From positions 2,190,001-2,254,000 of the forward strand of contig AP031357.1 in the NCBI GenBank assembly GCA_037833965.1: a DNA stretch of 64,000 bases, read 5' to 3'. Position 1 is the first letter of the stretch. Each line of letters opens with the position of its first letter. This document shows, piece after piece, positions 1 to 64,000 of this stretch. This DNA comes from Marchantia polymorpha subsp. ruderalis (Eukaryota; Streptophyta; Marchantiopsida; Marchantiales; Marchantiaceae). The position numbers and the translations under genes are program-made. The notes below the pieces were generated by a model. The model was not told where the DNA came from, searched no databases, and saw nothing but the letters and a program-made list of their open reading frames with translations.

Positions 1-121
1 TGCTTGCAACTGGGTCGCTTCCACGGGTCCGCAGTAATTGCTGGAATTCTGCGAGATTTTGATTCTAGCTTGTGATTGCCGGGAGAAGTTGACTTCAGAC
101 CCTTGCGAAGACATAGCAGCC

Positions 122-346
122 ATGTCTCATGATGATAACAAACGAGGCCGCCTTCCTCGCCGAGGAGATGTGAAGGCACAGATTGCAACCAACATCGTCA
201 ATTCCATTGCCGGGATCATAAAGACTCATCGATCCCGCAGCGCTTCTCCAGCGACCCCACCGCTGGAGTCCGAGGAGAATGTTTGGCCTGCCGACCCTGT
301 TTCTGGCTCGTTGCTCTCGCCGCTCTTGGTGAAGAACCAACAATGA
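122..346 (+). CDS. small basic protein with a PRRGxVK motif
   Basis: A 74-residue reading frame starts at ATG 122 and ends at TGA 344-346. The N-terminal half is basic and carries LPRRGDVKAQIATNIVNSI (about residues 11-29), followed by a Ser/Arg/Pro-rich tail. From memory, land plants have a family of short uncharacterised proteins with a PRRGQVKxxI core, and this matches that core with Q changed to D; no function is known to me. A pyrimidine-AG just before 100 could be a 5'-UTR splice acceptor, and an AATAAA lies at about 703-708, compatible with a 3' UTR. The in-frame sequence upstream of the ATG back to 38 is probably leader. The gene could be the end of a transcript that begins left of the window. 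Reality of the gene is moderate; identity is weak. Confidence 0.45.
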   Translation: MSHDDNKRGRLPRRGDVKAQIATNIVNSIAGIIKTHRSRSASPATPPLESEENVWPADPVSGSLLSPLLVKNQQ

Positions 347-1800
347 CATGTGTCCACACGACAACTTGATGATGCTGATGAAGATGCGGGCACCTGGACC
401 TGCCGCAAGGAAGAACGTCGAAGCTAGGATCCTGCTGTTCGTGTGCTGGACGAGATTATCCACTGACGACCTCCAAAAAAATAGACTATTCATTTCGTGG
501 AGGGTCTCTTTCTGCACAAAAGATTTGCCTGCAGATTAGTGAATTCGATGAAGGAAATGATTGACAGAATTTTCCATTTGGAGTTGTCCATAACTATCTC
601 TCGTTGTAGATTTGTCATATGTGTACGTGTAGATTGTGTGTAAATGGGAAGGTAGAGGGGACTTCTGATTATGTGACATTGTATATTGACACTCTTCTCT
701 CTAATAAAGAGTTCCAAGTAACCTTGGGCTTTAAAAAGTGGCCGCTCGTATCCTGCGATCTCGATGCTTTTTTCTTGGACTAGGTCCATCAAGCTGGTTC
801 ATACGTAAAGTATGGTCTGGTGATCAAGAGTCTCATCAAGCTCAGTCTCCAGATTCTCCATAGAGCTAGTGCTTGCTTGAGCCATTCCTCATACATATCA
901 GACCTGTCTGATTCAAAGGTTGTTCCATATCACTTTCGGTAGCGTAGATTATTTGCTTGGATGATCTGGGAGTGTAATTGATCCCTTTGAACGTGAAAAA
1001 CGTCAGCTCGTGTGGCCTTCGTAGAAACTGTCGGCTTCTGTGCATTGCTCGAGGTCACGGAGGGTGTAAGGATTTTAACTGCTCACATCAGCCCTCACAC
1101 AATTGTTGGTTATACAGGTTGTTCATTATACTGGTTCATGCTTGAATTATCGGTTCGAAATCAAATAGAATATTGCCTGCAGTCTGACCCTGTTCCTACC
1201 ATCGAAGGTCTTGATGCAGCCGGTGGGTGCAACCTTGCAGGTCAGTTCTTTGCAAAGGTCATTGATCTCTTCGTCTTTGATAAAATCAGGCGGCAGAGTT
1301 GATGTCATTGTGGCGAGGCCCGATCATTGTGGTTGTCTGTTCGATTAGAACGAGGCATCAATCGCCAACCACATTAGTTCTTTCACGCGGTAGGGTAGCG
1401 CAGGACATCGATCATTCCATTGTGCGTGGTAGTCGAAGATTTCTAATTGTGGGCTGGTCCAGGTTGCCAAATTCTGGACAACTTGGACCAATCATCTTTC
1501 TTGCTCACTTCGCTCGCATCGTGAATTTCATCTGGTCTACGTACACACTCAAATTCTGGCACCAGGTGAGCAAATTAAGCTTGCCTAGTTTGTCAAGAGT
1601 CCCCAGAGGCGTTAACGCTGCGTGAGTAGCAGAGTGTAGACAGTCTGGCATGTGATAACTGCAAGGCAACGATACTTTTTAGCGTCGAATTGAGAATCTA
1701 CTGCAGCCTGTTAAAGAGGATAACAATCGCGACGATCGTATCTGACCAAGATAATTCTGAGACCAGGTGCATCTCTGGTCCGAGATGGGCCAGAGTGTTG
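347..1800. other. downstream/intergenic sequence, no recognised gene
   Basis: The first 400 bases look like a 3' UTR, with an AATAAA near 703. The rest contains only short frames (about 1012-1302 and 1299-1625) that resemble nothing I know and have no convincing splice-linked partners. Confidence 0.4.
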
Positions 1801-3700
1801 CGCCACGGTCCTAGGGATGAGCCAGTTTCGCTTCGGGGCATCTCAGACGAGGTCTGCGACGTCGAAATTCCAAAACCTTAGCCGGGGTTTTAGCGCATTT
1901 GCAAGCCCATCGGCACCCGGGCACTACCACGACGGGAGAGATCTGCCCGGCGCTGCGTGGTGGAGTAGCGACATTACAGTACAAGTGACTGGCTGGCCAA
2001 ATCGAGGCCGGCCTTGAGCTACAGCCTGTTGCTCGATTCATGGCATTTGAATGAGCCATTCGGGCGGATGGATTGGGATCAGAGCAAGCAAGCAAGCAAA
2101 TCCGTGGCCTTCAGCTCTCCGAATAGTTTGTCAATGTGGTGGGAGAAATGGCAGTGGTTGCGTCACGTATCGGGCCCTTCGGCTGCTGCAACTCTGCCGA
2201 GGTGGCCTTCCTGGCCACCCTTACGTGCAGCGGAGGTTAGTGGTTCCGATGCAGGACGGGACGGGACGGGAAGAGATGTCTGCCACGTGAATGAATCTCT
2301 TTTCTCGCCATGAGCTCTTACGAATTTACCCCACGGAAGGATGGAGCGGTCCGATCGCCCTGGAGGACACAGACCATGGGAGAGAGCAGGCGGCGCTTTT
2401 GCATGGGCAAAACATGGCACAGCCGTGGCATGCGCTTGTTCTCGATGCCGATTGGCCCGGGCGCTCGGAGGCTCGGGCGTTGTTGTTGTCGACCTAGAGA
2501 TTTGTACTGCCTTGTCTTGCGCTTCTTGACACGGCACTGAGACACGAAGCCACTGGCGCGAGTCCCGAAATCCGAGTCCACTCGTTCATGCTACTTGAAG
2601 TACAACAACGCACCGCCTCGTCCAATCGCAGCGGCGCGACATGTCTCGCCGCGGCAGCGCCGTAAGCACGGAACGGAACGGCTCGGCTCCTGGCTGGGAC
2701 AAGCGTTTTAACAGTTTCGGGTCGGTCTGTTCGATGCGCAATTTCCCAGCAGAAACATCCGAGCGCTGGTGCTGGTGTGCCCCTCCCCATCGATCCTTCA
2801 CTTCCATCACTTCCATGCGTGCGTGCGCGAGCAGCGAGTGCCTCCCTCCCCGCCTGGTCTGCGACACCATGCAGCAGCTGCTTCTGCTAATTCATGGCTG
2901 CTAATTCAATCTGCAAGCCGCCGCGCTGCGATGCTCGAGCAATCCACCCCACCACCCGCATCAGTAGCCAGATTATGTAGGCCCAGTACGACGACGACAT
3001 GATCGCTTCGATGCGGCCATGCCATGCCGTTCTTTTCTCGAGTCGGTTTTGCTCTGGGACCAAGGACAGTCCGGACCCCATCCCGCCACCACCTCCGCCA
3101 GGCTGCTGCGGCGGGCTCCATCAAGGCTCCAGGACCCCGGCCTGACCTCACTCATGCTCCCGCAGGCTCGAATGGCGAGCGTCGAGCCGAATGAATGTGC
3201 ATAGATCGTTGTCGCTGTTGGGGCTCATGAGGACCCGATCGGGTCCCGCATACCGTTGAGTGTCGACGAGCGCGACGAGCTCCATCATTCCTCGAGGGCC
3301 CGGCTGCCGCCTCGCTGATTATGGCGCGCCCGGACAGGACAGCATGGGGCGCCTCGGCTGACTAGGATCGGCCCTCCGCATGCGACAAGCCGGGCGCCAG
3401 CCACGGGAGCCGGCCGTCGGCGTCCGTATGCACGTGATGCTCTCATTACTCGAGTCAACGGAAGCAGAACCTTCCGCCTGGGCAATCTCTGCACCCGCCG
3501 GATCTGCGGCCCCCTGACAACCCCGGTCCCTCGGACTCCGGAGGCCCGACCTTTGGCCCGACTCCAGTTTGGCGACTGCCAGCCCCGGGCCTCCTCTCCA
3601 GCGCCTCGCCTGCCCCCGACGCTTCCTTGCGTGTGGTACCCGATACCACGTAACCTGGTCGTCATTCCATCTTCTGTGCGACGCAGTTACGGTACTACCC
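1801..3700. other. GC-rich, CpG-rich stretch without a recognised gene
   Basis: This block is clearly richer in G+C and CpG than most of the window. All six frames give short overlapping frames of low-complexity Arg/Pro/Ser/Ala-rich sequence, as expected from chance in GC-rich DNA. No domain or motif was recognised. It could be a promoter region, an unannotated non-coding transcript, or a decayed gene. Confidence 0.4.
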
Positions 3701-4961
3701 GGTATGCGGAGGGTATTTGTATTTGTTTGTATTTCTCGGCGTACATATATTTGCCATTTCCCGTGTGACGTCATCGTTTCCCATTCCGTTCTGAACTATG
3801 ATACCACCTAAACATAATAATTATAATACAGCTGAATAAAATGAAATGATATAAAATAGATGGCCATAAAAGAGGTGTACTGTTCAGGATCGAGTAGGAA
3901 AATTATTTGGTCTCTATATGGTGATGTGAAAATTATTGCGAGCGAGAAAAACCAGAGTGAGAGTGAGCATCTCTTCATATCCCCTCCCCTGGTTGCTGCA
4001 AATGATAATAAAAAATCAGAAAGAGCTCCGTCGGGAGACAGTGGGGAGGGAGATTCGAATCTACATGGTTGACCGAGGCTCGGCTCGAGTGAGAGACTTG
4101 CCAAATTTGAGACTGGAGCCTACTTCGGACCAGAGTATGGGAGTAGGAATGGACTCATTGGGTAGAGTTTGGAGGTGGAGGAGGAGCAGCAGCAGCGGCG
4201 GCATATTCCAACTCCTCCTCTGACAAGGGAAAGGAATGCATGGCCAGCGTACAGCCCAGCAGATGGTCCCAAGGACCCAAAAGCCAAGTTCGCGATTTCT
4301 CGCCACCGTAGGAACGTGAATCGGAGCCAAGCTCGCGATGAGTCTTCGGTCGACGCAGCGCCACGTCTGACATCGGCGTTTGGGGTCGGGGCCAATTTGT
4401 TCGTTCGTTTTCGTGGTCGCTCGATCTCGTCTCGCCCCGACTGGTCCGTCCCCTGGGCTGGGCCTGGCCCCCGGCCCGCCCCGCCCTCGCTCGGGCCCTG
4501 CCTGCCCTTTCCCGGACTCAGTGAGCGAGTAAGAAGCGAGGTTAGGTGTGCGTGCTCCCTCCCCTGCCTGCCTGCCTCTCGGCCCAAACCCCCGACCTCC
4601 TCCTCTGGCGAGAGTAAGACTGGGCTGGTGTGTGTGAGTGAGTGTGTGCTTGCGAGTTTGATCTGGTCTGGGATGTGATGCGTGCCGTGTTTAGATTTCG
4701 CGATTTGCGTGAAAAGAATGGTGACGCGAATTTCGTAAAACCTGAAACTTGAGGCGGAGTCGATCCTTCGGTGGGTTGGTGGTAGGTGGGGGACGCAGTT
4801 CATGTAGAATCGGGGCCAGGGTTCAGGCTGCGTCGTCTTCCAGTTAGGGCTGCTGAGGGACAGGAGGAGGAGGAGGGGACGGAACGAGGGTCGACGAGCA
4901 GAGTTCGAGCGAGTGAGACAGGAAAGGATAGAGAGTGTGTGCAAGAGTGTGAATTCGGAAT
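3701..4961 (+). promoter_or_regulatory. promoter and 5' leader of the mitochondrial carrier gene
   Basis: This segment precedes the carrier start codon. It moves from an AT-rich part (about 3790-3930) to a GC-rich part (about 4190-4900) with purine runs such as the GGA repeats near 4862-4880 and GTGTGTGTGAGTGAG near 4627. Such GC-rich leaders are common upstream of plant housekeeping genes. The long minus-strand frame across it (4120-4971) is low-complexity and is taken as a shadow. The transcription start cannot be placed. Confidence 0.4.
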
Positions 4962-7900
4962 ATGGCAGCATCGCACCGGACGGCTGATATGGCGCTACCG
5001 CAGGCGGAGATCAATTGGGACAGGTGAGAAGTTCGTGTCCTTGCTCTGCTTGTTCTTTGAAGGTGATTCGGTAATTTTTTTGTGTTAATGTGACAGTTCT
5101 GCTGCCAAAACCCTGTGGTTTTGAAAATGTAGACCTAATGAAAGACTGATGGGACGTCCTATCTTGACATTTATGATTTGCATGTCAGTGTGATTTTTTT
5201 CGAAATTTGTTAGATGGTATTCTACAGAACCAGATCCACAGTATTATGTCATGCATGCCGCTGGAATTTTGGCTTGACATGCCCAATCTGCAATCAATCA
5301 GATTCTAAACCATTTGTGTTGTATGAGAGTTCAGTCCAAAGTGTCTGAGATCAACATCTGTTAGATGTTCATATGGGGTAAATCCACCCACACAAGAGTC
5401 TCCCCGGTTGTCGAAAATTTTCAGGTCTTATCTGTAAACGAGATCCATCTTTGTTTTTCCTTACAAGAATACTGCACTGCTGAGCATAACTCTGTTTTTT
5501 TAGAGAAATTGGATCTTCCACACCTTTTTCAATTTTGAAGATACTCTATCCTTATGTCTTTGACATAGTAATGTATCTCCAATTCAAGATTCTTACTTCC
5601 GCTTTCTCGTTTTGCGAAAAATGAGATGATCGTTTTAGCCGAACCAAAGTCTTCAATCTTTGAGATTTTGGTTGATGTATTTAAGCATACTAGTTAGTTG
5701 TGGGAGTCCGTATTTTATGCAGTATCTGTCCAACTAGCTCAATTCATACTCGAGGATTTTGGAATTCATCTATTTTCATGGAAATTGCCTCACAGAACTG
5801 TTGGTGATGATCATTTTAATTTTGTAGGGAATTGTCTTAGATTATTACTGACAAGATCATGTAAACAGTGACCTGTATATGGAGTTTGCATGAGTTTGAA
5901 AGACTAATCGCTTTTACTTTGATGGATGAGGACTGCCTGTCGTTCTTGCTGGTCACATCTCCTTCTATAGACATAAAGTAGAAACATTTATGTTGAGTTC
6001 TTTCTCTGGTACATGCTCTGTTTTCTTTTCCGATCTATGTTGATTCTAAGTTCATGTCCTTTCTGATATTTTTCCAGCAGGGTTTACAGTCAACCTGTCT
6101 TTGCAATTACTACGATCTGACATATAGAAGTCTGATTGTTTTTGAGAGCTCTTATACTTATTCTGAGTGCTGTGGAATAGATGATTCGAAAGTTGGGACA
6201 ATTAACACTAGAATGTAACTAAGATATTCAAATTTAGACTACGTCCGCATGGTTCTACCAAAAGGTCGAGTGAAGAGTGTTGGATTCTTCTGATCACCTT
6301 CTCTCAACGAGAATTAGTCTGACAGGTTGGTGACTTTCTAAGATAGGATATTAAGCTTTTGGTGTGAAATCTTAACTTACTTAAAAGCTACAAACTTCCA
6401 TTTGCAGCTTCCGTGAGTCGTTTCATGCAGAGAATCCTACATCAAATTGTCCACTAAGGAAGATTTGATTTTAAGGTTTGTTGAATAATAACAGACAGCT
6501 CATACACCGACTCCTTTTTGTCGGATTTTTGGTTTGCAGACTAGACAAGACAAAATTTTACCTCGTCGGAGCAGGTCTATTTTCTGGGATATCAGGAGCA
6601 CTGTATCCTATATCTGTAATAAAGACAAGGCTGCAAGTTGTGCGGGCAGATTCTGTTCACAAAACAGCCGGATCAATTGTTAGACACATAGTTTCAACAG
6701 AAGGTATTAGAGGTTTGTACAGAGGATTTGGAATAGTGATCACTGGGGCTATCCCCAGCAGAATGGTTTTTATGACCAGTTTGGAAACTACCAAGGCTGC
6801 GACATTGAAGATTGCAGAGAGGATGGAACTACCTGAAGCCACAGCTGCGGCCGTGGCTAATGGTGCAGCGGGTCTCTTATCTTCAATGGCGTCCCAAACA
6901 GTCTTCGTCCCTCTGGATGTGGTGAGACTTTCTATGCCCTGGACATGATTTATCACTTCAGGTTCATCAAGAAGATGTAGTGGGCAATTGATTGAGAAGT
7001 GTTTGTTCTTAATCTAAATACATCCTTCAATGTGTTTCTATTTTTCGGAGCAACTCAACTGAATTTTTACTTCATTTAATATGTGATCAGATTGACGTGA
7101 AGTGGCTGTATTAGATAGTCAGATTGGTTTTGTTTTGTTTTGATTCTTTCCCTCTCTTAAGAGCTGGTTGGCGAGTGTCATTCCCAATCTGCTTTCCTCA
7201 TTTTAATATATTGGAATAAATTCCTGATTTGTGAACGTCTACAGGTCAACTCTGATTTAAAATGACAAAAACTGCCCCTCGTTATTAAGAATATACCTTT
7301 CGTGCAGGTTAGTCAAAGATTAATGGTTCAAGGTACCGTTGGAACAACACACTACAATGGCAGTATGGATGCTGTGCGTCAAATTATAAAAGCCGATGGT
7401 ATTCGAGGTCTCTACAGAGGGTTTGGAATGTCTGTCCTCACATATTCCCCTTCAAGCGCCGTTTGGTGGGCTGCTTACGGTTCCAGTCAACGATTGATAT
7501 GGAGGTAACTTTCAGAACTTTTGTTTATATACAGTTGATTATGATTAGTTTTATACCAGATTGAGGTTCCATTGTTTTGTTCTGTATCCGTCGATTAGCA
7601 CCACTCAGCCAGTCGCAAGGTCTATGCTATTCATGCGACAGACACATACTATGAGTACAGTGTATGCATCTAACGGTCTATATTAATCGAGCTGCGACGT
7701 GGGAATGCCATGTTAAATCCATCTTACTTTGAATGAATCACTTTTTTTATGTCTAAGATGGAGCGTTAATAATATATGTTGGGAGTCCACGTTGAGTTAC
7801 ATTTACTGGTGTATGAACATCAGTAGATATTACTAAAAATCTGGATGAGACTGCTTGATTGAAAACCTTTAAATGAATTTGAGTTAGTTAATCATCCAGT

Positions 7901-8777
7901 ATATGCTATGTTTTCAATTATCCTTCATTCTAAATGTTCTATGTGAATGCTTTGTACAGAGGGCTTGGTTATGGATCAAGAGACGATGTAGAGCCACCCA
8001 GTCAGGCGAAAATGGTTCTAGTCCAGGCGAGTGGAGGCATAGCGGCTGGTGCCGTCTCCTCCATAGCTACGACACCAATGGACACCATCAAAACTCGACT
8101 CCAGGTATCAATGTACCACTGTGATTTGGATCCTTTGTACTTATGTTTTGTTATGATGATATGAGATCCTCGGCTTCTAAAATATTTACTCGAATTGTGT
8201 ATTACCTACTAAGTATGGTGCGCTATATTGTCATATCGCATTCTTTGGCTCCATCAAGGTACGACGTACGGTATAGTTGCAGGATAAAGCCCTGCTGTTA
8301 TGGAAGTGAGTTTGTGCTCGAGGCAAATTGATATCCCATGTTAGAAACTTGGATTATTTCAAAATCGTTGTTCACCTTTTATAATTTTAAGATATTGTCA
8401 ATTTGTGCAGGTTTTGAAAAGTGAAACTGAAGGGACGCCTACTATCTCACAAACTGTGAAGCAGCTGATCAAGGAGAACGGTTGGAGAGGTTTCTATAAA
8501 GGACTGGTTCCTCGCTTTGTTAGCATGTCACTATGGGGCACCTCTATGATAACTAGTTACGAGTTTTTAAGTAAGATTCTTCCTGCTTCATACTTAATAC
8601 TTTCTCTGTACATTTTTTATGCAGAATGCTTCCATACAATGTATGGAGTGTTCCGTATGCTGTAGTATAGCATTCAAGTCAGATTAAAGTAGTATTATTC
8701 GTTATGGAAAGATGCTAGACTGATGCAAGTTTGTAATTTCTGTCACAGAGCGAATGTCTGTCAAGCAAGAGGAGTAA
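4962..8777 (+). CDS. mitochondrial carrier family protein (SLC25A44 / At5g15640-like)
   Basis: Six exons with GT-AG introns: 4962-5023, 6540-6921, 7308-7504, 7960-8104, 8411-8570, 8749-8777. They join in phase to 975 nt, giving 324 residues, the usual carrier size. The three carrier repeats are visible: PISVIKTRLQ (from residue 44), PLDVVSQRLMVQG (from 145) and PMDTIKTRLQ (from 253). Each is followed by the second-half signature: GLYRGFG twice and GFYKGLVPR in the third repeat. The first repeat has Ser where most carriers have Asp/Glu in PxD/ExxK. The start ALPQAEINWDRLDKTKF closely resembles the N-terminus of Arabidopsis At5g15640. Its human relative SLC25A44 transports branched-chain amino acids; the plant substrate is inferred at best. 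Expected site: mitochondrial inner membrane, six transmembrane helices. The ATG is chosen because it opens a frame that splices cleanly to exon 2. Intron 1 is long (about 1.5 kb). Confidence 0.93.
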
Positions 8778-11700
8778 TTACGTGTACATATCGAAGCTCG
8801 GTCCCCGATTACTTTCAGATTGCAGAAATTCAGCACTGGTGGAGTCTCTTTTACATGGACTAGTCGTCAATCAGCAGAGGCTCTTTATGTTCTTCACTGA
8901 TGATAGCTAGCCGACTGGTTAGATATTGTCCCTTTACCAATTGATTTTACTTCATTTAAACTGGTTTGCAGCCACGGATTTTGTCATCCTCTGAAGAAGA
9001 GCATATGTGTCAAAAGATGCTCGAGTAGAACCCATCGCAAAGCCAGTCACAGTAATTCATAGTGGCAGTACTGCACTGTTCCAGTTTGGTGGGCTGTTGG
9101 CTTCACAAACTTACAAGTCGGACATGCATTGATGAGGCTGTAATCAGTACTGGGATTTGAAGAGTTCCCAAAAGGGCACAGGGGAAAAGCTGCTACGTGA
9201 CAATATACACCACCAAATTGGTAATGTACAATATATTCGATTCCGGCTTTGTCCAACCCGCGTCAGATCAAAAATTGGGACGCAAGAGTGTTTTAGTCAT
9301 GTACTTTTGGTAATTTGACTTCGGTGTAAATAATGCATGAACGTTGATGGCGCTTTAATTTTCGCGTTCTTCTGTGTTAAGTGAATCACTAACTGAAGAA
9401 CACATACTAGTTAGTAGTATCTGTAGATGTGGTTTACCCTTAGTGTATTTTTCTGATCCGCTTCTTTCTAGCAGATAACGTAAATAATCATTTTCGTGTT
9501 TTGGAAAGGCAGGCAAATGGGGTATTTTCAGCTTGATGATGTGCTGCATGTGTGAAGTTACAAATATTTCCCTCTGATGAACTGCGAAGAAAGAGCACCA
9601 ACATCCTATGTTTCAAGCAGAGGTCAGTAGTCGCTTGGTTTTTGAATTTGACAAAGCTTTCTGATGGATGCAGAGGCGTGCTCGTGTTTTTTTTTCACAA
9701 TCTTGGAGCAACCGATCGCATTTCTACATGTTCCATTTGTACCTTCTTACAGCCTACGTTCCATGAATAAGAATTGAGGAGTAAATGCCTCACTTATGGT
9801 GGATATTTTACTATTGCTTGAGTCCATTCCGAGGACAAGCATAATGTTCCATTGATCTGAAATGGATCATAATTTTGGGACAAACAGATATAGGAGTATG
9901 TGCAACAAACTAATACTGGGATGGAAGACAATTGCTGGTCTGAGATTTTCTTCTATGGATTTTCAAGATTCTTGCGCGTACCGGACAAACCGCTCTCTGG
10001 GAGATTTGAGAATATTATAAATCCTGCTGACTCAAACGGGTAAGCCATTGTTTGTTCTTGTGGACAATGTCAGGCTTCAATGATATCCGAGTCCAGCTGA
10101 CCAATTTCAAGCCCCAATTCGACCAACACGAGGTACTGATGGATGGTAGTTGAATATGCTTCAAAATCACAAGAATGAGGGAGATGTGTAAGTTTCTATT
10201 GACAGACTCACCTATCTAACTATGATATATCTTCGTTTAGATAGTTGTAGCCGATTGGATGCCTGTCTTCTGTCCCCACTCATGATGTCAGTGCGCACTA
10301 TTGAACGTCCAAATATATTAGATCCAGAAGGTGCGAGTTCAGTGCACATCTCTGCCAATGTATCTAGATCCCTTTGAAAGTTCTGTCAACTGTTTTTACC
10401 GTCACTTCTTGGTTTACAAGTCCACATTTCCATGGCGGAGTCTTTAGAGTTTAAGTACGTAGGGGCTATTTATCACAAACTTGGACCAGAAATTTTGAAG
10501 GCTTTCCGATCTAGGTTTACATAGAGCTAGTTTGAGAATTGCATATTGACAGTGGTCACTCGCCTCGACATCAGGAGCAAATGGATGTAAGCTTGGTCAA
10601 AGTTGTTCTCTTTACTGCGGGACGATAAAATCCGTATATAATCAGAGTGAGCCAGGATCCAGACTTCCAGCTAGTTTCTGAAGCTTGCGACTCGCTGAAA
10701 GATGCGTTCTGTGCCTTTGAAAACAACAAATGTGGACTCGTTGAATTGATTGCCTTCATGTTGAATTCGGCTCCACAATTCCTCATTGCGACTGGCTTAG
10801 GTTGCCAGTGACTCCTACCATACACCTACCGTATCTCTTCAACCCCAAGTTACTGTAAAATTGTCCATATATCGAGCGGGGAAGCACATCTGCGGATTAG
10901 AAGAGGAGATCGAGTGAGATGTGCAGAGCTCCAGCGAAGGGTTAGAAGCAGGGAATCTCTTAAATTCATGCATTAACCATTAGACGAGGGGACCACCTTC
11001 TGTGACGAAATCAACACTCATGATAATCGAGTTTCTGTCTCACCATCAATCAACGACTTGTGATTCGTAGTCAACTTAATCCACGGAAGTTGTATCCAAG
11101 ATCTAAAAGTAATGATATACATGTCTGAAATTTTGGACGTTTCTGCAGTAAATGTGGATCCTTAACGTAAGGCCAATAGTACTGCATGGGTGTTCATTGT
11201 TAACTTCCAAACAATACTGATTAGGAATATAATACTGCAAACTATTGCTTTTGCTGCAGATATTTACTTTACTGTCCCGAATCCAACATAATTTGTATGA
11301 CACAGATTGAGAAACATGAATTTCTTGGTTTTCATGACATCTGATGGAACGTCTTAGGTCTCCAGTTTTGTGTTCTTCAGTCAGTAATGTTCTTTCATTC
11401 CACTCTCGTGAAAGTCATAGTCTAGAAACGGTATTTTATATTGCTCAAAATGCTTTCAATCTTCCGACTTCAAAGTCAATTTCATGTAAGTACGCAAATC
11501 AGTGTATCACTGTGTAGTTCTTTCCCTGTGCTCCGAACCCAAATCAAGCGTTTATCAGAGTGTTCCTTTATGCTTTGAATAAATCACCCCTGGCATCTCC
11601 AGCACGAAAACAATTTGGATTGAAGAAGATCTTGCTAAGTCATAGATACCCGCCAGTTTAACAATCTTGAGAGGCTAAGAGGGCTACTTTTTTCAAGTTG

Positions 11701-13000
11701 CTCCACGTGCTCATGATATATACCATGTTCGTTGATTTCTCTTAGTGAACTTGAATTGGTCCTTTCGATTTCTGGTGTTGCACGTCTGACTCATTTTCCT
11801 TTATACCTATCTAAAGTAAAGTGCAATTAGAAAGGGGGACACAAATGTAGAAGTGCATGCCAGGGCCACTAGTATCCGCAAAGGTAAAGAGAATCAAACG
11901 AAAATATATGCATTTTCGTTGTTAGTAAACCAGAAGAGCTAAGACTTAAACGAATCAAGAGGTTATTGAAAATCCCGGCTATAAGATTTAATGGCAGAAC
12001 CAAAAGTCAGCAATTTATACATAGCAAGACACAGTGATATTGCTGGCAGTCGTGATCGGGTTCATCTTATGGCGAGCGCTTCTGTTGGAAGATTTATCTT
12101 TGGGTGTCTTACATGATCATAAAGGTTCTAAGGATGACTGAGTTCAAGATCATTGTGAAGTGGATAACATCGGTAAACCATCACACAAAAAGCTATGGAA
12201 ATCCCGTTGTGGGAAACTTGTTATAAAGCCATTGCTTATTCAAAAAGGAACTATTATTGCAGACTCTGGAAATTTTCGAAAGAGGTATGCCTCTTTTTTT
12301 AACTAAAATTTTGCTGTATTGAAGGCGGTCACTTTGTACCGTGAGAAAATTACTTGCTTCAAATTCTAAGAACTTGAAGCATTAGAAGAACATCTCAAGG
12401 GACTTTCATTTGTATAAATGTTTATTACCAATTTTCCTGCATAAATAAAATGAAAATGAAAGTGGGTATATTTTTAGTGCCCATTCTTGCCAAAAAGGTA
12501 AATTCTTGCTTTGTTTCTTAATATCGTACATCATTTTATAATGTAAATGGGATTTACTTTTTCTTATACCAAAGATGAAGATAGCTTTAGATTTATACCT
12601 GTAATTCTTTAGTAAATTTCTATGTAATTGATTTTCTCCTTTTGAACTTATTGAATTTTGAACATATTCTTCTTTCCCTCAATTGTAAATTTCATAAGGT
12701 TAAAAATCATGCAGTTGATTTGAGATGTGAAGATTACGTATGTATTAAAATTATCATTCCCTTTTTCACACTCGTGCATCTAAAACGAATTGCTTCCCGT
12801 GCAGTGTACAAAGTCTTGAGTTCTGCTAAAAACCCAGAACATACATAACATGTAGTTATGCTTTATGCTTAGTTAAGAAAACATCAGGTCAGCTATTTAT
12901 TCCTCGAGCGAAAGAAGATCTTGCGATTGAGATCGCCCATCAAGGTATAACTCTAGACGCGATCGACATTCCAGCTTAGAGATTAGAACTATTACTATCT
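8778..13000. other. intergenic, no recognised gene
   Basis: The first few hundred bases should contain the 3' UTR of the carrier gene. The remainder is moderately AT-rich, becoming more so from about 12240 to 12700. Only short unrelated frames are present (for example 10571-10825 minus, 9552-9770 plus), and none resembles a known protein. No repeat boundaries were clear. Confidence 0.5.
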
Positions 13001-13053
13001 TATTTTGTTATGCTGGTAAACACGAAGCAGCAATCGGTTACAAGTCTCATGCA

Positions 13054-13079
13054 TTTCGAAAAGCATCAGCTTTTCGAAA
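13054..13079. repeat. perfect short inverted repeat
   Basis: An 11-base arm (13054-13064) is followed by a 4-base loop and its exact reverse complement (13069-13079), built on TTCGAA. It could be chance or a protein-binding palindrome. No gene is adjacent. Confidence 0.6.
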
Positions 13080-13738
13080 AGAGGCAAGTGCGGCAGGTAT
13101 CGATCGATGGCTGTGTATAACAAACTGTATCATCGAAATTCTGCCGACCTGACAAAAGAAATGAAATCCGCGGTGAGTTATGGAGTCGAGTTATTCGGCA
13201 ACGGAACACGTGAAGGCTGCAGCATTCAGAGAAGGAAAAACTGCCGAAGGCGATGGAAAGTTTCCAAAGATCGAGACGAAAGGAAGGAAAACCTCGAGAC
13301 ACGTTTCTTACAATCTCGTCGACGCCATAGCCTGATCGGATTCTGCGCGATCCATGGAACATGGAACAGGTCCAACTGCCTCGACACACCCTTGACACAC
13401 CGTGCGGTCGGGGCAATTTATTGCCTCACTTTGCCGAGGCGGCCACTTCCTCCCAGGGTGGGCAAAGCACTTCCAAGCACTCACGAATGGGCGTTACCAT
13501 AGCCAGGCATTACACGCTTGTGCTATGTGATGTATAGTCTGAAGACGATGCGTAGAAACCCAGGAGAGGTGCGTGTGTGTGTGTGACGATATTGTTGGCG
13601 CAGTATACACGACATCATCAGTGCTCGAGCACTGTTTCATCCAATTATTATTATTTACTCGTTTTTTGGACAGAGCTCCGTAGAGGAGGTCAGCTATAAG
13701 TTAATATATCATTACTAATCATCTATAAGTTACTTATG

Positions 13739-13773
13739 GATGATATACACTATAAGTTATGGTGTATATCATC
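13739..13773. repeat. short inverted repeat amid repeated CTATAAGTTA
   Basis: Arms GATGATATACAC (13739-13750) and GTGTATATCATC (13762-13773) flank an 11-base AT-rich loop. CTATAAGTTA occurs three times between about 13693 and 13760, so this may be a remnant of a small inverted-repeat element. Confidence 0.5.
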
Positions 13774-14880
13774 TACCCTTCCATTTTGCTGTGAATGTCC
13801 ACTTCTGTGTGCGATGCAGCCCAAACACTTTGACATTTATTTATTTATGTATTTATCTATTTATTTATTCCCTGATGTTATCCGTTTGGTGTTTTGCAAT
13901 CTGTTCTGTCCTTTTATTTCTTAAGATTGTGGAAGAGAGGGATGAAATAAATAGCGGAAATATGGAGAAGGTCAAATCACAAGGAGAAGAAAAAAGTCGA
14001 ATCTTTATACCTAAGAAAGGCAAGAGGTGTGGATAAGCAACTTTGGGATGAAGTCGAGTATAGCTAACTTCTCGGGGGGTGTTTTCTGGTTTGCTTTCTT
14101 CTCTTCGACCATCCTCCAAGCATCCACGTTACACTCTTATTCGTGAGAAGACATCGGTTGTATAAACTACTTTGACATATTTCTTCGAATCAAGAAAAGA
14201 ACATGAGGAAAGGAATCCCGTCTTTATCCCGAAATATGTGGACGGTTTGGTATTGCATTCAAGTGATCATGAGATGATGCCAGAAATATCAGACGTTTAT
14301 CACTCAAGTATACCCACCAATATTTTAACAAGTGGATGTTGGTGGTGGTGAATTTTCGACATAAACAATCGCACGCCAGGCCGTCGCAAATGAGTGCACA
14401 GACTCTGTAGAGAATTTTTCCTAAATGCGGCAGTCTGAGCCTTGGGTTGAATCTAGCCTCGAAGAACCGTACGAGAATGAACTTCAATGAACACTTCATT
14501 GAGTACTTCACGCCCTTTCAGACCACATACTCGAGTTTTCATGGAACTCATAACCGGGGCTTGAGTAACTTCAACGGTGTTGACCCTTTTTGCTCTCGTG
14601 CTTCAAATCCTGTGAAGACTCTGACATGTGTTCATGTGATATGCTGTGAGGCTCGGATCATATGGGCAAGGCTGTCATATCTCGAGATCTCATCCCTGTC
14701 ATAATTCTCTTGACGTCAGACAGGAGATTCATACCTCCAGCATTGTAGCAATAAATTTCTGTTCGACGTATAGAATTGTTTATCTCTTCAAGCTTTTACG
14801 CGCCTTCAACGATGAACCATCTTCAGCATCACGCCTCCATAATTTAAACGAGTGGCTTCAGAGTAGTAAGTCGCATTAGT

Positions 14881-16980
14881 CTAATGTTCAATGAAAAAAA
14901 TGAACATGGGTCCCATCTTTCCAGCTACACTTTGACACGATATTTATTTCACACTCCCTTATTTTCACGAGCTATCCTACGTCATAACACTTGAGAAATA
15001 TCAGCAACAAAAAACATATCTATGTACTACATACTGGTAGTAACAGGTAGTTCATAGATATAGATAGACAATAACCTAAATCACAATGACCTTGGAACAA
15101 CATCCGTTTGGTTCAATCCAGTTGTCAAATCTATGACGGACTTAGTACAGGAAATGGAAAATTATTTTTTAAAAATATTCCAAAAATTTGCTACCTATGG
15201 ATAAAACTGCTCACTGAGTTACATTTTCAAGATTATGTTTTTTAACCTACACTTTACAATCATAATTAAAATAATGAAATTCTCTTTTTTTTCAATGGCA
15301 TTTTGTTATATCAGCTTAGAAATAATTTTTCTTTCAAACTGTCAAAATTGAAAAATCTATTATTATTATTATTATTATGAATAATAAATTACAAAAATAT
15401 ATATAATTTACTTGATAAGCTATAAGCTGGATTGAAAAAAAAATCTGAATGAACACCCTATATTGGAAAATTATTTTAGTACATTTTATATTTTGTGCTT
15501 TGTAGTGTATATTTGGATGTTCATAAATATTGATATGCAATTTTGAATGCTAATGTCGTTTATTAAGATGTTTGAAAATATTATATTTGGAAAACAAATT
15601 CTTGTTTATGTTCATAATGAGCTATTGAGAAGCTATTAGAAAAAACTCAAAGACAGTTAGCCAAGATATCATAATTTTACAATCAAAATCGCATGTATTA
15701 AACAAAACTAAGGTTTTTTTGTGTCAATTTAAACGTTTTTATCTGATCCAATTAAATAATTTTGTATAAGTATTGATCAATTTCAAATACTATGACGTTG
15801 AAGTTGAAAATTCAATTTTTTTACAAAAAAAATTTCATTGAATTTTAAAAGCTTTCATAGCCAATATCAAGATATAAAACCTAAAACAATAGATTAAATT
15901 AAATTTTAGAATAGACGAATAAAATTAGTCAAAGATGTTAAAAAATAGTTTTTACATCAATTTTAGGAAACATAAATCGAATTAATTCTATTTTTAATTT
16001 TTTTTTCAAACTTTACCGGTTTGAATCTATTATCATTCACAAAGGCATACAGTGTAGACGGAAATTTATATATCATATTAATTGCTGAGAAAAATGTATG
16101 ATTATCATAAAATATTAATACATGGTTCATCTTTTTGAGATTATATTTATTTTTAAAAATATTTATAAAATTGTTGGATCACAGTAACTCTGTGCTAAAT
16201 AATTCAAAATTATCATTTATTATAAATGTCATTTCATAATCGGAAACTTTTTATTAAAAGAAAGAGTTTGATTATCGGTTTAATTTAGTCAAAGAAATAA
16301 TAAGATATAATTTTAAACATAAATATAATTTCGGGTGTGAAAAGATGAAAAGTCATTGTCAAAATTATGCTTTTCAAGTCAGAATCAAAGTACCGGTCAA
16401 GTTGGAATCCAAATAATGCAATCTATTTGAGTTTCAACAGTCCAGCGTAAATATTCGTATTTGTGAGCAAATTGCAAAAGATAGATAGTATTTACGATTA
16501 TATGTATAAAAATTCAAAGTAGTGACCTCCCCTCCTTCTTTTGCCTTATTTTATCACCGATTTTATTCATGAACATCATTGTTGTAGCATTTGCAAGATC
16601 GCAGGATGCACATAATATAAGTTTTTGGATATGAACGGTAAGTTACTACATCATTTATGTATTCCGTGTTGCCCGTGCATCAAATTATCAACCAAATTAT
16701 TATCATTGTCAGTACTGTATAAGGTTGTTTTAGGATCTAGGAAATTGAAAGCTTCTACTCAAGCGTATGGAGACATTATTTCAAAAGTGCAAGAGAATGT
16801 GATTTTTTAGTATATATTTACTGATGTTTCCATATGAAATTATTTCATAATTTATTTTAAAAATCTTTATTTCTGGAAATTTATTTTCTTCTTGACAGAG
16901 TGTTAGATAAATTCTCAAATTTTGGAATAAATATAATTTTTTAAGAATTTTGAAATTTTTATATTTGTTGAAACTTATCA
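14881..16980. other. very AT-rich gene-free block
   Basis: Nearly continuous A/T with short homopolymer runs and a (TTA)n microsatellite at about 15357-15379. Open frames are short and Lys/Asn/Ile/Phe-rich, as chance predicts. There is no plastid or mitochondrial gene signature. I see nothing coding. Confidence 0.6.
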
Positions 16981-18780
16981 AACGTATTAGTTTTTACAAT
17001 CCAATCCATGGGATGAAAATCATCCTAACTAATGCGCATGTCAATGACTAGATTCTACGAGTCGCAATAGTGCATCTTTTGCATTGTGATGACACTGGGA
17101 GTCATCCACATTCTTTTCCTTTGGATTCATCCACGGAACGATTGATGGGATCTCCCTATCATTCTTTCTATAATATCATTTTTCTAATATATTTCGTTAA
17201 GACAAGTTGATATAGACAACAAGGAGTATCCAGTGTCTAACCATGTCGTTGAACGTTAATAAAATCCACGAGAAAATATCTGAATGCACAGTGGTGTACG
17301 ATACATGTGATGTACTAGACAATTACAGTACTGTCAGACCAGTTTAGTACTGTACTTTGTCTTCTGACTGTGCGTACCGTAGCGGGCAAAGCCAAAGCCA
17401 GCTCATGTATACTTGTATCCACCTCAGATGCCACCGCCACTGGGTTCGACCTTATCACTCCACCCTGTAGGGCCCCAGATGCGCGCTAATATTTGTCATA
17501 TATAAATGTGTGTATTGTTTTGACTTATCTAAATATACAAGTATCATTATTGATGCCTATCTAAACATAGTTTAATTCCTTGTTATTTTTGTCTTCTATT
17601 GCTCTTCCGTATCGTAGGAAAACTCAAAAAATTCATGTCTTCAATTGATCTGTTTCAGGAAAATCATTTCACCACCTCCGCTTTCACCGTGATCGGTATC
17701 TCGTAGTTACATTCGATTCAGACAATTTTTTTATGCATCCAGGTCCACGGTAGTCACCGTTGTCGGCACGCTACTAATCTTGTCACCAGTAGAAGGCTGC
17801 TAGCAGTACCATAATTTTTCCCGACTCTGAGAAAGAGAGATGGAGAGAGTCAATCGGGCTGTCAGTCACTGATCACCAGGAGAGATGCGCTAGCTTGTAC
17901 TGTACTTACGTTTAGATGTCACACGCAGGACCGTGTGCAGGATAGCTATGAAATTGTCTGCCGCTTTCACGTTCTTCTGCTCCATGTCGGTCATCGAGGC
18001 TCTTCTCTGAGTGGGTCCGTTGTTGTGAATTGAATATGACGTTCCCTAATATATTAGCTCTGAATGAATTGAGAAATTTGCTGCCTTCAGATCTAAGTGT
18101 TTGTTTGAAGTTTATGAAATTGAGGCCGGTGCATAATTCTTTAGTCTCGAGACAGCCGCGTGAAACTATCGTAGGAATCGAGGCTTACACGGCTTGCCAT
18201 CGTTTCAAAGCCATGTGCTCGTAGAAGTATAGAGGCGTGGCGTGATGTAGAAACGCAGCACGCGCTGAGATTGAGATGGAGTTGCAGAGGTCCTCAAATA
18301 GCAGAAGCTGGCCAATGTCTATGTGTCGGGTGATATGAATGATCTGGGGCTGAGGGCATCAAGCCACGAGAGTCTAAAATGTTCCGGTTGCAAGCACGAC
18401 GACGTAGCGGAATGCTGCATGAGTAGGTCGTACCAACCTTCGGTTACAGGCCTATTGGTTGCCTTCTCTGAGGGAGCAACGGAGAGCGTGCTAGAACGCA
18501 ATCCTGTCGTGTCGTCGAATCAGAAAAGGCAGTCCTTGCATCGAGAGCAGGAAGAACAAGGCCGACGCCTGCATGAACCGCAGACGCTGAAGCAATCCTG
18601 TCCGATTTCAGCCTACGGCACCATCAGTAACATCCATTCGCCCTCCCCCGATTCACAATTGTCCACCTTCACACCTCAATCGATGCGCCATCGCAGCGAG
18701 GACAATGACAGCTCCCGTCACGGATTGAAATGTCTCTAAAAGCGGTGTCCTAGGTACATCCCACACTGATAGATAATATT
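16981..18780. other. GC-moderate spacer with one unrecognised frame
   Basis: Composition returns to normal at about 16990. The longest frame, 18323-18739 (138 aa, plus), is Ser/His/Gln-rich and overlaps a minus frame; I do not recognise it. Bases 17115-17160 resemble 27280-27325 (see findings). Confidence 0.45.
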
Positions 18781-20560
18781 TTTTTCCAAAAAAAAAAATC
18801 ACGGAAAATCTAAGCGATCTTCTTTATAAATATCACCTCGATGTTTTCTAAGTAATGAAAAACAAATTAAAGTTTTCAAAGACTTTTGCAAAAAAACTTG
18901 GGCATATTTGGACATCTTTAATAAGCTTGAATTTAAGCAGGGTCTAATCTAATCTGATAAAAAGTTTACTGAATTTTCTGTGCATGTGAAAAACCCAGCA
19001 TCATGAATGTCTATTTTTTCAGGAAAAAGAAAGTTTACATCTTTTACTAAGGATAAACCTCAATATATTTTAACGGTGTAGTGAGCAAAGTGGTGACTAT
19101 CAAGAATATTATGTTTAACAATTTTCAAAACCATGTAAGAGAAAATTGCACTTTAACTCAAATATTGGCATAAATTTCACATAAATGAAATGTAAAGCTG
19201 CAATCTAGAGTACATCTTAGTTACAAATCTTTGGAAGAAAATAAAAATTGTAAATTTGACAAGTAATGATTGGTGCATCAATGCGTACTCCCATATTTGC
19301 AAACAGGTTATTTGCTGTCTCGCTGTATGAATGGTAATGAATGAAACATCTGACAGATGTTAACATGTTTATCCATGAGGGTGAAAAATCAACTATATGA
19401 CCACTCTCTTAAGTATAAGTTTTATAATCAATATGTTTAATATCACAACTTCATAGCTTTCAGATTAAACATAGACCGATACAATCCGACTTAATCATAA
19501 ACAGTTTTTCTATTACAGTTTTCTACCCTTTTATTATCACATACAGTACATCTATAATCTATTATTATGAAGAGCATTAACTCCACAAAATCCCTACTTC
19601 AGCTTAACTAATATCGCGGTCACATATGAATAATGAAAATGTGAATCAAATGGGTGATGCTCAGGCAAAATTTCATACTTGAGAGAAAAATAACTCATGT
19701 GAAGGAAAAAATTCTAATCCATAAGTAAATAACAATTTCAAAAGATGTATCTTGGTGTGAAAGCCCAAATATGTTGATGTGTTTTTATAGTTAAAAATGA
19801 TCTTAACTTATTAAATGTAATGAATACCATACCAAATTTTATTTTCATAAAGAAGTTAATTGTAATTATTTACTCCACTATACATTAATTAAAATTGAAA
19901 GTTGCAGAGCAGGTTAGACATTGGAGGCTTAATTGTCTTGTTGACGCCTTAAATATACACGTAAAAGGTATAAATATTTATCTACATCACTTGCATACAT
20001 ATCCGGTATGTAAATATTATATTATATTTGGAATCACTAATTAAAATCAACAGTTTCAAGAGCATCTGGTTGATCAAAAAAATTCTTGCAGTGATTTATG
20101 TTTTAGGTCCAAGGAGTTCCAACATATCTCTTGGAAACTTGACTCGTAACTATAACTTGTATAGTATACATACTTGATATTAAGTAATAGAGATATACTT
20201 GATAAGTATATCTCTATCACTTGACAACGATATTTTTTACAAGAGTCAAACAGCTGTTAACATCTTTGACAAAAAATCCAAATCATTAAACTAAAAGACA
20301 TCATCATACTCTTTTAATAACCTTGTGACACATTCATAATGTAATTTTTCTCAATTGCATATCATTGATAAATGTTGGTTATAATATTTCATGCAATAAT
20401 ATTCTTTGCATCTCATTTAACGTGATTATTACAAAAGGCTACAATAGATGTGAACTAGAATGAAATTGTTCTTCTACAAAGCAGCTCCGTATATATTTTC
20501 ATTACTATCAAAAGAAGTATTGTACGTTTTGGTACATGTCCATAACTTACTTTCAAGTCT
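18781..20560. other. AT-rich gene-free block
   Basis: A/T-rich sequence beginning with a poly-A/T run at about 18779-18800. No open frame of interest. A 19-bp-arm inverted repeat near 20.2 kb is listed separately. Confidence 0.55.
20182..20222. repeat. 19-bp-arm hairpin
   Basis: Left arm 20182-20200 and right arm 20204-20222 are reverse complements with one mismatch and a 3-base spacer. The stem is based on AGAGATATACTT / AAGTATATCTCT. Possible MITE remnant or chance cruciform in AT-rich DNA. Confidence 0.65.
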
Positions 20561-23500
20561 AAATATAGTTATTACTTATTAGCAGCCAAATACATTCATT
20601 TACCCAAATGAGAACCCGCTGTGCCGTCGTGAACTCATCTGGCATCTGCACCAATTTAACCTTCACTATCGATAGGCCAGCAAGTGGACTCCTCATCCTC
20701 TCCACCTCCACTTGATCCTTACATTTTGGAGGGTGCTTTGTGTCATGGTATGGCCCCCATCTCCGCCCCCAGCCGACAATGTCTCGGGTCAAGCTAACTA
20801 TATATAGTTGCAGGCAAAGATCCAACAACTGCCCTCCAAATTTCCACGTGACACTTCTATCGTCTTCGCTATTTTCCAGACCATTTTTTCTCAGCACCAC
20901 AAGGACCGAGACTCTTCCAAACGATTTACAATTAATTATGTTGAAGGCCAAGATAATGAAGAAGGGAAAAAAGTAGAATACTGAATGGTAATTCGATGGA
21001 CCAGTCATTTTTCGTCAACAGGGTTGAAATTCCTATTAGCAAGTGCAAACAGTAGAATCACAATCTTCCATGAGCGATAAACTGAATTTTATTTCAGACT
21101 GAGTAAATGCAAATCTAGTAAAATTTTCCCCCCTTAATGAGGACCACTGCTGGAAATTGTTTAAAAAGGGCCAAGTGTATAGCAAAACCAATGGGAAGAC
21201 CCGATCATGAGATTTCCACGATTCCGATGTCAGTAACCATCCGAGAATATTATAAATATTTTCTTAGATATGCAGACTGTAACTTAAATCATGGTCTATT
21301 CAAACTGTTATTAATTCTTTCTCACCCATCAAACATCATAGCAATTTCCTAATGTGTGATTCCTAGAATAATTGTTTATGCAACACATATGGAAAATAAT
21401 TTCCTGTTCATATTGTCGGTGGGTTGGATACAAAAATCTAAACCTGGAAATATTATGGTAAGCGAATATCAAAAATTGAAAATTGCTAGATTCCTTGAAC
21501 TTTGAAGTTTGAGTACAACATTTCTTCTAAGCATTGATCATTTACTCATTGGTAGTTTTTTTTTTTGCAAATAGAAGAGTAGAATAAATACAAAAATGTG
21601 TTTTTTTTCTTTTACTAGCTTAATATTTTTATGCTGAATAAATAATTTTTTATGGTCAAGAAAATGTAGTTTCGTACTTGAAAATAAAATTGAAACATAT
21701 ATGTATATTTATGACAATGAAGTAAAATGTGAATTGACTAAATATGCCGAAATGATACAAAATTCTGTAAAGTTTGATATACAGTGCAGCAAATTACACG
21801 TTTGGGAGCTTGATTGATTAGTCTTGAGTAAGCATTCAACAAATAAGCTAGTATACATATAATATTTTATTATTTTTTTGTTCAAGAATTTGTGAGTTGC
21901 AACCTGTTGAGTTCAAATGTAGATTGTTCTATGTTGAAACTAAATAAAACCAAGACATCTTATGGTTCGACTGCTGAAATATAAGTTTTGAAGCTGGATC
22001 ATGTTAGGATTTAAGATTTTACTAAGCTAGCTGATCACGAACCTCATCTGAGATAGTGATTTCCACCCGTACTCATCAATATATACTCATAATTATCTGT
22101 TTATTGTACATTCAAAGTTCAACGGTCTAATGTTCGGAAGAAATTTATAAAATAACTTCTCTCAAACTGTGTGACATACTAGCAGTCGCCATTAAAATTG
22201 TCAGCTTGGTGTCATCAGAACCCAAGTTGTTACCTTCCGACTTGGGCTCTAAAAAGAGATACATGACATCTAGCGGATGCCATGCAAGAACAGAAAAACA
22301 TTAAGATTATTCCCATATTGAATCCCAGAAGCCGCATGACCCTTTTTTTCTAAGTACAACAAAAAGCCCAATTCCCAACGCCGTGGGGACAATACGGAAA
22401 GTAAATTCGGATTGGTACCAAAAATGAAACCACCTGAAATCCTACATACAAGAGTCATTACTGAGTTTTTGTGGAGAATCATGAAAGCTGTGATATCATC
22501 AAGAGATTCCATTGAAACCTGCTAAAAAATATCTCTGGCATGACGCTTTTTCTTCAAAAGTAAAGTTTTCAGCTTGCTGAAATAACATGTTAACTACATT
22601 CGATAGCTCTTGTCAGATTTATCGATACAATATGGACTGAATAATCATACAGCGAGGAGTACAGTCAGTCTAACATGAATGAAATCACCAGTGCTTGAAT
22701 GCTACATAATATATATACACACACACCTGTCTTCTAAAATCAGTCTTAGAAGTGCACTTGTAAAACGTGCACTTCTGCTGCCGTAACTCCCCAAACAAAA
22801 GTAAATCGGGACGGACTCTCGGAGAAGCAGCCAAAACATTACAGGCAATAGGCCCTCAAGTAGCTGAGCGTCCAACTTCACTGTCGTGTTGGCATATCGT
22901 ACTGTGTAATCTAATTCCAGTAGCTGAGGTCGGAACAGACAAGAATATGTGAATCTGTGGAGTCACACTTGCCTACACCGTCTGGCCCTGAATAGCAAGA
23001 GTCAAAGGCAGCTCGAGCAGACAACGGATCGATTCCGTGGACAAGGCACCGTACAATGCCGTACGATGATACTCTAAATCGCTGTCCATTGTCTCGACAT
23101 GAGAAGAACGCGCGTAGTCTGCCGTGGATCTGACGTGGATCTCACATCCTTGTCCCCTTGCTTTAGATCCCCTGAATTTCCGGCTGTGCAAATGATTCAC
23201 ATCGCCCCGAGCCCAGGAGACACTTGGTTACGTCATGACATTTACCAAAGTGCCTTGTTATTAAGGTATGGCTTTAGTAGTCAAAGCACCCTTGCTCATG
23301 CCATGATTTCCACACGAAGTTTTTCCGGATTACTGCAGAACGTAGTTTACACATCTGCACATAAACAACGTCATCTTATAATGATGCAGACGGTGGCGCA
23401 TTGGATGACAGTTGAGATGGATTGCCGTTTGAGAATAGTACATAACAAAAGCGAACCAAGGCCAAACATATCAGGCCCAGCGGCAAATAGAATTGAGAGG

Positions 23501-23930
23501 ACTAATGGGGGAAGGGGGGTGGCAAGGAAATAGCAAATAAAATGTACCCCAATAAGCCAACCCCAACGAGCTAGCCCTCGTTACTTGGCCCCATCCTTTT
23601 TATTACGTGTCCCGGTCCAATGTTTAAATTCCAACACATGATTACGCATGCTATACACACTGAGAATGTTTGCAGTTTTCCATTCTCAGCTCCGGTAACG
23701 CGTTCACATTCTACAAGAACCTGAAATTGGTACTGCTATAACAGCGCATCCTCGTATGTCATTCCTGATGGAGTTGTTGCCACACCCGGAAATCGATCCG
23801 TGATACTCTGATAGAATTATGAGCTGTTCATGAAGGCACCGCTGCTGCTGCAGAAAAGAGTTGCATCTTCATGGTGGGGAGCATGCCGTGTTCCAAAGAG
23901 TACTCACCGATTCTGCAGACCCTAGCCTTG
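20561..23930. other. mixed AT-rich and GC-moderate spacer, no recognised gene
   Basis: Contains an unrecognised 149-aa minus frame (20559-21008) with a hydrophobic N-terminal stretch and an unrecognised 144-aa plus frame (23099-23533). Neither has a recognisable motif. A short (TA)n(CA)n microsatellite sits at about 22709-22727. The 22.75-23.9 kb part has normal base composition and may be a decayed gene or repeat. Confidence 0.4.
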
Positions 23931-23938
23931 TACATACA

Positions 23939-24762
23939 CAGGCCTCTCTAAATACGGCACATACGGAACTTGAGGGCCAAAGTGCCGTATTTCGTTTTCA
24001 GAAAGTTCCGTATTTCCAACAAAAAATCTTTGTTCTCTAGGTGTAGAAACTAACGGAGTCATTTAACTAAAACTTTGGGGTGACAATTTTTGACAAATCT
24101 TTGTTGATGTAGTTGATTTTACTAGAGAAACTTACAGGTAAATCTTTGCCGTGATTGTTTTTGACAATTTCTTTGTTCATTACCGGAGAAATTAACTGAA
24201 TATTTGACTAAAACTTTGGGGCGACACCTGATGAGTTCAACCAAGTTCTAGTATTTTGTTTCCTTAGTTACTTCATTCACTTGTAGCTTTGAAAACACAA
24301 AAAATTATTCACCTAGTTTCTAAAATATCAAGAAATTCTCAAAATTTCTCGGAAATAAAAGTACAAAGATAAAATAGTGAACCCAGAACATTACGAAGTC
24401 AATGTTCTAGGTGCACAAAAATCTGTTGATTGAAAAGTTTGATTCCAGGTTTTAAAAATAGATTTCTTCAACTCATGGAGTTTTTCGTAGTATTAGTTTC
24501 ACCATTTTTGAACACTTGAACGGTGTGGAGAGTGATTTCTCCTTGCTGAAATGGAAAAAGTATATTTAGAGATCAAAGATAACACCCATTTCTCTCAAAG
24601 TTGTATTGCATTGACAACAAATTCGGCAAAAAACATGGGAATTTAGGTCAAAATTCGGCTGAAAACTGTCGAGTTCCTTATATTCCCTATTTTGATTTGA
24701 AAATTTTCCTTATTTTGTTGAGATACGAAACATAAGGAATCCGCCCTATATAGAGAGGCCTG
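23939..24762. mobile_element. non-autonomous hAT-type DNA transposon
   Basis: The element starts CAGGCCTCTCTAAATACGGC and its other end, reverse-complemented, starts CAGGCCTCTCTATATAGGGC: 20-bp terminal inverted repeats with two mismatches. It is flanked by a perfect 8-bp direct duplication, TACATACA (23931-23938 and 24763-24770). An 8-bp target duplication with CAGG-type ends is the hallmark of the hAT superfamily. Subterminal copies of a CCGTATTT / AATACGG motif near the left end (23951-24015) fit hAT transposase-binding repeats. The 824-bp interior has no transposase frame, so it would need a transposase supplied in trans. The intact target duplication suggests no later rearrangement at either end. 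Confidence 0.88.
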
Positions 24763-24770
24763 TACATACA

Positions 24771-27060
24771 GTACAGCAAAAGCATCATGAATGGCTTTGA
24801 ACTCGTTTCTATCGCCACATGCACGTGCATGACAAGGATTTCCATTCTTCGAGGTCAACAAATGTACATCACCACGAAGTTTGATGCGTGAGAGTCCATC
24901 ACCATCACTTGAATATGACGTGCACGCGTGACCTATCTTCTGCTCAGAGTCTCATCGCTGTAGTTGGTGGCCTAAACTATGGAGATAAGATTAAACAGAA
25001 GGTTCCTTTTTCATGTAACTCGTCCTCGTCACAAGCACCACAGCATGATCATTGTGCATGGTAGGATAGTCAAATTATTCTCCACTGACAGTTGCAAGTC
25101 GCCAGGGACACTTACTAATGTTGCAAAAATTATGAATTATCCCATCTACTTCTATAGATATGAAACCAACCAACCAACCAATTTAAATTGAAAGATGGAT
25201 TAAATTAACAATTTTGGAACAAGGATTTCGTTTCAGAAATCATTCATATGTAAATTGAAAAGTTAATAAAAATTTACATGTATTTAATGATAGAATATTT
25301 CTTTTGGATTCAGAATTTTTTTAATCCAAATCTGCTGAGTTTGTTCAAAAATCAGTGTTCAAAAACCTCACCAAACTATTTTTTCATACCCATTGATCCA
25401 TTTGAACATAATTTAGAAACTATTCGAAAGTATAATATATCATTATTTTTTATGTTGAATTTTAAAGTTTTCAAATATGTTGCTTCTCCATATATAGAAA
25501 ATGTAATTCCTGAAGTACCATGAGACATTGTAACTTCAATATGACTTTGCTACTCCTCATGATGCCATTGAAACCGTTGCATGATACAATCTTGATTTAA
25601 TTTTGTCTTGAAATGAACAATCATCATTAATTAATTTAAAAATTAGTCTTATTGATAGTTAAAATTCCAAAAATATCCAAAAAGTTTTGGTTTTGAAAAT
25701 CTAAGCTTAAAAAATGCATTAAAAGTATGTTCATATAAAAAATTTATCTATGTGTAATAGCAGATTATTTATAAATTTTAATACTCAACAAATTTTTAGT
25801 GGTTTATAAATTTTTTTATAGAATTAGACATTGCAAAATAATTATATTACTGATAAACACTCATGTTTTTTTTTCTTCGATTTAAATCATATGCCAACAA
25901 TTGTCCATAGTTTCATTCATACAAGACATATTACTTTTAAGTTGATTTTTTGATAATCTTACAAAAAGGAGACTTACAATTTCATGGTAAATTGACAGAA
26001 CTACTTCTAAAATATTCATATTATAAAAAAATTATTTTACATCAAGAAGTGATATTTTTATCTCTGAAAATTTCAAAATACTAATATTTATGAAATTAAA
26101 ACATGAAAATTTAATTCAAATGAGATATTATTTACATTTAGCTAAATTAGAATGGTCTAAGATATTAAAAATAATCAATCTTCATCATGTGTGCAATTTT
26201 TTTCAATTTTTAATTCAAAATTGATCCTGAATAATTAGTTAAAATTTTATTCTATTCATTAAAAATATTATTATTATAAAATATGTAATATTTATCAAAA
26301 AATCCCATAAAATTTTAAAATAATTTATTATTCTAATATATATAAACATGTTTTTACTTCTAACAGATTAAAAATAAAATATTTGAACATTTTGAAAATC
26401 AATTCATGCAAACAATTCCAAAAACAGCTTTCCAAAGTTATTGTAAATGCTTTCATCAATTGTGAGACTTATCAATCAGCCAATTGCAAATTTTTTTCAA
26501 ATCAAATAAAAAAAGTCTCAAATGCTTTATTAGAGTTATTGTCACACTTTATTAACTTTAGTGTGATATTTTAACATAATGTTTTTCAAAAAATATTTTT
26601 TTCTTTTTTTTTAATTATCATTATTAAGGTATGATACGTTATTATTAGTCATATTAGCAATCTCAAATATGCAATTATTCACTCCTAAAAATTTAAATCA
26701 AATTTAAAAATTAATTTAAAAACTTCCAAATTTTTCTATGCATTCATTTCATTGCACAAGCAGTTAAACAGGCTGATCAATATTCTTCAACTTTATTGAT
26801 AATTTAGGATATCTTCCAATTTACTTGTTGGATTTTGTTTCATCATACATATTTTCCAAAAATAAATGTGTGCTACATTTTTTGAGAAGATTTTTTTGAA
26901 CAAAAAAAATCTTCAAAAAATAAATTCTTATTAATGTCTTTTTTTAGAATTTTAATGTTTTTTATATTGATGCATTTTTTACAATAAATTGACTAGCAAA
27001 GATTAATATATGGTGCAATTTACTTGACAACTAGTCAAATGATGATTATAAGTTATCACA
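24771..27060. other. very AT-rich gene-free block
   Basis: From about 25190 the sequence is almost entirely A/T, much like 14.9-17.0 kb and 35-38 kb. No credible coding frames. A (CCAA)n run lies near 25168-25181. The part before 25190 has normal composition but no recognised gene. Confidence 0.55.
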
Positions 27061-30000
27061 TAATATCGTACCGTTTGACTTTCTTAATTAGTATATTGAC
27101 TACGAAAGTCTAGGCATACTAAACCTAAACCCATCACTATACGAGCCAGCCTTGTTTGTTTTCTTCTTGATGAGATATTCCTATAGTTTTATAAACCCAG
27201 TTCGACTCGATGGTCTCACTGGAAGAACACTGAGTTGCGGTAAAATATTTAAATGAGCTTATAAATGATTTTCATATTCCTTTGGCTCCATCCGTGAATT
27301 ACTTGATGGGATCCTCCAGTCCTATTTGATGCATTGCTCCAGATTCGCTCAGACTGTACATTGTGTTTGGTCGACACCAGATGGTGAGACTAGGAGACTG
27401 CCGGGGGAAAGTTACTCCAGTCCGAGGTTGAATAGATCAGAGCTTTGAAAAGAGTTTCGGATTGTCTGCTCACGACGTGGATGAGGTTCTCACCTCCTAG
27501 CGAGAAGAGCCATTTTTTTTAACATGAAAGCGCGGAGATTGGATAGGTGGTCCCTTCTCAGTGCAAGGGATCAACGCGTAGGAGACCAACTATTCGACAT
27601 GCGGAGAACTCTGAGGTCTCTGTTCGAGAATCGGGATTGAATTTTCAATGCTCTTGAGGCTTTGGACCTGAACATGATCAAGTCCGGGATTCCACCCATG
27701 GTCGATATCGGGCCAGAATCCGAAGTCTTCAGAATGCAAGTAATTGTAATTCCTGAAGATTCAGATGAGCTTATTTTATTGTTGTCATTGCTGTAGAAAC
27801 GTTCCAGAGGAGAATGTTTGGCGGAGCAATTGGAGGGTGACCCTACGCAGGCACCGCCCAGACCAAGTCACGGAAGCACAATGGGAAGGGAGTGGAGTCT
27901 CGACGAGGGAGGGAGGGAGGGAGGGAGGGAGGCTAGTCTGGGTTAACGAACAGGTCAAAACAGCATGCACAACTGCCGGAGCAAACATACAGTTGACTTA
28001 AAGGGTTTCAGAACGAATCATTGCAATGAACTTTGCACCAATCCAGTCGGTAGGCAACAAATCGTCCCGAACGATCTCATGACTCGTTCGTTCCGCGTAT
28101 CTGTTGACTTATATTCCGGGCCACGGGCACTGGCCAGTGACCTACTGTACATCACTTCCTTCAACCCTGTGAGCCACAACTCTGAGCTTCGTCGGCCGGT
28201 TGTCGGAACTTGGATCCCAAGCAAAACTTCGTATTTCTTTTCATTTTGGTTTCAGTTTTCACTTCGTCGTTGTCATTCCCCCAACCTCGAGGGCCCGAGC
28301 CTTCGCTGGCGAGCTGGATGATGACGTTGTGCCCGATCTCTGGAGTCCGACTTGTATGTATTAAAAACAAAGCAATGTTCTCTCTCGCACATACAGTCGC
28401 TGCTGCTTGTGTGTTCTTTGACAAACACAACTAGAACAAAGAGATAATATCAATATTTGTTATTTATCTTTATATTTATCATACCTCATAAACACACCAA
28501 CGACCCCCACCTTTGTAATGTCAAGTCGGTGCATTTGTTTCTTTCTCACTTTCTTCTACAAGTCGTTCTGTAGTTCATCTGTTGGATCTATAGGGAACAT
28601 TCCCAACGACAAGACTTCCATGCGAGCAGAAAGTGCTGAAAAAATTTTAAATGCCACCAGCAATCAGCGGTGTTTACCTCTCGGCATACAATGATTATAT
28701 CACCATGTATTTGTTGACCGGCCTACAATATTCAAATGGAAATTACGTTGGCTCGAAGAGCTTCCATTGAATCGGCTCACGACGTGAAGGTAAGTGTTTA
28801 GAGAGTAGGGTTTAGGACATTCAAGCTTTAGGGGATTGTTTGAATGTAGCCAATCGATATATGATATATCGAATGACTAAATCATATATCACATACCATA
28901 GTGACCATTCGGCTATAGTGCGTGGCATGTGCGAGAGACAGAAGGATGTACAGTACTGCACTGACTCTATATGAAGTGCAAAGGCCATGGACAGGAGGCA
29001 GTTAATGTCCGCCCGCTGGTTCCAAGCCCGCTGGACCTGATGAACCTCAACTTGTGTTGCCATGCGCCACCACACTCACTCACTATTGCTCCTCTTCATT
29101 GACCAGTGCATTCTGGCTCCACGTGACGCAGGTGCCCGTGCGTGACGGAGTCATCAACAGTTGCAGTAGGATTAGCAAGCTGACTATCGTACGGAAGAGA
29201 TTCAGCAGTCCATGTTCGCCTAAGTAATCGGTATCGTCTTTGCATACGACTTGTGTCGACATCAGTTTGTGCTCCGGTCTGTAGCAAATCCTCGTTAGTG
29301 AATGGCAAGCCTGATATGTTGAAGGTCAGTTGAGGCGAACTATGTCCATGAAGGTTTTCTTGTGCACTGGAGTATGCTGTGAAGATGACGTCTTGGGCTC
29401 ATTGGATGATGAAGACATCGTGCAAATGAAAGTTGTGGATGTTCTGCCTGCCTGCATATGTGCTGAATCAAAATCCAAAGCTTTTCCTAAATACTGGTTA
29501 ATTTAACAGGTACATGGATGCAATCCTCTTACAAAGTGACATCCACAAGTACTTCTAGATGCCCATCGAGCTCATGTTAGATTCGAGAGAGTCTTGTGAT
29601 TTTGGAAACCAGTGCCCTCCGTATAAGTACTGTACTTTGGACAGAAGAAAAAGCAAAACGTGAGAGGCAACGAATTAAGTCAGCTTCTAAACACTTCATT
29701 CTGCAATACTGAGTAAAGCTAGAAAGCTAACTGAACAAGTCATAGAAGATGTCTTGATCGTGATGCTTAATATCTAGAAGATGTCATTTGCATGGTCTAG
29801 AAATCTCATCTAGCAGATCTACTGCGGCCTGAAGAGCTTGTGCTCCAGCGTAATGGCCTGTAATCCGCGGCCACTAAGCATGATCAGAAGATCCTCAAGG
29901 TTGCACTTCGGCATTGGTCCCAGGCCCTGACAAAGAAGAGAAGCCTCCACAGGAACTGTACCGTACGGGAGTTCTCATTTCTGTCCACTTCAATCCTCAA

Positions 30001-30280
30001 TCAATGAGCTCCCAACAAAGTGGGAGCTTGAACAGGGTGTACGAACTATTCTCTTCATCATCCAGGAACTTGAAGTGTCACCTGCGAGAGTACAGATCCA
30101 AGTCAGCTTCACATGGCAAAAAGAGAAGCATCGGTATTTTACGTAACCTCTTCCGTATAATATTATCTAATGTATCCAGCTAGACTGTTGGAGTGCTTAG
30201 TTGTTATTTCATATTATACCTCCAACTAGGGCTCCTTCTACTTTCAGTTGTAGTTCGGTTTAGTGATATTTGACCATATT
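27061..30280. other. GC-moderate spacer, no recognised gene
   Basis: Several short overlapping frames lie on both strands (for example 27965-28321 plus and 28161-28430 minus), none recognised. A (GGGA)n microsatellite occurs at about 27905-27932. Short inverted AT sequences occur near 28855-28895. Confidence 0.45.
27905..27932. repeat. (GGGA)n microsatellite
   Basis: About six to seven GGGA units in tandem. A G-quadruplex on the plus strand is possible in principle. Confidence 0.85.
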
Positions 30281-33200
30281 GGAAATGGTTTTTGAAATTT
30301 GAAAAATCACATAAAATAAAAACAGCATACCACTGGATAATATGATCTATATAAATATTTCATTTAACTTTATACAAAAAAATTACAACTTTTATGATAA
30401 ACGCCAAAACTAGTAATATATATTAATTTCACTGTAATTCTTATTAAAAATAAAACTTACACAACTATTGATGATCTCAAACGCTATATATAAAGGAAAA
30501 AACATACATCATAGAACTAGCACATAAAACACATGATTCTCTTTTCTTAAGGTCAAGTGCACCAAGGGAACACGCAAGTAATTTTATTGACTAAAACTTA
30601 CTTAGTTACAGAGAGTTTTTACAATCGCACTATATAAGAGTGAAAATTAACCCTAGATAACATTTAACTAGGTATAACGAATATCCAAAAACTTAACCTT
30701 GATTACTTAAAATCTAACACAATAATAAAATTTCTAATGAAGTAAATTTGATACTTAAATAAACGGTTAACTATTTTGAGATTTACTTGAGTAAGCGAGA
30801 AGAGTATCAAAAGAAATCAATCGTAAATTGTGTACTGCAATTATTGATCTTGGACATTCTTCTATATCATTTCAAACACGGCCTGGAGTACGAAACCTAA
30901 GCAGTGCCTTCCGTTTGTATCCTTATGATGTTGATGCAAGATTACCATGGGAGAGTTTGTCTTATTAGAAATTGAACCTTATTCTCCTGAACAATCCCTT
31001 CCCCTACATTGTTAAAGAGAGTTGAATCTTCTGGCAGTACCTTTGTTCGATTCAAAAGGATCCAGTACATGGCCAACGAGAATTTTCAGGTACTCACCGA
31101 AGAGCGAGATTTTCTCTAGCACACGGACAGCTAGCGCCAGCGATTCAGTTACAAATGAACGGGAATCCGGGTCTGCACAGTGGGACTCGTCCGACTCGTG
31201 AAACTCCACCACTTCATTGTGAATAGCTTCGAAGGAACATAGAAGAGCTCACCGCATAATACAAAAGGACGGCCAAACACAAATGCAGGGTTGGAGAAAA
31301 GGTGGAGTGGAATTGTCCTCATGGTGTAACAAATAAGGTCTTCGAAGTTTCCACATAAATACAATAATGTGCCCTTTCTACGGTTTCAATCCTCTCACGA
31401 TACTCTTTCTATTCGCATGTTATTCACTCAAGTTTGGCCATGGGAATCTTCTCCTCAATGCCTGCTTCACGATCGTTCCCAAAAGAGAAGGTGGCAATAA
31501 TGTAGCAAAATTGGTCGGAGAAGAAGCATGTGCTTCATAATATCGGCGTGTGATTTTAACCCTGTACGAATAAGACTTTTGACTAGACTTAACTGGACTT
31601 TCATGGTTTCTAGGAAAATTAATGCCTGCAGGTATATATCTCATGCCACTAAGGACTTAGCAATATGCGGATCCGGTCATGACCAAATGTTTGTAAATAT
31701 GGGGATCCACATTCAAGATGTTGGTGCATGGCTCTAAAGTCAGGCTACGCAGTACTTTAGGGCTTGGTCCCCGGGATTGTTCATCACTGCGTCCCTCGTG
31801 CGAATTCATACAACAAGTTGGCTATTTTTACTTGCTTCAAAAGTTATGAGGACAATATGCTCGCGTTGCATATTGTTTTTGCTCGCGTTTAAATTAAGGG
31901 CAGGAAAAAAAATATCCTTATATTATTGTTACTAACGCATCGTGTCGCTTCTTATGCTGTTGTTGTGAGAAAGAAGAAATCTTTCATGGACTAAGTTTTA
32001 TTGCTCACTACAATTGAGGAGCACAGAAGTATTTGATTCAATATTTCGTTGAAACTATATCTAAATGTAGAGTCGTCTAGACACCAACTCAGATGGAGAA
32101 ATATATCATAATCTAAACTCAGATACAAGAGTAATAGAAAAAGAGGCTACATGTTTTAGAAGTAAACGTAGCAAGTGTTTGTCGCTTTATCACTATACCA
32201 TTAAAAGTGGAGAACCGGTAAAACTTTCAGATTCTCATAAGAAGTTCGATCAACAAAGTTGTTCTCTTCGCAGTGTATTCTGCACCAGCATTTTCGGTTC
32301 TCTCTTACCTACTTCGTTTGGCAAAGATTTGCATCTATAACCCTAACTTGGAGAATCGGGAAAAGCTTTGAAATTTGAGAAGATTGTTAGAAATGAGACA
32401 GATCAGAATAACTTGCTTCAGGTAAGTACAAATATCATAAACACATAAGACCACATGGAAAAGAAGGCGGATTTGGGAAAGAAAACTGACGAGGACCTAT
32501 CCTTGGAGAAAAAGACTTCAAAAAAATTCTATGCTCAAAAGTCGGCATAAAACCTACAAGTCACATATTCCAAGTATTTGTAAATCATAAAATGCATGCC
32601 AAAATGAAGACAGGCCACTCTGATAGTTTTAAAAATTTGCAACATTTCAATAATTCAATGAGCATGGATTTAATCTCTATAAATTACTGGATGTCAATAT
32701 GTACACTGCAATGTACATAATAGGGGTTCGAAACCAAATATGGGCGATAGAGCATAGACGTTTATGTGGGGTCCATAATTTGGAGCCATTAGGGAGACAA
32801 GTGAGCTATATAAATGCAGCGGCGTTTTTCCCCATTTATCCTCTTGCAATTATACTGTTTCTTTCTGCCTCATTGGAAGATATGGCATGTCAATTTCTGA
32901 TGCATATCGGAGCTTAATTGCTCAATATTACGTCATTCGACGAAAATAGAAAGCAACTCGGAAGATGATGCTCTCTTTGGAGAGTACGCCTCAAGAAAAT
33001 GGCAGCAATATTCCAAGTTGCAAGTAATCTTGAACACTTTTATGACTCGGATATGTCTATACCAATCAATGTAACATTAGATCCTCTCAGATGTAGTGAT
33101 GTGCAAGATATTGAAGGTCAATACCTCCGAGATTCCTGGTGATGAACCCGTTCTTGACTTCTCACAGTAAGTAATGAAGTAAAGAATTTATCGTAAGCCA

Positions 33201-33614
33201 ATTACTATTATTAACATCGCGGGTAGAAAACGTACAAAATCAGGTTCTACTATACTGAAATTGCTCCAGTACTTGAAATAAGATTGCAGTTAGCAGTACA
33301 ATAGTGGCTCTTGAATCAGCTGAAATCAAAATAAATATTCATAATGACTTTCCTTTGAGCTTCAATTTTAATTAGTATGTGATTTGTCTGTAGGTCACTA
33401 AATTTTACAGAAATTTTAAGAAGTCATTGAGGGCTATATAAGATATGGAAATATCAACACGTAGGATATGATAGACGATCCTTTAATTTTCATATCTTTC
33501 TTCGTTCGTTTTATGAAGACGTCAGCAGACGAAGTATTGAAGATGTAGTAAGATGGAAATATGGTGGTGAAATACAAAACTCTTAGTATTTCACTCTGAG
33601 GACGCATATTTAGC
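30281..33614. other. spacer, AT-rich at first, no recognised gene
   Basis: AT-rich from 30281 to about 30830, then mixed. Small frames around 31012-31364 (minus) and 31528-31737 (plus) are unrecognised. Nothing else is supportable. Confidence 0.45.
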
Positions 33615-34155
33615 GAAAGAATTACTTGACGGGACCCTATCAGAAATCAGAATGCTTGACGGGACCCAATACGTTCCATTTTACCCGATGGACCCTTGGG
33701 ACTGCACTTCAGTTCACCGTCACTTCTGTTCTTATACGAGTTCTCGTAACTGATTTAGTAAATTCTCCCCGAAGTTCAGTTAGTCAGAATTCCCATGGCT
33801 GCCAATCTTCATCATGTGAGAGGCCAATTTCTCACGGCCGATCATGATTTTACAGTTATAATGTAGGGGCGTTATTTACTTACACTTCTTGCTAGGGCCG
33901 AAGTCATGTTAGCTGCGTATTTTGGTCCGTGAAGGTGCCTAGTTTTAAACTAGGATGCATTCGTCAACAAAGAGCCGCAGTGCTTTTCCTAACCCTGACT
34001 CAAAGCAATTACAAGAACTCGTAGTATAACATCGGTGACGGTGTACTCAGCTGCCGTCCGAAAGGTCCCATAGGGTAAAATAGCACGTATTGGGTCCCAT
34101 CAATACATTTGCATTCTGATGGGTCCCATGACGGGACTCCCATCAAGTAATATAT
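33615..34155. repeat. fold-back element with arms of about 140 bp
   Basis: The sequence from about 33620 to 33760 reappears, diverged, in inverted orientation at about 34005-34155. Shared landmarks are ATTACTTGAxGGGA, GACCCAATACGT, ATTTTACCC and CACCGTCAC, then the GTTCTxGTAA region. The arms enclose about 240 bp. This arrangement fits a fold-back or MITE-like element. No clear target duplication was found and there is no coding capacity. Confidence 0.6.
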
Positions 34156-34489
34156 CTCTCCGTATTTAGCACAATGAAGGGAATCGCGAATGGAACCTTG
34201 AGTCTGGAAGACGAAGATAAAGGTATCGTTCCTAGAAGCGCGTGGCGAGAGAGTAGACAATGCAAACACCTGTTCTTCTGACTGAAGTACGGCTTCGCTG
34301 AATGAAAAAGTCTTGTTACGCGTGTAGTCCTGGTTGCCGATATGCAGCCTCCAAATGGCGACCTCAAGTGAAGAGTTCGCTGTTATACTGGAATGGAAGG
34401 AAGGTTCCGTTCTCCTTCAGCGTTTTCAACGGAAAACAGTCTCCACGGACACGCCCTCACAAGTGTCAAATTTGTATAGAGTTCATGTC

Positions 34490-34690
34490 TACTAATGGGA
34501 CCCAATAAGTTTTCTTTTACACGATGTACCCTTCCCATGACACTTCAGTTCACCGTCACTTCTGTTCTCATACCAATTCTTGTAACTGCTTTGTTTCCAT
34601 TTCTGTAGAAAAAATAAATTCTTCCCAAAGTTCAGTTAATCAGAATTCCCATGGCTACCAATTTTCATTCAGTAATTCTCTCAATTTCCC
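34490..34690 (+). repeat. third, direct copy of the 33.6-kb repeat
   Basis: This stretch matches 33655-33825 in the same orientation. Examples are GGGACCCAATA, TTCAGTTCACCGTCACTTCT, and the GTTCAGTTAxTCAGAATTCC block followed by CATGGCT. The two copies lie about 850 bp apart and are clearly diverged. Confidence 0.65.
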
Positions 34691-34794
34691 ATGAACTTCC
34701 TAGCAAAATTCATGTGATTGGATAATGTTCACGCTTATTTATAGAATTCCTTGTTTCTAGGGGCTAAGATGTGATATAAGACTAGATAATTGGG

Positions 34795-34940
34795 GTATGT
34801 GATATCATGCACTTGTTAGTATGCTCTTTCTTCTGCTCTCTCTTTGGTATTTGCGTGATAATGGTGGTATGTGATATCATAAACTAGTCAATATGCTACT
34901 TCTTTCTTCTACCCTCTCTTTGGTATTTGTGTAAAAATGG
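34795..34940 (+). repeat. two tandem copies of a 72-bp unit
   Basis: A unit beginning GTATGTGATATCAT at 34795 recurs at 34867. Both contain CTCTCTTTGGTATTTG near the end. The copies are diverged by substitutions and a small insertion. Confidence 0.7.
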
Positions 34941-37900
34941 GAGGTGGAGATTTTGAACAACTAGATTTGGAAAGATTTGTTGTGAGATTAGACTAGATTG
35001 ACAGATGAGTATGTGATGTATTATACAACTTAAAAATCAAAATCAGTCCCATGATAATTCAATTTTGACTCAATTTAAACAAAGTAAGTTTTCAAAGCCT
35101 TGATATTAGCACATTAGATCTATTATATTGTTGTCACACCTGTCATATATTGTTTTTATCAACTTCAAAAACGCTAGAACTCTATACGTGTAGGAAGATT
35201 GTTGTGACATAAAATAAAGATTCTAAAAAAAAGTTTCTACTTATAAACTAAATGATCAACATCTTCCACCTCAACATTTGCTCAAACACTCCTGAAAAAC
35301 CTATGGAATTTGGAGTCTAGACATTACACGGACTAGAACCTAATGTCTGAATTCAGATATAAACCATTGTGACATGTCTCCTGGTTCTTTCTCAATATTG
35401 CCATTATATGAAATTTATGTGTTGTGACTCTACTACACAGAACTTGTATCCTCTCATCAACACTTTCTAGCAGCAAGTAAACTAATAATAGGAATCAAAG
35501 TCATCTCATATTTCAAATTATACCTTAAAACAATTTCTTTTTATACAAACAAAAGATTAGAGATATATTTGAAAGAAACTCTAAAATTTGGGACTTAATT
35601 GTGTGATCATCAATGCAATCTTGTAACTGATTATATACAAAAGATTGAGATATATTTTTCATTCAACATCATCAATTAATCTAAAACTTTAGTCTGCTTA
35701 ATATATTTAGTATTAAACTCTTTTTTAAACACTCTTTATCCTTAAAATCTCTTGTAAAGACTAAAAAACAAAGGTATAAAACATGATTCTAGATGTCAAG
35801 CATTTTAAATCCAACTTTAAAATAGCACAAGACATATAGATCTGCTTAAAATTTTATTTTGAATATTCAAGCCTTTTTTGTTTCAATTTTAAATCGTCTC
35901 AATATTTTTTTCAAAGTGTCTTAAATATATTTTTGAAGCATTTTTTATCTCGTAATACCAGTGAAAATATTTTTATTGATCTAAATCATCTCAATCAATC
36001 AATGTAAAGATAGCAAAGTTGAAACAATTCATCACTTTGTAATTTTAAATGTCAACACATTTTTTCTTCAGCTTATAAACATAATACGTTAAAAATAATG
36101 AATACAAAACAATATACTTATGTTAAATTTTACACATATACATGAAAATTTTAATTGCAATTTTATCTTGCAATGCAAGACATATATTTTTCCATGTGCT
36201 TAAGATTGTAATCAATCTAACAATATACCATGAATGAATTTCATCTTTGGGATTAAATACCATCATGATGACAATTGACTGAAAAAAACTAAAATCATCA
36301 TTTCTCATAATAATCATATGATATCAGTACAATTTATAATTCAAGTACATTAATAAAGTAGAAGTCTAAAAATAGATAAAGTTTTTACATGATCAAAATT
36401 AGTGACCTATACATGCAATGAAATTTTGATAAATGTTTCAATAAATAGATGCAATGTTAAATTTAAAATTTTCTTTCTTGTTACAAATTTTTCTATGTAT
36501 GCTACTTGTGTAGTTAATTCTCTCAAAAATTAAGAAAATAATTACACTTTCAATAACCATAGATTTTTTTCTTGCCTCTTTTTGTGTTATTTTTGGCAAA
36601 TTAAAAGTACATGGATTTTTTTTCATTTAATATGAATTTTTTATTATTCTTGGCCATTAGTATTTTCTCTAATTTTTTCTTTTTACCTACTATGTGCTCC
36701 ATTAAAAATAATTTTTCAAATACTTTTTTTAAAAATAATATTTATAATTAGATTTTTTTTAAAAAAATTTAAAAATAATAATTTTTTTGATGGAAATTTT
36801 TCAAATTATCAAGTTGTAAATACTTCACTGTTATATTATCTTTAGGAATATTGAAGTTATATAGATCTCAGATTATTACTGTATCATTTTGAAAATAATA
36901 TTTTTCAAATAATGATGAATTATTGAAATTTCATAAAATTATAGTTTTTTGTACAACTAGATTTGAAATATCCTTTCATACATGTCCATTTTACAATGAA
37001 AAATGTTGACATTAACTTGCTGAGTATAGCAAGTGTTTTAAAAATAAATGCTGATTTCTTATTTTTTTAAATCTTGGATCGATTTATTAAATTTATTAAA
37101 TTTCAATTTTGACAAACATGTTTATTTTTCATTCAATTTATATCTGGTTTAATGTGAAATAACATATTTGCATACACTTAGTTTCAACTCATGATGTTTA
37201 TTTTTTAATAAAAATTTCAAATAGGATAAAAGTCTCTAATATGAGAATTAAATTTTTTATTTTCACTAAAATAGTGTTGAAAATGGATTAATTAGAATAA
37301 AAAACTACTGAAATTTTATTTTATTTGAATACATTTCAGAAAAAATATTGAAAAAAATGAAATTATTTCATAAATTATAATATGGGTATTAAATTTTTAA
37401 AAATTAAAAAAATTGGCAGTTTTTTGTGATGTTTTAAATTTTAGTAAGATTAAAATCCTGAAAAATATCAGTATGGATTTTTATAATATTCTCACATTCA
37501 AGCACATTCAATTTATAATACTATGAATCTATATTCCAAAATTCTCATTGAATTGAAAATTCATTAGACAAAATAATTGAATAATCTGATCTTAAAATGT
37601 GAATACACTATTGCAATCATCATAAAAACTGGCAATATAGCTTTAAACTATATAATTGTGGTTTTTAAAAATCAGAGTTTTTGAGAATATATCATTACAA
37701 TGATAAGTTCTTATATATATTTGATCAATAAACTTTTATTATGGTTATTTCAGTTTAAAAATTGGTATGTTACATAATGTATCAAAAAATTGTATGATAA
37801 TAAAATTATGCAAAATAATAAACTGGATTATTTTTTGAAGCTTCAAGATAATTTGAATTTTCAGAAATTTGAGAAGTTTATCTATTCTTTGATATTCAGA

Positions 37901-38000
37901 ACATATTGCTTGTGCAAGCATTTTTTTTCATCAAGAGAATCTGAAGGTTATGTTTGTATGAAAGAACAAGCATGAGCAACTTTTAACTTTTGATTATTGC
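34941..38000. other. very AT-rich gene-free block
   Basis: The longest AT-rich block of the window, most extreme at about 35690-37990. Frames are short and low-complexity. No gene, RNA or mobile-element end recognised. Confidence 0.6.
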
Positions 38001-41000
38001 ATATTCAAAAATGTATTGAAGATGTGATTTTTGCTCCGTGAAGAGAGCACATATATTTCACATCTTCATGCTAGTATCACAGGAGGATATCTTAAGATTG
38101 GTACTTATTCGGATGCAATCAATGTGTCTATGAAAGGTTGAAAGGCTGTAGATAGCTATCCATAGTAATACTTGATGCATGCTTTTTCCTAAGTCATGAG
38201 AGCATGTAATTCTCACATACATTACTATGTTCTGGACTCAACTTGGACTATAATTGCCTTAACCTGATTCAAGAGTTACAAGTTATTTTCTTAAGAGTCT
38301 TGGATTACAGTCTACATCAGTAAACATGTAACAAATGGAGCGACACAAACCAAGTTTCTTTTAAAATTTGGATCAAATAAAGAATTCAAAAAAACAATCT
38401 TATGCGACTTGACTCTCTTTAGCGGAATATTGCATAGCCTTTATTAAGTAGCTTATTTGATGCTTTACTCCTTTGGCTTTTCGGGGTCTTCCCATTCTCA
38501 GAGCTCTACATTATTTTTTCCATCAGAATTTATACACGAAACGAATGTACAGTATAACCAAAAACTGTACCAAGGCTTTCCTGCCACTGATCACTTGAGA
38601 GCTTGATACGAAGCGGAGAACACAAGTTCACGCGGCTAAGCAAAGCAAGCTCCGCGTCCGTGAGGGTAACAAGTGTCACCTGACGAAAAGAACGTTGGGA
38701 GTTATGCTTGGAGAGCTGGGCGGGCAGGACTTCCCCACTTCCTCCATGGAGACCATTTCAGCGCCTACAGAAGTTTCTCCCAAAAGCTGATGAATGTTCA
38801 GGGTTTGCACTGGCAGAGAAAGCATAACTTTCTGTCACCCCTCGTCTTCGATAGTCAAGTCATCCACTGCGATTTCTGCGTCAAGAAGATTGCTGAAAAA
38901 CCTTCCAGATGTCCGGGGATATTGACTTCGTGGACTTTGCCCACCATGACTCACTATGACGATGACGAGCACCTACACTTCTGCAGATCCTACTACTTCT
39001 CGTTCCTCTTCCTTCCCCAGCTTTCAGGAGAGTTAGCAGATGGATGAGCTGAATCATGCCTCGGACTAGTCTCTTTCGAAAGATGAGTCTCCATTTCGTC
39101 GATTCATATCGTACACAAAAATCGGTCTCCTCGCAATCGTAACCTCCCCTTTGTCACCATCTTTCTCTTCAGTAAAAGTCAAAAGTTCGCGAACTCCCCG
39201 TTCTAAATCTAAGATCTGCCGGAGACCGACTACACCGAACTCGTGATTATTAGAGCTTCCTCGTCTGATTCTTGGGCACACCCGACCCCAGACAAGTTCA
39301 CAAAGGCTCGACATCGGCATCACTAACTTTGGAAATCGAACAAGAAGAGAACGTCGGTTGTCTAGGGTTTGCTCTCGGTTCTTGCTGCCACAACTAACTT
39401 CTTGGATCGCCTCCTGTCAGTATTATCGCCTCCATTAGCACTCGCCTTAATCTTTCTCAATTATCCCGTTCGATGCACCGTGAGTTCATTTCGTAGCGAG
39501 TGCTACAAGCAACTTCATTTACGAGCATTGTACTAATACAATTCAGTCCCCTCCTTTAATTTGGACACAACAAGGATTTCAAGAATACATATGAGCTACC
39601 GAACATATTATCAAATGTTTCCAAAAAGAGTCGTCAAACTAATGTTCTTATTAGTGAAAATAGCTTGCAAGGGCGCGAGATTGTAATTTAATCCACATAT
39701 CCCCTGCAGACAGAATCTTAGAAATATGAGTTTCCGCCACCGAATTAAATGATTTTATGGGTAATTCATTCATCATCTCCCAAGGTGCCTGACAATCAAA
39801 GAAGGATGTAGGGACATCTTGTGTAGTGTGGAGAAGCATTGAGAGAGCACTTTAGCTTGGTAAAAGTGGTGGTTTAGTAAAGTAGAAACTCGCTTGCAAC
39901 ATCATCTGCTTGTACCATAATAAAAACGGTATGAACAATGTCATCAATGGGTTTTGTTGCATCATTTTTTTTTCATTTTTTTCTCTTTTATTGATGTTTC
40001 CAACACGTTAACGAGAGAATGTTATCCAGCTTCGTCGTCATCGAAAAAGTGGGGCTCCTCTTCATGTAGCCTCAATAAATACAGTGCCATACATCATGTA
40101 ACTGGTCTTTGAGGAAAATGATGAGGTGGGGTGGATAATTATACCTTGTCATTTGATTTCTTTTCCCAAGATTCCAATTTAATAAAATATAATAACAAGT
40201 ACTATCTCTAGTTCCTTGTGTTGTCGCAGGTCCGAGGTTCTTCATTCTCTTCAGTGGAAATAATAGTTTATGAACATATCATGTGTATCGAATGATCTGA
40301 TACAATAAGCGGTTTATCGAAACCTCTATCCATTGCCAATGGCTGGAATCCTCACCGAGCACATCGGAAGGTGGTATCCAGGATTAAAACGCACACCTTG
40401 ATGGAGATATAGAAAGGAATACAAACCAATCGATGCTCATCTGAAGTCAAGAGAAATGGACGCATATTTCGGCCAAAAACAGTTGAATAGGAAATGCATC
40501 ATATTTCTTAAAAAGCTTGTCAAAGGACATCAGCATATACACGAAGATGTGGCCATTACAACCCTTCATGAACAAGGGTGCGAATGAGTGAACCGAGTTC
40601 AGTCATTCAACCTAGAGTAAAACATGAGGAGACTGACGTCGAGTATTCGTACGTCTAGCCATTCATCTCCAGCGTGGAATCGGAATCTTTGAAGATACCA
40701 AAGATGACGAAGAAAAAATACGGGCATGCAGTATATACCCATCCCATTCCATAGACGCCGCAAAGTACAATCTAAACATCAGCGAGCATAATAGATAATA
40801 AATTCACATAAAATGAAAGGTAAAGATGGGAAAATCGCGAATGTGAACGAGAAAAAATGAGGAGCTCAAGAATATGCTATACAGTGGTAGCATACGTACT
40901 CCCGCGGTACATGCAGATCGGAGACAAGGTCATCGCAAGCTTTACACGGTTGACCATGTTGTAGATAAAAAACGTTTGCGGACAAAGGGGCACAGAGAGT

Positions 41001-41139
41001 GACATTGTCATAATTGATTGCGGAAGGTGGAAGTGGTCCCACCGCGACCCGCGATTAGATTAAGCAGGCCCGTGGACAGGAAGGGAGATTTGACTTCCTA
41101 TTCTCTCGTGGATCCGAATTTATTACTTCGGAATTCCGA
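38001..41139. other. spacer upstream of the acyl-CoA synthetase gene
   Basis: Normal composition returns near 38000. A 124-aa plus frame (38673-39047) and shorter minus frames (39066-39323, 39651-39839) are unrecognised. Distal promoter elements for the downstream gene could lie in the last kilobase, but none can be named. Confidence 0.4.
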
Positions 41140-42111
41140 GGCAGAAAAAGAAACAGAGAACGAAAGGAAGGAAGGAAAATAGAAAGCAGAGAGGGAGAGG
41201 GACAGAGAGCGGAGTCAGCCGACGAAGAGACAGCCGATGTCCGTCCGGGCAGATCTTCAAATCAAAAGCTGAGCGGACGACGGGGCAGGAAGCACGAGAA
41301 GAGTAGAGGGCGACGCGCGGACGAACGAGAGGAGCGGGCTCAGCACAGAGAGACAGAGAGACAGAGAGACAGAGAGAGAGAGAGAGAGAGGAGGAGGTGG
41401 AGGCGGGGATGGTGGTGGTTGCTGCTGCTGCTGATGCACTTGTGGCATAAACAGGAATTGCAAGAAGGGGCTTCCTCTGGTTCTAGTTCTTGGAGCGGCG
41501 TGGATCTTGGTAGGAACGTTCGAGCGGACGCTGCAACTGCTGCTTGCTGCTGCCGGCTGCTGGGAGAGAGAGACGGACAGAGAGGGAGAGAGAGAGAGAG
41601 AGGAGTGATTTCACAGGTCGTCGTGAGAGAGTGAGGTCGTGGCACTGTCCTTTTTCGTCACTGCTCAAACTCTTAGATTCGATTCGCTGTTTTGCGCTGG
41701 TATTTTACTATTTTTTTTTTTTTGGCTCTTGCGCTGTTGAGTCCAGGTAGTGGATGGATGGATGGATGGTAGATTGATGGATTGATTGATTGCCAGTGAG
41801 TGTGTGTGAGCGAGCATACAAAATCGAGAGACTATGAAGGCTGCAGGCGGGATGAGAGTGTTGAATCAGCTCTTTCTGTCTACGGGCTGAGCTTGTGCTG
41901 ATTTGCTCATCCAGTCGTCCAGTGCTCTGCCTGGAGTTGGCTGAGCTCAATTGATCTTGCTCTGTAAAGGGTCGGGAAAGCCGTGTTAGGTGCAGGCAAT
42001 TCATTCATTGCAGGAGCTTCTCTATCTGGAAGCTAATATACTTCGATTCTGGAAATTCTTCTTTACAGGGGATCACCGTCAATCTTCGTGTTTGAAGGTT
42101 AAGATCACGAG
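41140..42111 (+). promoter_or_regulatory. GA-rich promoter-proximal region and leader of the LACS gene
   Basis: Strongly purine-rich on the plus strand, with (GA)n-type tracts at about 41346-41397 and 41563-41605 and a (GGAT)n/(TGAT)n tract at about 41751-41792. GA/CT repeats are typical of plant core promoters and 5' leaders and are bound by BASIC PENTACYSTEINE factors in flowering plants. A role here is inferred. Sequences ending TTGCAG (about 42013) and TTACAG (about 42068) could be acceptors of a 5'-UTR intron. Confidence 0.45.
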
Positions 42112-45100
42112 ATGGCGAAACTAGGACCTCCTTACACTTACGAGGTCGCAGATGGTGTGGAAGCTCAGGATGGCCGTCCTTCCATCGGGAAGACTTTTAA
42201 GAGCATTTACGCCAAGGAGGGAGTACCTGCTTTGAAGAATATCGAAACTTGCTGGGACATGTTCAGGTTTGTCAACTCCGCACCATGCCCCAATTAGTCA
42301 AATATGGAAGTGCAATGAGTGGATCACGGGGAAACTTTGGAGGGGAAAATTAGATTCCTTTCTGGTAGTTGTCCAATTTTTTTTGATCTAGCGACGGGAG
42401 GAGGCTCAGAAGTTTTTCGTCAATGTCGTGTCCTTTATCACGTGATATTTGTTCTTTGATTAGTTTCAGGCATCCAGTTATGTTCTGTTTGTTGTACCTT
42501 GGAAAGCTGGATGCTTTGGCTGCAAATTTCTACCTTGTTTTCGTCGGGTCCCCTGGCGTCCGGCAGAGCTGCCGCAATGACCAAATCGCTGGGTTTTACT
42601 TTAGATATGAAGGATGCAAATGCGTGACACAGCAAATGCGTGATAGCATGGCTAACTACGGTTGCGAGTCCACGATGCTCTATTGATGGGGATTTCTGGT
42701 TTTACTCGTGCCAGCGAGTTTCACCTACTCCTCGCCGATATCGGCTGGCCTCTTCTAAATTGAAAATCCATGGAGAGAAAAATTGTTGTGATTCCACTTG
42801 GATCAACCCAAGTTTTCACAATGAGGAGCCTGCTGAGCCGATCTGTCTGCGGGAATTCATGTAGATCAAAAGAGGCGTCTGTGTGGCTGGCTCACGAGAG
42901 TTCTTGACGGGTGTCTTTCCGACCATGAACTTCATGCCATGCTGCCCCGATTGTATAATTCGCCAACTAATAAGTGTTGTTCATGCATTGTTCTGTTTTC
43001 GACAGTGTGTCTGCGAAGAGAAATCCCGACAGAAACATGCTGGGAGTGCGAAAAATATTGGCGGACGGGAAAGTAAATATCCTCACTTTTAATGATCCAC
43101 ATATTTTTTGCCTGTCTATGGAAATAGAGAGGGGTTTGAGAGTCTAATACCGTGTGATGGGTCGGGCATTTTAGCATAATTGTCGTAAAGTCTTACGTTG
43201 ATCTTGGACCTTGTTTCACGTACTGATGTGATCGTACTGTTTGCTGTTTACAGGCAGGAGAATACGTTTGGCAAACGTACAAGCAGGTGCTCGACAAAGT
43301 GACAAAACTTGGGTCAGCCATGCGACATGTTGGAGTCAACCCGGTATATTCCAGACCCCTGTTCCGCGCGAGCATTCCATACTTTTTGACACCTCTAGAA
43401 CCTTGTGCCATCACTCAATACCACGTCTCTTTTCTATCAACCAACATCGAGGGAGTAATCTTCTTCGGAGAATTATCTGAACTGTTGTGGGGTACATGTC
43501 CTTTTGACCTATGTGCAGAAAGATCGTGCCGGAATTTATGGAGCCAACACACCTGAATGGTTCATGTCCATGGAGGTACGATGAATGCCACAATGACGAG
43601 ACCTAACTTTCCTCAGCTATACATGTGATCATTTGATTGCTGCCTATATCCATCAGTAGCAACATTGTCTAAGGAAGTGAAGAAGCTAAGATATTCGTCA
43701 GTGTGAATAGATATTTGGAATTTTAAGCCTCTTGCTTTCCTTGGATGTACTTGTCGCAGGCATGTAACTCTCAAAGTGTCCTATGCGTTCCTCTGTATGA
43801 TACCCTTGGTAAGTAACACAGAACCACCAATAATTTGTTGAGGTTGAAATTGAGTCATATTTGTCAATTGGCTCGAGACATGATTGATGTTATAATCAAT
43901 GAATTGATGATTCCAGGATCATTCAGTTCTGGAGCCACATTTTGGCGATATAGGCGAGAGTGTCAACTTATGAAGAGTGCCGATGATTCAGCTTATCGAT
44001 GATGATAAATTGTATTAATATTTGGTTTGGTTTTCAGGGGCTGAGGCCGTTGAGTACATCATCGGTCATGCGGAGGTGTCCATTGTTTTCGTACAGGATC
44101 TGAAGATCCCACTGGTATATATCCAGACCGCCTCGGAAATATTCGTCTCAAGATGTCGTAGTCAATCATTTCCTTATCGTACTTAGCTGACTGTGTTTTT
44201 GCTGAAGTCAAGGGTTCTCATCTGACAGAACGATATAAGCTACTTATGAAATAGGCAATAAATTCGATGCAAACTATAAGCATTTCTGAGCTCTCTCCAC
44301 ATGCTGACTCAAAGTTACTGATGAGTCCCCTCGATTTCCACAAAATTGCGTGCAAGGGAAGATGGAGTAGAATGGTTATTCAGGGCGGCTGTGAGTGATG
44401 GTCAGATGTTTCTTATCTTTTCTTAATTTCCCATCATATCCTCGTAGAAGCATTGAATTAGGGTTGAATTAGGGCGACTTTTTCTAGACTAATTCAATCT
44501 TCTGCGCAGATGATCCAATCTTTGGGGAAGGCTAAGGAATTTATCAAGAGTGAGTGGTGACACGTTTCTCGGACTTTGATTCTTTATCTGCTTACAATTG
44601 ACTAGAAGGACTGAGGAATGTGAAGATGAATTGGTCATACTCGACAGATGTGTGGTCAGCAATCTGCTCTATTATTACGTATATTGTGCTGAAATATGAT
44701 ATTTGTTTTGTAAAGAGATTGTACATGCTTTTGTTCAGCTGTTCTGAGCATACTTTCTTACCAAAGTTTTGGATAGGTTTTAATGCTTGGCTCTACCGAT
44801 GCTGACAAAAAAATGTGTTTTGTCCCGCTCTACTCCCAATTCATTATGCAGCCTTCGTTAGTTTCGGTGAAATTCCTGAAGATCAGAGAGCGCAGATTGA
44901 GGCTCATGGGCTTGCTGCTTATTCCTGGAATCAGTTTCTGGATCTGGTGAGTAATTATCGTAGTTGCAATTTAAGTCATATTTGTTGATCTTCATAAATT
45001 TCACTTATGAAGCATGATCAGAAGCAGACGTAGATTAGTTTGCCAGTTTGCAATTGAGGTTTCCAGAGATAGGACTGATCCGATATAGAGAAAGATCGAG

Positions 45101-48100
45101 TTGAAATATACCAAGTTGATCGAGTTGTTTCTTGTTTAGTCTGACATTGAGTCATCTCAAACTTCGGCTGTAAAGCTTGGCTGTTCTGACCAATTGCGAT
45201 GAACAGGGAGAGAAAAACGTTTGTGAGTTTTGTCCTCCCAAAGGAGAAGACATCTGCACAATCATGTACACCAGTGGTACAACCGGAGAACCAAAAGGGG
45301 TGCTTATTAAACATGAGAGTATCGTAGATCTCAATACTGCTACGGAACATTTCCTTAATAAACTGGGCGAGAAGGTACGAATATTGGTTCGAAGAGCTTG
45401 GTGACCCACAGTTATTTCAACAAAAACAGCCTGGTCATAAAAATATATCGTGGAGACTTTGAATCTTCATAGTGAGTTAATGATAACTCTTGAATGGTGC
45501 AGCTTGATGAAAATGACATCTTCTTCTCATTCCTTCCCTTGGCACATATCATGGACCGGTGTCTGGAAGAGTACTTCGTGTATATTGGTGCTTCGATTGG
45601 ATTCTGGAGAGGGGTAAGACCGACATGTAACTTTGTATTTTTTACGAGTTAAGTCTTGTATCATGTCTTTTACGGTTGCATGGAAGTGCCTTCCTCGTAT
45701 TTCAAACTTTGACATATTTTGGTTATTGCAGGATGTGAAATTGCTTACCGAGGATATTGCCGCCTTGAAGCCTACATTTTTTGCCGGGGTTCCTCGAGTT
45801 TTCGATCGCATCTACACAGGTGACAGTACAGATTCGGTTGTGATTCTCTTCGGTGTGATATGTTGGTTATCAGATGGGTTGAGATGCAAGCGGCTGTTAG
45901 TTGCAGGCACTTACAAATAAGTGACTCAATCGTTGGTAGTCTTTCGAACTAGGCGAGTCGGTTGCGTCATAAGTGGCTTTGTTGGTCCTTAGGAGATAGC
46001 TCTCGTGTTTTCAAGAGAGAGGGATGCGTTCTGGTATGTTTTTGTCAAGCTCGCTTCCTCTTTTGAGTGTGTCTGACGATCATACATTTCGAATCACAGG
46101 ATTGAACGCCAAGATCGTTGCTGCTGGTGGAATTAAGAAGCTACTGTTTGACTTTGGCTACAAGATGTGAGTGACTTCGATTGTTGAAACCGTTTCTCGT
46201 GAAGAACGATTTACATCTAAAACATACTTCTTCGCCTTCTAGCTCCATCTTCTCAAATTATATGAATATTCTGAAGTTCTGCAATTAAAAAAACATTTTT
46301 CAAAACTTTTATAGATTTTGGCCTAGATTCATCGCCAGTTGTTTGACTTTACCAAGTGAATCGTCGTTTGCGCAGGAAATTGAAGAATATCAAGAATGGC
46401 AAACCGCAAGAAAAGGCAGCCCCACTCTTTGACCTCCTCGTCTTCAACAAGGTTCGCCTATATGCGAGAACCTGTCAACTTTAGATTCGTGGGGTTCTTG
46501 AAAATGATGTGTCGCACACAATCAGGACGTTCAAATTACCTCTTCTTTTTCGGTTTCTCGGCTGAATTTCTGAAAAGACCTCCAAGTCTGGTGGTAGTCG
46601 TCAGTGGAATCCTCGAGATCAAGTAATAGTGCTTTATAATTTAAGCATATCTTTTCAAGGATGTAATTTTCCGTGGTGATTTACTCCAGGTCAAAGTTGG
46701 TCTTGGAGGTGGCGTACGGCTTATATTGTCTGGAGCTGCGCCTCTGGCGAGCCATGTTGAGGAGTTTTTGAGGACCACAATGTGTGCTCCATGTATTCAA
46801 GGATATGGTATGACAACTCGGCAGAAAATGAAAAATCGGCAGATCTCTAAGAACATTTTTCTCTCCCAAGACAGAACTCGTTGCATAACTTGTTTTACTG
46901 AACGCTTTTGACATTGCTAAGTACTGAAAGATGGATGTTGTTTTTAAGCTTCAGTGTGGAGGTCCAATTCTGGTATTATTACTAACTCATCCCTCTTGTG
47001 TGGCTCGACGATCTTCTATCTTGCAGGCCTGACAGAAACTTGTGCTGGAAGTTTCATATCTCTACCGAATATTATATCTATGCAAGGAACTGTAGGACCC
47101 CCCATGCCTAACATCGAGGCACGCCTTGAATCAGTTCCAGAAATGAATTATGAAGCTTTGCCAAAGGATCCGAACACTCCTGCAAGAGGCGAAGTTTGCA
47201 TCCGTGGTAAAACTGTTTTCGCCGGATATCATAAACGTCCTGATCTCACTGAGGAGGCACTCACTTCTGATGGTTGGTTCCACACTGGTGAGTATTTGGG
47301 ATACCTTAGGGTAAAGGTGTCCAATGATGTAATAGAAAGCTCAAAATTACAGCATTACTTTTGTAATAGACTTTTAGCCGATAATTTTAATATTCGACAG
47401 CTTTGGTGCTGTTGGTTTTCAGGTGATATTGGTGAATGGCAGAAAGACGGAGCCTTGAAGATCATTGACCGCAAGAAGAATATATTCAAGCTCTCTCAAG
47501 GAGAGTATGTTGCCGTAGAGAATCTCGAGAATGTGTACGGCCTTTGCCATCCAGTCGAATCGGTAAGATATGGTTATTGCGCATCTAGCCCATGTGTATC
47601 CAGTTGGTTATTGCTCTATCTGTACTAATCCAATTGGCGAGCCAGTCAATTTGAATCACCTACTTTTTTCGCAAACACACCAGGTTTCTTAAAGTTATTG
47701 AACTGATAATTGCACTCGATCTTTTTAGCTGATCTTCGAGCAATCTCATGCCTACATCTATGCCTTGGTTTTGACCTGTGCCAGATTTGGGTGTACGGTA
47801 ATAGTTTTGAGTCTTCTCTAGTAGCTGTGGTAGTGCCCAAGCGTGATGTTCTTGAACATTGGGCCGCCGCGAATGGGATCCAAGGCTCGTTCGAAGAGAT
47901 CTGCAATAACTCCGAAGCGAAGCAGTTTATCTTGAAAGAACTAGGAACCACTGCAAAAAGTAGCAAGGTAAGTGATCATTTCGCGGAGCAAGTGGTTCGT
48001 TTTTGCTACATGCACGTTTCTTGGGGTGCATGTGAGTCTACGAACCAAGTAAGCCAAGAACTTTATAAAAGGGTTGTAATTTTGAGTTGTCTAGTTAAAC

Positions 48101-48463
48101 AGTTTTATCTCTTCATTTCTGACCTTGAAGTCCTCCTTACACATGATTCGAAACGCAGTTGAAAGGCTTCGAAGTCATCAGGGGTGTACATCTGGAACCC
48201 GAACCATTCGACGTCGAGAGAGACTTGTTGACTCCCACGTACAAGAAGAAGCGACCTCAACTATTGAAGCACTACGAGGTAAGAAGTCTGTCCGTACTAA
48301 AATTTGTCGAAATTTGCATTGTTTCAATGAAGAGTCAAATGGCCAGTGCAGAGTAGCCAATTGACTGTTTCAGGTACACGGAGCATTTTCCTTGACAAGC
48401 GTTTGTTACGTTGATGTTGTGCAGGCTGTCATCGCCGAGTTGTACAAGGGATGTAGACAATAA
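42112..48463 (+). CDS. LACS: long-chain acyl-CoA synthetase (LACS4/5-like)
   Basis: Activates long-chain fatty acids to acyl-CoA using ATP; plant relatives of this type act at the ER or cytosol. Nineteen exons join in phase to 2001 nt, 666 residues: 42112-42266, 43006-43072, 43254-43343, 43519-43575, 43760-43808, 44038-44114, 44510-44549, 44852-44946, 45207-45374, 45503-45613, 45732-45819, 46100-46166, 46376-46451, 46690-46807, 47027-47287, 47423-47562, 47785-47967, 48159-48278, 48425-48463. Visible motifs: AMP-binding [11 protein letters not shown] (231-241), GYGLTET from about 418, DGWFHTGD (501-508) and [14 protein letters not shown] (522-535), the plant LACS linker region. The length equals that of Arabidopsis LACS4 as I recall it. 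No peroxisomal C-terminal signal (ends KGCRQ) and no obvious N-terminal transit peptide. All introns are GT-AG; no frame breaks seen. Confidence 0.96.
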
Positions 48464-50109
48464 GCTATTAGTCCGTTTTTATTGGTGTAGATGTGAAGGG
48501 AAGAGTTTCAGCTTTTTTTACAGGTTTCCCGCAGTGCAGACTCTTTGAGTGTTGAAGGAGTGCAATGGCTCTGTAATTATTGTGGTCCCTCTGAAGCCTG
48601 TTTGTGATGTTCTATACATAATTCATTCTCAAAGTCAGCTTTTGGACTCAACCAACAACCATGTATTATTCGACATTCTCTTTGATTATACTGAGAACAC
48701 GTGTCTCAACTTGAATACGATATTGCTCCATTGTCGTAGTGGGCGTCTGGATGCGATGCAAGTTCTTCTCAAAATGTCTAAATATTTATGCTGCCTTGTA
48801 AACATCTTGAAAGATTGGCACTTTATATTGAAGTAAAGATGGCAAGATGTAAAATGAAGTTTGCATTGCTTATATGGAAGTAAGGAGGTCCTATATTCTC
48901 AATCACTTGAGTACTTGCTACTTAATAACTTGGAAAGCAGTAGGTACTGGTACACATGCTTCATGAATTGTTCACTGTATGTAGTAAGTTCTGTTTACTT
49001 GATTCTCGAAATCATAGATGAGCTTCTTCCCGTTGTGTGAGTTTCATACTGATGTCTTTTCACTGAAAATTATAGATAGTCTTAACATTTATTTGTCCCT
49101 AAACTCTAATCCCTTATCACATTGTCTTGCAGTTGCAAACAGTTATGAACAGTTATGAACTCAGTTTTTGTTTGGAGCAATAAGATGGTCAGATTAACCT
49201 ACGGGCACCTGTAAATTAACAGTAAGTAATCTAACTTGAAACCGGAACTGACAAATTGATCTGTCCAGGTGTTAACCAACAGGAGAGTGGGTGAGAGGAG
49301 AAGGATATTTGTGTATATTATACTTGAATGTTTAAGTAACAAAATTAAATATCTTAACATGATACAGTGGAAAGTCGATGAAATTGATATCGACCCAGAT
49401 GTTATGAAAACAATGTAATTGAATACTTCAAACATAGACGGGCAGAATGTCATTAAGGCAAATGAGCATATACAACAGTCACAATTGATAGTGCACCTAT
49501 CAGATTGGATTTGCCATTAGTGTCAAAATAGCAGCGGAAGACTTAGTAATCAATGGGTAGAGTTGGAAATAACTATAGTGGGGTTTCTTAGATGAGAAGT
49601 ACTTGAAACAGGCAGTGATTTAAAGTAGGTGGTGAGAAAACATAAAGTCTTCGTATCTCAAATTGAATTCTATTTAACCATATTAATTTTATATGCGAGA
49701 GAAAAGAGTAAAGAATTGTGAGAATAATGACTGTTCTTAAAAATGTTGTGAGAATAAATTAGATTAGTTTAGTAGATCAATCTGAATTTCAGTTGGAATG
49801 ACCATGAGTTATTTCTAAATGTAAAAATGTTGTGAGAATAAATTCGATTACTTAAAATAAGTCAAGCTGAATTTCATGTTGAATGACAATGAGTTGTTCT
49901 AAATGTAAGATGCTAGGATGTATTCGGAGTATACAATATGATAAAAATATAAAATGTGATTAACTTAGATGATTGAGCTCGAATAAAGTAACTCAATAAT
50001 CTTTTATGTAATAGATGGAAGAAATTGCTTACCATTTGAAATTATTTAAACAACAAATCCCAAGATGTGATTTATTTGAAACATTGTTTTGACTAGTTAT
50101 AAAAAATAA
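48464..50109. other. 3' UTR then AT-moderate spacer
   Basis: The first few hundred bases should be the 3' UTR of the LACS gene. The rest has no recognised gene. A tandem duplication is listed at 49741-49908. The copia remnant begins at about 50110. Confidence 0.5.
49741..49908 (+). repeat. two tandem copies of an 84-bp unit
   Basis: AAATGTTGTGAGAATAAATT starts at 49741 and again at 49825. Each unit continues through CTGAATTTCA and ends in CTAAATGTA. The copies are diverged by substitutions. Confidence 0.7.
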
Positions 50110-51432
50110 ATTTGGTTGATAACTTGCTCATGTTCCTCCTGTTCTTGATGCATCAATGCTCCTTCTTATGACAGATCATTAATGATATAATGATCAAACT
50201 CCCTCACAACGAAATTTGTGACTGGAAATTTTTCCTTGTCGGTACGTGGAGCCTTAGAATTCTCTCCCTCTTTCAATAAGCCAAGCTCATTGAAAGAAAC
50301 ATCCATGCTGACAATCACCTTATGGGCCAATGGTTCCCATAGACTGTAAACTTTCACGCCACTAGCCTATCCAAGAAAACAACATTTCTTGGAAGTAGGA
50401 TCCAACTTAGTACTTTGCTCCTTTGGTGTGGGAGTATAAGCAGTACAACCAAAAATTCTCAAGTGAAAATCTGCCATACATTTATGCTTGAGTTCAAACG
50501 GTATGGAAAAATTGATTGCAATAGAAGTATAAAAGTTTACCAAATAAACTGCGGTGTTGATAGCTTCGGACCAAAATTCTCTTGGTAAATCGAATTCGCT
50601 TAGCATACTCTGCATCTTCTTCAAAACTGTTTGAGTCTCTCGGAAACAACGTTTTGTTATAGACTGTAAACTGTCATGAAATGACAAGTAATCCCCTACT
50701 CTGAACAATATCTCTGAAACTCCTCAGAAGAATATTCACCGCTATTATCTGATCGCAAATATTTTACCCTCTGGCTAGTTTGAGTCTCAACTTGTATGCG
50801 CCAAGTTTTGAAGGTGAGAAACACCTCTGACTTGTGGGTAAGAAAGAATACTCACACATACATGGAGTAATCATCTATAAAAGATACATAATAGAGCTTC
50901 CCTAAGAGTGAAGCAATAGGAGATGGATCCCACACGTCACTATGTACATACTCTAGTATCTCTATGGAACTATGAGTTCCAACACTTAAAGTGCGCCTAT
51001 GCTGTTTGTCCATGATGCAATGTTCACAAAATGCCAAGTCAACTATACCCAAACTAAATAACAAATTTTTCTCATCAAGAAGAGATATGTATCTATCACT
51101 CATATGGCCTAGTCGGGAATGCCATACATGAAACATCTCTATGCGAAATATGGTAAAGTGAACTTCTTCACAAATAGTGGTGTCCTTTAACGAGTACAGA
51201 TTATTGTGCTTGTATTCCTTAAGTATAACCTTCTTATCACTCGATTTGACATCTAAGATGCTTTACCTAGAGCTCTACTCTAAGCCGTGTGAGTCTAACA
51301 TTCCAAGAGAGATCAAGTTTTTTCCCATGTTAGGTATAAATCGAATGTGTGTCTGCGTACGATTGACACCATCAAACATGCAGATCTTTACAGATTCAAC
51401 ACCCTCAATTTCACAAGGTTGGTCATTCCTGT
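50110..51432 (-). pseudogene. Ty1/copia fragment: protease end and integrase
   Basis: Read on the minus strand, this begins inside the protease region (CEIEGVESVKICMFDGV, about 51400). It continues through NLISLGMLDSHG, the integrase HHCC zinc-binding part (WHSRLGH ... CEHC, about 51130-51000) and the integrase core: HSDVW, SFIDDYS, and LRSDNSGEYSSEEF carrying the catalytic Glu. After REFWSEAINTAVYLVN and the FGCTAY region comes the YSLWEP segment typical of the integrase C-terminus. It stops near 50110, before any reverse transcriptase. In-frame stops (after SMYV, near 50865) and frame changes make it dead. It is collinear with the gag/protease piece at 63395-64000, so the two are probably one element split by an insertion. 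Confidence 0.85.
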
Positions 51433-51961
51433 AATGACAGACAAATACCAAAATGGAGCATAATGTTACAGATCCGATCCCACGAGGATAGAAACAACCA
51501 CAAAAGTCACGATTTGTCACAGAATAGCATTCTATTAAAGAGTTTCACTTCTTAGGCCAATGCCACTCCCAGAAGACACTATCCAGCTAGAGCCGAAGAC
51601 CCGCAGAGTAGTGCAAAACCACACTCACAGCATGAACTTTTCCAAACAACACATGTAGGAATCGCTTGCAATTCCACACTTATATTTCAGGGGGAAAACT
51701 TCCCAGCATTGCATACATCCCGACACACTGACCCGAATACTCAAACTTGAACTTGCTTAAATCCCAAGGAGCCTCGACTACTTAGGACATTCAAACCGAA
51801 TACACACAACTCCTTATGCGGTAACTTCGACAAACAGGAGCGCACTGTGCCCACTGTTTGGATCAAACACCAGCACACAGAGACAATGGATACATGTTTA
51901 CAGTCAAGACAAGCCAATTGACAGAAAAGCCCCCCAAGGAATGAACCTTGGGCCTCTTTAT
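51433..51961 (-). other. 3' flank of the coiled-coil repeat ORF
   Basis: Non-coding sequence between the stop of the coiled-coil frame and the copia junction at about 51432. Immediately after the stop (minus strand) there is an AATAAAG, which could be a polyadenylation signal. It shows no LTR-like match to the 63.0-63.4 kb region. Confidence 0.4.
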
Positions 51962-52534
51962 TCATAATGGCAACTCTGGAATATCAACCGCTTGAGGCGA
52001 ATCGGTCTCAGGGGCTGTGCCGTCCGATGTAGCGATTACGGCGTCGTCTAAACTTCCATCTACTCCTATCCTACGCAACACGTTTACAATCTCTACTTCT
52101 ACATTATGGCGCGTCTCATTCAATCCCTCTGTAAATGTATTAACTAACTCTACAATATGTTTGTGTCCTGCGGATCCGCTGGCCTTTGCGCTCATCATTT
52201 GTCGCTCAAGCGAATCAAGCTTCAACCACTTCACCGTTTGCAATCCCCACATCGCGATTCCGTTCAGACACTTCTCCATACGCAACTTCAACTCGTTGGT
52301 TGACTCTTCCCGTAGCTGACGGTAGGCCTTCTCTGCCTTCTCCATTCTCCTTTGCGACTCTCGTAATCTCATCTCTGCCTTTCCTAACTGCTCTCGTAAC
52401 CGTCGATAGTCAGATTCAACCTTTAATCTACATTTGACCTCCGAAGACCTGGCCGATTCGCAATCCACCAATTTCTTGACCCAATCCGCTAACTCTTCTT
52501 CGTGCTTCTGGTTTCCCGCCGTGTCATGGCTCAA
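51962..52534 (-). pseudogene. C-terminal part of a coiled-coil repeat-family protein
   Basis: A 190-aa frame on the minus strand, open from a non-ATG codon after an upstream stop, so it is 5'-truncated. Residues about 10-90 form a charged heptad-like coiled coil rich in Arg, Glu and Leu (SDYRRLREQLGKAEMRLRES). This is followed by MWGLQTVKWLKLDSLERQMM and an acidic tail ending PQAVDIPELPL. I believe this type recurs many times in bryophyte genomes as an uncharacterised repeat protein, but no domain function is known to me. It lies collinear, same strand, with the frame at 62442-62995, which is likely the N-terminal half of the same kind of protein. Confidence 0.55.
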
Positions 52535-54284
52535 AACGTTGGATCAATTTGAGTTGAGACACGTTGAGTTTGAATTGAAGTCGGGGAACGTTAGGAGTCG
52601 GCTAACGTTGGGCCGTGGCAGACGGTCGAGGAGCGTTGGATGGAATCGACACCTTCCAGGCATATATTAGAGGCGAATTTGAAGTACTGTCAGGTCTTCG
52701 AGTTGAGCCTTTCGCGTCGGGGTTTTTTCCCTTAGCTTCGACTCTGATTCTACCTGCGAATAGTGAGTTTGGCTCGACTCTTTGTACAGTTTGTGTTTCG
52801 ACACTTATTTTACTTGAAGAACTGGATTACCAAGTTGGTATTGTGTTTGTGTTCAGTTTCTTTTTCTTTTGTTTTTTTTCAGTTCTTGTGTTTTTTTTTT
52901 CAGTTCTTGTTAGTTGGCGCAAATTCTCGTCGCTGGTCGAGGTACAAGACGGCAAAGAGGCAAACGAAGGCTCGATCGGCCTTTTGTTTTTCATCGCAGC
53001 GCTGGATGGCAGCAGGAAGATGACGTCGAGGTGATGGTAATTTTTAGCTGAGGCAGGCAGGAATGTAGAAGTGCAGAAGCTCAAGAGATGTGGAGTTCTG
53101 CCTGTTTGAACTTCGCAAGACGTCCAACCGATGAAGTTGTTGCGTCCGGGTGTATATACAGTCATTCAAGTCTTTGTCGATCGGTGAATATATCAATCTC
53201 TACAGCAAAATTTGTGTGAAACGACACGTAACTACACATTTTCTGTGGAGAAACGTCGTTGTAGGGCTAGAAATTGTGTGCGAGCAAGTGAGTTCGTGTG
53301 TGAGTATGTGTGAGCTGCTGCTGTTCTAGTCCAAGTCAAGCGCTGGTTTGAAATTTCAGGTTTTGTTTTTGGATCTTTTGACCGGATCCCGTTGCTTGGG
53401 AAGGTTCTGCTCTACGGAGTGTTAGAAAAGCCTGGCACGGAGAAATCGGAAGTCACAACTCAGGTTCTGCCTTCAATTATCCTCCTGAGAGCAACCAACT
53501 AACGAGATGGGTGGAGTTCATTGTTAGGCGGCGGATGCAGCGTCGCTCAGGATGAAAGACGTCCTTTGAAATAGGAAAGTAGTGATGGATTTGGTGTACG
53601 TAAATCGCGTCGAGATTTGCGTGTAGGACTGTAGATCAAATCCGATTTCCGACCTTGGTTTTTTGAGATTGTGAACACTGCCACTTTGCAAAGAATGGCG
53701 AGATTACCGAAAGCGGATTTCTTGGATTCTTGGTGAGACGCGCGTCAGCATTTGATGGACTTTTACTTCCCGGCTGTGATGTTACCTCCATTTCTAGGCG
53801 ATTCTAGGGAATCGCATTGTTTGCATCGGGACTGAGACACTGCCGATCACAAGTTGAAGCTCGCCGCATGGGAACAAACTTTTGTGGACCTTGGTCGGAT
53901 TTGGGTTGTTTTCTGTGGAGGTTGGATCAATCGGCGTATCAAACGTAGTTGTGGTTGTTGACTTGTTATCTATATGTTTGGATTCTGGGAGATGTGAGGC
54001 CGCTTTGCCGTGATGATCTCTAGAAGAACGATTCAAAAACTGTAGACATTGCTCTTCGTTGTCAGCTTGCGTCGCACAAAGTACATGTAATGCGCAACGT
54101 AAATGGCGTCAGATTTTGCGGAACCGACCCGGAAAGACTTCGCTTGATTTCAATATTGGTAAAACCCAGTGCTATAAACAAGACCAAATAGAATGTGATA
54201 CATAACGCACACAGGACACGGATGATCATTTCTTTGATTGAGCAAGAAGCCAGACAGGGCATGTAGATCGCGATCCAGAGGAAA
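52535..54284. other. unassigned sequence inside the nested insertion
   Basis: A plus frame at 52615-53034 contains a long Phe/Val/Leu stretch caused by T-rich DNA and is not credible. GTGTATATACAG ... GAATATATCAATCTC near 53150-53200 looks like the transcript start/end region of a plant LTR, so part may be a decayed LTR. Nothing firmer can be said. Confidence 0.35.
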
Positions 54285-54885
54285 GGGAAGCGTACTCTGG
54301 ATCCAAGTAGCCAATGGTACCCTTGATGGCGGTAGAGACTCCGCTCATTTCCTTGGGTAGATACTCGAGACCTGCGCAAGATTATTACAATCAAAAACCA
54401 GACCGAGTTATTTGAAGGGACGTGCGTGTTGTTTGGTTGTGAAGTCTGTGCATCTTTGCTTGAAGAAGGAGTCAGAGATCCCAGCCGCTAATTACTCCTC
54501 GCAGAACCGATCACAATGTCGAGTCGTGTCTTCCAGCTGAGGGGTGTTCTCGCCGTAGGCTGATCTGTTGATGCAGTTTTCAATGTCAAGGGCTGAGTTC
54601 CTGAGTAGAAAACACACATCACACCAGCATTTATAAGCAAGCATCGAGACGGGGTATTTCCAGAATTGTTCTTAACATAGAGATCAAGATTTAACCAGAG
54701 ATAATCCGAAAAGGGCTCCGGCAGGAATGATGAAAAGCACTATCACCTGCGTGATGAAGATGGTCGTTTAAAGTGCCCTGCGACATGTAATCGTAGACGA
54801 GGATCTCCTGGCGTGATTCGAGACAATAACCAACAAGAGGTAAAATCCCCATCAGAGCCTTGTGGTGAACAAGCCTGCGAGATAC
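54285..54885 (-). pseudogene. receptor-like kinase fragment lacking its catalytic loop
   Basis: Minus-strand exons with GT-AG introns: about 54885-54747, 54600-54496, and 54371 to about 54285. Exon 1 gives RLVHHKALM ... LVGYCLESRQEILVYDYMSQ and GTLNDHL, kinase subdomains IV-V. Exon 2 gives PLSWKTRLDIVIGSAR, subdomain VIa. Exon 3 gives LEYLPKEMSGVSTAIKGT then IGYLDPEY, the activation segment. The HRD catalytic loop and DFG motif that should lie between LEYL and MSGVST are missing, an internal deletion. Similarity ends after DPEY, so the rest of the C-lobe is absent. The style is that of plant receptor-like kinases (malectin/LRR type), but the subfamily is not certain. The N-lobe glycine loop is found next to it on the opposite strand. 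Confidence 0.8.
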
Positions 54886-54960
54886 GAGTTTGGAGTTGTG
54901 TACCAGGGTACACTAAAAAGGAATGACATTCATGTAAAACTATTAAAACCGTCTTATGGT
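54880..54960 (+). pseudogene. inverted kinase N-lobe fragment
   Basis: On the plus strand, EFGVVYQGTLKRNDIHVKLL matches the kinase glycine-rich loop and the start of the VAVK strand, with IHVK in place of the usual IAVK. It abuts the minus-strand kinase exons head to head at about 54885. The simplest explanation is one receptor-kinase gene broken by an inversion between subdomains II and IV. The following sequence is AT-rich and non-coding. Confidence 0.6.
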
Positions 54961-55787
54961 TTAATAGTTAAATTGTTGTCAATTTTGGAAAACAACACAT
55001 TCAGCGATTTTGTGTTACAAGGTATCTTTATTACATTCATCAAGTGCTCTTGTGTTAGAGGGTATCTTTATTAATTTATTAAGTACATCAAGCGTGTAAC
55101 TTTTTAAATTGAAAAGAAAAAAAGAAAAAAAAAGTAGTCTGAAGGGGCTGAGAACTTGCACTCGGTTTCAACTATTTGGTTTGTAGATTGGGAAGACATT
55201 GTACTCCTATATATATATATGACGTGGTCAACATTATATATTAGGGCTTTTAGTGTCTAGTGTATGTGTTTGTTTAGATGGTGGAAGAATATATCTTCTC
55301 CGTATACCTTTCTTCTAGGGAACGAGTAGAGTAGGTAGACTTTTTAGATTCCTTGCACTAGTAGAAGGGGAGGTGTGAGGTTCAGTATAAGACAGTTTGG
55401 CGGAGATATCTTCTTGGCAACGCGATGCAGGAGATAGCGCTCGTGACCGAAGGTGGAAGGGAATGATGGAGCTCGACTCGAGATCGCAATGCGAGGCGAC
55501 TTTCTGTGTGTTGTGTTGTTCTGTGCTGTGTTTCATTTCGGCTGGAGAGTCGTTGCTAGCTGTTTGCTTGTGTTTGGATCCTCTCCAGTCTGGCTTCTTG
55601 ATGCGCGCCCATGTCTGGATTGACGTCGATTTCCGAAGTAGTTTTACTCCAGTGTGCTGTCGATAGTGCGGCTGGATTTGATCACCGGCGTCTATCTTTG
55701 TTTCTCTCATGGTGGTTTTGGAGTGATGACCAATAGCCATGAGAGTCTTCCTGCGGTGATGACAGGTTAGGTTGCCCATACCCATAG
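54961..55787 (+). other. AT-rich spacer and possible gypsy leader
   Basis: Contains a short imperfect direct repeat (GTATCTTTATTA near 55021 and 55061), a (TA)n run at about 55208-55221, and from about 55240 a normal-composition leader upstream of the gypsy gag frame. I could not identify an LTR end or primer-binding site. The minus-strand frame 55315-55785 is regarded as a shadow. Confidence 0.4.
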
Positions 55788-55835
55788 TCAGTAGGACTAA
55801 AGAAGGTTAGTGCAGGGACGAGGGCAGGTGGAGTT

Positions 55836-57473
55836 GTGGCAGTGGTGCCGGTTGGTGAGTTAGTCATCACGGAGGAGTTTGGTGATTCCGTTGAGGACCG
55901 TGGAGGATTTACGTGGAGTGGATTGAGGTATCGGCTACCTCATCCTAACACAGCAGTGGTTGCAGAGGCGCAGGGTGTGGCAGATAGCGGATCTTTAGTG
56001 GTGACATTGTCTAGTGTCTCACACTTCTTGACTGGGGACATGGACGGTATTTACGGGGCCATGAAGGGCCCATGGCGGTACTCTGGTGCAGTGGGCACCA
56101 TTGAGTTGGATGATTTCATCCAGGAGTTTAACACGTGGTGCGATATGCAATTCTTGCGTAACCCCACGTTGTTTACACCCTTCTTTGCATGGAAGGGGTT
56201 GTTTCAACATCTGGGGAGGCCTCCCATGGATGACTACCATGAGTTTGGAAGAGAGTATGTTGTGGAGATTGACGCATGGAGGCATCATTGGTCTTCAAAC
56301 TATTTGTCGATCACCCAGGGTGGTGTTGGTATCAGTGGAGGTGCGAGTGGTAGCATCACCGATGGTACTAGTGGAGCAGGTACCACCAGCGGTGCTGTTA
56401 GCGTTGCCAGCACGAGTGAGAAGAATACTGGCGTACCTTTGTTCAGCCCCATTCCTGAGTTTTTCAAGAGGTTGAGGAAGAACTATAAAGGAATGAGGAC
56501 GGAGAAGTTGAGGAGTCTCCAGGAGTTTTAGCAGAAGACTTGTGAGAGTCTTTGGGAGGCATACACTCGTATGCGGCGGTTGATCACAGTTACTCACGGT
56601 GTAACTGAGGCGCATGCGGTCCAGTATTGGTACAGGATACTGCACAGAGAGCTACGGCGGAGGGTTCGGGATGCTACACTCTTGAGCGATGCGTCACCGA
56701 CATTGGCTTATGTGTTTGCTCTTTCTGAGAAGATTGAGCTTAACATAGTGGAGGAGAGAGTGGTGACTTCTTCATTCGCTCGAGACGCATCCACTACTTC
56801 TTCTGTCCCACAGAGCACGGCACAGTCTAGACCCTTTGGTGTTGGTAGTGGTGGGGATTGCGGAGCGCAGACACGACACTAGATGGCCGCTAGAGATACA
56901 GGAGCATGTGCACCGGTGCCGTCGTTTGCTGGCCAGCAGCAGGGACCAACATGTTGGACATGTGAAGGGGATCATTTGCGGAGAGATTGTCCCAAGGAGG
57001 CCAGAGGTTGGAGTTCACAGGCCAGACCTCAGTCAGCACAGGTGGTGTGTGACCACTGTGGTCGAGCAGGTCATACTCGAGATCGGTGTTTTGACCTTCA
57101 TCCAGAGTTGACATCTGGTGGTAGAGGTCGTGGTGGTGATGCTTCCCGATTCCGAGGTGGCCGTGCTGGTAGAGGTAGTCGAGGTGCCGGTATAGTTGAA
57201 CGTCCTGTAGCGAGTGCTACTTCGGCCACAAAGAGCACGATGGCTGCCCGGATTGAGCAGTTGGAGCAGAGGCTCGCTGCTATGGCGAGTTCTGGAGCGA
57301 GCACTTCCACCTCTTACGAGGAAGAGGATTTCCTTTATTTAACGAGTGCAGCACAGGTGGAGGCATCGGTTGCAGTGACTAGAGGTGCAGCTCGAGCTCC
57401 AGAGCCACGCGGGGCAACAGGGGAGTTGGACCCTCATAGGGGTGAGGGTGGACGTCAGGCCAGACTTCTCTAG
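55836..57473 (+). pseudogene. gypsy gag with two CCHC zinc knuckles
   Basis: The capsid-like part includes FFAWKGLFQHLGRPPMDDYH (about 56180-56240). A typical retrotransposon gag segment, SLWEAYTRMRRLI ... VQYWYRILHRELRRRV, lies at about 56550-56670. Two nucleic-acid-binding knuckles follow at about 56952-57100: CWTCEGDHLRRDC and CDHCGRAGHTRDRC, both CX2CX4HX4C and intact. A Gly/Arg-rich RGRGG stretch comes next. Stops at 56529, 56880 and 57471 interrupt the frame. The first open codon after the upstream stop at 55785 is 55788; the true start is unclear. Confidence 0.85.
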
Positions 57474-58685
57474 TCATTTTTTTTGTCAGAGGTGGGCAGG
57501 ACTTCATCCATGAGACCTGTACCACCTAGTGACCTTAGTGGGAGGACTGAGACATCTACCTCACGGGTTGTGGACACGGACACACCATCTAGTGGAGTGA
57601 CGCGGATGGCTAGCTTAGTGATGAGATCTCCACTATTTTCAGCTACGGAGCCGATAGATTCTGGGATTGACTTGGCTCGGGTGTTTCGTTTAGCAGCCAC
57701 ATTGTGTGAACCTGGGAGTGTCACTGCTACGAGTGCCGAGATCGGCGAGGCTATTGTTGAGGAGCTATCCTCTACGACTACATTGAGCGATGAGTCGACA
57801 TGGCAGGCGGCAGCGGCGCGGATGGAGTTCTTACCAGCCCGACCAGCCATTGATCGTGAGAGGGTTGTCCCTAGTGTGTGTATGGTGGACAACCGGAGTG
57901 GTGTATTTCGCTTGGTGAGTGCTACAGGGCAGGTGTATGTCCCAGCCAGAGTGTTGCTGGATTATGGTGCACAGCCCTTGATGTTAGGCAAGACAGCCTG
58001 CATTAGTTTGGGAGTTCGGAGTTCCGAGTTGGAGCCTTGTCCGTTCCAGATTCAGACATCACTCGGTGGCACCAACGATAGGTCTTACATGATGACCAAA
58101 GAGCGCATATCAGTGCAGTTGAGGCATGATCATGCTTAGGATAGCTTGAAGTTTGGAGTTCGTGCGGTGGTTACACCAGCAAAGTCATATGATGTGCTTG
58201 TTAGTGGAGCTGTGTTATATCCGATGGGATTTCGGATGGACTATTAGACAGAGACTGCTGCTTATCGCCCTGGCTGGCAATCCGGTGATGGACGTATGAG
58301 TGAGCTGCCGGTGAGATTTATTTCTCGAGATCAACCTCTAGGATCTTCTCTTGCGGTTTTAGCCTCCGTTACGGGTTTCAATGGAGTGCTTACATGGCCT
58401 GATGACTTGTTGGAGGGGAACAGGTCAGCCGACGATGCTCTAGTTCATGAGGAGGTGGAGGAGATTGTGAGCCTCGCGGCGGCAGTGTCTTCATCTTTGG
58501 ATGTCCCATTTTGGGATTCTTGCCACACATTACAGCAGGAGGCTGATAGGTTGGTGAAGAAGGCTTGGAGTGAGGCCTCTTTACCAGTAGAGGCAGAGCG
58601 AGTCTCAGGTGGTCGGCTAGTATGTGGTCCTAGCACCCTATCACCATTAGTTACTGTACCTATCGTATGGGAGTATTCCTCATAG
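57474..58685 (+). pseudogene. gypsy retropepsin-like protease region
   Basis: The protease core is seen as VYVPARVLLDYGAQPLMLGK (about 57936-57995), where the catalytic Asp is followed by Tyr-Gly instead of Ser/Thr-Gly. The downstream LGVRSSELEPCPFQIQTSLG and a later VVTPAKSYDVLVSG segment fit the beta strands of a retropepsin. About 450 bases of Ser/Thr-rich sequence precede the core. Stops at 58137, 58245 and 58683 interrupt it. The Tyr may be a decay mutation (GAT TAT GGT at 57960-57968) or family variation. Confidence 0.7.
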
Positions 58686-59640
58686 GGTGTTTGTTTGCTA
58701 GATCTTTTTGGAGGGATCAGCACGGGTTTGGCTGCAGTGTTGCAGTCAAGTATTCTTGTACGTAGATACTTGTACGTGGAGAAGGACGAGACTGCACGTC
58801 GAGTTTCTTCACGACATGTTACACAGTTGATGCAACATTTTCCTTTGTTGTTGCCGCGATCAGCTGTTCGAGAATACCAGAAGGCGTTGCTTGGAGACAT
58901 TTCATTGTTGGGGGCGTCAGACCTTGATCAAGTTGGGCATATGGATGTGATGATTGCGGAATGGCCATATCAGGGGCACACACGCGCTGGACATGGAGCA
59001 GGGTTGCATGATCCGAGATCTCGGATGTTTTGGGAGATGCTACGAGTGTTACGTCATCTCAAGGAGCAGCAGACACGTTCTCCAGCATACATTCTAGAGA
59101 ACGTACCATTGTTGGGTGACACTCAGGCTTAGTTGATGGCGAATGGCCATGGTGTCAGGGCATGTATTGGATCAGCAGTGTTGTTGGATGCTGCGAGGGT
59201 TAGTTCACGTGCTCATCGTGCACGTTTATGGTGGATCAACCTTGTGCCACGAGAGATATTGCGTCATGCGTATGATTCTATGCATCGCGATCCTACACTC
59301 ACCGTTGACAGGATCTTGGATGTCTCTCGATACTCTCAGGTGGTGAGAGTTGTTGACAGGTCACCCATGGCGTTGCTGAACCGCGTAGGTCAGCCTCGAA
59401 TGGCTTTACCTACGTTAGTTAGTTATCCGGCATCACATGCATATCGTGATAGTGGACATGGACTACTGTGGGACAGTACCCTACATCAGCTGGTGGAGCC
59501 CAACGCCGATGAGAGAGAGCGTGCGATGGGATTTATGACTGGTGTGAGCGCGGCTTCTTTAGTTTCAGAGGTGTCGCGTCGTCAGGTTTTGGGTCAGGCT
59601 ATGAACTTGAACTGTTTGACATGGATTGTGAGCTTGGGCT
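58686..59640 (+). pseudogene. C5-cytosine DNA methyltransferase domain inside gypsy pol
   Basis: Motif I (SAM binding) LLDLFGGISTGLAA at about 58692-58733, with an acidic residue in the next strand (YLYVEKDE). Motif IV region AEWPYQGHTRAG at about 58956-58991: the codon at 58968-58970 is TAT (Tyr) where these enzymes have the catalytic Cys of a PCQ motif. Motif VI LENVPLLG at about 59094-59117. Motif VIII RAHRARLWWINL at about 59208-59243. A stretch of about 100 residues follows as a possible target-recognition region, then MGFMTG and motif X RRQVLGQAMNLNCLTW (about 59577-59624). Motif order is canonical, so this is not the rearranged DRM type; motif I most resembles DNMT3-like enzymes. About 318 codons, broken by TAG at 59130. 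It sits between protease and RT in the same frame as gag. Confidence 0.85.
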
Positions 59641-59801
59641 TGGCCGAGCAACGCCGTTTGCGCGTTGATTTGGTGGTTGTTACACCACTTGTTAGCTCAT
59701 TGCCCATCGGGATGGTAGTGGCAATGGCTGGGGGCGACAGGCGAGATATTCGTCATCCTTGGAGTTCATGGGACGTGACGAGAGGACTTGCTAGAGTGGC
59801 C

Positions 59802-59893
59802 CTCCTTGGTAGCAATCTCCACGTGACCAACATCTCCAACTGCATGGGCATGCAGTTGGAGATGTTGGTCACGTGGAGATTGCTACCAAGGAG
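59802..59893. repeat. 92-bp near-perfect palindrome
   Basis: Left arm 59802-59846 (45 nt) and right arm 59849-59893 are exact reverse complements with a 2-base GG centre. As a result both strands encode the same peptide LLGSNLHVTNISNCM here. Upstream coding (ending ...RGLARVA) uses the frame of the methyltransferase; coding downstream of the palindrome uses the frame of the reverse transcriptase. The left arm plus centre is 47 nt, exactly the offset between those frames modulo three. The right arm reads sensibly in the downstream frame (HAVGDVGHVEIATKES), so the left arm is the likely inverted duplicate, such as from template switching. Confidence 0.9.
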
Positions 59894-60955
59894 AGTACGG
59901 AGAGCCCTTCTTTGGAGGATGTGGCATAACAACCAGTGACAGTATCGCCTCCCTCTTGTGTGTCCATAGAGGAGGAGTGGGAGCCATCGATTGGTTCTCA
60001 AATCATTGGAGGAGAGAGGCAACAGTTGACACAATTCCTACGTGACTATAGGAGTTGTTTTGCTTTCAGTATGAAGGAGTTGGATACTTTGATTGGACCC
60101 GGCATACGGATAGAGTTGGCTAGTGATACACCAATCTTCCGTCGTCCCTATCGATATAGTGATATGGAAAGGGATTTGATTCGGAGTCGGACGTTGGAGT
60201 TATTGGAGGTTGGGTTAGTGGACTTGTCGCATGGTGAGTATGCTTCAGCCACTGTTATGCCGGCGAAGAAGTATGTACATGGCAACTACACGGATATGCA
60301 CATGTGTGAAGACTACCGTCCTATCAATCAGCAGACGAAGGTCGATAAGTATGTCATGCCTACACCTGAGGAGATCTTCGATGCAGTGGGACATGCAAGG
60401 ATGTTTAGTACTTTGGATCTTCGGGCATGATACCATCAATTGCCGATTCGGGAGGAGGACAAGGCCAAGATAGCGTTTTGGGGTGTCAACTCCCACGGCA
60501 AGGATTGTTTGTATCAGTGGCGATTCTTACCCTTTGGGTTGAAAAATGCACCTGCTGAGTTCCAGATAGTGATGGACAAGATTCTAGCGGGGCTGGATTT
60601 TGTCAAATGTTACATTGATGATATTTTGGTGTTTAGCGACACGATTGAGCAACACCAGATACATTTGCAGATTGTGCTTAAGCGGGTGAGGGCTCATGGT
60701 TTGCGGTTACATCCAAGGAAGTGTAGGTTCTTCCAGGAGAAGGTGGAGTATTTGGGTCATGTGATCTACCCATGTGGTTTGGAAGTTCAGCAGGCAAAGG
60801 TGGGGGCTATTGTGCTCATTCCCCGTCCAGCAGATGTGAGTAGAGTTCATGCATTCATGGGTTTGGCAAACTATTATCGGAGGTATGTGAAGGGATTCAG
60901 TGCTATAGCGAAACCTTTGAACCAGTTGCTGAAGTCAGATCAGGAGTGGCAATGA
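59894..60955 (+). pseudogene. gypsy reverse transcriptase
   Basis: A conserved N-terminal part (IRIELASDTPIFRRPYRYS, about 60108-60160) is followed by CEDYRPINQQTKVDKYVMP. FSTLDLRA then gives the first catalytic Asp. After a TGA at 60428-60430, where the family has a residue before YHQLP, come QWRFLPFGLKNAPAEFQ and the YIDD box at 60611-60622 with the second and third Asp. The thumb region includes KCRFFQEKVEYLGHVI and LANYYRRYVKGFSAIAKPLN, both typical of Ty3/gypsy. A TAA at 59927 and the terminal TGA at 60953 also interrupt it. Catalytic Asp residues are intact despite the stops. Confidence 0.92.
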
Positions 60956-61651
60956 GGAGATGAGCAGGAGAGAGCTTTTGTTGAGCTCAAGGCCAGGTTG
61001 GTGGCCGCTCCCATCTTGAGGAGACCTATTAGAGATCGTCCATACCAGCTGCACACTGATTGGAGTATGTTGGGACTTGGAGCGGTGTTGACGCAGTGTG
61101 ATGATGAGGCCAAGGAGTTTGTGATTGCATACGCTAGTCGTTCAAAAAATGCAGCAGAGTCGCGGTATAGTTCGTACAAGGGAGAGTGTTTGGTAGCGGT
61201 GTGGGCTGTGGCACACTTCAGGTGTTACTTGTTTGGTACGCAGTTTACCCTTGTTACCGATCATCAACCGCTCAAGTGGTTGATGGAGTTTGACAAGCTC
61301 ACAGAGAAGCTTGCACGGTGGGCTCTCATCTTACAGGAGTACGACTTTCAAGTGGTGCATGGGCATGGAGTTGCAATTTACAGTTTGAGTCGGAGCCCAT
61401 GCACTAGACAGGAGGATGACACTGGAGCTAAATGGCATGGTGAGGTTGATGAGGAGATGGTGTCCGGTTGGCATGCATCTGCCTTCATGTGTTGGTTACG
61501 TGGAGCCTCTAGCAGTGATGACCACTTGACATCTTACTCTAATCAGAGAGTAGATAGTCAGTCTTCGGATCCTGAGATTGAGGATGGTGGTGTGGATCAA
61601 CGTGATGTTCACGATGATGCGTTGGTGTTGGAGTTCCTACGACCAGTATGA
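60956..61651 (+). pseudogene. gypsy RNase H domain
   Basis: Continues the RT frame after the TGA at 60953: RAFVELKARLVAAPILRRP, then YQLHTDWSMLGLGAVL (first catalytic Asp), YKGECLVAVWA (Glu) and LVTDHQPLKWL (second Asp). The last conserved acidic residue, expected in an ADGLSR-type motif, is lost: the sequence reads AIYSLSRSP (about 61372-61398). An acidic linker (SDPEIEDGGVDQRDVHDDAL) follows. The frame ends at 61651 exactly where a different sequence beginning TGATGCC starts, before any integrase. So the element is truncated here by deletion or insertion. Confidence 0.88.
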
Positions 61652-62441
61652 TGCCAGGCACAGTGGGTGCTGCAACCTCCGGGCTGACTCTCACTCAGGT
61701 TTACCTCAGATGGCTTTTCGGTAGCTCATCATGATTCTAGAAGACTAGGATTCCGCATCATACTCATAACCTAAACACCCTCTCACACAATCTCTCAAGG
61801 TATCACTCCAACTCATATATTCATCGACACTCCAAGGTACTAAAAATTTGTCACTCTTTCATATATGAAACAAGTCTCTACATATGAACTCTCCAAACTT
61901 GCTTGAGAGGCTCTTCCCTACCTCTCTATATATATTACTTGAGGACTTACCATAGTAACAAATGGTAATTTCTATCTAACTTACTTTTACAAAGATAAAC
62001 CATAGTAAGGTTGACTAGTTATCAATATGTGGCAACATGCCATTGGCCCCCTAAACCTTCTAGATGTTTACTAATCCCTAGATTGAGGTGGCGACATGCC
62101 ATTTGTGCCTTTCCCACTTCTAGAACTTCCACTTTCCACTAAGTCAACATTAGACTTAGTCTCACCAATGGAATACTCCTTACTTTAGTCAAACCAATCA
62201 AAACTAAACATGAAGTTCAAAAGTCTTTTCTCTTGGAATCTAGACTTTTGTACAAGACAAAATAGAAGTGCTCACTCAAATCTTCTAGAACTTATCTAAT
62301 TATTCCGCCAAGTATAGACATTATAGCTAAACTAGCTAGACTTAGTCATAACTAGCTAGATTTAGTCATAACTATCATAACCATGATTAACTCCTTGGCT
62401 AATTCTAGTTTTAATTCACACATGCAATATCTGATCTTACA
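61649..62441. repeat. LTR-like block (TG...CA) or junction sequence
   Basis: A 793-bp non-coding AT-rich block begins TGATGCCAGG and ends GATCTTACA; gypsy coding stops at its left end and the repeat-family coding stops at its right end. Terminal TG/CA dinucleotides and the lack of frames fit a solo or truncated LTR. However, the flanking 5-mers (CAGTA and GTCCA) are not a target duplication and no second copy is in the window. Alternatively, on the minus strand the right end reads ACT followed by GTAAGA, a good splice donor, so it could be the start of an intron of the neighbouring gene. CTAGCTAGAxTTAGTCATAA is repeated near 62330-62370. Confidence 0.4.
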
Positions 62442-62995
62442 GTCCACCGGGAGCCCGCATTCACCCAGACAAGATCATGAAAGATCCTTGCTCAATGTAC
62501 TCTTCTTCCCTTCAGGATGCGTTCAAAGAACCCTACTTGCCAGGCCGTCACATACGTTGTGCGCGCCGGCCGCAAGATGTGCATAATTCCCAAAGCGATT
62601 GCCCTTCTCTTCGGATCTTTATAATCGACAGTCTTCCGTCCGTTAATCCCCTGTCTCCCAGACTCGAAGAGAGGCCTGTAAGAGAATTCCTCAACTTGTG
62701 TAAGTCCTACGCTATTCTTCTCAAATAGAAGATCTCTGTCGCTGCCCGCATACGGTCTTAGTACCTTCGTCCAATGCTCGATGTTCCACAGCATGGGATT
62801 ACCGCGGAGCTCCTTGCCTTCGGTCGTGCTCATGTCCATTACCTCCTTGCAGATACTCGCCGAGATGCAATTCCAATTCCACAAAAGGAATTCAAGTCGC
62901 AATTCACTCAGCTCGCGTCTGAAGGTTCGCAATTCTTCGTGAGGCACCTTCAAGGGAACCAATCTCCTCACCTTCTCACTCTTCTTGGACGCCAT
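62442..62995 (-). pseudogene. N-terminal part of a repeat-family protein
   Basis: A minus-strand frame starts at ATG 62995 with a basic N-terminus (MASKKSEKVRRLVPLKVPHE). It continues 167 residues through ELRGNPMLWNIEHWTKVLRP, KDPKRRAIALGIMHILRP and TTYVTAWQVGFFERILKGRR to a TGA at 62492-62494, where Trp seems expected (TGG to TGA). Coding-like sequence goes on in frame (ARIFHDLVWVNAGSRW) and then ends sharply at 62442. I do not know a function. It resembles uncharacterised proteins that recur in bryophyte genomes and probably represent a mobile element or its passenger. Same strand and collinear with the coiled-coil fragment at 51962-52534. Confidence 0.55.
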
Positions 62996-63394
62996 GTCTT
63001 CAATTTGCGTTTCGCTACTTGCGAGCTTGGTCGATTTCGCTTTCTCTCTCTTTCGCTCGTTCTTACTCGATATCGCAATGTCGGCACGAGGGCTCCTTGT
63101 ATTGCCTTTACCTTCAAAGTCCTAACATTGCCTCCTCCCGCGCCCATAACTCCCGACGCGTGCGAACATCGTCCGTCCCGTTGTGCGATTTGAAATTGAT
63201 TCCGATTTCTTCGCCAAAGATGCAGCTCTTCGCATGTCCAGAAAAGACTACGCCGAAGACCCGAAGATCCGAAGATCTTCAGACGTAGACGAATTCTAAC
63301 TAATTCTATCATTTCTCCTCATAAGCTGCTCATTCTAACTTGTACAACTACTTTCTAGACAAATATCTTTTAGTTTTGTTGATTTTTAAAGAAA
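62996..63394 (-). other. 5' flank of the repeat-family ORF up to the copia junction
   Basis: Non-coding sequence upstream (minus strand) of ATG 62995, with GAAGATCTTCGGATCTTCGG-type short repeats near 63255-63275. It ends at about 63394, where copia protease similarity resumes. No matching terminal repeat was found at the other end of the insertion (about 51433). Confidence 0.4.
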
Positions 63395-64000
63395 AACAAA
63401 AAAACTAGGCACCATAATTCCCCATAAGAATTGAAGCGTTTGATCATGGGAAAGTATAGAAAAACTCTTTAATGTAACAAATGTGATAAGAACAAGCTCT
63501 ATCCAAAGTCCATACATCACCAACAACTTTTGATGAACTAAAGAGGGTATATCACTAGCATCATATACCGTCGGCAAACACGTCTTCCTCTTCAAAGTGA
63601 AGATGCTCTGCTACATTCGTCACTTGAGGGAGATTCGTATCTCTATTTATCATCCGGCAATCCTTCTTTATGTGGCCATTCTTGCCACGTCTCCAACACA
63701 CCAAGTTTTTCAAGTTATTCTTGTTAGGGAATTGAACCCAAAACTAAACTCTCCTTTGCTCTGGGGAACTAGATCTTTACCGCTTGAATCCTGTACGTTG
63801 CAAATTTTCCAGCCCAACGTTTGTGACTAACCTCGGGTCATAGTAAGTGCAGTACTTGAAGTGAGTGGGCGAAAGAATGATACATCTCTTGTTCTACCTC
63901 ATCCGCTAGGAGAGCACTTACAACCTCGTTGTAAGTTACAACCTTGTTATCACGATGAAGTAAACTCTTTGATAGCTTTTGATAGGAAGAAGACAAGGAG
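63395..64000 (-). pseudogene. Ty1/copia fragment: gag C-terminus and protease start
   Basis: Minus strand, running off the right edge. At about 63995-63880 the sequence reads SLLHRDNKVVTYNEVVSALL, a typical copia gag segment. At about 63699-63658 a zinc knuckle appears as CWRRGKNGHIKKDC, with Arg replacing the second Cys of CX2CX4HX4C. At about 63520-63440 the protease start is visible as VVGDVWTLDRACSYHIC, where the active-site Asp is followed by Arg-Ala instead of Ser-Ala, then ASILMGNYGA at the junction. Many stops and frame changes; dead. The next expected protease residues appear at 51432 on the same strand, so this is the other half of the split element. Confidence 0.8.

What the first reader, a model, noticed from the sequence alone, without database searches (positions are those of the whole stretch)
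58686..59640. DNA methyltransferase domain built into a Ty3/gypsy polyprotein of a plant
Motifs I, IV, VI, VIII and X of a C5-cytosine methyltransferase lie in canonical order between protease and reverse transcriptase, in the same frame as gag and protease. Independent capture of DNMTs by retrotransposons has been reported in dinoflagellates and charophyte algae. A DNMT-bearing gypsy family in what appears to be a land plant would extend that. Such an element might methylate its own new copies or interfere with host silencing; that is inference.
Basis: partly seen in the sequence, partly recalled or inferred. Interest (0 to 1): 0.88.

Follow-up and report, generated by a model that had tools for sequence, protein, structure and literature searches.

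The report
Marchantia retrotransposon carrying a DNA methyltransferase
The window holds a broken copy of a jumping gene, found in some three hundred places in what is very probably the liverwort Marchantia genome, that carries its own DNA-methylating enzyme domain, which suggests that a plant's own DNA-marking chemistry has been taken over by one of its genomic parasites.

Summary
Window 58686-59640 encodes a DNMT3-like cytosine methyltransferase domain between protease and reverse transcriptase of a Ty3/gypsy element. This copy is dead: the catalytic Cys reads Tyr, a TAG interrupts the domain, and the element stops at 61670.

The assembly fits female Marchantia polymorpha. All 125 domain matches scored (of 628 candidates) are 88-100% identical; 297 ORF1/ORF2 junctions match. 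The 13 other copies read keep GWPCQ. Between-subfamily dN/dS is 0.13.

KnitGypsy-Dnmt3 of Klebsormidium is the precedent (PMC5890265). Methylation of its own cDNA is inference.

The parts
52522..52823 (+). left terminal repeat A1 (5'-TGTCATG..), ending in a primer-site-like CTTGAAGAACT
   Evidence: 86% over 304 bp to the A1 of copy c5a; boundaries
52824..55165 (+). variable cargo segment; contains an antisense receptor-kinase-like host fragment (unspliced in this copy, with 138 bp of the host locus missing)
   Evidence: matches C3:18736272-18737249 at 80-86%, plus another place with much of the same segment at C3:31329286, 95%
55170..55835 (+). 5' leader shared with subfamily copy c5a
   Evidence: alignment to c5a starts at window 55170
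55836..57473 (+). gag region with two CCHC-type knuckles, broken by stops
   Evidence: weak Pfam zf-CCHC, below cut-off; compared with the ORF1 of copy c8b
57483..58682 (+). protease region and linker; the aspartic-protease-like motif reads LLDYGA here (about 57951), LLDSGA in copies c8b and c5a
   Evidence: assigned by motif, since Pfam gives no protease hit above cut-off
58686..59640 (+). DNMT3-like cytosine methyltransferase domain; dead here (catalytic Cys position reads Tyr, in-frame TAG at 59130-59132)
59800..59890 (.). inverted duplication in this copy that coincides with the change of frame before RT
   Evidence: 59800-59849 or -59854 aligns inverted to c5a and c8b; sequence printed
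59927..59935 (+). ORF1/ORF2 junction: stop codon followed by CAACCA (TAA CAACCA here; TAG CARYYA in most junctions listed)
   Evidence: family context
59930..61670 (+). start of ORF2: reverse transcriptase and RNase H; the element is cut off at 61670, so integrase, PHD finger and right end are missing
   Evidence: no match to copies c5a or c8b in the 6 kb behind the window

Best explanation
SHOWN: The window holds a decayed copy of a Ty3/gypsy retrotransposon family, with 297 junction matches, in what is very probably female Marchantia polymorpha. The ten copies fetched have ORF1 = Gag (zinc knuckles) - protease - DNMT3-like methyltransferase, then one in-frame stop (TAG CARYYA), then ORF2, which in the copy annotated (c8b) reads RT - RNase H - DDE integrase - PHD finger. 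The DNMT domain is an old, selected part of the element, not a one-off insertion. INFERRED: the CARYYA context lets some ribosomes read through, so the DNMT is made at Gag level and Pol at a lower level. The DNMT therefore sits in the particle with the new cDNA and methylates it de novo before or at integration. The PHD finger behind the integrase steers integration or tethering to chromatin with a particular H3 tail state. First-strand synthesis is primed by the element's own RNA (11-nt complement between terminal repeat and primer site). Template switching by the element's RT patches host cDNA into the 5' segment.
For: Family and copies. Order gag-PR-DNMT-stop-RT in 10 of 10 copies (whole core aligned to c8b); RT-RH-IN-PHD by Pfam in c8b. 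Ty3 affinity: best PDB match is Ty3 Gag-Pol, E 2.5e-100. DNMT3 type: DNMT3A E 1.3e-10; a host DNMT3 query also rings in the element copies. Catalytic GWPCQ in 13 of 13 other copies read, all picked from top hits. Selection between subfamilies: dN/dS 0.132 DNMT, 0.114 PR, 0.190 gag, 0.050 RT, 0.094 IN, 0.196 PHD. Stop: TAG in 10 of 10 copies; of the 100 junctions listed out of 297, 94 TAG, 3 TAA, 3 sense; 91 of the 94 TAG have CARYYA; none of 125 scored copies has an open frame longer than 1,365 aa. Self-primer: 11-nt complement in 7 of 8 copies, kept in c5a, whose A repeat is only 62% identical to c8b's. Cargo: in c6a, c6c and c9a, 8 of 8 junctions sit where a CT..AC (antisense GT..AG) intron is missing.
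Against: No activity, expression, protein or methylation data were available. Readthrough was not measured; the search pattern itself fixed CAA..A behind the stop, and the 100 junctions listed are all zero-mismatch ones, so that context is partly selected for; the stop and the two YY letters were free. dN/dS was computed mostly on copies chosen for open frames, which biases it down. Among close copies the ratios are higher: DNMT 0.248 in nine copies; RT 0.368 and integrase 0.755 in six, on few changes. Three of 11 cargo junctions examined do not show intron loss (c8a unclear, c8b and window no). c6b keeps only 7 nt, and the window 5 nt, of the self-primer complement. The single-sequence AlphaFold model was useless (pLDDT 34), so the fold was not confirmed. 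Methylating one's own cDNA could be disadvantageous to an element, and no test here separates self-methylation from other roles. KnitGypsy-Dnmt3 showed no activity in yeast, which its authors call inconclusive (PMC5890265). No phylogeny was built.
Confidence: 0.62

Rival explanations
1. The methyltransferase is a chance insertion or retrocopy of a host DNMT3 gene into one or a few copies.
For: The host has DNMT3-like genes (C6:12459414 and C2:6440177-6444001). The family does pick up host cDNA in its 5' segment.
Against: 10 of 10 other copies fetched in full have the domain at the same place and frame. 125 of 125 scored matches are 88-100% identical. The domain is only about 28% identical to the host DNMT3, and dN/dS between subfamilies is 0.13.
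Confidence: 0.01
2. The domain no longer methylates DNA; it persists as a structural part of Gag or as an RNA- or DNA-binding domain.
For: The domain is strongly diverged from DNMT3A and host DNMT3 (about 28%). KnitGypsy-Dnmt3 had no detectable activity in yeast, inconclusively (PMC5890265).
Against: The catalytic and cofactor motifs (DLFGGIS, GWPCQ, ENV, AHRAR) are kept in the ten copies read in full, with dN/dS 0.13 between subfamilies.
Confidence: 0.25
3. The enzyme acts in the nucleus on host DNA or chromatin (titrating or misdirecting host silencing) rather than on particle cDNA.
For: The element also encodes a chromatin-reader-like PHD finger. Two SymbioDIRS-Dnmt3 domains methylated yeast DNA at CG (PMC5890265; expressed there with a nuclear localisation signal).
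Against: The DNMT is placed in the Gag-level product, the part expected in the particle (inference). Nothing measured here speaks for or against nuclear entry.
Confidence: 0.25

Closest known systems
KnitGypsy-Dnmt3 (Klebsormidium nitens; de Mendoza et al. 2018, PMC5890265; parts 1 and 3 of the text and passages read)
   Same: Gypsy polyprotein with a non-rearranged, intron-less Dnmt3-like domain under purifying selection; repeats arranged as in DIRS although the domains are Gypsy (Fig. 4 legend).
   Different: Described there as within the Pol polyprotein ORF; here the domain ends the Gag-protease ORF before a TAG CARYYA stop. No PHD finger (0 occurrences of 'PHD' in the main text), and no host-cDNA cargo in the parts read.
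SymbioDIRS-Dnmt3 and SymbioLINE-Dnmt (Symbiodinium; PMC5890265)
   Same: Retroelement-borne DNMT, in DIRS with A-coding-B-A-B repeats.
   Different: Tyrosine-recombinase or LINE elements; this one has a DDE integrase and a Ty3 RT.
Ty3/gypsy (Metaviridae) elements at large
   Same: PR-RT-RNase H-integrase order, Ty3-like RT, short target-site duplications.
   Different: No ordinary pair of flanking LTRs: split repeats in 5 of 8 copies with both ends seen and no second A in 3 of 8; extra DNMT and PHD domains; in-frame stop after the DNMT.
Tf1-type self-priming elements (recalled, not from a call)
   Same: 11-nt complement between the terminal repeat and the sequence right behind it.
   Different: Priming was not shown; the rest of the element differs.
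Bs1-like gene-transducing LTR elements of plants (named in PMC7264820, passages read)
   Same: Pieces of several host loci carried inside the element.
   Different: PMC7264820 says transduced genes are usually in the sense of gag-pol; here the spliced pieces resolved are antisense and sit between the left repeat and the leader.

Membership tests
Ty3/gypsy retrotransposon | Ty3-type reverse transcriptase and RNase H | tested here: met
   Ty3 Gag-Pol best PDB match, E 2.5e-100; RVT_1 and RT_RNaseH
Ty3/gypsy retrotransposon | DDE integrase downstream of RT-RNase H | tested here: met
   H2C2 zinc finger at 618-672 and rve at 691-784 of c8b ORF2
Ty3/gypsy retrotransposon | short target-site duplication and TG..CA termini | tested here: met
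   exact 4-bp duplication in 8 of 8 copies with both ends seen
Ty3/gypsy retrotransposon | two ordinary flanking long terminal repeats | tested here: not met
   A1 - body - B1 - GC - A2 - B2 in 5 of 8 copies; no A2/B2 in 3 of 8
DIRS retrotransposon | split direct repeats A-body-B-A-B | tested here: met
   5 of 8 copies
DIRS retrotransposon | tyrosine recombinase instead of DDE integrase; no target-site duplication | tested here: not met
   no such Pfam hit in c8b, rve present; 4-bp duplications
DNMT3 family | C5-methyltransferase motifs I, IV, VI, VIII, X in unrearranged order with DNMT3-like motif VIII | tested here: met
   motif numbers recalled; unlike the host DRM-like gene, whose order is rearranged (my reading)
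DNMT3 family | placement inside the DNMT3 clade of a tree | not tested
DNMT3 family | de novo DNA methylation activity | not testable with these tools
   needs an assay
KnitGypsy-Dnmt3 | Dnmt3 domain in a Gypsy polyprotein with DIRS-like repeats | tested here: met
   (paper)
KnitGypsy-Dnmt3 | common ancestry of element and domain | not testable with these tools
   no K. nitens sequence at hand; protein database switched off
Readthrough-type gag-pol (TMV-like CARYYA context; motif recalled) | in-frame stop with CARYYA before pol | tested here: met
   91 of the 100 junctions listed, of 297, are TAG CARYYA
Readthrough-type gag-pol | measured readthrough | not testable with these tools
   needs a reporter or ribosome profiling

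The most novel reading that the evidence does not exclude
An old lineage of DNMT3-carrying Ty3/gypsy elements, shared by streptophyte algae and liverworts and possibly predating land plants, packages a methyltransferase at Gag level by a CARYYA readthrough stop. It reads chromatin with a PHD finger behind its integrase, primes its own cDNA, integrates from a circle-like B-GC-A junction, and routinely stitches spliced antisense host mRNAs into its 5' end. It would be both a self-methylating element and a gene shuffler.
Probability: 0.3. Interest if true: 0.92.

Novelty: new variant of a known kind. Interest (0 to 1): 0.78.

Why it matters
Why an element would carry the very enzyme class that silences it was left open in 2018 (PMC5890265). 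If the host is Marchantia polymorpha, as the assembly statistics indicate, it is a genetic model, so the question becomes testable with methylomes, mutants and transgenics. The placement before a readthrough-type stop predicts where the enzyme is (in the particle, with Gag). The same repeat arrangement in Klebsormidium and here hints at one old lineage rather than repeated capture. The antisense, spliced host cDNA found in three copies would make the family a source of gene shuffling and perhaps of antisense RNA against host genes.

Tried and rejected
Protein database search for relatives of the domain: switched off, not made. Paper searches timed out four times and ran later. Close relatives in viral contigs and prokaryote genomes: none. 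The element DNA in the plasmid collection: no match. AlphaFold without an alignment: pLDDT 34, discarded. The 277-bp gap in the c8b cargo looked like an intron but, read by eye, has no GT-AG or CT-AC edges, so I do not count it. The 138-bp gap in the window's cargo has GT..AG edges on the wrong strand, lies inside the kinase coding region, and the cargo seems to keep the host intron; rejected as splicing evidence. c8a's cargo junction is unclear (29 unaligned bases). c7a's cargo comes from several loci, but introns were not checked. First reading of A1/A2 as ordinary LTRs: rejected, because target duplications lie outside B2 (or B1), not outside A2. Considered and rejected: chance similarity; a host gene inserted in one copy. 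I looked for a description of a DNMT-bearing gypsy in Marchantia in paper searches (listings) and in the passages or sections read and found none; subscription papers and supplements were not searched, so this is weak evidence of absence.

Rows dropped: ORF2 dN/dS used 6 copies with an unbroken ORF2 plus c5a, whose stops were skipped; c6a, c6b and c4a were left out. ORF1 dN/dS used all 10 copies fetched. TSDs: 8 of the 10 copies; c2a (nested copies) and c4a (left end split off by about 18 kb) left out. Junction letters: the first 100 listed of 297. Cargo was searched in 7 copies: c6a, c6c, c8b, c9a, c8a, c7a and the window; c6b, c4a, c5a and c2a were not searched on their own.

Full report
OBSERVATION. 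The stretch 58686-59640 translates to 318 codons with one stop, TAG at 59130-59132. Its first half passes Pfam's cut-off for C5 DNA methylases; the second half has no such hit. In the PDB the first half finds HaeIII methylase and DNMT3A, the second DNMT3A, all weakly. Against intact copies both halves align over the whole domain (84-85% identity). In this copy the catalytic PC motif reads PY, so it is dead as an enzyme. Gag and protease pieces lie upstream in the same frame; they are assigned by zinc knuckles and a DSGA-type motif, since Pfam gives no gag or protease hit above cut-off. RT and RNase H follow in another frame; a ~50-bp inverted duplication at about 59800-59890 coincides with the change. 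The element begins at 52522 with a terminal repeat and is cut off at 61670, before integrase; copies c5a and c8b match nothing in the 6 kb behind the window.

HOST. The window is C8:2190001-2254000 of an assembly of 241,466,482 bp in 9 contigs; contig C1 has 5,591,195 bp. The published female Marchantia polymorpha assembly MpTak2_v7.1 has 9 sequences, 241,484,302 bp and a 5.6-Mb chrU (PMC13078153, sections 5 and 6 read).

FAMILY. A search with the domain of one copy scored 125 of 628 first-look candidates; all 125 match at 88-100% identity, on all nine contigs, and by my count 27 have an uninterrupted frame of 1,324-1,365 aa. A pattern over the ORF1/ORF2 junction, with the stop codon left free and two mismatches allowed, finds 297 places against 0 for the reversed control; a junction match need not be a full copy. 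Ten further copies were taken with 20 kb each. In 10 of 10 the order is gag, protease, DNMT, one TAG in the same frame, RT (core aligned to c8b). In c8b, the one copy scanned, ORF2 shows RT, RNase H, integrase zinc finger, rve domain and a C-terminal PHD finger (PF00628, E 3.6e-10). Its RT matches Ty3 Gag-Pol at E 2.5e-100. The PHD finger's best PDB matches include CHD4, KMT2D and PHF21A.

THE DOMAIN. The intact domain finds DNMT3A at E 1.3e-10, ahead of bacterial enzymes, DNMT2 and DRM2. The host's own DNMT3-like gene (C6:12459414) detects the element copies too, but the element domain is only about 28% identical to it and to DNMT3A over some 185 residues, while the host gene and DNMT3A share 38%. 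So the domain is not a recent copy of the present host gene. Thirteen of thirteen other copies read keep GWPCQ (ten, three more), all picked from top hits. Between subfamilies (c5a against nine), dN/dS is 0.132 for DNMT, 0.114 for protease, 0.190 for gag and 0.515 for the tail behind the DNMT; for ORF2 (c5a against six), 0.050 RT, 0.041 RNase H, 0.094 integrase and 0.196 PHD. Among close copies DNMT is 0.248 (nine copies), RT 0.368 and integrase 0.755 (six copies, few changes). Copies were chosen for open frames, which lowers these numbers. The single-sequence structure model failed.

READTHROUGH-TYPE STOP. The stop is TAG followed by CAACCA or CAACTA in 10 of 10 copies. Of the 100 junctions listed out of 297, all zero-mismatch ones, 94 are TAG, 3 TAA and 3 sense; 91 of the 94 TAG have CARYYA. 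The pattern fixed CAA and the last A, so only the stop and the two Y letters were free. None of 125 scored copies has a frame running on past the stop (maximum 1,365 aa). Stop suppression with CARYYA is the tobamovirus type (recalled). It would put the methyltransferase at Gag level and Pol at a lower level.

ENDS. Copies begin TGTCATG and end CACGACA, with an exact 4-bp target duplication in 8 of 8 copies with both ends seen (lengths 10.7-12.3 kb). Five of the eight read A1-body-B1-GC-A2-B2; three (c6a, c9a, c5a) read A1-body-B1 with no second A. This is the A-coding-B-A-B arrangement that PMC5890265 gives for SymbioDIRS and says holds for KnitGypsy-Dnmt3 (legend of Fig. 4), but with a DDE integrase. 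A1 and A2 of one copy differ by 0-6 substitutions over 268-294 bp (five copies; c8a's comparison was cut at 268 bp). Right behind A1 stands CTCGAAGAACT, and A itself holds its 11-nt complement in 7 of 8 copies (7 nt in c6b, 5 nt in the window), including c5a, whose A is only 62% identical to c8b's. I read this as a self-primer; that is inference. How B1-GC-A2-B2 is renewed is unexplained.

CARGO. Between A1 and the leader lie about 2-3 kb that differ between most of the ten copies. I searched the genome with this segment of seven copies. They hold pieces of unlinked loci. In c6a, c6c and c9a, blocks that lie apart in the genome are contiguous in the element, and at all 8 junctions the missing stretch has CT..AC edges in element orientation, that is, an antisense GT-AG intron (3, 4 and 1 introns). 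So these are spliced host cDNAs in antisense. Of three more junctions examined, c8a is unclear, and c8b and the window do not show it; c7a was not checked for introns. Near-identical cargo at distant loci (c6c and C8:8622122, 100% as rounded over 3.7 kb) shows that it travels with the element. PMC7264820 (passages) says that genes transduced by retrotransposons are usually in the sense of gag and pol.

MECHANISM. Shown: structure, copy number, selection, conserved stop, target duplications, spliced cargo in three copies. Inferred: readthrough, packaging, self-priming, template switching, methylation of the cDNA, and PHD-guided integration. I rate methylation of new cDNA in the particle as the likeliest role (about one in two), with action on nuclear DNA or a non-catalytic role as rivals.

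KNOWN OR NEW. A Dnmt3 in a Gypsy polyprotein is known from Klebsormidium (PMC5890265). [quoted passage not shown] In my searches and the passages read I found no account of such an element in Marchantia, of the CARYYA stop, of the PHD finger or of the cargo. A 2018 Marchantia methylome paper counts five host DNA methyltransferases and has no occurrence of 'DNMT3' in its main text (PMC5784723, passages). I file it as a new variant of a known kind.

Noticed in passing
L009:4073-5211, L023:4196-4848, L015:4926-5435: Spliced antisense host cDNA inside three element copies; parent loci C6:26133212-26134865, C8:424259-426298 and C5:10380342-10380936.
   Followed up: yes
L009+L010, L015+L016, L027+L028: Three element copies with 4-bp target duplications but no second A repeat (c6a, c9a, c5a), as if integrated from a circle opened at the B-GC-A junction.
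   Followed up: partly
G000 contig C1 (5.59 Mb, probably the U chromosome): 17 of the first 100 listed junctions lie on this small contig, about 3 per Mb, against 297 in 241 Mb overall; the list is ordered by contig and capped, so other contigs cannot be compared from it in full.
   Followed up: no
C6:12459414-12460271 and C2:6440177-6444001: Two DNMT3-like host genes; PMC5784723 (passages) lists only MET, CMT and DRM classes for Marchantia.
   Followed up: no
L019:5852-6454: Copy c8b lacks the leader shared by the other close copies; the segment in its place matches more than 15 places at 68-85%, so elements of this group seem to recombine.
   Followed up: no
L025:3-2315: Another gypsy-like reading frame of 771 aa (gag-protease and the start of RT, my reading) lies antisense within the ~18 kb that splits copy c4a.
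   Followed up: no
window 46948-48162 and 6475-6948: Exons that look like a long-chain acyl-CoA synthetase and a mitochondrial carrier (my reading, names recalled).
   Followed up: no
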